This document shows, one piece after another, positions 1 through 64,000 of a stretch of DNA of 64,000 nucleotides. Origin of the DNA: an uncultured Candidatus Pelagibacter sp. (GTDB lineage Bacteria; Pseudomonadota; Alphaproteobacteria; Pelagibacterales; Pelagibacteraceae); NCBI RefSeq assembly GCF_943788075.1, contig NZ_CALSOW010000001.1, forward strand, positions 169,128-233,127, read 5' to 3'. The position numbers and the translations under genes were made by a program. Under the pieces are notes generated by a model. The model saw nothing but the letters and a program-made list of their open reading frames with translations, made no database searches and was not told where the DNA came from. Every line of letters begins with the position of its first letter. Within the stretch, counting starts at the first letter, position 1.

Positions 1-1111
1 ATAAAGGTAAAAATATTGGAACAAAAATAATTAAAATTTCTGTCCACTCTAATGGCCAACCTAAAAGAAATATTATGATTTGAGTTATTACTAAAAACTG
101 CCAAGTTGATATATTAATTGACGTAAAGAAATGTTCAAATACTTCATGGCCACCTAAATAAGAAAATACTGAAGAAAAAGTCCAAGATCCAATAAATAAC
201 CACATGATCATTGCAGTAGTTTTTGCTGTTAAAAATACAGACTCTTTAAAGTTTTGCCATTTTAGAGTTTTGTAAAACCAAGACAATAATATTGCTCCAA
301 ATGCTCCGGCTGCTGCTGCTTCTGCGGGTGTTGCTATTCCTGCTAAAATTGTTCCAAGCACTAACATTATTAATCCAAATAATGGGACAAAAGAAACTAA
401 AACCTCTTTTAAAATTTCTGCTCTTGGTGGAATATCTTCAGCAGGTGGTTTTGGTGCAATTGAGGGATTTATCCAAGCTCTAGTAACTGCATAGGCAATA
501 TAAAGACCAGCTAACATTAAACCTGGAAATATTGCTGCAGCAAATAATCTTAGTGGGGATAATTGTGCAATTACCGAATAGACAATCAACATAATACTTG
601 GTGGAATTAAAATTCCTAAACATCCACCTGCACAAATAATTCCTGATGCAAATTTTTTATCATAACCAGCTTTAACCATTGCTGGCCACGCAAGTAATCC
701 CATTAAAGTAACAACAGCACCAATAATACCTGTTGCAGTAGAAAATAATGTACAAGTTATTAAAGCAGCAACTGCCATTGATGCGGGAAGTCTGTGTGCA
801 GCTAGTCTTATTGCAAAAAATAGTTTTGCAACTATCCCAGCTCTTTCAACAAGGTAACCCATAAATAAAAATAATGGAACTGCAGTGAGCACGTTGTTGT
901 CCATTACCGTATAAGTATTTTGAACAAATAATTGGAATATTCTATTATCAAATATGTGCTCCATCATCGTAGCATCGTAATAAGCAAAATAACCAAACCC
1001 AATTCCCATTGCCATTAGTGTAAAAGCAATTGGAAATCCTAGAAGAACAGCAAACAAAAATATGCCCATCATCAAAATTGCTACTTCTGGATTTGTCAGA
1101 CTAAATAACAT
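1..1111 (-). CDS. dctM: TRAP transporter large permease (DctM family), partial, 3' end off window
   Basis: The frame opens at an ATG whose first base is 1111 and stays open to the left edge, so the C-terminus is missing. The protein starts MLFSLTNPEVAILMMG and is very hydrophobic, with repeated glycine-rich membrane helices, as in the roughly 430-residue DctM subunit that forms the sodium-driven translocation path of TRAP importers. The start lies 11 bases inside the end of the small permease gene, so the two are translationally coupled, and the periplasmic binding protein gene is upstream. Substrate cannot be read from the permease. Identification rests on hydrophobicity, length and the unmistakable TRAP neighbours. 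Confidence 0.9.
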   Translation of the reverse strand, partial: MLFSLTNPEVAILMMGIFLFAVLLGFPIAFTLMAMGIGFGYFAYYDATMMEHIFDNRIFQLFVQNTYTVMDNNVLTAVPLFLFMGYLVERAGIVAKLFFAIRLAAHRLPASMAVAALITCTLFSTATGIIGAVVTLMGLLAWPAMVKAGYDKKFASGIICAGGCLGILIPPSIMLIVYSVIAQLSPLRLFAAAIFPGLMLAGLYIAYAVTRAWINPSIAPKPPAEDIPPRAEILKEVLVSFVPLFGLIMLVLGTILAGIATPAEAAAAGAFGAILLSWFYKTLKWQNFKESVFLTAKTTAMIMWLFIGSWTFSSVFSYLGGHEVFEHFFTSINISTWQFLVITQIIIFLLGWPLEWTEILIIFVPIFLPL

Positions 1112-1688
1112 TTTTTTTATCCTCATCTTGAGCTGCCCTCATAAGCACTTGCTCTGTTTCTTCTGCAACAACAAGCCTTGCTGGCCATTGACCTGTTTGA
1201 ATACATATAATTGATCTAAATACTTCACTAATACCTTGAATGATTAGCAATACACCCGCTGCTGGTATCATTGATTTAACCATATAAATTTGAATTTGTG
1301 CAGGGCTACTCCAGCTAGTTTCTTTAATTTTCCATGCAAGAGCTGCATACTCATATCCATAAAAAGCTAAAGCAATAACACCTGGGAAGAAAAATAAAAA
1401 ATAAAGAACTAGATCTATCCAAGCTTGAGTTCTTTGACTAAACAATCTGTAAATAACATCACCTCTTACATGCGCTTCCGTTGCAAGGCAATATGCACCA
1501 GACATCATAAGGATTGCACCGTACATTTGCATACTAAAATCAAAATTCCATAAAGTGGGCGCATTAAAAACGTAAGCCATTACCACTTCATAAACTGTTC
1601 CACCCATTAAAATTACAATACACCATGAAAAAGCTTTACCCATCGAGGTACTTAAAGTGTCAGCAAATTTAATGAAAAATTTCATCAT
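1101..1688 (-). CDS. dctQ: TRAP transporter small permease (DctQ family)
   Basis: This 195-residue inner-membrane protein has four predicted membrane segments (about residues 18-40, 55-75, 90-112 and 130-155) and the W-x-F-D-F-S-M-Q-M-Y-G stretch typical of DctQ subunits of the mannitol/chloroaromatic-type TRAP family. DctQ pairs with DctM to form the membrane unit. Its end overlaps the dctM start by 11 bases and it follows dctP after a 73-base spacer that contains a terminator-like hairpin, so it is probably expressed below the level of the binding protein. The polar C-terminal tail rich in Glu, Asp and Lys is cytoplasmic by inference. Confidence 0.93.
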   Translation of the reverse strand: MMKFFIKFADTLSTSMGKAFSWCIVILMGGTVYEVVMAYVFNAPTLWNFDFSMQMYGAILMMSGAYCLATEAHVRGDVIYRLFSQRTQAWIDLVLYFLFFFPGVIALAFYGYEYAALAWKIKETSWSSPAQIQIYMVKSMIPAAGVLLIIQGISEVFRSIICIQTGQWPARLVVAEETEQVLMRAAQDEDKKNVI

Positions 1689-1711
1689 ATAAAAATATAT
1701 TAATTTTATTA

Positions 1712-1743
1712 AAAAAAAAGGGGGTTTTTCAACCCCCTTTTTT
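1712..1743 (-). terminator. Intra-operon terminator-like hairpin between dctP and dctQ
   Basis: Read on the minus strand, an A-run followed by GGGGGTT, a four-base loop and AACCCCC is followed by a T-run of about nine. The seven GC-containing pairs extend by about six A-T pairs. It lies 18 bases after the dctP stop. This is the classical form of an intrinsic terminator; inside an operon it would let partial readthrough make more binding protein than permease. It could also protect the dctP mRNA 3' end. Confidence 0.8.
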
Positions 1744-1761
1744 AAATTTATAAAAAGTTAA

Positions 1762-2919
1762 TTAAATTTTAACTTTTGCAATTGGACCAAACTCATTTTC
1801 ATAAGCTAATTTGTAGTTCGGTTGATTCATCAACAGATACTTCATTGTTCTCTTAGCGTATGCTTTTTGAGAATCCACTACTTTCTTAAAGAAAGCATCT
1901 TTAGCAGAAAACTCACCAACGATTTTATCCCAACCTTTTAACTGTTCAGCTAAGATAGCGTCAGATGTTTGGTAAACATTAACCTTATGCTCATTCATCA
2001 ATTTAGCTAGATCTTGCGAATATCTAACTAGTGCTTTGAAGTAGTTATCTGAGTTAGCAGCATAAGCAGCATTTCTCAAGATAGCTTGATGAGCAGGTGA
2101 AAGGCTATTTAGTCTCTTAGTGTTCATAGGAATTTCAAACATTTCCTGAGATTGGTGGAAACTTCCTAAGTGATAGTGTTTAGAGACATCTTGCATTCCA
2201 AACTGTGAGTCTGATGTAGGGTTGTTAAACTCTGCAGCATCAATCAAACCAGTTTTCATAGCTGGCTGGATTTCACCACCTGGCAATTGTCTTACAACCA
2301 TTCCCATAGCAGTTAAAACGTTAGTCGCTAGACCAACTGTTCTATACTTCATACCTTTAACATCAGATACTTTTGTTACATTCTTTTTAAACCAACCAAA
2401 CGGTTGAGCCGGCATAGGCATATGAAAAAAACCAGTGTAGTTAAATCCTACACTTTTAACTGCTTCTTCGTATAATGCTCTTCCTCCACCATACTCCATC
2501 CATCCCATAACTTCTTGAGATGACATTCCGTATGAAGGACCAGTTCCAAAAAGTGAAGCTGCAGCATTTTTACCGTACCAATATGCAGTCACCCAGTGAC
2601 CCATATCAACTACACCTGAACTTACTGCTTGTCCAATTTCTGAAGTTTTTACAATTGCTCCAACAGGTTGAAGATCAATTTTTAGTTCTCCTCCTGACAT
2701 GTCGCTAACCATTTTTGCGTAATCTCCTGCCATTTCAAAAAAGATGTTAGCGCCTGAAGGCCAAGCTGCTTGCATCTTTAAAGTTAATGGAGCACCAAAA
2801 GCTACATTAGGCATTGCCACAGCTGTTGCTGCTGCCGCACCAGTTGCTGCTGCTGCTTTGAAGAACTTACGTCTTGAAGGTGTTTTTGAACCCTTCAATG
2901 ATTTTTTATTTTTAATCAT
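1762..2919 (-). CDS. dctP: TRAP transporter periplasmic solute-binding protein (DctP family)
   Basis: A 385-residue extracytoplasmic binding protein that captures the substrate for the TRAP permease. It opens with a twin-arginine signal (SRRKFFKAAAAT, about residues 15-26, then an Ala-rich hydrophobic stretch ending near AFGA), implying folded export by Tat. The mature part has the DctP fold landmarks, including the K-Y-R-T-V-G segment with the conserved arginine that usually contacts a carboxylate and the later AAEFNNPTSD segment. This resembles the COG4663 (mannitol/chloroaromatic, 2-oxo acid) branch, so an organic acid is a fair guess, not a certainty. A good Shine-Dalgarno AGGAGA precedes the ATG. 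It is the first gene of dctPQM. Confidence 0.93.
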   Translation of the reverse strand: MIKNKKSLKGSKTPSRRKFFKAAAATGAAAATAVAMPNVAFGAPLTLKMQAAWPSGANIFFEMAGDYAKMVSDMSGGELKIDLQPVGAIVKTSEIGQAVSSGVVDMGHWVTAYWYGKNAAASLFGTGPSYGMSSQEVMGWMEYGGGRALYEEAVKSVGFNYTGFFHMPMPAQPFGWFKKNVTKVSDVKGMKYRTVGLATNVLTAMGMVVRQLPGGEIQPAMKTGLIDAAEFNNPTSDSQFGMQDVSKHYHLGSFHQSQEMFEIPMNTKRLNSLSPAHQAILRNAAYAANSDNYFKALVRYSQDLAKLMNEHKVNVYQTSDAILAEQLKGWDKIVGEFSAKDAFFKKVVDSQKAYAKRTMKYLLMNQPNYKLAYENEFGPIAKVKI

Positions 2920-2934
2920 TTGTTCTCTCCTTTT

Positions 2935-2960
2935 AAGTTAATTAACTTTGATAAGTTAAT
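2935..2960 (-). promoter_or_regulatory. Overlapping palindromes in the dctP leader (possible operator)
   Basis: Three copies of an AAGTTAAT-type half-site sit just upstream of the dctP ribosome-binding site. 2935-2948 is a perfect 14-base palindrome (AAGTTAATTAACTT) and 2941-2960 is a perfect 8+8 inverted repeat with a four-base spacer TGAT. They share the middle half-site, so only one RNA hairpin can form at a time. Either a dimeric repressor site or an mRNA structure that can block translation start is possible. No matching regulator gene is adjacent. Confidence 0.45.
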
Positions 2961-3053
2961 CACAAAATTATATTAGAGTCTTTCTAAAATAAGTGCGCAG
3001 ATTGCCTCCGTATCATTTTAGGGAAAAATACAATCTTAGGTAGAATAATTTAA

Positions 3054-4127
3054 CTATATTAATTTTTCATTTTCATAAACACAACATTTTTCAGCTGGAA
3101 TATGTAATTTTACATTGCTAGAAGGCACTTCAGTTTCTCTGTTAATTTTGGATTTAATAGTAAAATTTCCCATTTTAGCGGTTAAAAGTTTGTAGTTTCC
3201 AAGATCTTCAACTTTATCTACATCAACGTCTATTAAGTTTTCTTTTTGATTATCAGCAATCTTAATAAATTCAGATCTAACTCCTAATTTAATCTTTTTA
3301 TCTTTTAAGTTAGTTAAATTAGTATTCGTTTTAATTATTGTATCGTTAATCTTAACGCTATCATTTGAAGATGCTTCGGTCTCAAACAAGTTCATTGCTG
3401 GTGAACCAATAAAGTATCCTACAAAAGTAGTATTAGGTCTCTCAAATAACTCTTTTGGGGTTCCAGCTTGAACAACCTCACCTTCACTCATAACTATAAT
3501 GTTATCAGCAAAAGTCATTGCTTCATTTTGATCGTGAGTTACATAAACTAATGTTGTTTTAAACTCTTCATTTATCTCTTTAAGTTTTCTTCTTAATCTA
3601 AATTTTAAATCAGGATCAATAACAGTCAACGGTTCATCCATTAAAACAGCTGCCACATCTTCTCTAACAAGTCCTCTGCCAAGAGATATTAATTGTTTTT
3701 GATCAGCTGTAAGTTTTCTTGCAGGTGAATTTAAAAAAGATTGTAAATTTAAAGTATCTGCAACAGATTTAACTCTTTCGTCAATTTTACTCTGAGAAAA
3801 ATCTCTACATTTTAATGGAAAAGCTAAATTCTCATAAACACTCATTGTGTTATAAATTACTGGAAATTGGAATACTTGAGCTATGTTTCTACTTTCTGTT
3901 TTAAGATCAGTTACATCTTTATCATCAAACAATATATTACCAGCTGAAGGTCTAACTAAACCTGACACAATATTTAACATTGTTGTTTTTCCACAGCCTG
4001 ATGGACCTAAAATTGCATATCTTTTTCCATTTTCCCAAGTCATAGAAAATGGGTTCAGTGCATAAACAGGGTTTGGATCGTTTGGATTATAGGAATGAGA
4101 AATATTATTTAAATCAATTTTAGACAT
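3054..4127 (-). CDS. ABC importer ATPase, second subunit (MalK/UgpC/GlpT-like), atypical signature motif
   Basis: A 357-residue ATPase that energises carbohydrate- or polyol-type ABC import. The Walker A motif GPSGCGKTT, Q-loop, Walker B VLMDEP and the H-loop VYVTHDQ are intact, but the ABC signature is LTADQKQ where family members have LSGGQ. A C-terminal regulatory beta domain follows from about residue 235. I start it at the ATG at 4127, which has GGAGGATC seven bases before it, and not at the ATG twelve bases upstream. It overlaps the preceding ATPase gene by 8 bases and ends the operon. Two unlike ATPases plus two permeases match the rhizobial glycerol GlpSTPQV arrangement. Confidence 0.9.
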   Translation of the reverse strand: MSKIDLNNISHSYNPNDPNPVYALNPFSMTWENGKRYAILGPSGCGKTTMLNIVSGLVRPSAGNILFDDKDVTDLKTESRNIAQVFQFPVIYNTMSVYENLAFPLKCRDFSQSKIDERVKSVADTLNLQSFLNSPARKLTADQKQLISLGRGLVREDVAAVLMDEPLTVIDPDLKFRLRRKLKEINEEFKTTLVYVTHDQNEAMTFADNIIVMSEGEVVQAGTPKELFERPNTTFVGYFIGSPAMNLFETEASSNDSVKINDTIIKTNTNLTNLKDKKIKLGVRSEFIKIADNQKENLIDVDVDKVEDLGNYKLLTAKMGNFTIKSKINRETEVPSSNVKLHIPAEKCCVYENEKLI

Positions 4128-5199
4128 ACGATCCTCCAAAAGGTGATGAGGCTAAGATTCCGCTCTCATTAAAAGCATAAACTTTCGTTATATTAAAACT
4201 AATTTTTACTTTATCATGAATATTAAAATTCATAACCTCTTCTATTGAAGTAATGAGTTTAGTATCACCTCTTGTAAGGTGAAGTAAAGTTTCAGAACCA
4301 CTAATCTCAGCTAGCTCTACTTCAAATTCAAAACCTTTTTCGTTCAATTCAATATCAGAAGCTCTAACACCTAAATTAAAATTATTATCCTTTAAATTAG
4401 ATAAATGATTGGGAATATCTATCTCTATTCCTTCAAACTTAATTTTATTAGACTCTATATTTGCTGTTAAAATATTCATTGGGGGATCATTAGAAATTTC
4501 TGCAACTTTTAGTGTCTTTGGATTTTCAAAAATTTCTTTTGCAGGACCAACTTGCAGAACCTTTCCTTCATCAAGGACAATAACTTCACCATTAAGCTCC
4601 ATGGCTTCTCTTGGATCGGTTGTTGAAAATATTACTATGCTCTCTTCAGATAAGCCTTGAGAAAAAATATTTTTAAATTCTTCTCTTAATTGTTCTCTTA
4701 ATTTGTAATCTAAATTAACCAAAGGTTCATCTAACAATAAAATCTTTGCATTCTTCACTAAAGATCTTGCTAAAGAAACTCTTTGCTGTTGACCGCCAGA
4801 TAATTCTTGAATTTTTCTTTTTTCATAGCCTTCCAAACCAACTGATTTAAGCGATTTTAAAACTACATCATTTATTTCTTGATTGTCTACTTTCCTTTGT
4901 TTTAGCGGAAAAGCAACGTTCTCAAAAACATTAAGATGAGGATAATTAATAAATTGTTGATAAACCATAGCCACATTTCTCTCCCAGACTGGCACCTTCA
5001 AGAAATCTTTATCTTCAAATTGAATTGCACCTTTATCAGGGGTCAATAATCCAGCTATAGTTTTTAATAATGTAGTTTTGCCTGATAAAGTTCTTCCAAG
5101 AATGGTGTAAATATTTCCTTTTTTGAAATTAAAAGACACTTCATTTAAATGAAACTGTTCATCAGGTTTGTACAATAAATTTTCAGCAATTAAATTCAT
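4120..5199 (-). CDS. ABC importer ATPase, first subunit (GlpS-like), lacking the H-loop histidine
   Basis: A 359-residue ATPase of the MalK/UgpC class with a C-terminal regulatory domain. It has a complete signature LSGGQQQR, Walker B ILLLDEP and Q-loop VYQQ, but its Walker A is GRTLSGKTT and the switch region reads VIFSTTDP, with threonine where the catalytic H-loop histidine normally stands. The downstream ATPase has the opposite defect. The two therefore most likely work as an obligate heterodimer with one good and one weak ATP site. Stop and start codons overlap with the upstream permease at 5199. Confidence 0.9.
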   Translation of the reverse strand: MNLIAENLLYKPDEQFHLNEVSFNFKKGNIYTILGRTLSGKTTLLKTIAGLLTPDKGAIQFEDKDFLKVPVWERNVAMVYQQFINYPHLNVFENVAFPLKQRKVDNQEINDVVLKSLKSVGLEGYEKRKIQELSGGQQQRVSLARSLVKNAKILLLDEPLVNLDYKLREQLREEFKNIFSQGLSEESIVIFSTTDPREAMELNGEVIVLDEGKVLQVGPAKEIFENPKTLKVAEISNDPPMNILTANIESNKIKFEGIEIDIPNHLSNLKDNNFNLGVRASDIELNEKGFEFEVELAEISGSETLLHLTRGDTKLITSIEEVMNFNIHDKVKISFNITKVYAFNESGILASSPFGGSYV

Positions 5200-6047
5200 T
5201 ATTTAATAGCTCCTGACAAATTACCTTTTGATAAATATCTTTCCACGATAAACGCTACAATTATTAATGGTGCCACTGATACTAAGGCGGAGGCGGACAA
5301 GCTCCACCAAGGTGTAATGGATGAGTTTAAAGCTACAATTTTAACTGGCAATAACTGCACTTCGGTAAAAGTCAAAATGAATGCAAAGAAAAAATCAATC
5401 CAACCAAAAATTATACAAAACATTCCGGCAACAATTAAACCTGGAACTGAATTAGGCAAGACTACTTTAAAAAATGCCTGATAAGGATTACATCCATCAA
5501 TCAATGCTGTTTCATCAATCTCCCTTGGAACTTTATTAAAAAAATCAACCATAATCCAAACTGCTATTGGCATTAACAAAACAATATAAACAACTATTAA
5601 TCCAATCAAACTATCTAGTAAATTAATTGCACCTAAAAATAAAAAGAAAGGAATTGATAAAACTATCGGCGGCATAATTCTTTGAGAAATAAAGAAGAAT
5701 GTAATATCATTATTTTTTACAAAACCAGCTTTAAATGTAAATCTAGAAAGTGCATAAGCTGATAAAGTTCCAAGCACTATACTAATAAGACTTGCTGTAC
5801 ATGTTACAAATAAACTATTAAAGTAAGGCTCAATTATATCAACTCCACCATTTGCTGGAGATTTAATTAACACCTTCCAACCTTCTAATTTTGGTTCAAA
5901 ATCAACCCAAGGAATATATGTGGCACCACCATTTACAGAATTAAAATCCTTAAAAGAAGTTGTAAGCGCCCAAAGAAAAGGTGCTACTACAAAAACTGTC
6001 CAAATGGTTATGAAAGAGTATTTTAAAAATTTATATAATTTTCCCAT
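5199..6047 (-). CDS. ABC importer inner-membrane permease (MalG/UgpE/GlpQ type)
   Basis: A 282-residue protein with six predicted membrane helices. Near residues 190-215 it carries the EAA loop (DETALIDGCNPYQAFFKVVLP), the cytoplasmic coupling helix of carbohydrate-type (CUT1) permeases. It forms the translocation channel with the permease encoded just upstream, from which it is separated by two bases, and it overlaps the next ATPase gene by one base. Substrate specificity is set by the binding protein and remains unknown. Confidence 0.93.
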   Translation of the reverse strand: MGKLYKFLKYSFITIWTVFVVAPFLWALTTSFKDFNSVNGGATYIPWVDFEPKLEGWKVLIKSPANGGVDIIEPYFNSLFVTCTASLISIVLGTLSAYALSRFTFKAGFVKNNDITFFFISQRIMPPIVLSIPFFLFLGAINLLDSLIGLIVVYIVLLMPIAVWIMVDFFNKVPREIDETALIDGCNPYQAFFKVVLPNSVPGLIVAGMFCIIFGWIDFFFAFILTFTEVQLLPVKIVALNSSITPWWSLSASALVSVAPLIIVAFIVERYLSKGNLSGAIK

Positions 6048-6049
6048 GT

Positions 6050-6910
6050 CTAATCTTTTAGTAATAATTTAGTTAATCCTTTTGCGATAAAAGTTAAGCT
6101 TATGATCATTATAATTAAATAAGTGAATGACATTGAGGCCGCATAACCCATCTGGAATTCTCTTAATCCCTTGATAAAGATATAAAAACTAGATGTTTCA
6201 GTCGAGGTACCTGGACCCCCAGAGGTTAATACATAAACTGTATCCATTATCTTTGAAGCTTCAATTAATCTAATAATGATAGCTCCAATAGAAATTGGTG
6301 CCATTAAAGGAAATGTTACATAAATAAATTTTCTGATAGGACTTGCTCCATCAATAGCGGCTGCTAAGAATGGTTCTTTTGGAAGTGATAAAAGACCCGC
6401 TAATAACAACAAAAACATAAACGGTGTCCACTGCCAAACCTCTACAATAATTACTGTAATTTTTGCAAGAGTAGGGTCCGTAAGCCACTTGGGTGACATA
6501 CCAAAATTTGACAAAATATCATTAACTGGACCTAAAGATTCATGAAAAAATGTTCTCCAAATTACTGTCATGATAACTGGTGTCGTCATCATTGGTATTA
6601 AAAATAAAACTCTGAAAAATCTTTGAAACTTAATATCCTTCCAGACCATATGTGCGAGTGCAAATCCAATTACATATTGAAGGATAACTGTCGTAACAGA
6701 TAAAAAACTTAATCTAAAAAATGATTGCCAAAATCTAGGATCATCAGTGAATAATCTAACGTAGTTCTCAAGACCAATAAAATTTAAACCATTGTAACTA
6801 TTCCAACCTGATAAACTCAACCGAACAACAAAGATTATTGGAAATATTAATATTCCTATAAGTACAAATAGCCCTGGGAATAAAAAAACATATTTGTGTT
6901 TAAAATTCAT
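6050..6910 (-). CDS. ABC importer inner-membrane permease (MalF/UgpA/GlpP type)
   Basis: A 286-residue permease with about six membrane segments and the EAA-type coupling motif EPFLAAAIDGASPIRKFIYV near residue 190. It pairs with the second permease. It follows the binding-protein gene after a 71-base gap that contains a strong hairpin, a common way to keep membrane subunits below the binding protein. The short N-terminus without a periplasmic insertion is like UgpA/GlpP and unlike E. coli MalF. Confidence 0.93.
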   Translation of the reverse strand: MNFKHKYVFLFPGLFVLIGILIFPIIFVVRLSLSGWNSYNGLNFIGLENYVRLFTDDPRFWQSFFRLSFLSVTTVILQYVIGFALAHMVWKDIKFQRFFRVLFLIPMMTTPVIMTVIWRTFFHESLGPVNDILSNFGMSPKWLTDPTLAKITVIIVEVWQWTPFMFLLLLAGLLSLPKEPFLAAAIDGASPIRKFIYVTFPLMAPISIGAIIIRLIEASKIMDTVYVLTSGGPGTSTETSSFYIFIKGLREFQMGYAASMSFTYLIIMIISLTFIAKGLTKLLLKD

Positions 6911-6933
6911 GATTTTGATATTTGATTGTACTA

Positions 6934-6964
6934 TATGTGACCGCTAATAAAAAGCGGTCACATA
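6934..6964 (-). other. Strong intra-operon hairpin between binding protein and permease genes
   Basis: A perfect 12-base-pair stem (TATGTGACCGCT / AGCGGTCACATA) with a seven-base AT loop lies 18 bases after the binding-protein stop. It has no T-run after it on the minus strand, so it is better read as an mRNA 3' end stabiliser or processing signal than as a true terminator. Its position matches the role of the malE-malF intergenic structures. Confidence 0.7.
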
Positions 6965-6981
6965 CAAACTAAAAGTTAATA

Positions 6982-8520
6982 TTATAACTTGTTGTCTTCC
7001 ATTTTAACACCAACAGCGTAGTCTTCTTGAACGTTCTTCTTACCTACTCTGCTAACAATTGCTTCCCACTCTTTAGCAACTTCATCTAAAGCTTCTTGTG
7101 GAGATAATTGTCCCGCAAGCGCTTTTGAAGTTCCAGTAGCAACTGCACTAGTGAACTCAAACACACCTCTAACTCTTAAAGGGAAAACTCTATTTTTACT
7201 TTTTTCCATATCTTTAAGTGTCTTAGTGTAACTATTAGCGATGTCTGCATCCCAACCCATAGTATTAATATAAAGTTGTGGATCGAAATCAGAGTTTTTA
7301 AATGGATTAACCCCAAAATTACCAATTGCTAAGTCAGCCTGGTGATTTGCTCCGTTAGAAAAGAAACAAAGATAATCAAACGCCATCTCTTGCACTTTAC
7401 TTTTCTTAGCAACACCTACAGCCCAACCCCACACAATGTATGGTGCTTGGTTATATTGGTTTTCCCATTTATTAGATACTCTGTTCCAAACTTTATCAGA
7501 ACCTGGAAGAGGAGCCGCACCTACTTTGTTTTTAATAGGACTATCATCTTGCATCGCTGCGATGAAAGCATCATCCCATGAAAAACTAAATAGTGTTTGA
7601 CCACCACCAAATGATCCAATTTCATCACCTAGTCCAAAGTTAATTCCTCCTGGAGGAACATACTTAGTAGCCTCTACCCAATCAGTCAAAGCTTCAACAA
7701 ATCCTGGATTGTTAATATTTGGCTTCATAGTTTCTAAATCAAAAAAGAAACCACCTGGAGTTCTTGGATTTTTAGCGTACGCAACAGATCTACTGAAAAA
7801 AGCTGCAAACATTAAGTCGTCTTTTTTCATTACTTCAGCTGAACCGTATTCTTTTTCTCCATCTCCATCCCAATCCCAACCGTTAAAGTATTTGGCCATT
7901 TCGCCATATTCTTTCCAAGTTGTAGGAACTTTTAAAGTTTTACCAGTATCTGCTTTATATTTTTTTTGCATTTCAGGATTATCTATTACGTCTTTTCTGT
8001 ATTTTAGATAATGTCTGTCACCGTCAACTGGGTATTGATACATAGTTCCATCCCAAGAAGAAACACCTACGTGAGATTTGGTTACGTCTTTCATCTCTGT
8101 AGAGTTCATGTACTTTTTAGGAACTGGCGCTAGATATTGTCTCCAGTCATTAATAAAGTTAGAAAAACCAAATACGATATCGTATGGAGCTTGACCAGCT
8201 TTAAAAGGAACCATAGCTTTTGCATACAAATCACCAGCAGGTGTGTGTGTTACATCAACTTTTGCTCCAGTTAACTTAGCAAACTGTTCAGCATGTAGAG
8301 CCGTTGGTTGTCCAATTACTGGAACAGCGTGTGTATTTATTTTAAGAGTTTTTCCTTTGTAATTTTTCTTAGAAATTTTTTCATAAGAACAATCACCAGC
8401 AATATCTCCAGTAGCTTTGATATGTGGAAATTGATCACTCCACTTATCAGCATAAGCCATAGGGCTGAATATCAAAACACTTGATATCGCAGCACTTAGG
8501 CAAGTTTTTATTATTTTCAT
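6982..8520 (-). CDS. ABC importer extracellular solute-binding protein (CUT1/GlpV-like)
   Basis: A 512-residue periplasmic binding protein with a Sec signal peptide (Lys near the start, hydrophobic core to about residue 20, cleavage after AYA). Features such as DVTHTPAGDLYAKAMVPF, W-rich loops and the late YIVWGWAVGVAKKS segment fit large CUT1-type binding proteins for sugars, glycerol or other polyols. Its 21-base distance from the alcohol dehydrogenase gene and the strong GGGGAGAG ribosome-binding site make it the second gene of that operon. I infer that the ligand is an alcohol or polyol oxidised by the adjacent enzyme; the sequence alone does not prove it. Confidence 0.9.
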   Translation of the reverse strand: MKIIKTCLSAAISSVLIFSPMAYADKWSDQFPHIKATGDIAGDCSYEKISKKNYKGKTLKINTHAVPVIGQPTALHAEQFAKLTGAKVDVTHTPAGDLYAKAMVPFKAGQAPYDIVFGFSNFINDWRQYLAPVPKKYMNSTEMKDVTKSHVGVSSWDGTMYQYPVDGDRHYLKYRKDVIDNPEMQKKYKADTGKTLKVPTTWKEYGEMAKYFNGWDWDGDGEKEYGSAEVMKKDDLMFAAFFSRSVAYAKNPRTPGGFFFDLETMKPNINNPGFVEALTDWVEATKYVPPGGINFGLGDEIGSFGGGQTLFSFSWDDAFIAAMQDDSPIKNKVGAAPLPGSDKVWNRVSNKWENQYNQAPYIVWGWAVGVAKKSKVQEMAFDYLCFFSNGANHQADLAIGNFGVNPFKNSDFDPQLYINTMGWDADIANSYTKTLKDMEKSKNRVFPLRVRGVFEFTSAVATGTSKALAGQLSPQEALDEVAKEWEAIVSRVGKKNVQEDYAVGVKMEDNKL

Positions 8521-8541
8521 TTTACTCTCCCCTTTACGTTG

Positions 8542-9603
8542 TTACGGAACTAAAACAGCTCGTCCCTTAACTTTGCCTTCGTTAAGTTCATGAAGCGCTC
8601 TATTAGCATCGCCTAATTTATATTCTTGCATGGACAACTTAACTAAACCTTTGTTAGCTAATTCCATAAGCTCATATAACTCAGACCACGTTCCCACTAA
8701 ATTTCCTATTATGTTTTTTTCTGAAATAATTACATCAACAGCCAAGATTTTGATTTCCTCACCATAGCCAACGATATAATAAAATCCACCACCTGAAGTC
8801 ATATCAAGACCCATCTTTGTAGAGCCATGTTCACCAACAAAATCAATTACAGCTTCAGCACCTTTACCTTTGGTAAGTTCTAAAACTCTTTCAACTTCAT
8901 TGCCATCAATTAAAACACCTTCATCACCTCCTAAAGGCATTGCATGATCTAATGCAGCTTTAGATTTTTCAACAATAATAATATTTGCAGCACACATTGC
9001 TCTCAAACATTGAATTGCAATATGACCTAATCCACCAGCACCTATGATTACACAGTTTTGACCTGGTAATAAATGTCTAGTTGCTTTTTTAACAACCCTA
9101 TACGCTGTTAATCCAGCATCTGAAAAAGGGGCCACATCCTTAGGAGCTAACACTGTTGGAAGCTTAATTAAGTTTCTAACACTTGTTTTAAGTAATTCTG
9201 CATAACCACCCTCTTTAATATTAAGTCCTGGAAACGACCCTTCATCAGCATGTTGATCTAAACCTCTTCTGCAGTTTAAACAAGTTCCATCTGTTCCAGA
9301 AATAATTGGGTGCAAAATTACTGGGTCACCTTTTTTAAATCCTGTTACATCTTTTCCAACTTCCTCAACCCAACCTGCATTTTCATGGCCCATTACCATT
9401 GGTAATAAATCTCCTTTTGGATCTTGAATGTGTTTCCATGCTCCCTCAACAATGTGTAAATCAGTTCTGCATACTCCCGCAGCACCTATTTTAACAATTA
9501 CATCTGATGATTTTTCTAACTTTGGGTCAGGCATTTCTTGTTCTGTTACCCATACTTTTTCTTTCATTTCCGGGTCATACTTATGTAAAACTTGTGCTTT
9601 CAT
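8542..9603 (-). CDS. Zinc-dependent NAD(P) alcohol dehydrogenase
   Basis: A 353-residue medium-chain dehydrogenase/reductase that oxidises an alcohol to the aldehyde or ketone. The GroES-like domain has VCRTD (catalytic-zinc cysteine), GHENAGWVEEVG (zinc histidine and glutamate) and the Rossmann motif GAGGLGHIAIQ near residue 190. The structural-zinc loop is unusual: only CLNC remains of the four cysteines, with His and Asp near the other positions. First gene of the ABC importer operon, preceded by AAGGAGAGAG, and divergent from an AcoR-like regulator. Such regulators often control alcohol or acetoin oxidation, which supports the pairing. Substrate unknown. Confidence 0.93.
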   Translation of the reverse strand: MKAQVLHKYDPEMKEKVWVTEQEMPDPKLEKSSDVIVKIGAAGVCRTDLHIVEGAWKHIQDPKGDLLPMVMGHENAGWVEEVGKDVTGFKKGDPVILHPIISGTDGTCLNCRRGLDQHADEGSFPGLNIKEGGYAELLKTSVRNLIKLPTVLAPKDVAPFSDAGLTAYRVVKKATRHLLPGQNCVIIGAGGLGHIAIQCLRAMCAANIIIVEKSKAALDHAMPLGGDEGVLIDGNEVERVLELTKGKGAEAVIDFVGEHGSTKMGLDMTSGGGFYYIVGYGEEIKILAVDVIISEKNIIGNLVGTWSELYELMELANKGLVKLSMQEYKLGDANRALHELNEGKVKGRAVLVP

Positions 9604-9746
9604 TAATCTCTCTCCTTAATTTTTTGATAAGCTTATTCAAAAAGCTTCCCTAAAAGGAGTCGTTAGGAGTTTTAAGTGTTCAAAAACTTTACAAATACAA
9701 CCTATGGTTGGTTGTTGAATGCTATAAATAGACCTAAAGTTTAATC
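9604..9746. promoter_or_regulatory. Divergent control region with a CAACC-TAT-GGTTG palindrome
   Basis: This 143-base spacer must hold the promoters of both the dehydrogenase/transport operon and the regulator gene. At 9698-9710 there is a perfect inverted repeat CAACC-TAT-GGTTG, followed directly by further GGTTG/GTTG half-sites to 9717. A TATAAATA box at 9723-9730 is a plausible -10 for the rightward gene. The palindrome is the best candidate operator for the adjacent HTH protein. I could not pick a convincing leftward promoter. Confidence 0.5.
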
Positions 9747-10835
9747 ATGACAAATTTAGCATTGGTCAATAAAGAGTATAAAAATATTCTTAAAAAGAGA
9801 GGAATGAACTCACATCAAATGAATGGGGACATCTCTGATAGCTGGTCAAGATGTATAGCTGAAGGTTTGAATCCATTTAACAGTCCGAAACAAAGTGTAA
9901 TCTCTTCAACTGAACTAAAACAAATCAAAGAGCAAAATGTATCTCTCAGAAAAATAGTTATTCCTGAAATAGAACTTTTATATTCTCAAATTGCTGGAAC
10001 AAATTTTATGGTTGCTTATTCGGATGATAAAGGTTTGGTTTTAGACACAATTTACGACAAGACCTGTCTGCAAACAGATGTGGGGAAATCAGTAATACCT
10101 GGTTCTATATGGGCAGAAAAAATTTGTGGTACTAACGGCTTAGGATTGTCAGTTGAACTTAAAAAGCCCACTATAGTATCAGGTAAAGAACATTTCTTTG
10201 TTGCTCATGAAAAAATATCATGTTTTGCAAGTCCTATAATAAATTATGATGGCAAAACAATTGGTATAATTGATGCTTCAACAGACTCAAAATCAAGAGA
10301 GCAACATACATTAGCTTTAGTTAAATTAGCAACCAGAAGTATTGAAACAAAATTATTTATTAAAAAATTTTCTAACGAATTAATTCTATCCTTTCATCCA
10401 AGACAAGAATATTTGACGACAACAAGCGTTGGGATGTTGGCAATTAATGGTGATGGTGTAATTGTAGGAGCAAATAGAAATGCCAAAATCATGCTTAATG
10501 GTTTAGTTGATTTGAAAAATGAAAATTTTAATAACATTTTTACAAATTCATTTTCATCAATAGCGGCTGACATATTAAACAATAAAATACTAAAAATAAC
10601 AGATCATCTAGGATCATCAGTTTTTGTGATCAAAAGTCAGAACTTTAGTGAAAATAAAGTTCTAGATAGCAATAAAACTGAAAAAACCTATTCATGTAAA
10701 AATTGCAAAGATACAAAAATTAAAAGAGAAAAATGTATATTAATTAGATCAACTTTTTTAGAAACAAATAATATTTCTGTTGCTTCTAGAAAACTAGGTG
10801 TTTCTAGAACTACAATTTACAAACATTTAAGATAG
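9747..10835 (+). CDS. AcoR-like transcriptional regulator: GAF sensor and Fis-type HTH, no AAA+ domain
   Basis: A 362-residue protein built like the ends of AcoR activators. The N-terminal 60 residues carry the SWSRCIAEGLNP signature, a GAF sensor follows (about 70-205, with GSIWAEKICGTNGLG and a HEKISCFASPI segment), then a PAS-like region (about 225-300) and a C-terminal Fis-type helix-turn-helix (NNISVASRKLGVSRTTIYKHLR). The sigma-54-contacting ATPase domain normally between sensor and HTH is absent, as expected where sigma-54 is not present. A cysteine cluster CKNCKDTKIKREKC precedes the HTH. Divergent from the alcohol dehydrogenase operon, which it probably controls. No clear Shine-Dalgarno precedes the ATG. 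Confidence 0.82.
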   Translation: MTNLALVNKEYKNILKKRGMNSHQMNGDISDSWSRCIAEGLNPFNSPKQSVISSTELKQIKEQNVSLRKIVIPEIELLYSQIAGTNFMVAYSDDKGLVLDTIYDKTCLQTDVGKSVIPGSIWAEKICGTNGLGLSVELKKPTIVSGKEHFFVAHEKISCFASPIINYDGKTIGIIDASTDSKSREQHTLALVKLATRSIETKLFIKKFSNELILSFHPRQEYLTTTSVGMLAINGDGVIVGANRNAKIMLNGLVDLKNENFNNIFTNSFSSIAADILNNKILKITDHLGSSVFVIKSQNFSENKVLDSNKTEKTYSCKNCKDTKIKREKCILIRSTFLETNNISVASRKLGVSRTTIYKHLR

Positions 10836-10836
10836 T

Positions 10837-12048
10837 TTATTTTACTTTTTTTAAAAAAAATAAGTAAGAAAATAAAGATGTTGTTAAAACAAACAACATA
10901 GCAAACTTAAATGAGTTTATTTCAGAATAGTTAAAACTCATTCCCATATCTATTATAATTCCAATAATCCACTGTATAAAAAAAGCTCCAATGAAAATTA
11001 ATAAATTAAAAGACGTAAGAGCTTTGCCTGCATTTTTAAGTGAAAAAGCCATTCCAACTGCTGGCTGTGTTAAAGATAAAAATATGGAGCTTACAATAAA
11101 TAACGCCCAATGAATTGATCCAGCTTTTGGACCTAAATAAATTATTAGCGCAAGTATAATTAGGTTTAATGGAGCTCCAATTCTCAATAACCTAATAGCG
11201 TCATTCACATTTTTTGAAAATTTAGGCACAAAATAACCCCAGCACAAAAAAGAAACCAACATCGAAAAATAAATTAGAAACAATCCTTGTGCACTTTCAT
11301 TAGGAGTGTAGCCTGAAACTTTTACCATCCATGGTCCAGCCCACAATGTTTGTATAGCAAATAAACCACCATAACTAAAAAAACCCATTGGGATTAAACT
11401 TTTAAACAAAGGATTTTTCCAAACGGTACTTAGTTTATTCTCGTTAAATTTTTCATTTTCAACACTTTTTGTCTGCCACTTAGGAATAAAAATTATTATT
11501 AAGATGATACAAGCAAATGTTAATAGAGCTAAAGATAAAAATATAACTCTCCATCCAACTAAAGGTAAAAAATATTGAACAGGCAGACTAGATGATAGCA
11601 TTCCTATTGCACCAACCATTAACATCCATGAATTTGCTCTTTGTTGTGTTTCGTCTTGAAACCAAATTCGATAAGCTGTTAATGGTCCCATCAAGCATGC
11701 TCCAACCCCAACTCCAATCAAAACTCTTGAAATTAGAAGCATTGTTAAATTTTGAGCTGTTGCAAATAAAATCAACCCAACGATTGATAGAGATAAAAAA
11801 TATGACAGTATTTTTCGAGGACCTTTAGAATCTAGCAAATATCCTAAGGGAATTTGTACACTTGCAAATCCTAAAAAATATCCTCCACCAAGAAGTCCTA
11901 ATTCACCTGAGGTAAGATTAAATTCTGAAACTAATTCTGGAGAAATAGTTGCTGTAATTGCTCTAAGTAAAGTTGAGATAAAATAACCTAAAGCAAAAAC
12001 TGTAAAAATTGTAATAGCTTTTGATTTAGCTAAAACAGGTTTATTCAT
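10837..12048 (-). CDS. Major facilitator superfamily transporter
   Basis: A 403-residue membrane protein with about twelve helices and the MFS signature between helices 2 and 3 (GYLLDSKGPRKIL). The fourth-fifth helix region (RVLIGVGVGACLMGPLTAYRIWF) is typical of organic-anion and nitrate-type MFS carriers. It is the last gene of the glycolate/glyoxylate run, 10 bases after the glyoxylate reductase gene, so a two- or three-carbon hydroxy acid is a contextual guess for its substrate. Its stop lies one base from the convergent regulator's stop. Confidence 0.85.
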   Translation of the reverse strand: MNKPVLAKSKAITIFTVFALGYFISTLLRAITATISPELVSEFNLTSGELGLLGGGYFLGFASVQIPLGYLLDSKGPRKILSYFLSLSIVGLILFATAQNLTMLLISRVLIGVGVGACLMGPLTAYRIWFQDETQQRANSWMLMVGAIGMLSSSLPVQYFLPLVGWRVIFLSLALLTFACIILIIIFIPKWQTKSVENEKFNENKLSTVWKNPLFKSLIPMGFFSYGGLFAIQTLWAGPWMVKVSGYTPNESAQGLFLIYFSMLVSFLCWGYFVPKFSKNVNDAIRLLRIGAPLNLIILALIIYLGPKAGSIHWALFIVSSIFLSLTQPAVGMAFSLKNAGKALTSFNLLIFIGAFFIQWIIGIIIDMGMSFNYSEINSFKFAMLFVLTTSLFSYLFFLKKVK

Positions 12049-12058
12049 GAATAAAGAT

Positions 12059-13012
12059 TTAATTTACTTTATTTTTACAATTGCCTGTATTGAAAAACTC
12101 ATCAATATTATCTATTGCTAAATTAGCCATCGCAGTTCTAGTATCTTTAGTTGCACTTCCAAGATGAGGTAAAATAAAAGCACTTTTAATTTTTAAATAA
12201 CCTGGATTTAAATTTGGTTCACCTTTATAAACATCTAAGCCTGCTGCATAAATTTTTCTTCTATTTAAAGCATCAATTAATGCTTCATCGTCAACTATAT
12301 CTCCCCTTGCAACGTTAGTAATAACCGCTCCTTTTGGAAAATATTCAACTGTTTCTTTATTAATTAAGTTTTCAGTTTCTTTGGTTGCTGGACAACAAAT
12401 TGATAAAACATCTGATACTGAAAAGAGGCTTTTAATATTATCATGATAAATCGCACCTTGTTCTTTTTCGTCATTCAGTTTTGAACGGTTATGATAATGA
12501 ATTATCATTCCAAGAGATCTTGCAATATTTGCAATTTTTTGTCCAATACGTCCCATTCCTAAAATACCAAGTCTTGTACCTGTCAGCTGTTTTCCAATAA
12601 GATAATCAGCAGACCATTTCCAGTTACTCTCCTTAGCAGCTTCTATTCCCTCGGCTGCTCTTCTACATGCTCCTAAAATAAGAAGAATTCCTATCTCTGC
12701 TGTAGCATCTGATAAAACTTCAGGTGTATTGGTTACTGCTATTCCTCTTTTTTTAGCTGCCTCTAAATCTATATTTCCAAAACCGACTGCAAAATTGGAT
12801 ATAACCTTTACCGTATCTGGAAGCTTATTAATTGTGTTTTCATCCATTTTATCAGTCAAAGATGTTAATACAGCATCACACCCTTGGCTTAGCTCAATTA
12901 ACTTATCCTGGGAATATAACTCGTCATTTGAATTTAGTTTAGTTTCAAATGCTTTTTGAGCTTTGTCTTCACAATCTTTAAGTAATTTTCTTGTAACTAA
13001 TATTTTTTTCAT
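12059..13012 (-). CDS. D-2-hydroxyacid dehydrogenase, probable glyoxylate/hydroxypyruvate reductase
   Basis: A 317-residue D-isomer 2-hydroxyacid dehydrogenase that interconverts 2-oxo acids and D-hydroxy acids. The nucleotide motif GMGRIGQKIA is present near residue 150, with HNRSK after the second strand, an arginine pattern usual for NADP preference. The catalytic triad is visible as Arg in VARGDIVDD, Glu in GLDVYKGEP and His in LPHLGSAT. It follows glcF by two bases, so glyoxylate to glycolate, or hydroxypyruvate to glycerate, is the likely reaction in the glycolate pathway. Confidence 0.88.
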   Translation of the reverse strand: MKKILVTRKLLKDCEDKAQKAFETKLNSNDELYSQDKLIELSQGCDAVLTSLTDKMDENTINKLPDTVKVISNFAVGFGNIDLEAAKKRGIAVTNTPEVLSDATAEIGILLILGACRRAAEGIEAAKESNWKWSADYLIGKQLTGTRLGILGMGRIGQKIANIARSLGMIIHYHNRSKLNDEKEQGAIYHDNIKSLFSVSDVLSICCPATKETENLINKETVEYFPKGAVITNVARGDIVDDEALIDALNRRKIYAAGLDVYKGEPNLNPGYLKIKSAFILPHLGSATKDTRTAMANLAIDNIDEFFNTGNCKNKVN

Positions 13013-13014
13013 AA

Positions 13015-14310
13015 TTAATTCCTTTGTAATACCTCAGGTTTTGGACCTCCTGTATACCAGTCTAAAACTTCAATTGTATGCAGAATAGGAACTTTTGTAC
13101 CATGAGAAATTTGTGTAATACAACCAATATTTCCTGTTGAGATAAAATCAGGCTCTAAACTTTCAATATTATTAACTTTTTTTAATAGCAATTGTTTTGC
13201 AATTTTAGACTGCAAAATATTATATGTTCCTGCTGAACCACAACAAATATGGCCCTCTGGAATTTCTAATATTTCATTATTAGTTTTCTCTAATAAAGCC
13301 ATTGGTTGAGAATGAATTTTTTGACCATGTTGCATCGAGCAAGCTGAGTGGTAAGCAACTTTATATTTTTTATTTTTTTCTTTAATATCTAGTTTTAAAC
13401 TTTCAAAAATATATTCTGAAATATCTCTAGTTAATCCGGATATTATTTTTGCTTTTTTGCTTAATTCTTTATCATCTCTAAATATAAACCCATAATCCTT
13501 CATGGTGGTTCCACAGCCTGATGTGTTTGATAAAATAGCATCTAAATTACCTTTTTGATGTTCATCGTACCAAGTATTAATATTATTTTTAAAATCCTGA
13601 TGTGCATCTTCTTCTTTTCCTAAATGGTGGTTTAATGATCCACAGCAACGAATTTTTTTTGGAACTACAACTTCAACACCATGTCTGTTTAACAATCTTA
13701 TAGTAGCCTCATTAATTTGAGGTGAAATTTCTTTTTGGACACATCCCGTTAATAGTGCAACTCTTGCTATTTTTGTTCTGCCTTTAACTTTGTAAAGCTC
13801 CTTAACTGCTAATTGTTTTTTTGGAAAATGTGTAGGCATCAATTCCATCATATCTTTTATTTTTGATGGCATTAAAAATTTAAAAGGTTTGCTTAATTTT
13901 ACTAAGAAACTTGATAATCTAAACATTCTAGTATTTGGAAGAGTAACAGACAAAAAATATCTTATCATTTTGTCAAAAAAAGATCTGTCGTAATTCTTTT
14001 CTATATACTTTTTACCATGATCAATAATATGCATATAATTAACTCCAGATGGACAGGTGGTCATGCAACTGTAACAAGATAAACATCTATCAATATGCTT
14101 CACTACTTTTTCAGTTGGTTTTCTATTATTTTCCAACATGTCTTTAATTAGATAAATCCGTCCTCTTGGTCCATCAAGTTCATCTCCTAAAAGTTGGTGA
14201 GTTGGGCATGTTGCATTGCACATCCCACAGTGAACACATTTTTTAAAAACTTTCTCTGTTGCTAAATTGTCTTTATCTTGTAATTGTTTTTCTGTAAAAT
14301 TAGTTTGCAT
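13015..14310 (-). CDS. glcF: Glycolate oxidase iron-sulfur subunit GlcF
   Basis: A 431-residue electron-transfer subunit of membrane-associated glycolate dehydrogenase, which passes electrons from glycolate oxidation toward the quinone pool. Two [4Fe-4S] motifs are near the N-terminus (CVHCGMCNATCP and CLSCYSCMTTCP), followed by two cysteine-rich CCG domains (RCCGSLNHH and ICCGSAGTYN). The length matches GlcF. Its start shares a base with the glcE stop at 14310, and glyoxylate reductase follows. Membrane attachment is known for the family and not visible here. Confidence 0.95.
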   Translation of the reverse strand: MQTNFTEKQLQDKDNLATEKVFKKCVHCGMCNATCPTHQLLGDELDGPRGRIYLIKDMLENNRKPTEKVVKHIDRCLSCYSCMTTCPSGVNYMHIIDHGKKYIEKNYDRSFFDKMIRYFLSVTLPNTRMFRLSSFLVKLSKPFKFLMPSKIKDMMELMPTHFPKKQLAVKELYKVKGRTKIARVALLTGCVQKEISPQINEATIRLLNRHGVEVVVPKKIRCCGSLNHHLGKEEDAHQDFKNNINTWYDEHQKGNLDAILSNTSGCGTTMKDYGFIFRDDKELSKKAKIISGLTRDISEYIFESLKLDIKEKNKKYKVAYHSACSMQHGQKIHSQPMALLEKTNNEILEIPEGHICCGSAGTYNILQSKIAKQLLLKKVNNIESLEPDFISTGNIGCITQISHGTKVPILHTIEVLDWYTGGPKPEVLQRN

Positions 14311-15590
14311 TAAACACCTCTATACATCTTTCCAGGGTTTAAAATTCTTTTTGGATCAAAACTTTTTTTTATTTTCTCTGAAATCATTAGGCGAATACTA
14401 TCTACTGTAAAAATTGGCTCTCCATAATCATAATTTGAGGATGTTTTAACAATAGTCAAATAACCACCAAAATCATTAGCTAATTTTTTTAAATCTTTAA
14501 TTTTTTCCTCTTTTTTTGATTGAACTTCAATCCAGAATAATGACCCACACCAATCAACATAATATTTGTATTTTTTTTCAAGAGATTTTAATAATTCAGC
14601 ACCATGAGAAGGTGGAATTACTAATCTTAAAATATTATTTTTTGTTTTTTGAAAAATCTCTAAGTTATTTACTTTTTTCCAAAAAAGTTCAGACTGATAA
14701 ATATCTAAAACTGAATAATCAAAATCTTTTAAATTTAACTCTTTTTTTAAAATTTTAATTTTTTCTTCAATAGAAATTTTATCTCCCTCAACTCTAAAAG
14801 CTAAAAAAGAAGTATTTAATTTAAGATCATTAAATTTAAAAACATCATTTTTATTTTTGATAAAATCCTCATTTTTTGGTTCCTCTGGAACATAAACAGC
14901 TCCTGAAATTTCACTGCTTGAACTTGATAATTTATTAAATAAATCAAATATTTTGCTTGCTTCATCAGTATAAACTGCGACGGTATTTGAAGAGTCTTTT
15001 TTAGGTAAAACCTTTAATGTAATTTCAGTTAAAGCAACTAAAGTTCCAAATGATCCAGCAATTAGTTTTGATAAATCATATCCTGTAACATTTTTTACAA
15101 CTGTTCCACCTGATTTTATTATATCTCCTTTTCCATTAACTCCTTTAAAACCTAATACATGATCTCTTACACTGCCTACCTTAAATCTTCTAGATCCAGC
15201 ATAATTACAGCATAAATAACCTGCCATAGTTCCTTTGTTAGAAATTCCGTCTTTAATAAATCCAAAATCAATTGGCTCGAACGCTAGCTCTTGATTGTTT
15301 TTACTCAATACTTTCTCAATCTCCTCTAAAGGGGTGCAAGCTTTTACTTTGATGTAAAGTTCTTCAGGCTTATAATCGATAATTCCCGATAATTTTGACA
15401 ATGAAGTAGTGTTTGCAGATTGCGTTTTGTTTCCGATATAATTTTTTGAATTAGTTCCTATAATTTCAGTTGGAGAGTCTGATTTATATAGTTGTTTTAT
15501 TAATTCTGAAACTTCTTGTTCGTTTTTTGGATAATAAGTATTATTAGAATCTTGGAAGATCTGGGAATTTATCTTTATTTTTGTGGACAT
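14310..15590 (-). CDS. glcE: Glycolate oxidase FAD-binding subunit GlcE
   Basis: A 426-residue FAD-binding subunit of glycolate oxidase, related to GlcD but more diverged. The PCMH-type FAD motif appears as GTNSKNYIGNK, with later GGTVVKNVTGYDLSKLIAGSFGTL typical of GlcE. I use the ATG at 15590 because GGAAGGAAGGG stands directly upstream; an earlier ATG at 15611 gives seven extra residues without a good ribosome-binding site. Even so the gene begins 47 bases inside glcD in another frame. The C-terminus ends FDPKRILNPGKMYRGV, as usual for the family. Confidence 0.93.
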   Translation of the reverse strand: MSTKIKINSQIFQDSNNTYYPKNEQEVSELIKQLYKSDSPTEIIGTNSKNYIGNKTQSANTTSLSKLSGIIDYKPEELYIKVKACTPLEEIEKVLSKNNQELAFEPIDFGFIKDGISNKGTMAGYLCCNYAGSRRFKVGSVRDHVLGFKGVNGKGDIIKSGGTVVKNVTGYDLSKLIAGSFGTLVALTEITLKVLPKKDSSNTVAVYTDEASKIFDLFNKLSSSSSEISGAVYVPEEPKNEDFIKNKNDVFKFNDLKLNTSFLAFRVEGDKISIEEKIKILKKELNLKDFDYSVLDIYQSELFWKKVNNLEIFQKTKNNILRLVIPPSHGAELLKSLEKKYKYYVDWCGSLFWIEVQSKKEEKIKDLKKLANDFGGYLTIVKTSSNYDYGEPIFTVDSIRLMISEKIKKSFDPKRILNPGKMYRGV

Positions 15591-17040
15591 GAACCCTTCC
15601 TTCCTCTGCACATTTTCTAAGAATTGGATAAACTTTTCCAGGATTTAACAAGTTTTTCTCATCTAATGATTTTTTTATGTTGAGCTGTTGTTCAATATCA
15701 TCGTCGTTAAACATTTCGCACATCAACTCTCTTTTTTCAATTCCAACACCATGCTCTCCAGTTATCACTCCACCAAGTTTTACACAGGTTTTTAAAATTT
15801 CTGATCCAAACTCTTCTGTTTTTCTTAATTGATCTTTATCATTTCCATCAAACATGATTAGTGGATGAAGATTACCATCTCCTGCATGAAAACAATTTGC
15901 AACTGGTAAATTATATTTATTTGATAATCTTTTAATTTCTAATAAAGCTTCTGTTAATTTTCCTCTTGGAATTGAACCATCCATACAATAATAATCTGGT
16001 GCCATGGCTCCACACGCTGGAAAAGCAGCTTTTCTACCCGCCCAAAACGAAAGCCTTTCATTTTCATTTTTGCTTAATTTAAGACTAGAACAATTATTTT
16101 TTTTACAAATTAATTCTACTTTTTTAATTAATTCATTAACCTCAGACTCTGTTCCATCTAGTTCTACAATTAATAATAATTCTGCATCTCTTGGATATCC
16201 AGCTTTACTAAAATTATCTGTTGCCTCTATTAAAGCTTTATCCATTATTTCCATGCCCGCTGGCACTATACCACTTGAAATAATTTCAGATACAGAGTCT
16301 CCACCTTCTTGAATTGTAGAAAAGCCAATTAATGCTGCTTTAACTACTTCAGGTTTTTTTAAAATTTTAACTGTAACTTCTGTTACGACTCCTAACAATC
16401 CTTCTGAGCCACAAATTAATCCCATAAGATCGTAACCTTCTTGATCAAAAGATTTTCCACCTAGTCTACAAATCGTTCCATCCATCATAACCATTTCAAC
16501 ACCAAGTATATTATTTGTAGTTGTTCCATATTTTAATGAATGAACTCCTCCTGAATTTTCAGCTACATTTCCACCTATTGAACAAGCTAGTTGACTAGAC
16601 GGGTCTGGAGCATAATAAAAACCTTTATGTTGTACTGCGTGTGTTATTCCAAGATTGGTAACTCCTGGCTGTGTAACAACACACTTATTATGATAGTCAA
16701 TTTCTAAAATTTGATTAAATTTTCCAAGACCTAAAAGAATTGCGTCTTGTAATGGTAAAGCACCGCCAGATAAACCCGTGCCTGCTCCTCTAGGTACAAC
16801 TTTTATGTTTTCCTCATGACAGTACTTTAAAATCTCACTCACTTGTTCAGTATTTTCTGGCAAAACTACTGCTAATGGTGTTTGAGTATAAACTGAAAGC
16901 GCATCAGTTTCGTAAGGTCTTAGTTCATCTGCTTCACTTAAAACGTTATCTGAATTTGTAAGTTTTGAAAGTTTCTTAACAATTTCTTTTTTTTTATCTA
17001 TAATTGATTTTTCAATCTTGGGTAAAGCAATTTCAGACAT
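15544..17040 (-). CDS. glcD: Glycolate oxidase catalytic subunit GlcD
   Basis: A 498-residue FAD-linked oxidase that turns glycolate into glyoxylate. The FAD-binding core shows VVPRGAGTGLSGGALP near residue 85, and the C-terminal domain has FHAGDGNLHP and GEHGVGIEKREL. The tail ending GRVHVHKNKDKFPDLPRF is a conserved GlcD ending, so the 47-base overlap with glcE is real coding on both frames. It lies 10 bases after an aminotransferase gene, consistent with glyoxylate being aminated to glycine. No separate promoter is visible; it appears to be read from upstream genes. Confidence 0.95.
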   Translation of the reverse strand: MSEIALPKIEKSIIDKKKEIVKKLSKLTNSDNVLSEADELRPYETDALSVYTQTPLAVVLPENTEQVSEILKYCHEENIKVVPRGAGTGLSGGALPLQDAILLGLGKFNQILEIDYHNKCVVTQPGVTNLGITHAVQHKGFYYAPDPSSQLACSIGGNVAENSGGVHSLKYGTTTNNILGVEMVMMDGTICRLGGKSFDQEGYDLMGLICGSEGLLGVVTEVTVKILKKPEVVKAALIGFSTIQEGGDSVSEIISSGIVPAGMEIMDKALIEATDNFSKAGYPRDAELLLIVELDGTESEVNELIKKVELICKKNNCSSLKLSKNENERLSFWAGRKAAFPACGAMAPDYYCMDGSIPRGKLTEALLEIKRLSNKYNLPVANCFHAGDGNLHPLIMFDGNDKDQLRKTEEFGSEILKTCVKLGGVITGEHGVGIEKRELMCEMFNDDDIEQQLNIKKSLDEKNLLNPGKVYPILRKCAEEGRVHVHKNKDKFPDLPRF

Positions 17041-17050
17041 ACTTTTACAT

Positions 17051-18214
17051 TTATCCTAGCATTTTTTTAATGTTTTCTAGAGCATTAGAAATATTGTCTT
17101 GAGATGCAGCAAAGCTAAATCTCACATAATCTTTACAAGTTTTTCCAAATGCAGTTCCAGGAACTATTGCAACGCCTGCTTCATGCATTGCTCTTTTGCA
17201 AAATTCTGAACCATCCATTCCGGTTCCTATAACTTTTGGGAAAGCATAAAATGCCCCTCCTGGTAAACTACACTCAACACCTGGCAGACTATTTAAACCT
17301 TCGTGAATTAACTTCCTTCTTTGGGTAAATTTTTCCATCATTAGATTAATAGAGTCATCCGGTCCATCTAAAGCAGCTACTCCTGCAAATTGAGCAGCTG
17401 CATTAACACATGAAACACTATTAATTAATAGTTTGTTTATATGCTCAATTAATTTTTCTGGCCAAAAACTCCAACCCAATCTCCAGCCAGTCATTGAATA
17501 AGCTTTACTCCAACCCTCTAAAACAATTAATCTATCTCTTAGTTCTGGATAATTGAAGAAAGTTGGCATTTCTTTACCATCAAAAATTTGTCTACTGTAA
17601 ATTTCATCACTCAAGATAGTAACGTGTGGATGTTTTTTTAATCCTTCAGCTAATTTATCTACTTCTGATTTTTCAACAAAACTTCCTGTTGGGTTATTTG
17701 GATTTATTAAAATTAACAATCTAGTTTTATCGGTTATTAAAGATAAAATTTTATCTGCACTAAATTTTAAATCTTTGTCCTCTGTCAAATCGTAAGGAAC
17801 TGCTGTAGACCCAGTATAATTAATCATAGACTCATAAATTGGGAATGCAGGAGTTGGATGAATTATTTCTGCTCCAGGCTCCCCAAAGCATTGTATGGCG
17901 TAGTGCATGGTAGGCTTGCCCCCCGGCATAATTGTAATTCTTTCAGCATCTACGTCAGCGTTGTAACGTTTTTTTATCCATCTTGTTACAGCTTGCCTAC
18001 ATTCTATGATTCCATTGGATAAAACATACCCATGATGTCCGTCATCTAAAGCTTTTTTTGCAGCCTCTACAATATGCTTAGGAGTTTTGAAATCAGGTTG
18101 ACCCAGTCCCAAATGTATCATTGGGTTTCCTGCTGCTTCTAATTTTTTAGCTTCCGCTAAAACACTAAATGCTGATTCTGTACCCAAACGATTAAGACTT
18201 GCTGCTAATTTCAT
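17051..18214 (-). CDS. Class I/II pyridoxal-phosphate aminotransferase (aspartate-type)
   Basis: A 387-residue fold-type I aminotransferase. The PLP lysine lies in EGWSKAYSMTGWRLG (around residue 240), the substrate-binding NPNNPTGS motif is at about 170, and the conserved arginine near the end is in CKDYVRFSFA. It belongs to the AspC/AlaA-like subgroup; exact amino donor and acceptor cannot be assigned. Its place between an FMN 2-hydroxyacid dehydrogenase and glcDEF suggests transamination of glyoxylate, pyruvate or another oxo acid made by those enzymes. Confidence 0.88.
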   Translation of the reverse strand: MKLAASLNRLGTESAFSVLAEAKKLEAAGNPMIHLGLGQPDFKTPKHIVEAAKKALDDGHHGYVLSNGIIECRQAVTRWIKKRYNADVDAERITIMPGGKPTMHYAIQCFGEPGAEIIHPTPAFPIYESMINYTGSTAVPYDLTEDKDLKFSADKILSLITDKTRLLILINPNNPTGSFVEKSEVDKLAEGLKKHPHVTILSDEIYSRQIFDGKEMPTFFNYPELRDRLIVLEGWSKAYSMTGWRLGWSFWPEKLIEHINKLLINSVSCVNAAAQFAGVAALDGPDDSINLMMEKFTQRRKLIHEGLNSLPGVECSLPGGAFYAFPKVIGTGMDGSEFCKRAMHEAGVAIVPGTAFGKTCKDYVRFSFAASQDNISNALENIKKMLG

Positions 18215-18234
18215 ATTCTATTTCCCCTTATAAA

Positions 18235-19385
18235 TTATTTTCTATAAATTAGTTTTGTTCTATTTAACTCTTTAATATTTTTACACCCCATTAATACCAT
18301 ATTTCGATTTATTTCATCATGCATATTCTGCAAAAGACGTTCAACACCTGGTTGGCCTCCCGCACCCAATGAAAATAAGAACATTTTACCAAAGCTACAT
18401 GCAGTCGCACCAGCAGCTAATGCTTTTAAAACATGCGTTCCTCTTCTAATTCCACCATCTAAAATAATTTCAAGCTTATCACCAACAGCATCTGAAATTT
18501 CTTTGACCTGATCAAATGGAGATCTTGAGCCATCCAATTGTCTTCCTCCATGATTAGAAATCATAATAGCGGTACAACCAATATCAATTGCTCTTTTTGC
18601 ATCTTCAACTGACATCACACCTTTTAAAGCAAATGGTTTATTCCATTTTTTAACACAATACTCTGCATCTTTCCAATTCATAGCCGGATCATATTGTTCA
18701 TTAATATATTCAATTACTGACTTTGCAATATTGGTTCCTTTATCTGTCTTCTTTGCAACATTAGATAATTCAAATTTTTTATGTGTGAAATAATTAAAAA
18801 CCCATTCAGGTCTCATTGCAAAACTCATTAGGCTTTGAATAGTAAGTTTTGGAGGAGTGGTAAAACCTGTTCTGTGATCTCTTTCTCTATTTCCAGCAAC
18901 TAAAGTATCGACAGTCAGACACATTCCATCGTAACCAGATACTCTACATCTTTCAATTAAATCATCCGTGATTGATTGATCTTTATGAACATAAAGTTGA
19001 AATAATTTTGGACCTTTTGAAATTCCTGCAATTTCTTCAATTGTGTTGTTGCCATTGTAGACATACTATAAAAAGTTCCAAACTTTTCAGCTGCACGAGC
19101 TGAAGCTTTATCACCATCATGATGATAAAGTCTTTGCATAGCAGTTGGAGATAAAAATATTGGCATATCAATTTTTTTTCCAAAAACAGTCGTTGATAAA
19201 TCTGGTTTACCTACACTAGCCAAGACATTAGGAATTAGGTCACAATCGTTAAAAGCATCAGTGTTTCTTTTAAGAGTAGACTCATCGTCTGCACCACCGT
19301 CAATATAGTGAAATATGGGTGATGGTAATCTTTTTTTTGCTAATTTTCTAAAGTCCTCAAAATTATAACAATCTTTTAAATTCAT
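18235..19385 (-). pseudogene. lldD: FMN-dependent 2-hydroxyacid dehydrogenase (LldD/glycolate oxidase type), one frameshift
   Basis: Two frames together encode a full-length (about 383 residues) FMN alpha-hydroxy-acid dehydrogenase, oxidising L-lactate or a similar acid. The first (19385 to about 19045) has FHYIDGGADDE and ends SMSTMATT; the second (about 19044 to 18235) continues with IEEIAGISKGPKLFQLYVHKD, MCLTVDT, the catalytic-base region MISNHGGRQLDG and the FMN-phosphate site ILDGGIRRG. One base appears lost in an ACA repeat around 19041-19050. Because both halves are intact and conserved, a sequence error is at least as likely as a true pseudogene. The start overlaps the ccmH stop. Confidence 0.88.
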
Positions 19386-19756
19386 AATTGGTCTTTCTTT
19401 TTTTTAAAAAAATTTTTAAAGACTATTACACCTCCTATTAAAAATATCAATATTGGCAGCAACCATAGTATGTATGTATTTTTGTTAAGCTCAGGATCAT
19501 ACAAAATCCATTCACCATATTTAATTTTCAAATAATCATAAATTTGATTTTCTGATAATCCTTCATTAAGTTTTTGTTTAACTAGAATTTTTAAACTGTT
19601 AGCAAATTCAGAGTCTGAATCATAAACAGATTGTCCTTGGCAGACTAAACAACGTAAATTTTTAGTTATCTGGTTTCTTTCATCTTGATCATCTGCTTTT
19701 ACAGAATTTAGATGAATTAAGAAAAAAAAGATTAAAAATACTTTTAAAATATTCAT
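19382..19756 (-). CDS. ccmH: Cytochrome c maturation protein CcmH (CycL)
   Basis: A 124-residue membrane-anchored thiol-redox protein that keeps apocytochrome c cysteines reduced for haem attachment. It has an N-terminal signal, the family motif LRCLVCQGQS with the redox cysteine pair, the three-helix segment ending YGEWILYDPELNKNT, and a C-terminal membrane helix. It is the short form without the TPR (CcmI) part, and I see no ccmI next to it. It overlaps ccmG by four bases and the next dehydrogenase gene by four. Confidence 0.94.
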   Translation of the reverse strand: MNILKVFLIFFFLIHLNSVKADDQDERNQITKNLRCLVCQGQSVYDSDSEFANSLKILVKQKLNEGLSENQIYDYLKIKYGEWILYDPELNKNTYILWLLPILIFLIGGVIVFKNFFKKKKDQL

Positions 19757-20271
19757 TTAATTAATTGTTTGATTTCACTAATTGAATTTTGATTTAAGGG
19801 TCCAATATATTTTTTAATAATCTTATTATTATAAATTAAAAATGACTCGGGAACTCCATAAGCTCCCCATTCTATAGCCTTGATACCATCTACATCTATA
19901 AATATTTTTTTATAAGGGTTTCCTAGCTCTTGTAAAAAATTTACAGCATTTTTTTTATTATCTTTATAGTTTAATCCAATAATATTTATTTTATCATTTA
20001 GTGATAGCGTCATTAATAGTGGGTGTTCCTGTCGACATGGCACACACCATGAGGACCAAATATTAAACAAATAAATTTTATTAGACTCAAATATATCTGA
20101 TGATTTTAAAATTTTATCAGAATAAAAATCTTTTGAATTGAAGATTGGTATATCTTTTTTCACATTTAAGTTAGGGGTATAGATATTTGTATCTTCTAAG
20201 CCTTTATAAAAAATAATGAAAATAATTCCAAAAATTAAGATAACAAAAAAAGGTAATAATTTTTTTTTCAT
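19753..20271 (-). CDS. ccmG: Thiol:disulfide interchange protein CcmG/DsbE
   Basis: A thioredoxin-like protein of about 172 residues anchored by an N-terminal helix, supplying reducing equivalents in cytochrome c assembly. The active site is WCVPCRQEHP and the cis-proline loop is in AYGVPESFLI. I start at the ATG at 20271 (MKKKLLPFF), which overlaps the ccmF stop as ATGA; the longer frame has no function-like sequence before it. Product acts in the periplasm. Confidence 0.93.
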   Translation of the reverse strand: MKKKLLPFFVILIFGIIFIIFYKGLEDTNIYTPNLNVKKDIPIFNSKDFYSDKILKSSDIFESNKIYLFNIWSSWCVPCRQEHPLLMTLSLNDKINIIGLNYKDNKKNAVNFLQELGNPYKKIFIDVDGIKAIEWGAYGVPESFLIYNNKIIKKYIGPLNQNSISEIKQLIK

Positions 20272-22142
20272 GATCTTTTTTTCAAAAAGCTTAACAAACC
20301 CCCTATTGATATCAATATCACTGATAACCAAATCCATAACATAAAAGGTTTGACTTGATACCTAACATTAAAAAAATTTTGATTCTGAACTAAATTGATT
20401 ACAATAAACCTATCTTCCATAAGAGTTGTTTTAATGTCAGCTTCACTAGTTACAATTATTGGTTGGTTATAAATTCTTAGTTCTGGTGAAAATTTATCTA
20501 TCTCTCCATTTGAATTCTGGATATTAAAATTTGCTATAATAGATTTGTAGTTTGTTTCTTGTTTTTGATTAACACTTTCAAAAACTATTTTGGTCTCAGA
20601 ATTTTCGAACGTTTCTCCAACTTTTAAATTTGTAATTATTTCACTTGAAAAAAGATTATTAAATAAGATGCTTAAAATAAATATACTAAATCCAAAATGA
20701 GCAATATTTTGAGAAATATTTTTAAGCTTATCAACAAAAAAATCTCGTAAAGAAATAAAAAATAAATAAAATGCGCTCGATATCAAAACTGTATTAATTA
20801 AAATATTTTGGCTAAAATTTTTAAGAATTAGATAGGCTAATAAAATGGAAATGATTAATAAAATAATAAGATATATTTTGTCTTCTAATTGAGATTTAAT
20901 CCATTTCAATCTTGGACCTATAGCCATCATCAACAAAAATGGTATCAAAAATGGGACTAATAATTTATTATAAAATGGAGGCCCGACTGATATTTTTTCA
21001 GAAGTTATCACATCAAGAAATATTGGATATACTGTTCCTATTAGTACAACAGATAAAAAATACATCATAAACCAATTATTAATTAAAATTGAAGTTTCTT
21101 TACTTAACCAGAAAAAACTATGGGAAATTTTTTCCTCATTTTTGTTAAAAAAGAAAAAAATAAATAAAGAAATAAATATTAAAATAAATAAAAAAATTAA
21201 AATAAATAATCCCCTTTCTGGATCATTTGCAAATGTATGTACTGAATTTAATATGCCCGATCTAACTAAAAATGTTCCACACATGCTTAAAGTGAATGTT
21301 GCTATTGAAAGAATTATTACCCATGAAGATAAAATAGATTTTCTTTCGAGAACTAATATACAATGCAAAAGAGTGGTTAAAGCAAGCCATGGCATTAAGG
21401 AAACATTTTCAACCGGATCCCAAAACCAAAACCCTCCCCAACCTAATTCATAGTAAGCCCAGATAGATCCCAACAAAATTCCCAGAGTTAAAAATACCCA
21501 AGAAGCAAGAATCCATTTTTTAATATGAGATGCCCATTTTTTAGAAACTAGATTAAGACTTGTTGCTGCTAAAGCAGATGAAAATATAATTGATGAACCA
21601 ACATAACCTAAATATAAAATTGGGGGATGTATTGCTAAAGCTGGATCTTGCAATATTGGATTGAGCCCCAAACCTTCTACTGGGATTGGAAATAGATAAT
21701 TAAATGGGTTTGATGTCTCAATTAAAAAAAGGAAAAAACCTATAATTATTATTTGCTGAAATATTAAAGTTAAAAGCTTGTATTTTATAGGTTGATTTTT
21801 AGTCTTTAAAATAAAGATAAAAATAAAAAGTGTAAGTACAAGCAACCATAATAATAAACTGCCCTCATGATTTCCCCAGGTACCTGCTATTTTATAAAAG
21901 AAAGGTTTTGTGGTGTGTGAATTATTAAATACCGTTTCATTACTAAAATCAGATAATACAAAAGAGATAATCAAACTCAAAAAGCTAACTACAACTAAAA
22001 AAAATTGTAAAAATGTAAACGACAAAATGTTTACACTTATGGTTTTAGAATTTTGAAAATTTTTGACTGAAAAAAAAATAATAAGCAAACTCACTCCCAA
22101 GCCTAAAATTAATGAATAATATCCAATAGTGCTATAAAGCAA
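20268..22142 (-). CDS. ccmF: Haem lyase CcmF
   Basis: A 624-residue integral membrane protein that attaches haem to apocytochrome c with CcmH. The tryptophan-rich periplasmic haem-handling motif WGGFWFWDPVENVSLMPW is near residue 235, inside a protein with many membrane helices, and the large C-terminal periplasmic domain precedes the last helix. Length matches the family (about 630-650). Coupled by overlap to ccmG and by a one-base gap to ccmE. Confidence 0.96.
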   Translation of the reverse strand: MLYSTIGYYSLILGLGVSLLIIFFSVKNFQNSKTISVNILSFTFLQFFLVVVSFLSLIISFVLSDFSNETVFNNSHTTKPFFYKIAGTWGNHEGSLLLWLLVLTLFIFIFILKTKNQPIKYKLLTLIFQQIIIIGFFLFLIETSNPFNYLFPIPVEGLGLNPILQDPALAIHPPILYLGYVGSSIIFSSALAATSLNLVSKKWASHIKKWILASWVFLTLGILLGSIWAYYELGWGGFWFWDPVENVSLMPWLALTTLLHCILVLERKSILSSWVIILSIATFTLSMCGTFLVRSGILNSVHTFANDPERGLFILIFLFILIFISLFIFFFFNKNEEKISHSFFWLSKETSILINNWFMMYFLSVVLIGTVYPIFLDVITSEKISVGPPFYNKLLVPFLIPFLLMMAIGPRLKWIKSQLEDKIYLIILLIISILLAYLILKNFSQNILINTVLISSAFYLFFISLRDFFVDKLKNISQNIAHFGFSIFILSILFNNLFSSEIITNLKVGETFENSETKIVFESVNQKQETNYKSIIANFNIQNSNGEIDKFSPELRIYNQPIIVTSEADIKTTLMEDRFIVINLVQNQNFFNVRYQVKPFMLWIWLSVILISIGGLLSFLKKRS

Positions 22143-22143
22143 T

Positions 22144-22563
22144 TTATTTCTCCTCTAATGCCGCTTTTACTTCTGGAGGCATATAATTTTCATCGTGCTT
22201 AGCTAAAATTTTTGTGGCAGAAAAAAAATTTCTGTCTTTTAAAATGCCCTCTGCTACTACTCCTTTTTCTTCTTCAAAAAGATTTGGTATTGCACCTGCA
22301 TAAGTAACATTTATTTCATTTTTAAAATCTGTAATTATAAAGTTGATTTCATTAGCATTTACAGAAATAGAGTCCTTTTTAACCATGCCTCCAATCCTAA
22401 TTTTTTTTTTATTTAACTCTGCAGACAAATTGATTTCAGAAGGAGATTGAAAATAAACAACATTTTCTTCAAGTGATTTTAAAATCAAAAAAACAGTTAA
22501 TATTAAAGTAATTAAAACTATTACTATGAATAAGAATCTTAATTTAACTTTGCGACCATACAT
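22144..22563 (-). CDS. ccmE: Haem chaperone CcmE
   Basis: A 139-residue periplasmic haem chaperone with an N-terminal membrane anchor. It binds haem covalently through the histidine in [13 protein letters not shown] near the C-terminus, which also has the conserved tyrosine. Beta-barrel segments such as [11 protein letters not shown] and VVAEGIL are typical. It lies between ccmD and ccmF in the standard order. Confidence 0.96.
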
Positions 22564-22573
22564 GGCTCAAAAG

Positions 22574-22801
22574 TTAATTATTTGAGGCGTTAGCTAAAAT
22601 TTCTTTGTTAATTCTTTGTGATTTTGCAGATTTAGCTTTGTCTGTATTAAGTGATCCAAACTTAGCAACAAATTTGTTTTGTTCTTTGACAAATTGAGTT
22701 TTTGTAACAAAATATAGAGTTGCAAAACTCGAAAGCGTAAAGATGAAAGCAGAGAATACATAAATTCCGTATCCATTCATAAAAAGTAATTCATTTATCA
22801 T
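22574..22801 (-). CDS. ccmD: Haem exporter accessory protein CcmD
   Basis: A 75-residue single-helix membrane protein (helix about residues 12-32, preceded by the tyrosine in MNGYGIYVF) with a basic cytoplasmic tail. CcmD releases haem-loaded CcmE from CcmC. It overlaps the ccmC stop by four bases. Sequence conservation is low in this family, so the call relies on the position, size and topology. Confidence 0.88.
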   Translation of the reverse strand: MINELLFMNGYGIYVFSAFIFTLSSFATLYFVTKTQFVKEQNKFVAKFGSLNTDKAKSAKSQRINKEILANASNN

Positions 22802-23506
22802 AATCTATCTAAGCCTTTATTTTTAATTTTTATCAGTTCTGTATTATATTTCATTAAGAAAATTAGCAATGAAAAAAGAGCAAATGCCGCAGTCATTATT
22901 AGCAAAGGAAAAAGCATAGATGAGTGAATTGAGCTTTTTGATAAAATATTTATAGAGGCTGGTTGATGAAGTGTGTTCCACCAGTCTACTGAGTATTTGA
23001 TAATAGGAATATTAACTATGCCCAGTATTGTAATAAAAGTTGTGATCTTAAAAACTTTTTCTTCACTTTCGTAAATTCTCCATGAAATTAAATACATTGC
23101 ATAAAATAATGCTAAAATTAACATTGAAGTAATTCTAGCATCCCATGCCCACCAGGTTCCCCATGTTGGCTTTCCCCAAATAGCTCCTGTAACTAATGCA
23201 ATAACATTAAAAACAAACCCAGAGGGAGCTAGACTTTTAGATATTAAAAAAAAGTTTTTATTTTTAAAAATAAATCCACTAATGGATAAAAAAGTTATAG
23301 AAGAAAAAATACCTAACGAAATCCAAGCTGCTGGAACATGAACATACATAATTCTTACAGCATCACTTTGTTTATAATCTTCAGGGGACAAAATTAGTGC
23401 TTCAGTTAATCCCACAGAAAGTACAATAACAAATAAAAATAAAATATATTTTGGAGCTTTAGATGTTATTTGAAAAATTTTGTTTGGATGTAAAAAGTTT
23501 AAACAT
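22798..23506 (-). pseudogene. ccmC: Haem exporter protein CcmC, frameshifted near the start codon
   Basis: The long frame gives a 205-residue CcmC from a GTG at 23415, with the haem motif WGKPTWGTWWAWDARITS and several helices, but this start would cut off the first membrane helix. Upstream in the same frame, codons read HPNKIFQITSKAPKYILFLFVIVLSV with no ATG, GTG or TTG. An ATG at 23506 gives MFKL in the adjacent frame, and joining the two needs removal of one base in the A-run 23492-23496, giving a normal full-length (about 235 residues) CcmC. It probably loads haem onto CcmE. Either an assembly indel or use of a rare start codon. Confidence 0.85.
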
Positions 23507-23542
23507 AATTAATTAATGATGTTTATTATGAAAAGGATTTCC

Positions 23543-23598
23543 GATCAAGAATGCAGAGGGAGACAATAACTTGAAATTAAAATTTAACATCCTTGATC
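23543..23598 (-). promoter_or_regulatory. Long-range RNA hairpin in the presumed ccmC leader
   Basis: Read on the minus strand, GATCAAGGATG (23598-23588) can pair with CATTCTTGATC (23553-23543) over 11 base pairs, one of them G-U, enclosing a 34-base loop. The G-U pair exists only on this strand, which hints that the structure is RNA. It ends 37 bases before the proposed ccmC start. It could be a structured leader of the ccm operon or a small RNA; I recognise no known family. Confidence 0.35.
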
Positions 23599-23668
23599 AG
23601 AATATAGGTAAAATTAATTAATATATATGGCCTTGATTTGAGCTAAATGTGTTTGAAAAATGATTGAT

Positions 23669-23989
23669 TTAGTTAGACATCTTAAAATAGCTAGAGCCTT
23701 TTTTGCCTGAAAAAATCTCTTCAATTAGAGGATGTTTTATTGGCTCATCTGAGTCATCCATAAGAAGATTTTGTTCTGAAACATAAGCTTCATAAGTTAT
23801 CTCGTCATTTTCAGCTAACAAATGATAAAAAGGCTGATCTTTTCTTGGTCTTACATTTTTTGGGATAGATTGATACCATTCTTCAGAATTATTAAATTCA
23901 AAATCTACATCATATATTACCCCTCTAAATTCGAAGTGTTTATGTTTTACAATGTCTCCAATAGAGAATTTAGCTTTTTGAATTGGCAT
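23669..23989 (-). CDS. hspQ: Heat shock protein HspQ / hemimethylated-DNA-binding YccV family
   Basis: A 106-residue protein with the YccV domain: KFSIGDIVKHKHFEFRGVIYDVDFEF near the start, the conserved central RPRKDQPFYHLLAEN and the YVSEQNLL segment. In E. coli HspQ influences Lon-mediated proteolysis and DnaA stability. It is monocistronic here, divergent from the ispZ-like gene. The start ATG is the only one with sense. Confidence 0.92.
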   Translation of the reverse strand: MPIQKAKFSIGDIVKHKHFEFRGVIYDVDFEFNNSEEWYQSIPKNVRPRKDQPFYHLLAENDEITYEAYVSEQNLLMDDSDEPIKHPLIEEIFSGKKGSSYFKMSN

Positions 23990-24076
23990 TGCTATTAGTA
24001 TGGGTATTTAAAAATAAAAATCAATGCTTAAAATATTAATGTTTTGTGATGTGGCAAATATGCTAATATCTTTCAA

Positions 24077-24628
24077 GTGAATAAATCTTTTTTAAAATTT
24101 GTTACAGATTTTGGACCATTAGCTATATTTTTTTTCTATTACTACAATAGTGATAAAAATTTATCGGTTGCTATTCCTCCACTTATAGTTGCAACTTTAA
24201 TTGCGTTAATTGTTGTTTGGTTTTTTGAAAAAAAAATTCCAATGATGCCGCTAATAAGTGGTATCTTAATCACATTTTTTGGTGGATTAACAATTTATTT
24301 CAATGATCCTATATTTATTTATGTTAAGCCAACAATCATTAATATTTTGTTTGCTTTAGCTTTATTTTTTGGAAAGTATTTTACCAATGAACCTGTTTTA
24401 AAAAAAATTATGGGTAAATCAATTCCATTAACTGATATTGGTTGGGAATTATTGAATAAAAGATGGATGTTTTTTTTCTTTGGTCTAGCAATATTAAATG
24501 AATGTATTTGGAGGACACAAACTGAGGAGTTTTGGGTTAACTTCAAAGTCTGGGGAATGTTGCCAATAACTATTATTTTTACAGGTTTTCAGATACCATT
24601 AATTAACAAACACAAAATTGATGCCTAA
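24077..24628 (+). CDS. yciB: Inner-membrane septation protein A (YciB/IspZ family)
   Basis: A 183-residue protein with five membrane segments and the family landmarks FVTDFGPLAIFFF (start), PLISGILITFFGGLTI, FVKP-like IYVKPTIINILFALALFFG, and the late WVNFKVWGMLPITI. In E. coli YciB acts in cell envelope synthesis and division. The start is GTG at 24077. Its end overlaps the DUF2794 gene by eight bases, the order common in alphaproteobacteria. Confidence 0.93.
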   Translation: MNKSFLKFVTDFGPLAIFFFYYYNSDKNLSVAIPPLIVATLIALIVVWFFEKKIPMMPLISGILITFFGGLTIYFNDPIFIYVKPTIINILFALALFFGKYFTNEPVLKKIMGKSIPLTDIGWELLNKRWMFFFFGLAILNECIWRTQTEEFWVNFKVWGMLPITIIFTGFQIPLINKHKIDA

Positions 24629-24965
24629 CAATTTAAAACTAGTTGTCAATAATCCTCACAAACAATTAGAAGAAAAACAATTTTTTGAAAGGAATGAACT
24701 TAAGATTATTTTAGATTTATATGCAAAAATGGTCTCAGAGGGATCATGGAAAGATTATGGCTTAAGTATCTCTAGTAAACAGGTTAGCTTTAGTGTTTTT
24801 AAAAATGCTGCAGAAAATGCTTTATATAAAATTTGTAAAAACTTTAAGCCTAAAAATAAAAATCTTAAATATTTAATAACAGATACCAATGGAAAAATTT
24901 TAAAAAACTCTTTTGACCTTAAGTTATTATTAGAGAATACTAATTGGAAAAAATTACAAAAATAA
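24621..24965 (+). CDS. DUF2794 protein
   Basis: A 114-residue cytoplasmic protein of the alphaproteobacterial DUF2794 family. Recognisable segments are FFERNELKIILDLYAKMVSEGSWKDYGL and YKICKNFKPKNKN. Function is unknown. I take the ATG at 24621, which overlaps the preceding stop, instead of the TTG just before it. It is probably co-transcribed with yciB. Its stop is two bases from the convergent yccA-type gene. Confidence 0.88.
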   Translation: MPNNLKLVVNNPHKQLEEKQFFERNELKIILDLYAKMVSEGSWKDYGLSISSKQVSFSVFKNAAENALYKICKNFKPKNKNLKYLITDTNGKILKNSFDLKLLLENTNWKKLQK

Positions 24966-24967
24966 AA

Positions 24968-25729
24968 TTATCTTCTTTGTCCGAATAATCTTAACAACAT
25001 TATAAATAAGTTTATAAAGTCCAAGTAAAGTGTAAGAGCACCCATCACAGCTTTTTTTCCCATGATCTCACCTGTATCACTTGCAGCATACATGTTTTTA
25101 ATTTTTTGAGTGTCATAAGCAGTTAAACCAACAAAAATTAAAACACCTAAGATTGATATCACAAAATACATCATTGAAGATTTCAAAAATATATTAACTA
25201 TTGAAGCAATAATTATTCCAATTAAGCCCATCATTAAAAATGAACCTAATTTTGTTAAATCTCTTTTAGTTGTGTAACCATAAATGCTCATTGCACCAAA
25301 AGTTGCTGAACATATAAAGAAAACTCTTGTTACACTCATACCAGTGTAAACTAATAAAATCGAAGATAATGATAAGCCCATTAATCCCGCAAAAATCCAA
25401 AAAGTTATTTGAGCTTTTGAAGCACTCATTTTATTAATTCCAAAACTCATATAAAAAACTATTCCTAAAGGTGCCAACATAACCAACCATTTTAATCCAG
25501 ACATATAGATTGCATTACCCACTGATGTTAGACCAACTATAGATCCAGCATCATTTGTCACCACTGACATTTTAAATGTTATAAGTGCAACTATTCCTGT
25601 TAATAAAATTCCAGTTGCCATGTAATTATAAACTTTTAACATGTAGGCTCTTAAGCCTTCATCCATTACAACTGTTGACTGTTGAGCTGCTTTAGCTCTG
25701 TTCAAAATTCCGTTTTTATTAAATTCCAT
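24968..25729 (-). CDS. Bax inhibitor-1/YccA family membrane protein
   Basis: A 253-residue membrane protein with seven predicted helices and the BI-1 landmarks LRAYMLKVYNYMATGILLTG near the N-terminus and VGLTAYDTQKIKNMY before the last helix, with aspartates that sense pH and calcium in BsYetJ. E. coli YccA modulates FtsH proteolysis. Single-gene unit, divergent from the tas-like gene. Confidence 0.94.
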   Translation of the reverse strand: MEFNKNGILNRAKAAQQSTVVMDEGLRAYMLKVYNYMATGILLTGIVALITFKMSVVTNDAGSIVGLTSVGNAIYMSGLKWLVMLAPLGIVFYMSFGINKMSASKAQITFWIFAGLMGLSLSSILLVYTGMSVTRVFFICSATFGAMSIYGYTTKRDLTKLGSFLMMGLIGIIIASIVNIFLKSSMMYFVISILGVLIFVGLTAYDTQKIKNMYAASDTGEIMGKKAVMGALTLYLDFINLFIMLLRLFGQRR

Positions 25730-25813
25730 GATGAGTGATATATAATAGTCTTTTACTAATTATTCAAGATACCTTAAAAGATTAAAAATATCGAAATTAA
25801 ACATAAAACCATT

Positions 25814-26852
25814 ATGAATTATAAAAAATTAGGTAATACTGATCTTAATGTAAGCACAATTTGTCTCGGTACTATGACTTGGGGTGAGCAAAACACTCAA
25901 GAAGAGGGTTTTGAACAAATGGATTACGCTTTAGACCAAGGTGTTAATTTTTGGGATACCGCTGAACTATACGCTGTTCCTCCAAGAGAGGAAACTTATG
26001 GTCATACTGAAATCATAATTGGTAACTGGTTTCAAAAAATCAAAAAAGAGAGACAAGGTTATTTTGGCATCAAAAGTTGCTGGTCCCATGAGAGCTTATT
26101 TGAGAGGTGGTGGAAATAATTATGGTATAGATAAAATGACCGAAGCAGTTAATGACAGCTTAAAAAGATTACAAACAGATTATATTGATCTCTACCAACT
26201 ACACTGGCCTGAAAGAAATACAAATATGTTTGGTCGTCTTGGATATGAACATAAGGAAAATGGCGAATGGAATAAATTTGAAGATGTTCTTGGTAACCTT
26301 AAAAAGTTTGTAGATGAAGGAAAAATTAGAAAAATTGGTTTATCAAATGAAACACCATGGGGTGTTTCTAAATATTTAGAGCTATCTAAAGAAAAAGATT
26401 TGCCTAGAATGATGTCTATTCAAAATCCTTACAGCTTGTTAAATAGAACCTATGAAGTAGGATTGGCGGAAATGTCTATCAGGGATGAAATTGGTCTTTT
26501 AGCATATTCACCTTTAGCTAGTGGATATTTATCTGGAAAATATAGAAACAATCAATTGCCTAAAAATTCTAGGATTGAGAGAGATCCTAATTTTTGGACA
26601 AGATATGCAAAACCAAATACAGAAAAAGCAGTTGATGCTTATTATGAAATTGCTAAAAAGTATGGTCTCGATTTAGCTCAAATGTCTTTAAAATTTTTAG
26701 AAATTCAGCCTTTTGTTACCTCTGTTATTATTGGAGCAACCACCATGGAGCAGTTGAAAACAAATATAGAAAGTGTAAACATAAAATTATCTGATGATGT
26801 CATTAAAGAAATTAATAACGTTCAAACAATTTATCCAAATCCATGTCCATAA
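25814..26852 (+). pseudogene. tas: Aldo/keto reductase (Tas type), one frameshift
   Basis: Two overlapping frames make a complete 345-residue NADPH-dependent aldo-keto reductase very close to E. coli Tas. The first holds GLGTMTWGEQN-like ICLGTMTWGEQN and the Asp/Tyr of FWDTAELYAVPPR; the second has ILASKVAGP (catalytic Lys), LYQLHWPERNTN (catalytic His) and SNETPWGV, then SIQNPYSLLNR and GATTMEQLKTNIES. Removing a single C at 26033 restores GNWFKKSKKRDKVILASKV with exactly the Tas spacing. Tas can suppress tyrosine auxotrophy in E. coli; the natural substrate is unknown. Confidence 0.9.
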
Positions 26853-27356
26853 TTAAAAAAATTTTATTATTAGTATCAATATTTTTTGTTAGCTACTTCA
26901 GTCAGATCTCGGCTGAAGAGATAAAAAAAATTGGAAAATATAAAGACTGGGAAGCAATGGTTGTAACTGATACAAATGGCAAAGTATGCTTTGCTCAATC
27001 ATCTCCCATTTTACAAGCTCCAAAATCAAATAAGAGAGATGCAAAATTATTTATTGCTTTTAGGCCCACTGAAAAAATAATTGATGAAGTGAGTGTTACT
27101 GGAGGTTATGAATTTAATAAAAATAACTCAGTAGTTGCTCAATCAGGAAAGAATAAATTCAAATTTGATATCAAAGAACAAGGTTTTGCTTGGATCGACT
27201 GACACTAAGATAGAATTCAGAATGATTAAGAGAATGAAAAAAGGTTCTCGAATAATGATAACTGGATATAATCAAAAAGGATCTCAAACAATTGATCACT
27301 ATTCATTGCTAGGATTTACTAAAGCTTATAATTCTACAAAAAAAGCTTGTAGTTAA
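26843..27356 (+). pseudogene. IalB-like (invasion-associated locus B) secreted protein, one frameshift
   Basis: An exported protein of about 170 residues with a Sec signal (hydrophobic core, cleavage near ISAEE), KYKDWEAMVV, a cysteine in KVCFAQSSP, and the IalB-like ending YSLLGFTKAY. The first frame stops at 27202 after GFAWID; the second continues STDTKIEFRMIKRMKKGSR to the final C at 27356. The shift lies around 27185-27197 and corresponds to one extra base or two missing. Alphaproteobacterial IalB proteins are periplasmic, of unclear function. It overlaps the reductase gene by ten bases and precedes argG by six. Confidence 0.75.
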
Positions 27357-27362
27357 ATATAA

Positions 27363-28549
27363 ATGAAATCAAAAAAGAAATTGTTCTAGCCTATTCTGGG
27401 GGTCTTGATACTTCTATAATATTAAAATGGCTTCAGGAAAATTATGATGCAGAAGTAATTTGTTATACCGCAGATGTTGGACAAGAAATTGATAGAAAAA
27501 AAATTATAAATAACGCAAAAAAATTTGGTGTTAAAAATATTATAATAAAAGATTTAAAAGATACATTTGTTAAAGATTATGTTTATCCAATGATCAGAGG
27601 TCACGCAATTTATGAAGGTGTTTATTTATTGGGTACATCAATAGCAAGACCACTTATTGCAAAAGATCAAATTAGAGTTGCTAAAAAATTTAAAGCCTAT
27701 GCAGTTTCACATGGAGCAACTGGAAAAGGGAATGATCAAGTACGATTTGAATTGGGATATCATTACTTTGGACCAAATATAAAAATCATTGCGCCATGGA
27801 GAATTTGGAAATTAAAATCTAGAACAGATCTAATCAATTATGCCAAAAAACATGAAATATCTATTCCAAAAGATAAAAAAGGAGCCCCTCCTTTTTCAAT
27901 AGACGATAATTTATTTCATACTTCAACAGAAGGCAAAGTTTTAGAAAATCCAAAAAATTCAGCACCAGAATTTATTTTTCAAAGATCAGTATCACCAGAA
28001 AAAGCTCCTAATAAACCAAGCTTTGTAACTATCAATTTTAAAAATGGTGATCCATTTTCAATAAATGGAAAAAAACTAACTCCTGCAAAACTATTAGAAA
28101 AACTCAATCAGCTTGGAGGAAAAAATGGAATTGGAAGAGTTGATTTGGTTGAGAATAGATTTATTGGAATAAAATCTAGAGGGGTATACGAAACTCCAGG
28201 TGGTACATTGTTAATGTATGCACATAGGGCAATTGAGTCTGTTACTCTTGATAAAGAAACTATGCATAAAAAAGATCAGGTGATGCCAAGATATGCTGAG
28301 TTAATTTACAACGGTTATTGGTATTCAAAAGAAAGATTTAAGCTTCAAAAAATTGTAGATCTTAGAAAGAATAAAGTGAATGGATCAGTTAGACTTAAAC
28401 TTTATAAAGGAAATGTAATTATAGAGTCCAGACAAACAAAAAGTTCTGCATATTCAATGAAAAAAGTTTCATTTGAAGAAAATAAGACATTTAATAAATC
28501 AAATGTTGAAAGATTTATTAATTTTCATAAAAAAAAACTTCGTTCTTAA
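27363..28549 (+). pseudogene. argG: Argininosuccinate synthase, frameshift at codon 5
   Basis: ArgG joins citrulline and aspartate, using ATP, in arginine synthesis. The body is intact: the ATP loop AYSGGLDTSIILKW at the start, CYTADVGQEI, the SIARPLIAK and HGATGKGNDQVRFEL motifs, and full length (about 395 residues). The ATG at 27363 gives MKSK and then runs out of frame to a stop, while the real frame has no usable start before it. Adding one A to the run 27371-27376 restores MKSKKEIVLAYSGG. An indel error in the assembly is the simplest explanation for an enzyme normally essential for arginine synthesis. Confidence 0.93.
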
Positions 28550-28553
28550 ATCG

Positions 28554-29171
28554 ATGAAAATAAATGTTTTTGCAGACACTATTTGTGGATGGTGTTTCAT
28601 TGGGCACAGAAATTTGAGTACAGCCTTAAAAAAATTTCCAGAAGTAAAGTTTGATATCAAACATACTCCATTTCAACTAAACCCAGATATGCCAACTGAG
28701 GGAATTTCTAGAGATAAATATTTAGAAATAAAATTTGGTGGGAAAAATTATGCTGCACCTATGTATAAAAATATGAGATTAAAAGGAAATGAGTCAGGCA
28801 TTAATTTTAATTTAGATAAAATTAAAAAAACTCCAAATACTGTACTTTCCCATTTGTTAATTATTTTAAGTGAACAATTCAATTTACAGAATGAAGTTAA
28901 AGAAAAAATATATCAGTCATATTTTATTGATGAACTCGATATTGGAGATATCAATATTTTAGTTGATATTGCTAAGGAATATAATATTGCAGAAAATATT
29001 TTCCAAGATTTCATTAATGAAAAAAATATTGAACTTATAAATTCAAAACTATCTATAGCTAGGGAGAAAAATATCAGTGGCGTTCCTTTTTTTGAGATAG
29101 GAAAAGATTTTATTTCAGGTGCTCAAAGCTCAATTCAATTAGAAAACGTTATTAAAGCAAATTTAAACTAA
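28554..29171 (+). CDS. DsbA-family oxidoreductase (FrnE-like)
   Basis: A 205-residue thioredoxin-fold protein of the FrnE/2-hydroxychromene-2-carboxylate isomerase-like group. The start MKINVFADTICGWCFIGHRN holds the CxxC pair as CGWC where most FrnE proteins have CPWC. Later parts include TPFQLNPDMP and the cis-proline loop ISGVPFFEIG, and the conserved SGAQ near the end. I start at the ATG at 28554, four bases after the argG stop, because the longer frame overlaps argG for 77 bases. Cytoplasmic; partners unknown. Confidence 0.88.
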   Translation: MKINVFADTICGWCFIGHRNLSTALKKFPEVKFDIKHTPFQLNPDMPTEGISRDKYLEIKFGGKNYAAPMYKNMRLKGNESGINFNLDKIKKTPNTVLSHLLIILSEQFNLQNEVKEKIYQSYFIDELDIGDINILVDIAKEYNIAENIFQDFINEKNIELINSKLSIAREKNISGVPFFEIGKDFISGAQSSIQLENVIKANLN

Positions 29172-29193
29172 TATTTAGGACAATTTAACAATT

Positions 29194-29217
29194 GTTATAA
29201 TTTTAAAAAATTATAAC
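29194..29217. terminator. AT-only perfect hairpin after the FrnE-like gene
   Basis: GTTATAATTTT and AAAATTATAAC form a perfect 11-pair stem with a two-base loop, 23 bases after the stop codon, and TTAGTTTT follows. It has only two G-C pairs. It may be a weak terminator or just the upstream boundary of the next gene pair, which starts at 29226. Confidence 0.35.
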
Positions 29218-29225
29218 TTAGTTTT

Positions 29226-29684
29226 ATGGAATCACTAAAAAACTGGATGGTAGATGCAGCAAATATCTTGTTTGATGACAGTAAAAATGATCTAAGATCT
29301 TTGCCAAGATCTGTAAGATTGCAAATTTTATTAGTTTTAAGTTTTATTTGGACAACAGTTTTTAGCTTATATATTTTTTCTTATACAACTTTTGCATTTG
29401 GTTGGGCGGGGCTTTATATTGCACATATTGGTTTAATATTTGCAGTATACATGACCTTTAAACATTTTCATAAAGCAGAAGAAAAATCTAGCAGCGTTTT
29501 TAAAACCAAAAACTTTGACCCTTTTAAAATAATGGTAATTGTTTTTGTCGTAGTATTCATTTTTGTATTTTCGAAAGGAATTGAAGTTTTAACTAGCCCT
29601 AATCCTAGCTCTTATTCTATTCCTTATGATGGACCGTCTAAATCGGTATTTGAAAAATGGCTCCCATTTAGTAAAGATAAATAA
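29226..29684 (+). CDS. Hypothetical membrane protein with three predicted helices
   Basis: A 152-residue protein that I do not recognise. The N-terminal 30 residues are amphipathic and charged (DDSKNDLRSLPRSVR), followed by helices at about 33-54, 60-80 and 101-122 and a Pro/Ser-rich C-terminal tail. It shares a base with the start of the psiE-like gene, so the two are translationally coupled and may work together in the inner membrane. Confidence 0.75.
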   Translation: MESLKNWMVDAANILFDDSKNDLRSLPRSVRLQILLVLSFIWTTVFSLYIFSYTTFAFGWAGLYIAHIGLIFAVYMTFKHFHKAEEKSSSVFKTKNFDPFKIMVIVFVVVFIFVFSKGIEVLTSPNPSSYSIPYDGPSKSVFEKWLPFSKDK

Positions 29685-30064
29685 TGGAAAAAATAGCAAA
29701 AAATTTACAACTTGCATTAATGTGTATTATTTTAATTAGCACAGTAATTGCTGTCGGTATGGAAATAAAGAATATGTTTCTTAACCAGTCAGTAACATTA
29801 GCTGATTTGCTTTTAATGTTTTTATATTTAGAAGTACTGGCAATGGTAAGAGTATTTTGGGATCAACAGTCAATCAGCATAACTCTACCACTATTAATTG
29901 CCATCACGGCCCTTGCTAGATTTATAATACTGCAAGGAAAAGAAATGGACCCAACAGCATTAGTTTATGAGGCTGTTGCAATAGTTCTTATTGCGGCTGC
30001 AATTGTGATTCTAAGATTAAGGCACAGTGATAAATTGGGTCTAAAAAGAAAAAAATCCAAATAA
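29684..30064 (+). CDS. psiE: PsiE-like phosphate-starvation-inducible membrane protein
   Basis: A 126-residue protein with four predicted helices and the PsiE family pattern: LLLMFLYLEVLAMVRVFW in the middle, ITALARFIILQGKEMDP and a basic end (LRLRHSDKLGLKRKKSK). In E. coli psiE responds to phosphate starvation and its molecular role is unknown. I see no pho box here. It overlaps the upstream membrane-protein gene and precedes the photolyase-like gene by six bases. Confidence 0.82.
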   Translation: MEKIAKNLQLALMCIILISTVIAVGMEIKNMFLNQSVTLADLLLMFLYLEVLAMVRVFWDQQSISITLPLLIAITALARFIILQGKEMDPTALVYEAVAIVLIAAAIVILRLRHSDKLGLKRKKSK

Positions 30065-30070
30065 TTTAGT

Positions 30071-31213
30071 ATGATGTTTGAGGCCTCAAGGGCTAAGGCC
30101 GTTGATAAATTAAATAATTTTGTAGAAAAAAATTTAACTGATTATTCTAAGCTAAGAAATTTTGATTTAGGACCCAGCAATAGATCAAACATTTCCTGTC
30201 TATCTCCATACATATCACACGGAGCAATAAATGAATTAGAAGTAATTGATAAATCTCTTAAAAAATTTTCATTTGCAAAAAATGAAAAATTTATTCAGGA
30301 AGTATTGTGGCGAACTTATTGGAAAGGTTGGCTAGAGTTAAGACCAAATGTTTGGTCAGATTATTTGATGGAATTAAATACTCTTAGAAATGAATTTAAA
30401 AGTAATCAAAATTATCTAAATGCAATTGAAGGGAAAACTGATTTAGAATGCTTTAATCAGTGGGTGAATGAGCTAAAGGAAAATAATTATCTTCATAACC
30501 ATACAAGAATGTGGTTTGCAAGCATCTGGATATTTACTCTAGAATTACCATGGCAACTGGGAGCTGAGTTTTTTTTACAACATCTTTACGATGGAGACGC
30601 TGCATCAAATACTCTTGGTTGGAGATGGGTAGCAGGCATTCAAACTCAAGGCAAACATTATCTGGCAAGTGAATGGAATATAAATAAATTTACTAACAAT
30701 AGATTTAAAAACATAAAACTTAATGAAAATGCCAGACCAATATTTAGTGATAAAACTTATCCAATAAATAAAAAAGAATTTTTAAATTCTGAAATTTTAG
30801 AGGATCAAACTTTATTAGTATTTGAGAATAATATGACTTTTGAATTTTCTGATTTTAAAGAAAATAAATTTAAAAAAATTTTGTTAGTTTTAAATGATAC
30901 AAATAGAGCCATTAAATTAAGTGAACAAGTATTGAAATTTAAAGCTAATTTATTAAAAGATCAAAAAACAAGATTAAATGAAAAATCAATTAATTGTGCA
31001 ATTATTAACGTTGATGATTTAAAGAATATTACTGAAAAAGCTTATGCCCTTTATCCAACTGTTGGTGAAAATTTAGACTTTATTCAGAACAATAATTTAA
31101 AAAATATCAAATTTTTGTATAGAAAGTTAGATCAATTTTCTTGGCAATATTGCAATAAAGGCTTTTTTAATTTTAAAAATTATATTCCAAAAATTATTGC
31201 TAAATTTAATTAG
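30071..31213 (+). CDS. FAD-binding photolyase/cryptochrome-like protein without the N-terminal antenna domain
   Basis: A 380-residue protein beginning directly with the FAD-binding half of a photolyase: LSPYISHGAINE, EVLWRTYWKGWLELRP, the FAD-binding NHTRMWFASIWIF and LYDGDAASNTLGWRWVAG (up to about residue 220). The alpha/beta domain that usually precedes this is missing. Instead a C-terminal stretch (about 245-380) with alternating strands and helices (TLLVFENN, KILLVLNDTNRAI, INCAIINVDDL, IKFLYRKLDQ) looks like a Rossmann-type domain. Repair activity is uncertain. Its stop overlaps the convergent marC stop by four bases. Confidence 0.85.
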   Translation: MMFEASRAKAVDKLNNFVEKNLTDYSKLRNFDLGPSNRSNISCLSPYISHGAINELEVIDKSLKKFSFAKNEKFIQEVLWRTYWKGWLELRPNVWSDYLMELNTLRNEFKSNQNYLNAIEGKTDLECFNQWVNELKENNYLHNHTRMWFASIWIFTLELPWQLGAEFFLQHLYDGDAASNTLGWRWVAGIQTQGKHYLASEWNINKFTNNRFKNIKLNENARPIFSDKTYPINKKEFLNSEILEDQTLLVFENNMTFEFSDFKENKFKKILLVLNDTNRAIKLSEQVLKFKANLLKDQKTRLNEKSINCAIINVDDLKNITEKAYALYPTVGENLDFIQNNNLKNIKFLYRKLDQFSWQYCNKGFFNFKNYIPKIIAKFN

Positions 31214-31818
31214 GCTAAAAAGGTTTTAATACCATCCAAAATATACTGCACACTTAATCCAACAAGAATAATAGCTACCACTCTTGAGATAACACCAATT
31301 ATTTTTTTATTTATTAATTTAGAAAATTTTGAAGCTATAAAAAAAATTACAAAAGTTAATAATAATACAATTACTAATGACAACATTCCTGCTGTTTGAT
31401 TTGTAAAATTAGTTCCAATATCTGAAACAGAAACAATTACCGAAGTTATGGCTGCCGGTCCTGCAATAATAGGTGTTGCTAAAGGAAAAACGCTCACGTT
31501 ATCAGAATTAAGATCTATGTCTTCTCCTTTTCTTTGCTGACGCTTGTCAAATAACATTTCTATTGCAATTATTAGCAAAATAATCCCTCCTCCTATTGTA
31601 AAAGCTGGGTAAGAAATATGTAGGTAACTTAACAATGAGCTTCCAAGTAATGCAAAAAACAACAATATAATAGTTGCAATTATAGTTGCGCTAAATGCAA
31701 CTTTAATTTTTTGTTTTGCCTCCATGTGTTGAGTTATACTTAAAAATAATGGAGTATTTCCTAAAGGGTCAATTACTATAAAATATAGAAAGAAAGTTTG
31801 AATAAATATCTCAGACAT
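31210..31818 (-). CDS. MarC family integral membrane protein
   Basis: A 202-residue inner-membrane protein with six helices and the MarC signature FFLYFIVIDPLGNTPLFLSIT near the N-terminus, plus PLATPIIAGPAAITSVIV in the middle. Function is unknown; the name is historical and does not imply drug resistance. Last gene of the minus-strand run that begins with the photolyase at 35.1 kb, although a 40-base gap precedes it. Confidence 0.92.
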   Translation of the reverse strand: MSEIFIQTFFLYFIVIDPLGNTPLFLSITQHMEAKQKIKVAFSATIIATIILLFFALLGSSLLSYLHISYPAFTIGGGIILLIIAIEMLFDKRQQRKGEDIDLNSDNVSVFPLATPIIAGPAAITSVIVSVSDIGTNFTNQTAGMLSLVIVLLLTFVIFFIASKFSKLINKKIIGVISRVVAIILVGLSVQYILDGIKTFLA

Positions 31819-31858
31819 CGGGTTTATCTATCTCTTTAAAAAGATTTTACAATTTAAA

Positions 31859-32080
31859 TTAAAACCAACGTATCATTCCAATAATACCAGCTGTTGCATA
31901 AAAAAATTGCAACAAAAATATTCCTTTATGGTCTCCTCTGTAAGCCCAAATTCCAATTAAAATCGCAGATAATAGTAATAAGCAGAAGCCAAGAAATTCT
32001 ATTCCAATATTTAATGCAACAAATAATGAGTATAAAATTGCTGTAACAACCCCAGCCCATTCAAAAAATTTATTATTCAT
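31859..32080 (-). CDS. Small hypothetical membrane protein
   Basis: A 73-residue protein with two or three hydrophobic helices (about residues 9-28, 29-47 and 53-70), ending GIIGMIRWF. It resembles the small nicotinamide-mononucleotide-transporter-like or DUF-type proteins of AT-rich marine bacteria, but I cannot name it. It shares one base with the stop of the glutamine amidotransferase gene, suggesting coupled translation. Confidence 0.65.
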   Translation of the reverse strand: MNNKFFEWAGVVTAILYSLFVALNIGIEFLGFCLLLLSAILIGIWAYRGDHKGIFLLQFFYATAGIIGMIRWF

Positions 32081-32796
32081 TATATTTTTTTAAAATTTTC
32101 ATAAAGAATTTTGGAATAATTATTCATATCAACCATATTATCTTTTGCAGCATTATCAAATTTTTCTAAAGCACCATCACCTAATTGATCTTCAAGAGCT
32201 TTTTTATATTCTGGAACACGTCCCCACTCATTGACTGTAGTATCTTTAATTTCTATATGAAATTGAATTCCGTAAGCATGATTTTGATATTTAAAAATTT
32301 GGTATTTGGTTATAGGTGATGATGCTAATAAAGTTATGTCTTTATTATAGTCTATACCTTGAACTTCATAAGAATGCCATTGTAAGCTTTTAACTTTTTC
32401 TGGAAATTCAGAAAATAATTTATCTTGATCTTTTTCTTTTGAAAAATTGATATCCATAATACCAATTTCTGCTGGATTTGATTTAACCACTTTACCACCC
32501 ACTACTTCGCCTAACAACTGGCAACCAAGACAAAATCCTAAATAAGGTTTTTTTAAGTTGATAACAAATTCTTTAATTGCTTTTTTTTCTTCAATTAACC
32601 AAGGATATTCTTTTACCATATAGGTATCCATTGGACCACCCATACAAAACATTCCATCAAATTTACTTAGATCTTTTGGAATTTTTTCACCTTCATCTAG
32701 CTCTATGGTGGTTAATTTTAAACCATCAGCTAACATTAAATCTTTTATATAACCTGGGTCTTCAATTTTTATGTGTTGCAAAACTATTATATTCAT
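32080..32796 (-). CDS. Class I glutamine amidotransferase (GMP synthase-like)
   Basis: A 238-residue stand-alone glutaminase-type protein. The nucleophile elbow is GFCLGCQLLGEVVGG (cysteine at about residue 93), and His and Glu of the triad are in YGIQFHIEI. An oxyanion Gly pattern FCMGGPMDTY precedes. There is no synthase domain, and the ammonia acceptor is unknown; such proteins include gamma-glutamyl-amine hydrolases. Lies within the minus-strand photolyase cluster, three bases after the DedA-like gene. Confidence 0.88.
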   Translation of the reverse strand: MNIIVLQHIKIEDPGYIKDLMLADGLKLTTIELDEGEKIPKDLSKFDGMFCMGGPMDTYMVKEYPWLIEEKKAIKEFVINLKKPYLGFCLGCQLLGEVVGGKVVKSNPAEIGIMDINFSKEKDQDKLFSEFPEKVKSLQWHSYEVQGIDYNKDITLLASSPITKYQIFKYQNHAYGIQFHIEIKDTTVNEWGRVPEYKKALEDQLGDGALEKFDNAAKDNMVDMNNYSKILYENFKKI

Positions 32797-32799
32797 TTC

Positions 32800-33216
32800 T
32801 TAACCAATCAAATAGAAAATAACAAGGTACCTACTTACTTTTCCAATAGCTACTAAAATAATAAAATCCAAAAATCTAATCCTCAATAAACCTGCAACTA
32901 AAGTTAGTGGATCACCTAAAATAGGCACCCAAGCAAATAATAATGACCATTTACCAAACTTGGTAAACCATTTTGATGACCTTTCTATTTTTGCTTCCTT
33001 GAATGGAAACCATTTTTTTGAAGTAAGATTTCTTGAATAAAATCCTAAAGCCCAGTTAATTACAGATCCCAGAACATTCCCAAAACTAGCAACGATTAGC
33101 AAAAATGAATTTTCATAATTTGATGTGGCCATTAACCCTGCTAATGTAAGCTCAGATGAAAATGGTAAAATGGTTGCAGCTAATAAAGATACAATAAATA
33201 AAGATAAGTAAATCAC
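32800..33216 (-). CDS. YqaA/DedA-like small membrane protein
   Basis: A 138-residue protein of the short YqaA branch of the DedA/SNARE-associated family. Landmarks are [28 protein letters not shown] and [17 protein letters not shown], with helices on both sides. DedA proteins flip undecaprenyl phosphate or phospholipids; the role of the YqaA branch is unclear. The start is GTG, and its first bases form GTGA with the DUF2256 stop, indicating coupled translation. Confidence 0.88.
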
Positions 33217-33335
33217 TTAGAACACTTCTTCGAACAATACTTTACCCTTTCCCAATTTAGCTTCCATTTTTTACGCCAAACGAATGGTCTTTTACAAACA
33301 GGACAGATTTTTGAAGGTAGATTTTCTTTTTTCAA
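33213..33335 (-). CDS. DUF2256 small zinc-ribbon-like protein
   Basis: A 40-residue gene that short-ORF filters miss. From a TTG at 33335 it reads [24 protein letters not shown] in two parts, then [13 protein letters not shown]. The CPVC and C-x3-C pairs should bind one zinc, and the W-R-K-K-W core is the hallmark of DUF2256. It starts one base after the upstream stop (TAA-A-TTG) and ends GTGA inside the next start, so it is locked into the operon. As I recall, DUF2256 genes frequently sit beside photolyase-family genes, as here. Function unknown. Confidence 0.85.
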
Positions 33336-33336
33336 T

Positions 33337-33666
33337 TTAAATTTCTTTAAAATTTTCTTTCCATTTTTTTATTGCATCATCCCAATTTGGTATAATCTTA
33401 TCCTCATACCCATGAACAGAACCGGTTCCAATATATCTAAAATTCTTCATTGCTAATGCGTGATGCTTGCCTTTTAAATAATCTATCATTTTACTCTTAT
33501 TCTCCCAAGCTGTTAGAGTGTGATGATATCCGTTAATCTTTTTTGCTTCACAAAAAAAATTTCCATTTGCTTTTTTTGCTGCAGTGAAACTTGGCATCGA
33601 ATACCTCATAAATTTCAACATACCAAAAAAACCTCTTACTTTGATGCCTGTAATAGAAATATACAT
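33337..33666 (-). CDS. Small dimeric alpha/beta-barrel (antibiotic-monooxygenase-like) protein
   Basis: A 109-residue protein resembling the ABM/DUF3291 superfamily: a beta strand start ([10 protein letters not shown]), the [41 protein letters not shown] segment typed as strand-turn-strand-helix with a His pair and W, and HHALAMKNF. These folds include haem-degrading and quinone-forming enzymes, but no active site is certain. Its start ATG overlaps the photolyase stop, so it is made with the photolyase. Confidence 0.6.
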
Positions 33667-35156
33667 TATACAGTATTCAACTTTATAAATTTATCCGCTT
33701 CAGATAAAATCAACTTTTTTCGTTCATCTTTCATTTTATCAAAGATACGGACCATCATTGATAATCTTGGATTTGTTAAAAAAAATTTTCTATTTCGATC
33801 AATGAACCTCCAATACAATCCATCCATCGTATTACACCAATCCCCTTTTTTAAAATCCATCATTTTCATAAAATAAGCAGATCCACAGATATAAGGTTTG
33901 GTTGCAAAAATTCCACCATCACTAAATAGACCCATCCCATAAACATTTGGAACCATTACCCAGTCAGATGAATCTACAAACATTTCCATAAACCATTTGT
34001 AAACAATTATGGGCTTAATTTCACAAAGGTTCATTATGTTAGATAAAATCATTAATCTTTCAATGTGATGAGACCATCCATGATTAACTGCATTTTGAAT
34101 TGCATGGTCTAAGGGTGGAAGGCCAGTTGTTCCTTCATACCAAGAGTTTTTCATTTTTCTATTTTGTTTAAAGAAATTTCTAGTTTCCATTTTTTCAGAA
34201 TAACCTTGGTAAATTCCTCGCATAAACTCTCTCCATCCAATTACCTGACGGATATATCCTTCAAGCGAGTTCATTCTTATCTTATTTTTCTTATCAAAAT
34301 CTAAAATTTTTTGAATAATAAATTCAGGGGTTATTAAGCCTAAGTTAATATAAGGGCTTAGAGCGCTGTGAAATAAGATATTATCATTTTGGTTTACAGC
34401 ATCTTCGTAATCGCCAAATAAATTAGATTTTTCTTTTATAAAAAAGTTTAAGAGTTTAACAACGTCTTCATATTCTGTTGCAAGCCAAAAATTATCTGTA
34501 CTTCCAGGATGATTTTTAAATAATTTTTCAATTATTGGTTTTAATTTTTTTGTATGAGTAGTTTCATTAATTTTTGGAAATTTTGGAATTAAAATATCTT
34601 TGGGTAATTTATTTCTATTATCTTCATCAAAACTCCACTTACCACCAATAGGGTTTCCATCTGCACCCATTAGAATTCCAGATTTTTTCCTAACCTCTTT
34701 GTAGAATGTTGCCATAAATGGCTTTTTTGATTTTCCCAAATAATTTTTAAATTCATCTCTTGAATTTAAAAACATTGGGGTCTGAACAATATTCCAATCA
34801 ATTTTTTCTTTTTTTAAAAACTGTTTAATTTTTTTTTCAAAAAATTTATCTTCTACTTCAAAACTTGAAATTTTAGTTATTTTATTTTTAGATATAATTT
34901 TTTTTAACTTCTTAAAATAATCGTCTTTAAAATCTTTATCTTCAATTTTTAAATAATCTAATTTAAATTTATTTTTCTTTAAACTATCCGCATAAGATCG
35001 CATAGAAGATAGGAATAATAGGATTTTTTGCTTATGATGTTTTTCATAAGTGCATAATCCATTATCTTCAGCCATAAAAAACACATGATCCTTTTTGAAG
35101 CGGTCTAAGTATTTTAATGGAAATAACTGATTACCAAGTATAAAAAATAATTTCAT
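33666..35156 (-). CDS. Photolyase-related protein of the FeS-BCP/(6-4) type lacking the iron-sulfur ligands
   Basis: A 496-residue member of the bacterial cryptochrome/(6-4) photolyase family (DPRP). The N-terminal domain starts MKLFFILGNQLFP; the FAD domain includes FHSALSPYINLGLITP, GWREFMRGIY and the paired histidines of NHGWSHHIERLMILSN (residues 363-364) used in (6-4) repair. The four cysteines that bind [4Fe-4S] in Agrobacterium PhrB are mostly absent: proline where C350 is expected, and DFKKGDW in place of the DYCxxC segment; a nearby Cys441 may match the last ligand. Head of the operon with the barrel protein, DUF2256 and DedA genes. Confidence 0.9.
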   Translation of the reverse strand: MKLFFILGNQLFPLKYLDRFKKDHVFFMAEDNGLCTYEKHHKQKILLFLSSMRSYADSLKKNKFKLDYLKIEDKDFKDDYFKKLKKIISKNKITKISSFEVEDKFFEKKIKQFLKKEKIDWNIVQTPMFLNSRDEFKNYLGKSKKPFMATFYKEVRKKSGILMGADGNPIGGKWSFDEDNRNKLPKDILIPKFPKINETTHTKKLKPIIEKLFKNHPGSTDNFWLATEYEDVVKLLNFFIKEKSNLFGDYEDAVNQNDNILFHSALSPYINLGLITPEFIIQKILDFDKKNKIRMNSLEGYIRQVIGWREFMRGIYQGYSEKMETRNFFKQNRKMKNSWYEGTTGLPPLDHAIQNAVNHGWSHHIERLMILSNIMNLCEIKPIIVYKWFMEMFVDSSDWVMVPNVYGMGLFSDGGIFATKPYICGSAYFMKMMDFKKGDWCNTMDGLYWRFIDRNRKFFLTNPRLSMMVRIFDKMKDERKKLILSEADKFIKLNTV

Positions 35157-35183
35157 AATTAAATATAACTAATTAAAAAATTT

Positions 35184-35894
35184 ATGTCAGAAAAATATCT
35201 AATTTTTGGTGCGACAGGATCTATTGGTTCAAGTCTAGCTGAACAATTAAAAAATTCTGGAAATGCTATTCACTTAATTGCAAGAAATGAAAGTGAAGTA
35301 AGTTCTATTTCAGAAAAATTAGGTTGCACATTCACTGTTGCTGATGTTTTAGAAGAAGGTTTTATTGAAAAAGTTAAAGCAGACGTTTCTGAGATAAAAG
35401 GAATTGCATACTGTGTGGGTTCAATTGATTTGAAGCCATTAAGAATGGTTACTGAACAAGATTTTAATAAATGTATGAAATTAAATCTTTATTCAGCTGT
35501 TGAAGCCATAAAAGGATATCAAGAAAGTTTAAAAAAAAACAAGGGTTCTATTGTTTTATTTTCAACAGTAGCAGCTCAAAGAGGGTTTACAAACCATGCA
35601 ATTATTGCATCAGCTAAAGCTGCTGTTGAAGGTTTAACGGTATCACTAGCAGCAGAATTTGCCCCAAACATAAGAGTGAATTGTATTGCTCCAAGTTTAA
35701 CAAGATCAAAAATTGCTGAGCCAATGCTAAAAAATAGTACAATAGCAGAGGGTATTGCAAAAGCTCATCCACTAAAAAGATTGGGTGAAGGAAAAGATTC
35801 TGCGTCTCTTGCAAAGTTTTTAATTTCTGAAGACAGTTCGTGGATAACGGGTCAAATTATTGCAGTTGACGGTGGTAGATCAAAACTATCTTAG
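35184..35894 (+). CDS. Short-chain dehydrogenase/reductase (SDR)
   Basis: A 236-residue classical SDR with the nucleotide motif GATGSIGSSLAEQL at the N-terminus. The usual YxxxK is seen as the H-A-I-I-A-S-A-K stretch, where the catalytic tyrosine position is isoleucine-like but the lysine is kept, and the substrate loop follows NCIAPSLTRSKIAEP. The end WITGQIIAVDGGRSKLS is typical. SDRs next to photolyases occur in photooxidative-stress clusters of other alphaproteobacteria. Divergent from the photolyase with only 27 bases between; its stop is one base before the next gene. Confidence 0.88.
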   Translation: MSEKYLIFGATGSIGSSLAEQLKNSGNAIHLIARNESEVSSISEKLGCTFTVADVLEEGFIEKVKADVSEIKGIAYCVGSIDLKPLRMVTEQDFNKCMKLNLYSAVEAIKGYQESLKKNKGSIVLFSTVAAQRGFTNHAIIASAKAAVEGLTVSLAAEFAPNIRVNCIAPSLTRSKIAEPMLKNSTIAEGIAKAHPLKRLGEGKDSASLAKFLISEDSSWITGQIIAVDGGRSKLS

Positions 35895-35895
35895 A

Positions 35896-36957
35896 GTGAT
35901 AAAATATTTTTTATTAATTTTTTTTCTTTTTTTTTCTTCAGTAAGTTATTCTGATGATTATTCTTTAACCAAAGTTACAAAATTAGATGAACCTTGGGGT
36001 TCCACGTTTATTAGCAATGATGAAATAATTGTAACTGAGAAAGATGGAAAAATAAAAGTAGTTAATATTGATTCAAAAAATACTTTTGAAGTTAAACATA
36101 ACTTAAATTTTTTAAATGTTGGACAAGGTGGATTATTAGATATTATTTACCAAGACAATTATCTTTGGGTTTCGTATTCTGAAGATAGAGGTAATGGAAA
36201 AACAAGTACTTCAATTGCTAAGGCATCATTAAATAAAAAGGAATTAAAATTTAAAAATATATTTCAAGCAAATCCTCCTATAGACTCGGGCTATCATTTT
36301 GGCTCTAGGTTAGCGATTAAAGGTAAATATCTTTATGCATCCGCTGGTGAGAGAGGATTGGGAATGATTGCACAAGATCCTACAAAACATCCTGGAAGCA
36401 TTATAAGAATTCATACAGATGGTAGTATTCCAAAAGATAATCCAAAGTTTGAGGGGAAATCTGATTGGTTACCAGAAATTTATCAAATAGGTGTTAGAAA
36501 CCCACAGGGATTAACATTATCTCCCTATGATGAAAAAATTTATTTAAGCAACCATGGTGCAAGAGGTGGTGACTGGTTTGGTGAAGCTAAAAAAGGTGAA
36601 AACTATGGTTGGAAGATATTAGGATGGGGTGGAAAAAACTATTCAGGTAGTAAGATTGGGCCAAAATGGAAGCCTGGCTTTACTAAAGCTATTCAATACT
36701 GGGTGCCTTCAATTGCAGCTAGCGCAATCACAATTTATAAAGGAGAAGAATTTAGTGAGTGGAATGGACATGCCCTAATCACTTCACTAAAAGACAAATC
36801 ATTAAGAAAATTAATCTTTAATGATTTATCAAACGTAAAAGAAGAAATTATTTTTAAAAATAAAATTGGAAGAATTAGAGACATTCAAGTTCATCCAGAT
36901 AATGGAAAAATTTATTTTTTAGTAGAAAGAGCTTTATGGCTAATGGAAAAAAACTAA
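35896..36957 (+). CDS. PQQ-dependent sugar dehydrogenase family protein (glucose/sorbosone type), secreted
   Basis: A 353-residue exported six-bladed propeller protein. It has a signal peptide (core IKYFLLIFFLFFSSVSYS), EPWGSTFISNDEIIVTEKDG, GQGGLLDIIY, the calcium/PQQ-region HFGSRLAIKGKYLY and GVRNPQGLTL, and SNHGARGGDWFGEAKKGENYGW. Members such as Aldose sugar dehydrogenase (Asd/YliI) oxidise sugars with PQQ in the periplasm. I see no pqq synthesis genes in the window. Start is the GTG at 35896, one base after the SDR stop. Confidence 0.88.
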   Translation: MIKYFLLIFFLFFSSVSYSDDYSLTKVTKLDEPWGSTFISNDEIIVTEKDGKIKVVNIDSKNTFEVKHNLNFLNVGQGGLLDIIYQDNYLWVSYSEDRGNGKTSTSIAKASLNKKELKFKNIFQANPPIDSGYHFGSRLAIKGKYLYASAGERGLGMIAQDPTKHPGSIIRIHTDGSIPKDNPKFEGKSDWLPEIYQIGVRNPQGLTLSPYDEKIYLSNHGARGGDWFGEAKKGENYGWKILGWGGKNYSGSKIGPKWKPGFTKAIQYWVPSIAASAITIYKGEEFSEWNGHALITSLKDKSLRKLIFNDLSNVKEEIIFKNKIGRIRDIQVHPDNGKIYFLVERALWLMEKN

Positions 36958-36990
36958 CAACTAAACTTGAGAAAGATTTTAAAAGAAATA

Positions 36991-38034
36991 ATGAAAAAAT
37001 TAATATCATTTCTATTTATCATTCTTTTTTTTAATATAGAGCTAATTGCAATGGAAAAACTACCTTATCATCACTTGCCAGATGGAACCTTTAGGAATCC
37101 TGAGGGATCTCCAGTTAGAACAAATGATGTAAAATTTTCCTATAGAACATTTATTAAAGAAAAAAAGAAAATTGATATCACTGTTCCAAAAGATCATGTC
37201 ATTGATAAAAAAATTGTTAAAGAAAATTTAGAGAAATTTAAAGATGATGATTATATTGCGTGGATAGGACATGCTACCTTCTTAATTAAATTAGGTGAAA
37301 CAACAATTATTACAGACCCAGTTTTTTCAAAAAACGCAGGACCTTTGATATTTGGTCCAAAAAGATATGTTGAGCCAGCTATTCAATTAAAAGATATTCC
37401 AAAAACAGATGTATTTCTGCTTACTCACAATCATTATGACCACCAAGATATGTCAACCATTAGAAGATTTCCTTATAAAGATGCAAAGGTTTTACTTCCT
37501 CTAAAACTAGGAAAATATTTTAAAAAATACAAAGATGTAAATGAAATGGATTGGTATGAGGAAATTAAAATTAATGATCATTTAAAAATAACTTTCTTAC
37601 CAGCAGTACATTGGTCGAAAAGAAGTCTAACTGATACTAACAAAACTTTATGGGGCAATTTTTTAATTCAATATAAGAATATAAAAATTTTATTTGCATG
37701 TGACACAGGTTATGGAAATATTTATAAAGAGATTGGTGAAAAATATGGCCCAATCGATATTACAATGATTAATATTGGCGCTTATGATTTTAGACCAATG
37801 TTTGACAAATCTATTTATCACACCACTCCTGAGGAGGCCCTTAATGTTGCACAAGATTTAAAAAGTAAAAAAGTATTGGGAATGCACTGGGGAACTTTTG
37901 TTTTGTCTCTTGAGCCTGTAATGGAACCACTTATTCGATTTAAAGAAAATGCTCAAAAATTTGGTTTTAAAAAAGAAGACGCTATAACTTTTAAAATTGG
38001 AGAAATTAACTCTATAAAAAAAATATTAGATTAA
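36991..38034 (+). CDS. Exported metallo-beta-lactamase-fold hydrolase (NAPE-PLD/UlaG-like)
   Basis: A 347-residue MBL-fold protein with an N-terminal signal (MKKLISFLFIILFFNIELIA). Zinc ligands are visible in LTHNHYDHQD (HxHxDH), AVHWSKRS, FACDTGYG (Asp) and MHWGTF (His), the pattern of NAPE-hydrolysing phospholipase D-like enzymes. The WIGHATFLIKLG and DPVFSKNAGP segments are typical. I chose the ATG at 36991 because it gives a clean signal peptide; an upstream TTG adds eight residues. Probably acts on phospholipid in the periplasm, by family analogy only. Stop two bases from the convergent SHOCT gene. Confidence 0.87.
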   Translation: MKKLISFLFIILFFNIELIAMEKLPYHHLPDGTFRNPEGSPVRTNDVKFSYRTFIKEKKKIDITVPKDHVIDKKIVKENLEKFKDDDYIAWIGHATFLIKLGETTIITDPVFSKNAGPLIFGPKRYVEPAIQLKDIPKTDVFLLTHNHYDHQDMSTIRRFPYKDAKVLLPLKLGKYFKKYKDVNEMDWYEEIKINDHLKITFLPAVHWSKRSLTDTNKTLWGNFLIQYKNIKILFACDTGYGNIYKEIGEKYGPIDITMINIGAYDFRPMFDKSIYHTTPEEALNVAQDLKSKKVLGMHWGTFVLSLEPVMEPLIRFKENAQKFGFKKEDAITFKIGEINSIKKILD

Positions 38035-38036
38035 AA

Positions 38037-38297
38037 TTAGTTATCTAATAATTTTTTTTTTGCCTTTTCAAATTCTTCTTGAGTAAGCACACCACTTTGG
38101 AGTAATTCATTTAACTTTGTGATTTCATTACTAAGATTATCCACATTTGGTTGCTGATCTATTTGTTCCTCTTCTTCAGGTTTTTCAGGTCTATTCTCAA
38201 CTTTAGCTTTAAAACCTTTCATAATTGCAGTTCCACCTAAATAAATCACAAAACCAAGTATGGGTAGCGCCAATCCAAAAAATATTATCTTTTCCAT
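38037..38297 (-). CDS. Membrane-anchored SHOCT-domain protein
   Basis: An 86-residue protein with one N-terminal helix (about residues 3-25), an acidic linker (ENRPEKPEEEEQIDQQ) and a C-terminal SHOCT motif, ITKLNELLQSGVLTQEEFEKAKKKLL. SHOCT is a short helical module found at the ends of many membrane proteins, of poorly known function. Follows a small membrane protein gene by three bases. Confidence 0.85.
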   Translation of the reverse strand: MEKIIFFGLALPILGFVIYLGGTAIMKGFKAKVENRPEKPEEEEQIDQQPNVDNLSNEITKLNELLQSGVLTQEEFEKAKKKLLDN

Positions 38298-38300
38298 AAA

Positions 38301-38504
38301 TTAATCCTCATCCTCATCACGCCAACCTTTTTGATACATAAGGTACCCTGCTAAAATTACAGAGAAAGTTCCAGCTATCATACCAAAATCAAAACCAACT
38401 TGTTTTCCATACAAATACCAGCCTAACTGAGTTGCGCCTATTGGAACAGCTGTTAATAATATCATTATCAATCCAATTCGATATTCATAGGGGGGTTTTT
38501 TCAT
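38301..38504 (-). CDS. Small hypothetical membrane protein (DUF-type)
   Basis: A 67-residue protein with two predicted helices (about residues 10-29 and 38-58) and an acidic end WRDEDED. I do not recognise a named family. It starts MKKPPYEYRIGLIMIL and is closely linked to the SHOCT gene, so both are likely made together. Confidence 0.65.
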   Translation of the reverse strand: MKKPPYEYRIGLIMILLTAVPIGATQLGWYLYGKQVGFDFGMIAGTFSVILAGYLMYQKGWRDEDED

Positions 38505-38523
38505 TAGAAAACTTTATCAAATA

Positions 38524-38569
38524 AAAAAAGAAATTAATTAAGTTTTATCAATTTGAGACAATAAAACTT
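38524..38569 (-). terminator. Probable intrinsic terminator of folD
   Basis: On the minus strand, AAGTTTTAT (38569-38561) pairs with ATAAAACTT (38548-38540), a 9-pair stem with a 12-base loop, 17 bases after the folD stop. It is followed by AATTAATTTC and a run of seven T. The low G-C content of the stem is normal for such AT-rich genomes. Confidence 0.6.
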
Positions 38570-38585
38570 GTTAACGAAAAAGTGT

Positions 38586-39431
38586 TTATTTTTGTGATCT
38601 TTTAAAACAATCTATTGTGTTTTTTAATAAACAAGCAATTGTCATAGGTCCTACTCCACCTGGAACAGGCGTAAGTGCCTTAGCAACTTTTGAAACTTCA
38701 TCAAACGCAACATCACCCACTAAACCATTTTCTGTTTTATTAATCCCGACATCGATTACGATAGCATCTTTTTTAACCCAATCCCCTTTTACAAGCTCTG
38801 GAATACCCACAGCTGCAACTATAATGTCAGCTTCTAAACATTCAGCTTTTAAATCTTTTGTTCTTGAATGCGTAATTGTAACAGTACAATTTTCTTTAAG
38901 AAGAAGCTGTGTCATTGGTTTGCCGTTTAGATTTGATCTTCCAACTACAACTGCTTTTTTACCACTTAAATTTGGTTCAATTTTTTTAATCATTAAATAA
39001 CATCCAAGTGGAGTACAAGGCACTGAACTTTCATAACCTGAAGATAAGTTTCCAACGTTCATTGGATGAAAACCATCCACATCTTTTGATGGAGCAATTG
39101 TTTCTATTACTTTTTGTTTATCAATGTGTTTTGGAAGCGGAAGTTGAACTAAAATTCCTGATATAGTTTCATCATTGTTTAGTTCTTCAATTTTTTCTAA
39201 AATAGTTTTTTCTTCAACTGTATCTGGATATCTAATCACTTCAGATTTTAAACCTACTTCATTTGCTGATTTTTCTTTATTTCGAACATAAATTTGACTT
39301 GGGGCCATATCTCCAATTAAAATTACAGTTAACCCAGGAACTTTGTTATATTTAGTTTTTAACTCTACTACTTCTTGTTTAAGCTCTTCTCTTAGTTCTG
39401 CAGCTATTTTTTTTCCATCTATTAAAATCAT
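38586..39431 (-). CDS. folD: Methylenetetrahydrofolate dehydrogenase/cyclohydrolase FolD
   Basis: A 281-residue bifunctional cytosolic enzyme of one-carbon metabolism, turning methylene-THF into methenyl- then formyl-THF with NADP. Motifs are PSQIYVRNKEKSANEVG (with the catalytic lysine KEK), ISGILVQLPLPKHID, KDVDGFHPMNVG, the nucleotide motif VVVGRSNLNGKPM and PVPGGVGPMT near the C-terminus. Length is normal. Its formyl-THF product feeds purine synthesis (purH is in the window). Confidence 0.97.
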   Translation of the reverse strand: MILIDGKKIAAELREELKQEVVELKTKYNKVPGLTVILIGDMAPSQIYVRNKEKSANEVGLKSEVIRYPDTVEEKTILEKIEELNNDETISGILVQLPLPKHIDKQKVIETIAPSKDVDGFHPMNVGNLSSGYESSVPCTPLGCYLMIKKIEPNLSGKKAVVVGRSNLNGKPMTQLLLKENCTVTITHSRTKDLKAECLEADIIVAAVGIPELVKGDWVKKDAIVIDVGINKTENGLVGDVAFDEVSKVAKALTPVPGGVGPMTIACLLKNTIDCFKRSQK

Positions 39432-39440
39432 AAATATTTC

Positions 39441-39731
39441 CTAAAAAATCATTGGGGCAATGTAGAGCTTCATACACATTTCAATAAACCAAATCAATAA
39501 AAGAAGAATTATTGGGGATATATCAAGTGAGCCTAAATTAGGTAAAAAACGTCTAATTCTGTATAATATTGGATCAGTTAATCGATATGTCATTTCTAAA
39601 ATTGAATAAACAAATCTATTTTGTGTGTTTAAAACATTAAAAGCAATCAACCAGCTTATTAAGACATTTGCTATAACGACATAAGAATACAGTTTTAAAA
39701 TTTGTAAAACTAAATAAAAAATCGCTATCAT
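39441..39731 (-). CDS. YggT family membrane protein
   Basis: A 96-residue protein of the YggT family with two membrane blocks. The hallmark YRLTDPILYRIRRFLPNLGSLDISPIILLLLIWF follows the first helix pair. In other bacteria YggT/YlmG proteins affect osmotic tolerance or division. The start overlaps the stop of the MscS gene by four bases, fitting a shared membrane or osmotic role. Confidence 0.92.
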   Translation of the reverse strand: MIAIFYLVLQILKLYSYVVIANVLISWLIAFNVLNTQNRFVYSILEMTYRLTDPILYRIRRFLPNLGSLDISPIILLLLIWFIEMCMKLYIAPMIF

Positions 39732-40813
39732 TTTTTCTCGATATAAATCGACTGACTTGGAAAAGCAAAAGCTGCTTTATTGTTTTCTACGATTTGCTTA
39801 ATCTCAATTGCAAGTCTTTCTTTAACAGAAAGCATTTCATTCCAACTGTTAGTTTTTGTAAAACATCGGACATACATATCAATAGAGCTATCAGAAAATT
39901 TATCAATTCTAACTGCAACACCAACGTTTACATCAAAGTCGTCACTTTTATTAATGTATGCTTCAATTTCATTTCTAACTGTCTTTAACTGATCAACTGT
40001 TGTGTCATATTGAAGAGTAATTATCCAACTGATCAACCAATTTGAAGTTTCGCTCACATTTACAACAGCGTTTTCTGCAAATTGAAAATTAGGAATAATC
40101 GCTAGTGACTTATCAAATTTTCTAATTGTTGTTGATCTAAATCCAATCTTCTCAACAATCCCTTCTATAATACCCTCAACAGCGATCCAATCACCTATCT
40201 TAAATCTTTTTTCAACTAATACTAAAATTCCTGAAATTAAATTTTTAAATAAATCTTGAGCACCCAATGCAACTGCCACACCAAATAAGCCAAGCCCTGC
40301 AATAATTGGTCCAATCTTTATTCCCCATAATTCCAAAACTGCCGCAAGCCCTAATATAAAAATTAAAATTTTAAGAGATTTAATAATCCATCCAATTAAC
40401 TCTCTAGTTAAAAGTTTATCTAGTCCACTTAAAATGTAAGAAATGGGTTCAATGATTTGATGAATAACCCAAAATATTAATATTGTAATTAACGTTCTGT
40501 TAATAGTGTCTACAACCTCTCGACCTTCACTTGAAAAAGTCATGTAATAACTCGCAATAAAAAATCCAAGAACAATTGGTAAAAATCTTGCAGGTCCAAC
40601 TAAGGCATGAACAAAAGTATCATCTAATTTATTGGTTGTTCTTTTCGAAATTATTTCTAATTTTTTAATAATAAGCTTACTAATTAAGCCTCTAAAAACT
40701 AAAAAAATAAAAAATATTCCAATTCCAATTAATATTTGGAAAATATCAACACCAAGAATTCCTTGTTTCCAGACTGAAGAAAATATGTCAGAAAAATTGT
40801 TTATTATTTGCAT
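39728..40813 (-). CDS. mscS: Mechanosensitive ion channel, MscS family
   Basis: A 361-residue channel with five or so N-terminal helices, then the MscS pore helix (GLGLFGVAVALGAQDLFKNLISGILVLVEKRFKIGDWI) and a soluble beta/alpha-beta vestibule (TIRKFDKSLAIIPNFQFAENAVVN). It opens under membrane tension to release solutes during hypoosmotic shock. Coupled to yggT downstream and two bases after hemD. Confidence 0.94.
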   Translation of the reverse strand: MQIINNFSDIFSSVWKQGILGVDIFQILIGIGIFFIFLVFRGLISKLIIKKLEIISKRTTNKLDDTFVHALVGPARFLPIVLGFFIASYYMTFSSEGREVVDTINRTLITILIFWVIHQIIEPISYILSGLDKLLTRELIGWIIKSLKILIFILGLAAVLELWGIKIGPIIAGLGLFGVAVALGAQDLFKNLISGILVLVEKRFKIGDWIAVEGIIEGIVEKIGFRSTTIRKFDKSLAIIPNFQFAENAVVNVSETSNWLISWIITLQYDTTVDQLKTVRNEIEAYINKSDDFDVNVGVAVRIDKFSDSSIDMYVRCFTKTNSWNEMLSVKERLAIEIKQIVENNKAAFAFPSQSIYIEKK

Positions 40814-40815
40814 AG

Positions 40816-41514
40816 TTAAATTTTATATAACAAAAACTCTTCTTCTCCAGGATTAAAAAGAAATATCTTTTTCCACTTAATTTCATTCAATATTGACGAG
40901 GTTTTTTCACCAATGCACATTAAGTTCGTATCCATCCAAAGATTTTCGGACTGATGTATTTTGATAAAATTTAGTAAACTTAGGGCACTATTTTGAGAAT
41001 AAACATAAACAATGTCTGGCAATTTAAGCATTAATTCACTCACAAATTTATCATCAAAGTTTTGGTTATGAGTAGTCCTATAATTAATAATTCTTTTTAT
41101 ATCGTATCCTTCTTTCAATAGTTGCTGATCAAGATCAACTGAAACTGTTTCACCGCTTATATAAACTAAAGATCCATCTTTCTGATTGAAGTTCTGAAAA
41201 ACTAACTCTTTTAAATTTTCAACGTTACCCTCGGCTGCAATTACATTTTGAAAACCAACACTTCTAGCTACATTCTCGGTAGCACTTCCAACACAGAAAC
41301 ATAAAATATTTTTATCAATACTTTTGTGATTTAAAAATCTTACAGCATTTGCACTTGTGAAGATAATCCCTTTAAAATCTGAAAAATTAATCTGTTCATA
41401 ATTTACCTTATCTATTCTTAATAATGGAAGATGTGATACTTGGTTTCCTAGCGATTTAAATTTTACAATCATCTCTGAACAATCTTCTAAGGGTCTAGTT
41501 AATAAAATGTGCAT
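40816..41514 (-). CDS. hemD: Uroporphyrinogen-III synthase HemD
   Basis: A 232-residue two-domain protein that closes hydroxymethylbilane to uroporphyrinogen III. The family is poorly conserved, but the N-terminal LLTRPLEDCSEMIVKFKSLG, the GIIFTSANAVRFL segment, and the late PDIVYVYSQNSALSLLNFI with TNLMCIGEKTSSIL are typical. It begins one base after the reconstructed hemC stop, the usual hemC-hemD order. Confidence 0.88.
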   Translation of the reverse strand: MHILLTRPLEDCSEMIVKFKSLGNQVSHLPLLRIDKVNYEQINFSDFKGIIFTSANAVRFLNHKSIDKNILCFCVGSATENVARSVGFQNVIAAEGNVENLKELVFQNFNQKDGSLVYISGETVSVDLDQQLLKEGYDIKRIINYRTTHNQNFDDKFVSELMLKLPDIVYVYSQNSALSLLNFIKIHQSENLWMDTNLMCIGEKTSSILNEIKWKKIFLFNPGEEEFLLYKI

Positions 41515-41515
41515 A

Positions 41516-42432
41516 TTATTTTTTATAAGAATTATTTGATTTTTTTTTCAATATTTGCCCAACCTCTTTACCAAGTTCTTCTGCATTTTCAATTTTTGAA
41601 GATTTTTTTTCATAAAATCTCTGACTACCGTCTAAAGAAAAAAGCTCTGCTTCTAAAACAATTTCATCCCCTTGAATAATAGAATGAGCCCCCACAGCTG
41701 TTTCACAATCACCTTCTAAAACTTTAAGAACATTTCTTTCAGCAGCTGCTCTTAAAAATGTTTTTTGATCATTAACCTTATCTAAAATTGAAATAACATC
41801 CTTATCATCGTTTCGACATTGAAGTGAAATAATTCCTTGCCCTGCACTTGGGATTATTTCTTGAGTTGAAAAAACTTCTGCAATTTATTTTCTATTGATA
41901 AAGATTGAATTCCTGCATAAGACAGTATAATTGCATCATACAAACCATCATTAAGTTTTTTAATTCTGGTATCAACATTGCCTCGGATAAGTTTACAGTC
42001 AAGGTCAGGTCTAATTTTTTTAATTTGAAATTCTCTTCGGTAAGATGAAGTTCCAATTAAAGCTTTACCTTTTAATTCCTTAAGTTTTTTTTTGTCATTA
42101 GTTATCAATATTTCTCTTGGATCATTTCTTTTTAAAAATACATTAGTTCTTAAACCATCTGTTTCAATTGCTGGCATATCTTTTAATGCATGAACAGCTA
42201 TATCAATTTTTTTATCTTGAAGTTCTTTTTCTATATTTGTTGAAAATAAACCTTTTCCACCTACTTCAGATAATCTTATATCTTGAACTTGATCTCCTTT
42301 TGTAGTTATTTCTTTGATTACAACATCTTCATTATTTAAATTTGTATTTTGAACAATCTTATCTTTAGCATTTTGAGCATATATTAATGCTAACTTGCTG
42401 CCTCTAGATCCAATAATTATTTTCTTATTCAT
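41516..42432 (-). pseudogene. hemC: Porphobilinogen deaminase (hydroxymethylbilane synthase), one frameshift
   Basis: The first frame gives the N-terminal 190 residues (GSRGSKLALIYAQ, GGKGLFSTNIEKELQD, HALKDMPAIE, GTSSYRREFQIKK, RGNVDTRIKKL) and then stops at 41854. The next frame carries the C-terminal part to 41516, including AEVFSTQEIIPSAGQGIISLQC and the dipyrromethane-cofactor cysteine in EGDCETAVGAH. One base is missing in the T-run 41884-41886 (plus strand). The combined protein is about 305 residues, normal length. The enzyme makes hydroxymethylbilane for haem synthesis, so a true loss is unlikely in an organism with a ccm operon. Confidence 0.93.
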
Positions 42433-42488
42433 AAATAAATATATTTCTTACTTGTATTGAGATTGTACAGTTAATAAAAACTATTTGA

Positions 42489-43562
42489 ATGAGTAAAAAA
42501 CCCTTAATTCTTGGAATTGAATCTAGCTGTGATGAAACAGCAGCATCAATAATCACTGAAAATGAACATGGAATACCAATAGTTTTATCTAATATTGTTT
42601 CAAGCCAAGTTGATGTTCATAAAGAATTTGGGGGTGTTGTTCCTGAACTAGCTGCAAGATCTCACATGGAAAAAATTGATTGGATTGTTAAAAAAGCAAT
42701 TAATGATAGTGGTAGAAAAATAGAGGAGATTGATGCAGTGGCCTCAACGGCTGGTCCAGGTCTAATAGTGTGCCTGTCTGTTGGTTTAAGTTTTGGAAAA
42801 GCTTTTGCTTTTGCATTGGAAAAACCATTCATTGCTGTTAATCATCTGGAAGGTCACGCGCTAAGTCCAAAACTGAATTCAGAGCTTAACTACCCATATT
42901 TACTTTTATTGATTTCAGGCGGACATTCACAATTTTTAAATGTTCAAGGTTTAGGCAAATATAAAAGATTAGGAACTACTATTGATGATGCTTTAGGTGA
43001 AGCGTTTGATAAAACTGCTAAACTTTTAGGAATTGAATTTCCTGGAGGGCCACAAATAGAAGTTTTGGCAAAAAAAGGTAATCCAAATAAATATGATTTA
43101 CCAAAGCCTATTTTTAACAAAGGAGGATGCAATTTATCTTTTGCAGGTCTTAAAACAGCTATTTTGAGAATAACAAAAAATATTAAAACAGATCAGGAAA
43201 AATTTGATTTGGCTGCTTCTTTTCAAAAAACAGTTGAACAAATTTTATATAAAAAAACTAAGATTGCCTTTTCTGAATTTGAAAAACAAAACGATCTACA
43301 AGAAAAAATATTTGTAGTTGCAGGAGGGGTGGCAGCCAATAAAAGAATTAGATCTATGTTAATTAAGCTTTGTGAGGAACAAAATTATCAGAGCATATTT
43401 CCACCGATTGAATTTTGTGGAGATAATGCAGCTATGATTGCAATGGTTGGTTTAGAAAAATTTAAATTAAAACAATTTGATAATTTAGATCATCCAGCAA
43501 AACCAAGATGGCAATTAGATGAAAAAGCAGCATTTCTTAAAGGAGCAGGAGTAAGACTATAA
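42489..43562 (+). CDS. tsaD: tRNA N6-adenosine threonylcarbamoyltransferase TsaD
   Basis: A 357-residue ASKHA-fold enzyme that adds the threonylcarbamoyl group to A37 of ANN-decoding tRNAs with TsaB/E. Motifs: GIESSCDETAASI at the start, AARSHMEKID (metal histidine), NHLEGHALSP (metal histidine), LLISGGHSQ and DDALGEAFDKTAKLLG, and FCGDNAAMIA near the end. Divergent from hemC over 56 bases; its stop overlaps the EVE gene start. Confidence 0.97.
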   Translation: MSKKPLILGIESSCDETAASIITENEHGIPIVLSNIVSSQVDVHKEFGGVVPELAARSHMEKIDWIVKKAINDSGRKIEEIDAVASTAGPGLIVCLSVGLSFGKAFAFALEKPFIAVNHLEGHALSPKLNSELNYPYLLLLISGGHSQFLNVQGLGKYKRLGTTIDDALGEAFDKTAKLLGIEFPGGPQIEVLAKKGNPNKYDLPKPIFNKGGCNLSFAGLKTAILRITKNIKTDQEKFDLAASFQKTVEQILYKKTKIAFSEFEKQNDLQEKIFVVAGGVAANKRIRSMLIKLCEEQNYQSIFPPIEFCGDNAAMIAMVGLEKFKLKQFDNLDHPAKPRWQLDEKAAFLKGAGVRL

Positions 43563-43975
43563 TGCAGTATTGGTTAATGAAATCTGAACCAGATGTGTGG
43601 TCAATTGATCAACAAAAAAAGGCGGGAGCTAAAGGTGCGCCCTGGGATGGTGTTAGAAATTATCAAGCTGCTAAAAATTTAAAAAGTATGAAAAAAAATG
43701 ATCTTTGTTTTTTTTATCATTCAAATATTGGAAAAGAGATAGTTGGAATTGTAGAGATAATCAAGGAAGCATACATAGATAAAACTGATAAATCAGGTCG
43801 TTTTGTAGCTGTTACTGTAAAATTTAAAGAAAAGTTATCCAAACCTGTTACCCTTGAAAGTATCAAAAATCATAAGGAATTAAGCCATTTAGCTCTTATC
43901 AAACAGAGCAGACTATCTGTAATGCCCATAGACTCTAAAAGCTGGAAAATATTAAATAACATGAGTAAAGTTTAA
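43562..43975 (+). CDS. EVE domain protein (thymocyte nuclear protein 1-like)
   Basis: A 137-residue single-domain EVE (PUA-like) protein that probably reads modified bases in DNA or RNA. Recognisable parts are YWLMKSEPDVWSIDQQ, WDGVRNYQAAKNLKSMKKNDLCFFYHS and VGIVEIIKEAYID, with RLSVMPIDSKSWKIL at the end. It directly overlaps tsaD by one base, and this tsaD-adjacent placement occurs in other alphaproteobacteria. Confidence 0.92.
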   Translation: MQYWLMKSEPDVWSIDQQKKAGAKGAPWDGVRNYQAAKNLKSMKKNDLCFFYHSNIGKEIVGIVEIIKEAYIDKTDKSGRFVAVTVKFKEKLSKPVTLESIKNHKELSHLALIKQSRLSVMPIDSKSWKILNNMSKV

Positions 43976-43990
43976 TTATAAAAAAATTTC

Positions 43991-46081
43991 ATGCCAATAA
44001 AAAAAAAGAAAAAAACTAAAGTTAAAAAAAGAGTTACGAAGAAAGTAACAAAAAAAACTAAAGTTAAAAAAAGAGTTACGAAGAAAGTAACAAAAAAAAC
44101 GAAAGTTAAAAAAAAAATTTTTAAGAAAGTTGCAAAAGAAAATTCAAAAGAACTTATAATTAAAACGAAACCTCAATGGGTCAAAAATAGTTTAGCTACA
44201 AAAGCTAAATATAAAGATAAATATTTAAAATCTATTAAAAATAATGATGAGTTTTGGAGAAAAGAAGGAAAAAGAATTACTTGGATAAAACCATACAATA
44301 AAATTAAAGATGTTAGATACAGTTCTAAAGAAGTTAAGATTAAATGGTTCCAAGATGGAACTTTAAATGCTTCTGCAAATTGTATTGATCGACACTTAAA
44401 AGATAAAAAAGATAAAACGGCAATAATATGGGTTGGAGATGATCCTAAGGACAGCCAAAAAATATCCTATAAACAGCTTCATGAAAAAGTCTCTAAAGCA
44501 GCAAATGGCTTAAAAAAATTGGGGATAAAAAAAGGAGATAGAGTTACAATTTATTTAACGATGATTCCTGAGCTAGCAATTTTAATGCTAGCTTGTGTTC
44601 GTATTGGTGCAGTCCACTCAATTATTTTTGGTGGATTTTCAGCTGACTCGATTTCTGGAAGAGTAAATGATTGTGAGTCTGAATATATAATAACAGCTGA
44701 TGAAGGTGTTAGAGGAGGAAAAACTATTCCACTTAAATATACAGTGGATGAAGCATTAGAGAGTTGTCCAAATGTTAAAAAATGTATTGTTGTTAAACGA
44801 ACTGGAAACTACATCAACTGGGATAATAAAAGAGATGTTTGGTATCACGATTTAATTAAAGATGTTTCAAATAACTGCGAACCTGAAGAAATGAATGCAG
44901 AGGATCCTTTGTTTATTTTATATACATCGGGTTCAACCGGAAAGCCCAAAGGAGTTTTACATACGACCGGTGGTTATATGGTTTATGCTTCAATGACACA
45001 TCAATATATTTTTAACTATAAACCAAAAGATATTTACTGGTGCACAGCTGATATTGGATGGGTCACCGGTCATAGTTATATAATTTATGGTCCACTTGCT
45101 AATGGAGCAACTACAGTTATGTTTGAGGGAATACCTAATTATCCAAATTCCTCAAGATGGTGGAAAATTATTGACAAATATAAAGTAAATACTTTTTACA
45201 CTGCTCCCACAGCTATAAGGGCTTTAATGCGTGAAGGAGATAATCCAGTTAAAAAAACTTCAAGAAAATCCTTAAAATTATTAGGTACAGTTGGTGAGCC
45301 AATTAATCCTGAGGCCTGGATGTGGTATTATAAAACTATAGGAAATTCTAAATGCCCAATTGTTGATACATGGTGGCAAACAGAAACAGGTGGAATAATG
45401 ATCGCTCCTCAAACTGGAGCAATTGATCTAAAACCTGGATCCGCCACTAAACCATTTTATGGAATAAAACCAGTTCTTGTAGATAAAAAAGGTGCAGAAA
45501 TAAAAGGTCCAGGAGAAGGTAGATTGTGTATTGCTCAATCATGGCCTGGGCAAATGAGAACCGTCTACGGAGATCATCAAAGATTTATCGATACCTATTT
45601 TTCACAATTTGATGGAAAATATTTTACTGGAGATGGATGTAAAAGAGATAAAGATGGCTACTATTGGATTACAGGTAGAGTTGATGATGTAATTATTGTT
45701 TCTGGTCACAATCTAGGAACTGCTGAAATAGAAAGTGCATTTGTTGCTCATCCAAAAGTTGCTGAAGCAGCAGTAGTTGGATATCCCCACGATATTAAAG
45801 GTAATGGACTTTATTGCTACGTAACATTAAATGTGGGTGAAAGAGAAACAGGTGATCTTGAAAGAGATTTAAAATTATGGGTTAGAAAACAAATTGGCCC
45901 CCTTGCTACTCCTGATTTAATTCATTTTACCCCAGGACTCCCAAAAACTAGATCAGGTAAAATTATGAGGAGAATTTTAAGAAAGATTGCACAAAACGAA
46001 CATGGTCAATTAGGTGATACAACAACATTAGCTGACCCAAGCGTTGTTAAGAGTTTAGTTGATAATAGAAAAAATATTTAA
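43991..46081 (+). CDS. acs: Acetyl-CoA synthetase with lysine-rich N-terminal repeat extension
   Basis: A 696-residue AMP-forming ligase that activates acetate. The catalytic body (from about residue 56) has [29 protein letters not shown] (P-loop), [35 protein letters not shown] and the acetylation site lysine [16 protein letters not shown]. Before it lies a tail of about 55 residues almost entirely Lys, Val and Thr, made of 14-residue repeats [14 protein letters not shown]. There is no later ATG until residue 190 or so, so the tail appears to be translated. The actP-like uptake gene is 1 kb downstream. Confidence 0.95.
44011..44136 (+). repeat. Three in-frame 42-base tandem repeats in the acs 5' end
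   Basis: Copies 44011-44052 and 44053-44094 are identical over 42 bases, and 44095-44136 is a third, diverged copy. Each encodes 14 residues with about half lysines, close to the KKxxKK pattern of histone H1-like or AlgP-like tails. The identical copies must be recent or under homogenisation, and copy number could vary between strains. Confidence 0.9.
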
Positions 46082-46722
46082 AATTCTATTAACTTTTCAA
46101 ATTCGTTTCTAATAATATCCCACTTTAAGATCATCGAATTTAATACTATCTTTCTATCTAAGGTCTTAAGCTCTTCAGCTATTGGTGCCCACTTGTATAA
46201 TGATAATGCACTTGGATTAAAAGGAAGATCTTTATAATAAGTCTCCCAATCTAAATTTTCTAATCTTTCATCAAAAGTTTTTTTTGCATCCTCAATTACA
46301 GCAAGTGGCATCTTGTTAGATGTTTCATCATCTAGAATTTTATTAAAAATTTCTTTAGCTTGATTGAAATCTTGATAATTAAAATTAACTTTTAAATATG
46401 AAAATGTAAAAAAAGTTAAATCTTGTAAAGCTACAGAATAAATATTCCATTTAGCAATATTAAGAGATGACATGAAGACATCATTATCGAAATGAAGGAC
46501 ATATCTGGTTCCCATTCTGGTTTTTAAATAACTATATAAAGTAACCTGTGTTACCCATGCTGATTTGGTTTGAATGAAGAATTCTAAATCATCTAAATTT
46601 TTAATTTTTTTTTTTGGAATGAACGCTTTAAACAATGCAAACAAATAGACTTTAAAATCTTTAAATGACAAATCTTTCCAAGAAAGTTTATATTTTTGCA
46701 TAAAAATTTTATTTTTATTCAC
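46078..46722 (-). CDS. Conserved hypothetical protein, unknown function
   Basis: A 214-residue soluble protein that I do not recognise. It is rich in aromatic and charged residues, e.g. [25 protein letters not shown] and [14 protein letters not shown], and predicted mostly helical with no membrane helix. Its stop overlaps the acs stop by four bases on the opposite strand. Divergent from the DUF4212 gene. Confidence 0.7.
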
Positions 46723-46806
46723 TATACTTCAAAAAAGTAAGTAAATAAGTACCAATTATGCGCATTTTTCATCTTTTCAAAACTCTTAGAATGGTTATGG
46801 TTTTAA

Positions 46807-46820
46807 TTAGTTATAACTAA
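46807..46820 (+). promoter_or_regulatory. 14-base palindrome before the DUF4212-symporter operon
   Basis: TTAGTTATAACTAA is a perfect palindrome directly upstream of the AGAGAGG ribosome-binding site, 13 bases before the start codon. The region 46723-46806 between the divergent genes must contain promoters in both directions. The palindrome could be an operator near the transcript start; AT-rich chance matches are common, so this is weak. Confidence 0.35.
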
Positions 46821-46833
46821 AAGAGAGGTATAA

Positions 46834-47094
46834 ATGTCAAACGCACAAAAACACTGGGAAAAAACCAGGTCATTGTTATTCGTAACATTGGCAATTTGGT
46901 TTGTTTTCTCAATTGGCATCTTCCTTTTTGCAGCTGAAATGAATGAGGTTACTGGACCTTTCGGATATCCATGGACATATTGGTTTACATGTCAGGGATC
47001 TCTTGGAATTTTTGTAATCTTGTGTTTCTGGTTTGCTAATAGGCAAGAGAAAATCGATGAAGAATTCGGCTTCAACGAAAGAGGAGATGATTAA
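46834..47094 (+). CDS. DUF4212 (YjcH-like) small subunit of a sodium:solute symporter
   Basis: An 86-residue protein with two helices (about 13-33 and 50-70). The N-terminal HWEKTRSLLFVTLAIWFVFSIGIFLFA and GFPWTYWFTCQGSLG-like GYPWTYWFTCQGSLG are the DUF4212 signature. These proteins always pair with a VC_2705-type symporter, whose start overlaps this stop by one base. Likely an accessory membrane partner of acetate or other carboxylate uptake. Confidence 0.94.
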   Translation: MSNAQKHWEKTRSLLFVTLAIWFVFSIGIFLFAAEMNEVTGPFGYPWTYWFTCQGSLGIFVILCFWFANRQEKIDEEFGFNERGDD

Positions 47095-48902
47095 TGATTA
47101 AAGGTAAATTTATAGACAATTTGCCAAAAGTTTATGGAATCTATACTGGAGGATTTATAGGTTTTATAATCTTAATGGCAATTGGTGAACAGATGGGTAT
47201 GTCTGCAAAAGCAATAGGTGTTGCTTTTGTTGCTTTTACAATATTCATCTATGCATTAATTGGTTATCTATCAAGAACAGCACAAGCAGATGCGTATTAC
47301 GTAGCTGGAAGACAAGTGCCTACTGTATTCAATGGAATGGCGACAGCAGCAGACTGGATGTCTGGTGCTTCATTCGTTGCAATGGCAGGTGGTATTTACT
47401 TTAAAGGTTATGGATATATGGCACTACTTGTTGGTTGGACTGGTGGTTACATATTAGTTGCAACTTTATTAGCACCATACTTAAGAAAATTTGGATGTTA
47501 CACAGTTCCAGATTTTGTAGGTACAAGATACGGTGGTAATTTAGCGAGACTATGTGCAGTAATAGTTTTAACTGTTGCATCATTCACTTATGTGACTGCT
47601 CAGATTAACGCTACAGGTACTATTGCATCTGTTGCTCTAGATATCGACTTTAAATACGCAGTATATATTGGACTAATAAGTATTTTACTTTGTTCAATGT
47701 TAGGGGGTATGAGAGCGGTAACTTGGACACAGGTTGCACAATATATCGTACTAATTATAGCTTACTTACTTCCAATTTTTTGGATCAGTAACAAAATGGG
47801 TGCGGGTTTCTTTCCTCACTTTATGTTAGCTGATGAAGTAGCTAGAATTGGTGAGTTAGAACAACAGTTTGGTTTTGTTAAAAACTCTGCTGCTGATCTA
47901 GCAACGGTACCTAAAGGGTTAGCTGGAATAACTAAAGCACACTCTGCAGTAAATGCAACGCCTTGGGCGTTTATTTCGTTAGCACTAGCGATGATGATGG
48001 GAACAGCTTCATTGCCACACGTGATGATGAGATACTTTACTACTCCAAGTGTAAAAGCAGCTAGAAAATCAGTGGGTTGGTCTTTATTCTTTATCTTCCT
48101 TCTGTATTCTTCTGCGCCAATGTTAGCAACACTATCTAAACTGTCGTTGATTGATCCAACTTTATCTACAGGTATTATTGGTAAATCATTTGCTGAAGTT
48201 CAATCAATTGATTGGTTCCAAAACTGGAATCAAGCTAATTTGATGTTCATCAGTGACTTTAACGGAAATGGAACTCTTGAATTAAACGAGTTTTTCATGG
48301 GCGGTAAAGCTGTAGTATTAGCAACACCAGAAATAGCTGGATTACCATATGTAATTTCAGGACTGGTTGCTGCTGGAGGTATGGCTGCTGCAATGTCAAC
48401 TGCTGATGGTTTAATTCTAGCAATTGCTAATGCGATCTCTCATGATGTTTATTATAAGATGATAGATCCAAAAGCAGAGACTGCGAAAAGACTTCTTGTT
48501 GCAAGAGTATTACTTGTAGTAATTGGTTTTGCTGGAGCAACTATTGCAGCAATGGAAATCCAAGGAATCTTGGGTTCAGTTATCTGGGCTTTTGACTTTG
48601 CGATGTCTGGTTTGTTCTTCCCGCTTGTACTTGGTGTATGGTGGAAGAGAGCTAACAGAGAAGGTGCTATTGCTGGTATGGTTTTAGGTCTTGCTTCTGC
48701 TATTTGGTACCTAGTTTGGGTACGAACTGGAGGAAGTGGGTTCTTAGGACTTACTCAGTTAACATTTGGTATCTTTGGAGCTGGTGTTAGTTTAGTTGCT
48801 ATGGTTGTAGTGAGTTTAATGACTCAAGCACCAGATAAAGCAACTCAAAAAATGGTTGATGAAGTTCGAATACCAACTGGTAGAACTGTTACTGGTAAAT
48901 AG
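47094..48902 (+). CDS. Sodium:solute symporter, ActP/VC_2705 family
   Basis: A 602-residue SSS-family importer with about 13 helices. ActP-like signatures include YYVAGRQVPTVFNGMATAADWMSGASFVAMAGGIY and LGGMRAVTWTQVAQYIVL, with the sodium-site helix GLVAAGGMAAAMSTADGLILAI. It is probably for acetate or a related short carboxylate, since acs lies just upstream; E. coli keeps the same acs-yjcH-actP grouping. A clear terminator follows. Confidence 0.93.
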   Translation: MIKGKFIDNLPKVYGIYTGGFIGFIILMAIGEQMGMSAKAIGVAFVAFTIFIYALIGYLSRTAQADAYYVAGRQVPTVFNGMATAADWMSGASFVAMAGGIYFKGYGYMALLVGWTGGYILVATLLAPYLRKFGCYTVPDFVGTRYGGNLARLCAVIVLTVASFTYVTAQINATGTIASVALDIDFKYAVYIGLISILLCSMLGGMRAVTWTQVAQYIVLIIAYLLPIFWISNKMGAGFFPHFMLADEVARIGELEQQFGFVKNSAADLATVPKGLAGITKAHSAVNATPWAFISLALAMMMGTASLPHVMMRYFTTPSVKAARKSVGWSLFFIFLLYSSAPMLATLSKLSLIDPTLSTGIIGKSFAEVQSIDWFQNWNQANLMFISDFNGNGTLELNEFFMGGKAVVLATPEIAGLPYVISGLVAAGGMAAAMSTADGLILAIANAISHDVYYKMIDPKAETAKRLLVARVLLVVIGFAGATIAAMEIQGILGSVIWAFDFAMSGLFFPLVLGVWWKRANREGAIAGMVLGLASAIWYLVWVRTGGSGFLGLTQLTFGIFGAGVSLVAMVVVSLMTQAPDKATQKMVDEVRIPTGRTVTGK

Positions 48903-48915
48903 AGCCATCAAATCT

Positions 48916-48953
48916 TAATTTAAGGGGCGATTAATTTCGCCCCTTTAAATTCA
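48916..48953 (+). terminator. Terminator after the symporter gene
   Basis: AAGGGGCGA and TCGCCCCTT (48922-48930, 48937-48945) form a GC-rich nine-pair stem with a TTAATT loop, extended by A-T pairs on both sides. The stem is the most GC-rich structure nearby, 19 bases after the stop codon. The T-tract is short but a T-run follows near 48957. Confidence 0.85.
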
Positions 48954-48979
48954 ATCTTTTTTCAAATATAAATTTATCA

Positions 48980-49336
48980 ATGTCAGCAAATTTTCATCCC
49001 TTAGTCTACTTTATTGATTACCTGCTTGGAGTAATTATGTGGACTTTAATAGGAAGAGTTGCGATGAATATTTTTCAAAAAGAAGACTCAGAATTCTTCT
49101 TTATGAAAATATTTGTAAAATACACTAATCCTCTTTTAAAAATATTTAAACCTATAACCCCTTCTTTCATTATAGCACCTCTCGTTCCATTATATGTTGC
49201 TTGGTTCTTTTATATGATTAGGTTTTACTTTATGCCTTGGGTCTTAGGCTATTCTGTAATGGGTATGCTATCCTTTCCACTCGAAAGTGAAATTTCCAAA
49301 CAAATTTATCAATTATTTAATTCAATTAAATTTTAA
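48980..49336 (+). CDS. Conserved membrane protein, possibly YggT-related
   Basis: A 118-residue protein with helices at about residues 10-30 and 62-95. The phrase LLKIFKPITPSFIIAPLVPLYVAWF recalls the YggT pattern (a PxLxxFxPIxP loop before a helix), but I cannot confirm the family. It precedes rpe by 28 bases and is separated from the symporter by a terminator, so it starts a new unit. Confidence 0.7.
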   Translation: MSANFHPLVYFIDYLLGVIMWTLIGRVAMNIFQKEDSEFFFMKIFVKYTNPLLKIFKPITPSFIIAPLVPLYVAWFFYMIRFYFMPWVLGYSVMGMLSFPLESEISKQIYQLFNSIKF

Positions 49337-49364
49337 AAATTGATACTAATAGCTTTAGCAATCA

Positions 49365-50024
49365 ATGAAAAAAATACAAATTTCACCATCAATTTTATCA
49401 GCTGACTTCAGTCAATTAGGCAATGAAATTAAAAGACTTGAAGAAGGTGGTGCAGATATGATTCATGTAGATGTTATGGATGGTCATTTTGTTCCAAACC
49501 TTACTATTGGGCCTCCAGTGATTAAAGCCTTGAGGAAACAGTGCTCAATTCAATTTGATGTTCATTTGATGATATCACCTGTTCACAAGTACATTGAAGC
49601 ATATTCAGATGCTGGGGCTGATATTATTACAATTCATCCTGAGGCAACAGATAATCTAGAAGAATCTATTTTAAAGATAAAAAACTTAAATAAAAAAGTT
49701 GGTATCTCACTTAATCCAAAATCCAAAATTGATCTAATTATAAACTACCTTGATAAAATAGACTTGGTTTTAATAATGAGCGTAAATCCAGGATTTGGAG
49801 GTCAAAAATTTATGCCGGAGGTCCTGGATAAGATTAAACAACTAAAAAAAATTCAATCTGAAAAAAATATGCTTTTTGATATTGAAATTGATGGAGGGAT
49901 TAATTTTGATAATTGCCAATCAGCAATTGAGGCTGGTGCCAACATACTTGTTTCAGGAACAACTGTATTCAAAAGTAATAATGGAGATATTAAAAAAAAT
50001 ATTGATTTATTAAAATTAAAATAA
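49365..50024 (+). CDS. rpe: Ribulose-phosphate 3-epimerase Rpe
   Basis: A 219-residue TIM-barrel enzyme interconverting ribulose 5-phosphate and xylulose 5-phosphate. Motifs: PSILSADFSQLG, HVDVMDGHFVPNLTIGP (metal ligands), FDVHLMI, LIMSVNPGFGGQKFM and IEIDGGINFDN, with GANILVSGTTVF for phosphate. Length is as expected. Leads rpe-heparinase-purH, each with gaps of five bases or less. Confidence 0.97.
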   Translation: MKKIQISPSILSADFSQLGNEIKRLEEGGADMIHVDVMDGHFVPNLTIGPPVIKALRKQCSIQFDVHLMISPVHKYIEAYSDAGADIITIHPEATDNLEESILKIKNLNKKVGISLNPKSKIDLIINYLDKIDLVLIMSVNPGFGGQKFMPEVLDKIKQLKKIQSEKNMLFDIEIDGGINFDNCQSAIEAGANILVSGTTVFKSNNGDIKKNIDLLKLK

Positions 50025-50028
50025 GTTA

Positions 50029-51657
50029 ATGATCATTAATAATTTTACTAATAGCTTAAGGCAAATTTATTTTGATTTAAAAAAAAATATAAAAGAATTT
50101 TATCAAAACTCTAATTTTTATAATAAAAGAATTTCTATAACCAATGATCTTACTTTTGAATATAAACCAAGTCCCCACCTACTATCTTCAATAATAAAAT
50201 ATCAAAAAAAAAAATATAAAATTGAAGATTTTGCTTTAGAAGAAATTTGGCAAAACAATCTAAATTATAATGAATTTGAAAAATTAAATAATTTTTATTG
50301 GTTCTTTAGTTTAGATCTAAAATCATCAAAAAAGATGACTCAAACTGTTATTAATAATTGGATTAATAAAAACGACAAATATAGTAAAAAAAGTTGGGAT
50401 TTTGATATTACTTCCAAAAGAATAATTTCATGGTTATCTAACCATCAATTAACTTATGAAGATTGTGATGAAAATTTCAAAAAAAAATTTAATCAGAGTG
50501 TTCAAAAACAAACAAATCATCTTTTAAATGAAATAAAAAATTTGTCAGAAGTTGAAAACAAAGTTATTGGGTGTGCGGCTATTATTTTAACAGGACTAGC
50601 GTATAAAGATAATAACAAATATCTTAATAATGGATTAAACCTTTTAAAAAAAATAATAAAATCATCTATTAATAATAATGGTTTTCCTAAATCTAGAAAT
50701 ATAAAACAACTTATTTTTTACTTAAAATATTTTATAATTATTAGAGAGTGGTTTAAAGAGTCACAAAACACAATTCCGGAATATATTGATGAAATAATAT
50801 ATTATCTTGGCCAAAATTATGCTTTTATTTGGCAAAACATTAATCAAGATATTCTTTTTAACGGCAATTATGTTTCCAATAATAATGAGTTTGATCAATA
50901 TCTAAAAAGATTTGGATATGTATTTAAAAATGAAAATAAAGAAATTGCTGGTTATGCTATTCTTAAAAATAAAAAAATTATATTAACAATGGATATAGGT
51001 GAAAGTCCTAGTGGTAATTATTCAAAATTTTATCAATCAGGAGCTCTTTCATTTGAAATTTTCTCAGATGGTAAAAAGCTGATAACAAACTCTGGTTACT
51101 TTGCTAATAAAGAACACAAACTATATAAACTCTCAAAAAGCACAGCTTTACAAAGCACTTTAACAATCGAAGATCATTCTTCTTGTGCTTATAGAAAATT
51201 GAATAAATCAAATATATTGGTCAAAGAAAGTATTAAAATAATTGAGAAAAATGTTGTTTTTGAAGACAATTATTGGAAAATATCAGGGTCACATGATGGT
51301 TATCTAAAAAAGTTTAAAACTATTCATAAAAGGGAAATAGAATTTTACCCAGAGCAAATGAAATTTGTTGGTTTTGATAAATTATTAAGAAAACAAAAAT
51401 CTGAAGATATTAAATTTGATATAAGATTTCACCTGGATCCAAGCTCAAAAGTAATGAAAACTCAGGATAATAAATCAATCCTAATAGAGTTGGGAGACGA
51501 AGGTTGGAAATTCAATTGTGAAAATTTTGATATAAACATTGATAATGGATTATATTTAGGTATTAAAAATTCATACAAAGAAAATCAAAACATATGTATA
51601 TCAGGAGTGTGTAAAGATAAAATTCAAAATATAAAATGGGAAATTACTAAACTTTAA
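50029..51657 (+). CDS. Heparinase II/III family protein
   Basis: A 542-residue protein with an alpha-helical N-terminal toroid (to about 270) and a C-terminal beta domain, with SPSGNYSKFYQSGALSFEIFSDGKKLITNSGY and the HDGYLKKF segment of the heparinase II/III-like family. No signal peptide is visible. In many alphaproteobacteria this gene sits just before purH, as here, although its substrate is unknown. Its stop overlaps the purH start by one base. Confidence 0.88.
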   Translation: MIINNFTNSLRQIYFDLKKNIKEFYQNSNFYNKRISITNDLTFEYKPSPHLLSSIIKYQKKKYKIEDFALEEIWQNNLNYNEFEKLNNFYWFFSLDLKSSKKMTQTVINNWINKNDKYSKKSWDFDITSKRIISWLSNHQLTYEDCDENFKKKFNQSVQKQTNHLLNEIKNLSEVENKVIGCAAIILTGLAYKDNNKYLNNGLNLLKKIIKSSINNNGFPKSRNIKQLIFYLKYFIIIREWFKESQNTIPEYIDEIIYYLGQNYAFIWQNINQDILFNGNYVSNNNEFDQYLKRFGYVFKNENKEIAGYAILKNKKIILTMDIGESPSGNYSKFYQSGALSFEIFSDGKKLITNSGYFANKEHKLYKLSKSTALQSTLTIEDHSSCAYRKLNKSNILVKESIKIIEKNVVFEDNYWKISGSHDGYLKKFKTIHKREIEFYPEQMKFVGFDKLLRKQKSEDIKFDIRFHLDPSSKVMKTQDNKSILIELGDEGWKFNCENFDINIDNGLYLGIKNSYKENQNICISGVCKDKIQNIKWEITKL

Positions 51658-53192
51658 TGAAAAAAATAAAAACAGCTCTTATTTCTGTATCAGATAAAAA
51701 GAATTTAAAGCCACTTCTTACATCTTTAAAAAAAAATAATATAAAAATTATTAGTTCAGGCGGCACATATAAAGAAATTAAAAAATTAAAATTTCAATGT
51801 TTAGAAGTTTCAGAATTTACTGATTCGCCTGAAATTCTAGAAGGTAGGGTAAAAACTCTTCATCCCAAAATACATGCGGGAATTTTAAACAAAAGAAATA
51901 ACAAAGTTCACTTGAAAAACTTAAAAGATAATAATTTTGAGAATATAGATTTAGTGGTTGTAAACTTTTACCCATTTGAAGAAACATTAAAAAATACAAA
52001 TAATCACAATAAGATAATTGAAAACATTGATGTTGGTGGTCCAACAATGGTCAGATCAGCAGCTAAAAATTATCAGGATGTGACAGTTATTACTTCATCT
52101 AATCAATATGAAGAGCTAATTGATGAATTAAGAGAAAATATAGGCTCTACATCCTTAAGATTTAGAGAAAAATTATCCAGAATTGCCTTCACAGAAACAG
52201 CTTATTATGATTCTGTTATTTCTGATTATTTTAATAAAAAAAATAATATAATTTTTCCAAAAAAGAAAGTTTTTCATACTAATCTTATTGCAACTCCCCG
52301 TTACGGGGAAAACCCACATCAAGAAAGTGGAATATATTCAAAAAATAGTTCTTTAAACCTAAATCAAATTCATGGAAAACAACTAAGTTATAATAATTAT
52401 AATGATATATTTTCAGCTTTAACTATTTCAAAATCGCTTCCAAAAAACATTGGAACCGTCATAGTAAAGCACGCTAATCCATGTGGAGTTTCAATAAATA
52501 CAAATCCTCTTATAAGCTACAAATCTGCTCTTGCTTGTGATCCTATTAGTGCTTTTGGCGGGATTGTATCATGTAATTTTAAAATTAAAAAAAATTTAGC
52601 GTCAGAATTAAATAAATTATTTCTTGAAGTAATTATCGCAAATGGTTTTGATAAAGATGCTCTAAAATTATTAAAGAAGAAAAAAAATTTAAGATTAATT
52701 GATGCTACAAATTATTCTTTTAAAGAAATATTAAGATTTGTATCCTCTAATGAGGAATTATTAATACAAACAGAAGATTTAAAAAAGTTTAGTAAAAAAG
52801 ATTTTAAAATTGTCTCTAAAAAAAAACCAACTTCAAAACAAATGAAAGATCTTATTTTTGCATTTAATATTTGTCGGTACGTAAAATCTAATGCAATAGT
52901 ACTTGCAGCAAATGGCGCAACAGCAGGAATTGGATCTGGCCAACCAAGTCGACTGGATAGCTGTCAAATTGCAATAAATAAAATGAATAAATTTATGAAT
53001 ACAAATAACGAAATCGTTGCTGCATCAGATGCATTTTTTCCATTCGTAGATGGAATTGAAAAATTAGTTCAATCGGGTGTTACGGCAGTTATACAACCCT
53101 CTGGGTCTATTAGAGACAAGGAGATAATTAAATTTGCAAACGAAACTGGAACAATTTTAGTATTTTCTAGAACAAGACATTTTAGGCATTGA
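51657..53192 (+). CDS. purH: Bifunctional AICAR transformylase/IMP cyclohydrolase PurH
   Basis: A 511-residue enzyme for the last two steps of IMP synthesis, using formyl-THF. The N-terminal cyclohydrolase has SVSDKKNLKPLL, SGGTYKEI and EGRVKTLHPKIHAGIL; the transformylase part has TPRYGENPHQE, IVKHANPCGVS (catalytic Lys-His), CDPISAFGGIVS and AASDAFFPFVDGIE, and it ends with the typical FSRTRHFRH. Its 3' end overlaps the convergent pterin dehydratase gene by 11 bases. Confidence 0.97.
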   Translation: MKKIKTALISVSDKKNLKPLLTSLKKNNIKIISSGGTYKEIKKLKFQCLEVSEFTDSPEILEGRVKTLHPKIHAGILNKRNNKVHLKNLKDNNFENIDLVVVNFYPFEETLKNTNNHNKIIENIDVGGPTMVRSAAKNYQDVTVITSSNQYEELIDELRENIGSTSLRFREKLSRIAFTETAYYDSVISDYFNKKNNIIFPKKKVFHTNLIATPRYGENPHQESGIYSKNSSLNLNQIHGKQLSYNNYNDIFSALTISKSLPKNIGTVIVKHANPCGVSINTNPLISYKSALACDPISAFGGIVSCNFKIKKNLASELNKLFLEVIIANGFDKDALKLLKKKKNLRLIDATNYSFKEILRFVSSNEELLIQTEDLKKFSKKDFKIVSKKKPTSKQMKDLIFAFNICRYVKSNAIVLAANGATAGIGSGQPSRLDSCQIAINKMNKFMNTNNEIVAASDAFFPFVDGIEKLVQSGVTAVIQPSGSIRDKEIIKFANETGTILVFSRTRHFRH

Positions 53193-53526
53193 TTAACTGA
53201 TCTATTTTTGCTGCTAAGATAAAGTCATTTTCAGACAATCCCTCTATTGCATGAGTTGTAATTTTAATTTCTGCATATCCCCAGCCAAATGATATGTCTG
53301 GGTGATGCCCCTCATCTTCAGAGATTTTACCAACATGATTAATAAAGCTTTGACTATCTAAAAAGTTTTTAAAATTAAATTTTTTAGATAGAAAAAAAAT
53401 ATCATTATTATTTTTAATAACTTCCCAACCATCTACTTTTTTTTGATATTTGTGTATTTCAGATATATCAAAAGGAATTACCCCACCTTCACAAGGTACA
53501 CATTTTTTTTTTGTTAAATCAGTCAT
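53182..53526 (-). CDS. phhB: 4a-hydroxytetrahydrobiopterin dehydratase (PCD/DCoH)
   Basis: A 114-residue pterin-4a-carbinolamine dehydratase. The active-site motif EDEGHHPDISFGWGYAEIKITTH shows the two histidines and the WG-Y-x-V-x-I-x-x-x-TH pattern, and GLSENDFILAAKID is the usual end. I start at the ATG at 53526 (MTDLTKKKCVPCEGG), not 13 codons earlier. No phenylalanine hydroxylase gene is near, so it may serve another pterin process. It overlaps the end of the upstream fragment. Confidence 0.92.
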   Translation of the reverse strand: MTDLTKKKCVPCEGGVIPFDISEIHKYQKKVDGWEVIKNNNDIFFLSKKFNFKNFLDSQSFINHVGKISEDEGHHPDISFGWGYAEIKITTHAIEGLSENDFILAAKIDQLINA

Positions 53527-53921
53527 TACTATATTGTTTTGTAAATTCTTTTTTACGAAATTCAATCTGATTTATCATCTTTTGATTTATAAATTTAGAA
53601 TTAAAAAATTCTATATCAACATTTTTATAACTTAAATCACCAATGTTTTTTGCATAATTCAACCACTGATTAATTATTAAAAAATCTGATATTGATAAAC
53701 CAGGAATAGAATTGTTGAACTTAATAGTATTAAAATTTTCATTTACTTCGAAATTTTCCTCAATTTTTTTCCAATCGTCATTAAAATTCATAAAATCTTT
53801 ATCTTTTTCGTCAATAATTTTAAATTTTGGAAATATATCATAAAATTCTGAACATCCTCTTTTTATACTAATTTTAACATTTAGTAGAATTTTAAATTTT
53901 GGTTTTAAATCCTCTAAAATT
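53519..53921 (-). pseudogene. Remnant of an unknown gene, start lost
   Basis: An open frame runs from about 53921 to 53519, but the only ATG (53791) is internal and gives 90 residues; upstream codons (KEAKKILEDLKPKFKILLNVKIS...) form coding-like sequence with no start codon after a stop near 53945. So this seems to be the back part of a longer protein. It is charged and helical, and I do not recognise the family. Its last ~30 codons (VDIEFFNSKFINQKMINQIEF) are duplicated 409 bases upstream at 53951-54037. It overlaps the pterin dehydratase start. Confidence 0.55.
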
Positions 53922-54037
53922 TTTTTTGCCTCTTTTAATATATTATCTTACAAATTATTTTTTACAAAATTCAATCTGATTTATCATCTTTTGATTTATG
54001 AATTTAGAATTAAAAAATTCTATATCAAGATTTTTAT
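53542..54037. repeat. 87-base direct repeat pair (53542-53628 and 53951-54037)
   Basis: The two copies differ at five positions over 87 bases and are 409 bases apart in the same orientation. Both encode the end of the same small protein on the minus strand. The repeat does not include any part of the tRNA, so it is not a typical tRNA-phage attachment pair. Confidence 0.9.
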
Positions 54038-54048
54038 TTTTTATCATT
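53951..54048 (-). pseudogene. Duplicated C-terminal fragment of the same unknown gene
   Basis: An ATG at 54044-54046 opens a 30-residue frame, MIKNKNLDIEFFNSKFINQ followed by KMINQIEFCKK and a stop, that matches the end of the neighbouring fragment. At DNA level 53951-54037 equals 53542-53628 except five positions over 87 bases. It lies just downstream of tRNA-Gly. The likely history is a tandem duplication followed by deletion, leaving one end piece and one headless copy. Confidence 0.65.
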
Positions 54049-54060
54049 TAAATCTTAAAA

Positions 54061-54135
54061 TGGAGCGGGCAAAGGGGGTCGAACCCTCGACCTTCTCGTT
54101 GGCAACGAGACGCTCTACCACTGAGCTATGCCCGC
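54061..54135 (-). tRNA. tRNA-Gly (anticodon GCC)
   Basis: The cloverleaf fits: acceptor GCGGGCA/TGCCCGC, D-arm GCTC-GAGC, anticodon stem TCTCG/CGAGA with loop TTGCCAA (anticodon GCC), T-arm GAGGG-TTCGACC-CCCTT, discriminator T and an encoded CCA at the end. It reads GGC and, by wobble, GGU codons for glycine. The sulfotransferase gene ends 37 bases upstream. No other tRNA lies in the window. Confidence 0.97.
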
Positions 54136-54172
54136 TTATTATATAAATTAGAAAATAGTAGCTTTTTTAAAA

Positions 54173-55050
54173 TTAAGCAAGAAACAAATTATATTGCTGA
54201 TATTCAATGTAAGATAATTCTTTTAAATTTTTATTAAAAACTTTATTAAGTTTATTTTTAAGCTCATCATCTAAAATTTTATTCCAATTATTATCTGGTC
54301 CTAAAAAGAAAAATGGAATTTGTTTATTATCTTTTTTTGATTTAATAGACTCTGAAAAACCAAATTTTTTTTCATTGTTTTTAAGCTTATGAAAAGATGT
54401 AGAATTTATAGAATTTTTAATTTTCAATTTACTAATTTTTTCTCTATCTTTTGTTATTTTATTAATAAACTTAATTATTTCTGTAAAAACTACATAAGTT
54501 TTATTCATTAAATCTTCATATTTAATAATTTTCACTGGTATTTCGTTTTGAGATTTCCAAGATTTATAATTATTTTCCCAAGAACTTATAAATTGAAAAT
54601 CACCATATTCTCTTAAATTTTCATAATCATGAATAAATTTTTTTGATTTAGCATCCATGACAATGCGTCTGGATAATCTAACTCATAATGATTTTTTAAA
54701 GAAGTAATTACATTTCTAGGATCTCTAACTATATAAATACATCCAATGGAGTTTTCTTTATTTGTAAATTTCGTCTCATTAATTGATCCAAATACATTGT
54801 GAGTTTTAAAGAATCTTAGTTTTTTATCTTCATTAATTTTTTCTTGGGCTTTTAACCAAAATCTAGTGGTATCAATTGCAACTTGTGACAAATAATTAAA
54901 TCCTTGAAAGTGTTTTTTTTCAGGAAATTGACCAATATTTTTAATTAAATTTTCATTATATATACCGTCTTTAGAATAGTAATAAGCACTAATCAATGTT
55001 CTCAACCAAGTGTTACCACTTTTAGGGTATGATGCTATCCAAAATATCAT
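54173..55050 (-). pseudogene. Sulfotransferase-domain protein, one frameshift
   Basis: Two frames give one sulfotransferase of about 292 residues. The first (55050-54613) contains the PAPS-binding SYPKSGNTWLRTLI at the start and IYIVRDPRNVITSL (3'-phosphate site). The second (from about 54650 to 54173) carries KKFIHDYENLREYGDFQFISSWENNY and KIIKYEDLM with the C-terminal helices. The join needs one extra A in the run at 54638-54644, giving SWMLNQKKFIHDYEN. Substrate is unknown; sulfated surface polysaccharide or lipid is a family-based guess. Confidence 0.87.
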
Positions 55051-55099
55051 ATTAATAAATACTATAGATGATTAATAAATTTTTTGTTATTAATATACA

Positions 55100-55738
55100 A
55101 TGAATGATTTTCCAAAAATAATTCCAGTTTTTCCCTTAAGTAATTTTATTATTTTTCCTAAAACAACTGTTCCATTAAATATTTTTGAACCAAGATATGT
55201 AGATATGATTAATGACAGTATGAAATCAAACAAATTTATTGGGATGATTCAGCCCAAAAAATTAATTGATGAATACACGCCTCCTGTTTTGCACAAAGTT
55301 GGTTGTATGGGAAAAATAACAAGTTTTAAGGAAACAGAGGATGGGAGATATGCAATTGAATTAAAAGGTTTAATTAGATTTAATCTTATCCAAGAAATTA
55401 AATCTAATAAAAAATATAGAGAATATGAAGTTGATTTTAATGATTTTGATTCAGATCTTAATGATAAAAAAGAACAAATTAAATTTTCTGATTTAGAATT
55501 AATTTTTAAAGATCTTAAATCTTTATTTGAAAAGAGAGGCTTTATAATAAATTGGAAAGAACTCGAAAAACAAAGTTTAGATGAAACTATAAATGCTTTA
55601 GCAATGGCCTCGCCATTTTCGCTGGAAGAAAAACAAGTATTATTAGAAGCAGAAAACCTCAAAATGAGAAAAAATAAAATAGCAGAGATTTTGAGTACTT
55701 ATACGTATGATGTTTTTAACAATACAACTCTTCAATAG
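55100..55738 (+). CDS. LON peptidase N-terminal substrate-binding domain protein
   Basis: A 212-residue protein that is only the N-terminal LON domain, with no ATPase or protease part. Landmarks: IIPVFPLSNFIIFPKTTVPLNIFEPRYVDMI, GRIGMIQP-like FIGMIQPK and VGCMGKITSFKETEDGRY, and a final helical part. The stand-alone family is common in alphaproteobacteria and may act in protein quality control. Its start is 49 bases from the divergent sulfotransferase. Confidence 0.93.
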   Translation: MNDFPKIIPVFPLSNFIIFPKTTVPLNIFEPRYVDMINDSMKSNKFIGMIQPKKLIDEYTPPVLHKVGCMGKITSFKETEDGRYAIELKGLIRFNLIQEIKSNKKYREYEVDFNDFDSDLNDKKEQIKFSDLELIFKDLKSLFEKRGFIINWKELEKQSLDETINALAMASPFSLEEKQVLLEAENLKMRKNKIAEILSTYTYDVFNNTTLQ

Positions 55739-55739
55739 A

Positions 55740-56819
55740 TTAAAATAAAATACCTCTATCGGCAATCTTAGTAAACATTTTGTTAATAAATGGGTAATTA
55801 CCAATAATTTTAACAGACTTGCTTAAAAGATCAGATTTCATTTGTCTCTCAAAATTAAAGAACTCATGAATTAGGTCCACTCCACTTGAAAAAATAAAGT
55901 TTTTATGTTTTATTTTTTTTTGGAATTCTGAGTTAACAGAGCCATCTAGTGACAAGCCTAGATCTAACTTTTTCTTAATAATCTCTAAAAGAATTTTAGT
56001 ATCTCTAATAGTCATATTAAAACCTTGGCCCGCCAGAGGATGGACTCTATGCAACAAATCTCCAAATGCTAATATATTTTTATGGTAATAAGATCTTAGG
56101 TTTAATGACTTTAGCTCAAAACTTTCAATTTTTTCTATATTCCTAATTTTATACTTAAAATTTTTATCTTTTATTAATTGTTCAATATATTCTTTTTTTT
56201 GATTTTTAGAATTATGAACAGAATAAACTACAGAAGTTTCTTTATTTGAAATTGGTAAAAAAGCTAAAGGTCCTTTTTTTGTAAAAATTTGAAAAGCTGT
56301 ATCATTTAAAATTTGATCATGTTTTATAATAGTCGTATATGCATAACTATTATATTTTTTAATTATTTTTTTACTAAAATATCGATTAGTAATAAAATTT
56401 GTAGAATCACAATTTATTATAAGTTCGTATTTATCTAAAAAAGATATATTTTTTTGATTTGAAAATTTTGACTTAAAAAATTTATTTTTTGACAAATCTT
56501 TCTCTAATAATTGATACAATTTATTATTCTTTACTATTGAAAAAAGATGATCTTCATTTGCTTTAAAATTTATTAGTCTTTCTTTTTTTAAATTATCAGA
56601 AAAGATTTCTATTCTTTTTAACTTCCAAATAATCTTATCAATATTAATTATATTATTATTAAAAAAATTGATGTTATTCCTTGCGATGCCAATGGTTCTG
56701 GACTCATCTATATTAAAATTTTTTTTATAAAAAAATAGATCAACATTAATTTTAGAGTTAACAAGCGTTTTTGCTAAAGTTAAGGCTGTTAAGCTATTAC
56801 CAAGTATACAAACTGTCAT
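55740..56819 (-). CDS. FAD-dependent hydroxylase of the UbiH/UbiF family
   Basis: A 359-residue flavin monooxygenase, likely adding a hydroxyl group to the ubiquinone ring. It starts MTVCILGNSLTALTLAKTLV (Rossmann-type, with GxxxxG loosened), and carries the second FAD motif AFGDLLHRVHPLAGQGFNMTIRD (family: GDAAHxxxPxxGQG). I start at the ATG at 56819, because the 13 codons before it look like leader sequence. The sequence is more diverged than most UbiH proteins. Stop is one base from the LON gene stop. Confidence 0.85.
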   Translation of the reverse strand: MTVCILGNSLTALTLAKTLVNSKINVDLFFYKKNFNIDESRTIGIARNNINFFNNNIINIDKIIWKLKRIEIFSDNLKKERLINFKANEDHLFSIVKNNKLYQLLEKDLSKNKFFKSKFSNQKNISFLDKYELIINCDSTNFITNRYFSKKIIKKYNSYAYTTIIKHDQILNDTAFQIFTKKGPLAFLPISNKETSVVYSVHNSKNQKKEYIEQLIKDKNFKYKIRNIEKIESFELKSLNLRSYYHKNILAFGDLLHRVHPLAGQGFNMTIRDTKILLEIIKKKLDLGLSLDGSVNSEFQKKIKHKNFIFSSGVDLIHEFFNFERQMKSDLLSKSVKIIGNYPFINKMFTKIADRGILF

Positions 56820-56881
56820 AATATTTTTAATTTTAACAATAAAAATTAGATGATACAAAGTGATTAAATTGATTCATTTAT

Positions 56882-58965
56882 ATGAATATTAAAAAAACTG
56901 CTAATTTACTGCTTAATTTCGCCCTTAAAAGATTGGCAGAAATATTTGGGATTTTGGTTTCTTTAATGGGTGTAATGTTATTTTTAGCCCTGATTACATA
57001 TTCTCCAAATGATCCAAATTTCATTTTTCCTGAAAATACAAAAATTGAAAATTTGATGGGTTTTCAAGGTAGTTTTATATCTGATTTATTCTTTCAGTCA
57101 GTTGGATTAGTGTCTTATTTAATTCCACTTACATTTATAATTACAGGAATTAATATTTTAAAATCAAAAGATTTTTTTTTATTCATTGAAAATAATTTTT
57201 TTACAACTTTATATTTAATATTTGGAGCACTTTTTTTTAATTACTATTATTCTGACTCGTATTCTTTATATATAAATGGTAATAGTGGGTTTGTTGGAGA
57301 ATATCTAAATCAATCATTTCTTGGGCATATTATATCAATTAATGAAAATATTTTTTTTTATATTTTAATTTTAATTACTATAATTTTTTTCTTAATTAGT
57401 ATTAATTTTAATCCAAAGAAATTTTTTGAATTTATTAAAAAAACTTATGCTTTTATTAATAAAAAAAATACCAAAAATTATACAGATAGAAGTGAAATAA
57501 TTAATGAATACATTCCACAAGATGAGATTAAAAACCTTATTCAAGAAGATCTCCCTTTTATTAAAAGTGAAAATAAATCTGAGACAAAGATAAAATTTAA
57601 ACTTCCAAGTCTTGATTTATTAAAAATCCCAACAAAAAAAGAAAGGGAGAATTTTGAAAAAAATGAAACTCATGATCCAGAATTTTTAGAAAAAATACTA
57701 ATGGATTTTGGAGTTAGTGGAAATATAAAAAAAGTTAGTCATGGTCCTGTGGTTACTCTTAATGAATTTGAACCTGCGGCTGGAGTAAAAGTTTCTAAAA
57801 TAATAAATCTATCGGATGACATAGCAAGAAATACAAGCTCAGAATCTGCGAGAATAGCTACAATTCCTGGGAGCAATACTGTTGGGATTGAGCTTCCAAA
57901 CAACATAAGAGAAAATGTTTATTTGAGTGAAATTTTAGCTAATGCAGACTTCAAGAAAAAAGAAATTAAATTACCTATAGCACTTGGTAAAAATATTTCT
58001 GGCAAACCAGTTGTTGGTGATTTAGCTTCTATGCCTCATCTTCTTATTGCTGGAACTACAGGTTCTGGAAAATCAGTTTGTATTAATACAATTATTTTAT
58101 CTCTTCTTTATCGACATACGCCAGAAAAATGTAAATTTATTTTGATTGACCCTAAGATGCTTGAATTATCAACTTATGAAGGAATTCCACATTTACTCTG
58201 TCCAGTAATTACTGAAGCTAAAAAAGCAGCCTCAGTTCTAGGTTGGGTGGTTAAAGAAATGGAGAGCAGATATAGATTAATGACAAAAGAGGGTGTGAGG
58301 AATATAGATGGCTATAATACAAACACAAACTTCCAATGCCTTATATAGTGGTTGTGGTTGATGAGATGTCTGACCTGATGCTAGTTGCAGGTAAAGAAAT
58401 AGAAAATTATATTCAAAAATTATCTCAAATGGCTCGAGCAGCTGGTATTCATATAATAATGGCAACTCAAAGACCAAGCGTTGATGTTATTACTGGTACT
58501 ATTAAAGCTAATTTTCCTACAAGAATATCTTTTCAAGTTACTTCAAAAATAGATAGTAGAACTATTCTTGGAGAACAAGGAGCTGAACAGTTGTTGGGTA
58601 AGGGGGATATGCTTTACATGTCATCGGCTAATAAAATAGTAAGAATACATGCGCCCTTTGTGTCTGATGATGAAATTGAAAAAGTTAATAAATCTCTAAG
58701 AACTCAAGCAGAACCAGATTATATAGATGAAATATTAAATTTTGCTGATGAGAAAGAAATTGGTGATAACCAAAGTCAAGGGGATAAAGATGAACTGTAT
58801 TCGCAAGCATTAGATATTATTAGATCAGAAGGGAAAGCCTCAACATCATTTTTACAAAGAAAACTTCAGATTGGTTACAATCGTGCAGCAAGAATTATTG
58901 ATATGATGGAAGCTGATGGAGTTGTAAGTAAAGCAAATCATGTTGGTAAAAGAGATGTGCTTTAA
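56882..58965 (+). pseudogene. ftsK: DNA translocase FtsK, one frameshift
   Basis: A roughly 694-residue DNA pump for chromosome segregation at division. The first frame has four N-terminal helices, then the motor start (GPVVTLNEFEPAAGVKVSKI, Walker A GTTGSGKSV and FKFILIDPKMLEL-like CKFILIDPKMLELS). It ends 11 codons after GYN at 58348; the second frame restores [14 protein letters not shown] (Walker B), [12 protein letters not shown] and the gamma domain ([22 protein letters not shown]). Adding one A to 58321-58323 rejoins them as [15 protein letters not shown]. It lacks the long linker of E. coli FtsK. Confidence 0.95.
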
Positions 58966-59510
58966 TGTTTAAACACTTTCTATTTTCTATTTTTTTAATT
59001 TTAATATCCAATGTACAAGCAAGCAATAAGGATAAAATATTAGAAAATTTGCAAAATACCAAAAACTTAAATTTTGATTTTGAACAAAATATTAATGGAA
59101 AAGTAGAAATTGGAAATTGCACGATTCAGTATCCAAAAAAAATATTTTGTAAATATCAGAAAAATAATAAAATATTAGTTTCTAATGGCAAATCATTAGT
59201 AATTAAAACCCTTACTAGTTTTTATAGATATCCTTTAAATAAAACATCACTTAACTTAATATTGGATAAAAATTTTTTAATTCAAAAAATAGAAAATTTG
59301 AAAGAAAAAAAATTAGGTGAAACGTTTATAAATTTTGAAATCGTAGAAGAAGAGAATGAAATAAATATATTTTTTGATAATGAGAACTTTGATTTAGTTG
59401 GGTGGCAAACAAAAGATATCTATCAAAATGTAAATGTTACTTATCTTTCCTCAATTAAAAAAAATCACAAAGTTGATAAAGATTTATTTAAACTGCCTGC
59501 CCAAAACTAA
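58965..59510 (+). CDS. lolA: Outer-membrane lipoprotein carrier LolA
   Basis: A 181-residue periplasmic chaperone with a signal peptide (cleavage near VQAS) and the LolA layout: LNFDFEQNINGKVEIGNCTIQYPKKIFCKYQ, VSNGKSLVIKTL, YRYPLNKTSLNLIL and the end IYQNVNVTYLSSI. LolA carries lipoproteins from LolCDE to the outer membrane. It overlaps ftsK by one base, and its stop overlaps the convergent GNAT gene by four. Confidence 0.92.
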   Translation: MFKHFLFSIFLILISNVQASNKDKILENLQNTKNLNFDFEQNINGKVEIGNCTIQYPKKIFCKYQKNNKILVSNGKSLVIKTLTSFYRYPLNKTSLNLILDKNFLIQKIENLKEKKLGETFINFEIVEEENEINIFFDNENFDLVGWQTKDIYQNVNVTYLSSIKKNHKVDKDLFKLPAQN

Positions 59511-60010
59511 ATTTTTATAGTTTCGGTTTTAAATATTTTCATACCTCTAGCTATATAATTATTTAGAGCATTTTTGTGATCTAAAGAACATGTGTGAACC
59601 CAAACTCTATCAATACCTCTATTAAAAGATTTTTGGATTGCTTGAGATAATAAATAAGATCCCAGCTTTTTATTTTGGAATTCTTCTAATAATCCAAAAT
59701 AAGCAATCTCAACTTCTCTTTTTTCACCATGAAATATCAGTTCAAAGAAACCAGCTAAATCATCTTTAAATTTAAATACATATGTTTTAACATTTTGATT
59801 AGAAGCATAATCTATCCATTGAGCTTCTGTCCAAACTAATCGGTCAATCCATTTATGATTTTTTCCAATATTTTTATAAAAAAATTTATTTAACTGAAAA
59901 TTAATTGGTTCTAACAAATTTAAAGAATAATCTCCATTAGGTTTAATTACTTCTTTCAGATTTTGAATTGAATTTATTTCTAAATAATTTCTTTGAACCT
60001 CTTGTGTCAC
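59507..60010 (-). CDS. GNAT family N-acetyltransferase
   Basis: A 167-residue GNAT. Motif A, the acetyl-CoA loop, is LLEEFQNKKLGSYLLSQAI, with VWVHTCSLDHKNALNNYIARGMKIFKTE as the downstream helix and end. The EFEL-type beta strand AGFFELIFHGEKREVEIAYFG precedes. Acceptor unknown. It is the last gene of the hisB-H-A-F-E-HIT unit, overlapping the HIT stop by four bases. Confidence 0.9.
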   Translation of the reverse strand: MTQEVQRNYLEINSIQNLKEVIKPNGDYSLNLLEPINFQLNKFFYKNIGKNHKWIDRLVWTEAQWIDYASNQNVKTYVFKFKDDLAGFFELIFHGEKREVEIAYFGLLEEFQNKKLGSYLLSQAIQKSFNRGIDRVWVHTCSLDHKNALNNYIARGMKIFKTETIKI

Positions 60011-60372
60011 TCAACCATTTTTCCAATTTTTTCACCTCCAAATAAATGAAAGTGCAAGTGTGGAACCTCTTGACCACCATCATCACTTATATTGGTGAGT
60101 GCTCTATAGCCTTTACCTACTTCTGTTGAAATACATAGCTTTTTAGCAACTATATTTATACCTTTAATCAACCCAACTATCTCCTCAGAAGTAGCATTTG
60201 AACTAAAATCATCCAGATCAACGTATTTTCCTTTTGGGATTACCAAGGCATGAATTTTTTTTTGAGGATTAATATCATGAAAAGATAAAACAAAGTCATC
60301 TTCATAAATTTTATTACAAGGTATCTCTTTTCTTAAAATCTTTGCAAAGATATTGCTATCATCATAACTCAT
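60007..60372 (-). CDS. HIT family nucleotide-binding hydrolase (HinT)
   Basis: A 121-residue histidine-triad protein. The triad is HLHFHLF (family HxHxHxx) near the C-terminus, with NIFAKILRKEIPCNKIYEDDFVLSFHDINPQ typical at the start and ALVIPKGKYVDLDDF. These enzymes hydrolyse purine nucleoside phosphoramidates or adenylated intermediates. Commonly placed with hisE in alphaproteobacteria, here overlapping its stop by four bases. Confidence 0.95.
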   Translation of the reverse strand: MSYDDSNIFAKILRKEIPCNKIYEDDFVLSFHDINPQKKIHALVIPKGKYVDLDDFSSNATSEEIVGLIKGINIVAKKLCISTEVGKGYRALTNISDDGGQEVPHLHFHLFGGEKIGKMVE

Positions 60373-60641
60373 TTTTTTCTTTTTTCTAATTCTTGCATAA
60401 CTTCTTCAATTTTTACATCATTGGCTTCTAAGTACATCAACAAATGATAAAAAACATCTGCAGCTTCGTGTATTTTATTTGTATCTTCTTCAATGGCTTC
60501 AATTAATTCATCAACTTCTTCTAAAACTTTTGCTTTACAAAGTACTTTGTCTGTAAGTAACTTATTTGTGTAAGATCCTTCTTTAGGAACTGATTTTCTT
60601 TCTCTAGCAAGATTTATTAAATTTTCTAATGTACTAAGCAT
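60369..60641 (-). CDS. hisE: Phosphoribosyl-ATP pyrophosphatase HisE
   Basis: A 90-residue MazG-type all-helical pyrophosphatase for the second step of histidine synthesis. The KVLEEVDELIEAIEE and HEAADVFYHLLMYLEAN motifs carry the metal-binding acidic residues (ExxE and ExxD). It lies one base after hisF. A separate HisE, not fused to HisI, matches alphaproteobacteria. Confidence 0.94.
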   Translation of the reverse strand: MLSTLENLINLARERKSVPKEGSYTNKLLTDKVLCKAKVLEEVDELIEAIEEDTNKIHEAADVFYHLLMYLEANDVKIEEVMQELEKRKK

Positions 60642-60642
60642 A

Positions 60643-61398
60643 CTAAATTCTAACAGGAATTCCTTTTGAATCCAGATATTCCTTGGCTTCTTTTACTGAA
60701 TGTTTTCCATAGTGAAATATAGATGCAGCTAAAACAGCACTCGCATTTCCTAATTTAATTCCATCAACTAAATGATCAAGATTGCCGACACCTCCAGAAG
60801 CAATAACAGGAATGTTTACCCTGGAAGATATCTTAGACATCAATTCAATATCATAACCTACTTGGGTACCATCTCTATCCATTGATGTTACTAATAATTC
60901 TCCTGCTCCACTATTTTCCATTTTTTCTGCAAATTTTATTGCATCAATCCCTGTATTATTTCTTCCACCATGAGTAAAAATTTCCCAGTTATCAAAATTT
61001 TTTTTTGCATCTATTGCAACGACTATACATTGAGATCCAAATTTTTTTGAGCTTTCAGCTACTACTTCTGGATTTTGAACTGCAGCAGTGTTAATTGATA
61101 CTTTATCTGCACCACAGTTTAATAATCTATTAATATCATCAACACTTCTAATGCCACCCCCAACAGTCAAAGGAACAAAACATTTCTTGGAAGTCTTCTC
61201 TACTACTTCATAAATAGTATTTCTATTTTCATTGGAGGCAGTAATGTCTAAAAAGCAAATTTCATCAGCTCCACCATCTGAGTAAATATTTGCTTGTTCA
61301 ACTGGATCTCCAGCATCCTTTAAATCTACAAAATTAATACCTTTGACAACACGTCCATTTTTTACATCTAAACAAGGTATTATTCTATTTTTAAGCAT
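60643..61398 (-). CDS. hisF: Imidazole glycerol phosphate synthase cyclase subunit HisF
   Basis: A 251-residue TIM barrel that takes ammonia from HisH to form IGP and AICAR. It begins [19 protein letters not shown] (catalytic Asp11), has [38 protein letters not shown] and [14 protein letters not shown] (second catalytic Asp). Its start overlaps the hisA stop by eight bases. AICAR leaving this step enters purine synthesis through PurH, also in the window. Confidence 0.97.
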
Positions 61399-62116
61399 CT
61401 ACTTCTTTTGCTAATTCTTCTAGTTTAATATCACCATCGTATATAGCTTTACCAACTATAATACCTTCAATATTCTTGTTATTTAGTTCCTTAGCTTTTT
61501 TAATGTCATCAATTGAGGAAACTCCACCAGAAATTATTACAGGACAACTAGATTTTTCAGCAACCTTAGTGGTTTCAAAAAAATTTGGGCTTTGTTTCAT
61601 CCCATCTCTATTGATATCGGTATAAATCAACCTGCTTGTACCAAAGTCATTCACTTCTTTTAAGTAATCTAAAGTTAATTGGTTTGAATTTTCTTTCCAA
61701 CCTGAGACAGACAAATATCCATCTTTTGCATCAAGCCCTAAAGCAATTTTATTTGGAAATTTTTCACAAGCTTTTTTTAAAAAATTTTTATCTTTTATAG
61801 CTGCACTGCCCAAAATAACTTTTTCAACTCCAATATCAGTGTATTTCTGAATACTTTCAAAGTTTCTGATACCTCCACCAATTTCAATTTTAAGATCAAA
61901 TTTACTCACTATTTTATGAATTATATCAAGATTAACTGTTTCACCAGTCAAAGCCCCATCTAAATCAACTACATGCAAATTTTTAAATCCATGGTCTTTA
62001 TATTTTCCTGCCTGTTCTATTGGAGACATTTTGTATTCCGTTTTATTATCAAAATCTCCTTTGATCAACCTCACACATTTTTTGTCTTTAATATCAATTG
62101 CAGGAAAAATCTTCAT
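61391..62116 (-). CDS. hisA: ProFAR isomerase HisA
   Basis: A 241-residue TIM barrel isomerase in histidine synthesis. It starts [20 protein letters not shown] (catalytic Asp8), has [38 protein letters not shown] and [14 protein letters not shown] (catalytic Asp), and [10 protein letters not shown] for phosphate. It is one base after hisH. Confidence 0.97.
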
Positions 62117-62117
62117 T

Positions 62118-62744
62118 TTATAAATTTATAAAATTAGCAATTATTTTAAGTCCAATTTTATCACTCTTTTCTGGATGAAATTGTGTTCCAAAAATATTTT
62201 CTTTCTCAACAGAGCAGACAATATTTGAAGAGTAATCTGTAGTAGCTGAAATTACACTTTTATCTTCTGGAACAAATTCATAGCTATGTACAAAATACAT
62301 ATGTGATTTATCTTCTATATCCTTAAAAATTTTGCTTTCTTTAACAATACTAATTTCGTTCCAACCAATGTGTGGGAGTTTGAATTTATTATTTTGATTA
62401 TTGATCTTTGAAACTTTTCCTGAAATCCAACCAAGTCCTTTTGTTTCAGTTTCTTCATAACCAAGATCTGCAAACATCTGCAAACCAACACAAATTCCTA
62501 GAAGAGGTTTTTTATTAGTTATTGCAAACTCATTGAGTGTCTCTACTAAGCCATTTATGCTATTTAATGCATCAAAGCAGCTCTTAAACGATCCCTGCCC
62601 TGGTAAAACTATTTTATCACTTGATTTAATCTTATTTAAATCCGAGGTCACTTCGATATTAACCTTGTCTTTAGCAACTTCTTTAAAGGAATTTATTACT
62701 GAGCTTATATTACCCGAATTATAATCAACAATCGTGACATTCAT
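62118..62744 (-). CDS. hisH: Imidazole glycerol phosphate synthase glutaminase subunit HisH
   Basis: A 208-residue class I glutamine amidotransferase giving ammonia to HisF. The catalytic cysteine is in GICVGLQMFADLG, and the His-Glu pair in GTQFHPEKSD; LPGQGSFKSCFD is the oxyanion strand. It follows hisB by five bases, in the common hisB-hisH-hisA-hisF order. Confidence 0.97.
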   Translation of the reverse strand: MNVTIVDYNSGNISSVINSFKEVAKDKVNIEVTSDLNKIKSSDKIVLPGQGSFKSCFDALNSINGLVETLNEFAITNKKPLLGICVGLQMFADLGYEETETKGLGWISGKVSKINNQNNKFKLPHIGWNEISIVKESKIFKDIEDKSHMYFVHSYEFVPEDKSVISATTDYSSNIVCSVEKENIFGTQFHPEKSDKIGLKIIANFINL

Positions 62745-62749
62745 TAAAC

Positions 62750-63340
62750 TTATAGTGAGCCTTTAGTGGATGGAATACTTTTCTTGCTTCTTGGGTCCAT
62801 CTCTAATGCTTCTCTCAATGATCTTGCTAATGCTTTATAGCAAGATTCTATGATGTGGTGACTATTGTCTCCATAAATATTTTCAACGTGCATCGTAATG
62901 CCTGCAGATTGAGAAAATGCTTGGAACCATTCTTTGAATAATTCTGTATCCATTTCACCTAGTTTCTCAACTTTTAATTTTACCTTCCAAATTAGATAAG
63001 GTCTGTTTGAAACATCAATTGCAACTCTAGTTAAAGTTTCATCCATTGGAATAACTCTGTGGGCATATCTTTTTATTCCAACAAATTTTTTAGCAGCTTT
63101 TTTTAAAGCTTCTCCAATTGCAATACCTGTGTCTTCAGTAGTGTGATGAAGATCAATGTGAGTATCTCCTTTTGCTTTAACTTTTAAATCTATTAAAGAA
63201 TGCTTTGAAAGTTGCTCAAGCATGTGATCTAAAAAACCAATACCTGTATCGATTTGATATTTACCTTTGCCATCTATATTAACTTCAACGCTAATACTGG
63301 TTTCTTTAGTTTTTCGAGATACTTTTCCTTTTCTAGACAT
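62750..63340 (-). CDS. hisB: Imidazoleglycerol-phosphate dehydratase HisB
   Basis: A 196-residue single-function dehydratase (no phosphatase fusion as in E. coli). The metal motifs are [36 protein letters not shown] and [17 protein letters not shown]. First gene of the minus-strand his unit, divergent from hslV across 88 bases that must hold both promoters. Confidence 0.97.
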
Positions 63341-63428
63341 AATTTTTAAAGGTATACATACATAATCAGTCTATATCAATATTAGTATGAACACTTGAAG
63401 TATTTAAAATAATAACCATTTATCAATC

Positions 63429-63944
63429 ATGACAACAATTGTATTAGTTAGAAAAAATAATGAAGTAGTTGTTGCTGGTGATGGACAAGTTAGTATGGGA
63501 AATACTGTTGTCAAAAGCACAGCTTCAAAAATTAGAAAAATTGAAAAAAGAGATGTAGTAGCAGGATTTGCAGGATCAACTGCAGATGCACTTACTCTAT
63601 TTGAGCGACTAGAAGCAAAAATTGAAAAACATGCTGGTAATCTATCAAGAGCTGCCGTTGAATTGGCAAAAGATTGGAGAACTGATAAATACTTGAGAAG
63701 ATTAGAAGCTTTGATGGCCATTGGTGATAAAGATAATAGCTATATAATTTCTGGAACTGGAGATGTTTTAGAACCTGAGGGAGATGTTATTGGAATAGGC
63801 TCAGGTGGAAATTATGCTTTAGCTGCTGGAAAAGTTTTGATGGAGACAGATAAAAGTGCAGAAGAAATTGCAAAAAAAGCAATTAAAGTAGCTTCTGAAA
63901 TTTGTGTATTTACAAATGATAATATCAAGGTTCTAAAGATATAA
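63429..63944 (+). CDS. hslV: ATP-dependent protease peptidase subunit HslV (ClpQ)
   Basis: A 171-residue threonine peptidase, forming two stacked hexamers that degrade proteins unfolded by HslU. The catalytic Thr is residue 2 after Met removal ([10 protein letters not shown]), and [14 protein letters not shown] and [14 protein letters not shown] are hallmarks. Length is normal. Its stop overlaps the next start as TAATG. Confidence 0.97.
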
Positions 63945-64000
63945 TGGAAAAAACTAACGTAACTCCTTTAGTTCCGAGGGATAAAAAAGATAAAGAAGAA
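63944..64000 (+). CDS. Start of the next gene, probably hslU, truncated by the window edge
   Basis: Only 19 codons are visible ([19 protein letters not shown]), a charged N-terminus that does not contain the usual HslU opening motif (TPREIVSELD). The call rests on the one-base overlap with hslV and on hslU normally following hslV. If hslU, it has an N-terminal extension; another gene is possible. Confidence 0.45.
   Translation, partial: MEKTNVTPLVPRDKKDKEE

Follow-up and report, generated by a model that had tools for sequence, protein, structure and literature searches.

An asymmetric ATPase pair shared across a family of type I ABC importers, seen in an alcohol-dehydrogenase-linked operon of SAR11

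Can a type I ABC importer run with one of its two ATP sites naturally degenerate? The question is raised by the window analysed here, a stretch of 64,000 nucleotides from an uncultured Candidatus Pelagibacter sp. (SAR11), in which an importer operon encodes two adjacent MalK-family ATPases. An earlier note on this DNA had claimed that the two proteins have lost complementary motifs. We find that the asymmetry of this pair of type I importer ATPases is real, ancient and family-wide.

The importer operon lies on the minus strand and opens with a Zn-dependent NAD(P) alcohol dehydrogenase (8542–9603), identified by profile matches. It continues with an extracellular solute-binding protein of 512 residues (6982–8520), permease 1 of the UgpA/MalF type (6050–6910), permease 2 of the MalG/GlcU type (5199–6047), an S-type (GlpS-like) ATPase of 359 residues (4120–5199) and a T-type (GlpT-like) ATPase of 357 residues (3054–4127); a TRAP transporter comes after the T gene, downstream of the operon. 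Both permeases were assigned from profile matches. At E 0.001 neither Pfam nor NCBIfam gives a match for the binding protein, which is named through its orthologue. Each ATPase is an open reading frame that matches PF00005: S has a partial OB_MalK match, has the UgpC model as its best match and falls in the S clade, and T matches OB_MalK and falls in the T clade. The ATG at 4127, preceded by GGAGG, is a likelier start for T than the TTG at 4139. Divergent from the operon, on the plus strand, an open reading frame of 362 residues (9747–10835) encodes a GAF/HTH regulator, DhaR/AcoR-like in its profile matches and lacking the central ATPase domain; it consists of a GAF domain and an HTH end, and only the first part of DhaR is matched. 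Rhodobacterales operons carry full-length sigma-54-type regulators in the equivalent position, and the SAR11 regulator therefore seems to have lost its ATPase domain. Judged by the neighbouring genes, the substrate of the operon is suggested to be a small alcohol or polyol.

We used E. coli MalK as the residue ruler for all ATPases, by alignment, and compiled motif statistics from 146 unique S, 143 unique T and 86 other MalK/UgpC-type ATPases of the same and related genomes. The motif calls of the earlier note proved right letter by letter, in the reading frames and in the DNA: S keeps LSGGQ and has threonine for the H-loop histidine, and T keeps the histidine and has LTADQ. The S signature (4789–4803, minus strand, as for all motifs below) is LSGGQ in 146/146 S sequences. 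The S H-loop reads STTDP (4612–4626, preceded by Phe), with Thr194 (4618–4620) at the position of MalK His192. Across the 146 S sequences this residue is Thr or Ser and never His, and the replacement is itself conserved as [ASTN][TS][TS][ED]P.

S carries an additional lesion, absent from the earlier note. At the A-loop position, MalK Trp13, alignment places the non-aromatic Pro12 (5164–5166); Val or Pro stands here in 136 of the 146 S sequences and an aromatic residue in only one, whereas Phe, Tyr or Trp is present in nearly all of the 86 other ATPases. Five residues past the lost aromatic, at the position of MalK Val18, S has His17 (5149–5151). This histidine is shared by 127/146 S sequences (the rest have mostly Trp, Thr, Tyr or Gln) and occurs in none of the 143 T or 86 other sequences. 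In NBD structures MalK positions 13 and 18 both adjoin the adenine, and we infer that His17 takes over the adenine contact of the lost aromatic. The S Walker A, read from the DNA and the alignment, is GRTLSGKTT (5071–5097), with Leu in place of the second glycine (MalK Gly39), as in most S sequences, and the D-loop is off consensus (V/A-N-L-D, as VNLD or ANLD). S retains the Walker A Lys, the Q-loop Gln, the Mg-binding Asp of Walker B (LLLDE) and the catalytic glutamate, Glu158 (4726–4728), which is present in 146/146.

The T protein has the opposite set of intact parts. Its A-loop Tyr13 (4089–4091) is found in 142/143 T sequences and its H-loop His198 (3534–3536, in VTHDQ) in all 143; its Walker A is GPSGCGKTT and its Walker B LMDE, with the catalytic Glu (Glu165) retained. 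The D-loop is TVID (3615–3626) in 143/143, where the consensus is SNLD or SALD. The signature is LTADQ (3699–3713), and LSGGQ occurs in none of the 143. The replacement is conserved as L[TSG][AP]DxKQ, with Lys and Gln in 170/170 and Asp in 168/170. Among the 86 other MalK/UgpC-type ATPases, the H-loop His and an (L/M/I)SGG signature are almost always both present. That the replaced motifs are themselves conserved, in T and in S, argues against simple decay.

One nucleotide site is built from Walker A and B and the A-, Q- and H-loops of one NBD and the signature of the other (PMC7756269). The H-loop of S faces the signature of T, and both losses thus lie within one composite site, as had been proposed; the A-loop loss and the Gly39-to-Leu change of Walker A lie in the same site. 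The companion claim, that the other site keeps all motifs, stands for the A-loop Tyr, Walker A, Q-loop, Glu and His of T and for LSGGQ of S; the D-loops of both proteins, counted to neither site, depart from consensus. By the same geometry (PMC7756269), an S or a T homodimer would be lesioned in both sites, and only an S–T heterodimer is predicted to have one intact ATP site.

How widespread is the pattern? We sampled 80 T-type gene loci from named SAR11 genomes; the wider search took in 385 alphaproteobacterial and 299 Pseudomonadota genomes, plus plasmids. In the class search, T-protein matches formed a separate set: the limit was 1e-75, and all lay at 1e-97 or better save one truncated protein. 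S adjoins T in 167 of 170 loci with T, the other three being at contig ends, and the split of lesions is absolute in 148 distinct S/T pairs from SAR11, other Pseudomonadota and Streptomyces plasmids. The two losses therefore always co-occur in GlpS/GlpT-type pairs. Between the window and close relatives, dN is 0.035–0.054 and dS 0.9–1.1 for both genes, and dN/dS is about 0.03–0.06 in S and T, indicating purifying selection. This low dN relative to dS, with a pattern invariant across the unique S and T sequences, rules out chance or sequencing error. Moreover, S and T distances co-vary (Mantel r 0.875 over 64 diverged loci; 0/999 permutations as high). Correlated distances, purifying selection and joint presence on Streptomyces plasmids together mark the pair as a unit.

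The matching losses had also been read as a sign of a co-evolved heterodimer. Strict co-occurrence, the single shared site and the predicted restriction of an intact site to the heterodimer all favour the heterodimer part of that claim. The S and T clades, however, each arose once (support 98–100 for S and 100 for T, with the window proteins inside). Each lesion maps to one clade stem, so the many co-occurrences amount to one or two events and not to repeated coevolution. In deep trees S and T are each a single clade, but the trees support no particular relation between the two, nor to a second ATPase pair adjoining dihydroxyacetone kinase genes, and hence no order of loss follows. A placement of the two ATPases of that second pair as separate sisters of S and T was hinted at by FastTree (0.28 for S); it was gone in IQ-TREE and we rejected it.

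We propose that S and T together power a type I (MalFGK2/UgpC-like) importer as its ATPase subunits and would form an obligate S–T heterodimer. Site 1, in which the T signature faces the two Walker motifs and the A- and H-loops of S, would be degenerate: A-loop aromatic, H-loop His and LSGG signature would all be missing, and the Walker Lys, Q-loop Gln, Mg-binding Asp and catalytic Glu would be present. Site 2, in which the A-loop, Walker A and B and H-loop of T face LSGGQ of S, would be canonical. Each transport cycle would most likely consume one ATP, hydrolysed at site 2, and site 1 may hold a nucleotide as a structural or regulatory element, by analogy with proposals for degenerate exporter sites. 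We put the probability of this reading, an obligate heterodimer with a degenerate site 1 and hydrolysis most likely at site 2 only, at roughly 0.8. Some hydrolysis at site 1 is possible, because every S keeps the catalytic Glu. AlphaFold monomers of S and T from eight close relatives are of low confidence (mean pLDDT 60 and 56). The solved homologues among the PDB matches listed are canonical MalK-type proteins, with no GlpST-type pair among them, and a search for biochemistry of such a pair found none.

The strongest competitor is that both sites hydrolyse, a Thr/Ser H-loop and LTADxKQ being tolerated or compensated, so that the asymmetry is structural and two ATP are spent per cycle. The retention by S of its Walker A Lys, Q-loop Gln, Walker B Asp and catalytic Glu would suit such an enzyme, as would a conserved His (MalK position 18) that arises where the A-loop aromatic is lost. 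Yet three independent contacts to one nucleotide have changed together, a nearly invariant Asp replaces the signature glycine in T, and the reverse lesions are never seen in the other site; we consider hydrolysis at both sites unlikely. Much less probable still is that S and T homodimerise in different complexes or conditions and are adjacent merely through co-transcription. MalK-type ATPases are indeed usually homodimers, and some serve several transporters, but here either homodimer would have two defective sites, and the pairing of S with T is strict and their distances are correlated. Drift in a gene pair losing its function, which the small, AT-rich genomes of SAR11 and the several departures from consensus might suggest, we reject, given dN/dS values of about 0.03–0.06 and the conservation of the same replaced motifs in many families with large genomes and also in Streptomyces.

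The heterodimer with a single hydrolysing site can be extended into a bolder proposal, which we hold only tentatively and think somewhat more likely wrong than right. Site 1 would be no dead remnant but a rebuilt site, formed by the S His at MalK Val18 and the L[TS][AP]DxKQ of T, that holds or senses nucleotide without hydrolysis; an importer that spent two ATP would thereby have become one that spends a single ATP. On this view the ATPase module would have moved from one permease family to another, and in one case it would have taken the place of a canonical homodimer on orthologous permeases or given way to one. Two loci bear on the exchange. L170 and L171 combine a window-type binding protein (50–54% identity) and permeases (56–61%) with a single canonical MalK-like ATPase, and L170 also shares the dehydrogenase of the window operon (59%). 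That single ATPase has MSGGQ, VTHDQ and a Phe in the A-loop, and is 44–45% identical to MalK. In the permease tree the S/T-driven set (support 97) is sister to the canonical set (94), both inside one group (100) that contains the window permeases and stands apart from the Glp permeases (100). The ATPase module was thus exchanged at least once, in one direction or the other.

The alcohol-dehydrogenase operon with S and T is also found on plasmids. It is present on two Rhodobacterales plasmids (Ponticoccus and Tabrizicola) and on two from Streptomyces. The Streptomyces operons (L157 on NZ_CP108071 and L289 on NZ_CP108841) include both ATPases and are about 50–60% identical to those of SAR11, which makes transfer between phyla likely on sequence grounds; the S/T motif split is conserved across it. 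An unannotated Ensifer plasmid record has permeases, S and T side by side, with a binding protein that spans the record start.

Is the window operon then the glycerol importer GlpSTPQV? The earlier comparison with GlpS/GlpT systems is right for the ATPase pair, but the operon is an alcohol-dehydrogenase-linked relative and not glycerol GlpSTPQV. As in the window, GlpSTPQV of rhizobia, Azospirillum and other Pseudomonadota has tandem S and T with the same lesions, two permeases and a binding protein, and its ATPases are 30–42% (S) and 46–55% (T) identical to those of the window. By contrast, true Glp loci, as in Azospirillum and on R. leguminosarum pRL9, carry glpD, glpK, DUF2160 and GlpV, whereas the window operon, with its alcohol dehydrogenase, lacks DUF2160; its permeases are only about 26–33% identical to GlpP/GlpQ. 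We sought GlpV, DUF2160 and glpD/glpK in the window-type operons L117–L119 and L157, and found no DUF2160, GlpD or GlpK and, as in the window, a binding protein that shares about 25% identity with GlpV. A related SAR11 genome has both systems, a GlpSTPQV locus (L130) and an alcohol-dehydrogenase operon (L117). L130 (G297:C1:801000-819000) is of the true GlpSTPQV type, with DUF2160, GlpK and a GlpV that shares 64% identity with the Azospirillum protein. On pRL9 of R. leguminosarum Ta6k (L159, 8000–10990), no genes are annotated over glpS-glpT-glpP and the reading frames of the ATPases are fragmented, reflecting either pseudogenes or sequencing errors. For the original GlpST papers the open-access literature gave only gene lists, and within that literature, which leaves out most subscription papers, we found no description of the GlpST motifs.

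Two further importers have tandem ATPases. Like the window operon, the DhaK-linked importers (for example L204, L285 and L286) have two adjacent MalK-type ATPases, two permeases and neighbours of C3 metabolism; unlike S and T, both their ATPases keep the H-loop His and the A-loop aromatic. Their signatures are LSGGD, LAGGD, LSSGD or LTSGD in ATPase 1 and LSGGE in ATPase 2. This type is found at L204 (G030), L205 (G028), L274–L282, L285 (an Agrobacterium vitis plasmid) and L286 (a Ruegeria conchae plasmid), and adjoins dihydroxyacetone kinase genes wherever the neighbours were read. A third type, at L206 (G028, next to an FGGY-type kinase) and L284 (G034), has in ATPase 1 the catalytic Glu changed to Asp, the H-loop His to Gln and LSNGQ, and in ATPase 2 the Q-loop Gln changed to Glu and a D-loop QLEP. 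Its asymmetry differs from that of S and T and is nearer to the exporter pattern.

How does the S/T pair compare with better known ABC systems? Importers of the MalFGK2/UgpC type resemble it in fold family, in the type of permease and in having a C-terminal OB domain, but MalK and UgpC form canonical homodimers in which both sites are intact. Such asymmetry had been described as less often noted in importers; that needs amending, since the importers RbsA and NupO are already known to have one degenerate ATP site, with the Walker A Lys lost (PMC11466899). These are type II importers whose two NBDs lie in a single chain, where the window has separate S and T chains. Among their lesions are loss of the Walker A Lys and, for NupO, loss of Walker B residues; S and T retain every one of these residues. 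Degenerate importer sites are thus known already, and it is in its lesion pattern that the S/T pair differs. Like S and T, the exporters TM287/288, BmrCD, TAP1/2 and ABCG5/G8 have complementary lesions in one composite site, with an altered signature. Degenerate exporter sites mostly have an altered signature and often an altered catalytic Glu (PMC7756269). In Pdr5, activity is reported to be lost when consensus residues are put back into the degenerate site (PMC7756269). In the S/T pair the altered T signature faces the altered A-loop, Walker A and H-loop of S. Loss of the catalytic Glu, the commonest Walker B change in degenerate exporter sites though not a universal one, is absent here, and ABCG5/G8, in which the Walker A Lys is changed rather than the Glu, is a precedent for another pattern; S and T keep both Glu and Lys, and S loses the A-loop aromatic and the H-loop His.

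How many ATP a type I importer spends per cycle, one or two, and whether it needs both sites to work, are questions debated chiefly on the basis of engineered mutants of MalK. A MalFGK2 complex engineered to contain one His192-mutant MalK is reportedly severely impaired; if that is correct, the natural GlpST case would be the more telling. Here a widespread type I importer family would run with one site naturally degenerate, and so tests the need for two working sites. The orthologous permeases driven by a canonical homodimer at L170 and L171 provide a matched natural comparison. SAR11 cells are among the ocean's most abundant, and the finding would bear on their energy economy as well as on the uptake of glycerol by many bacteria in soil.
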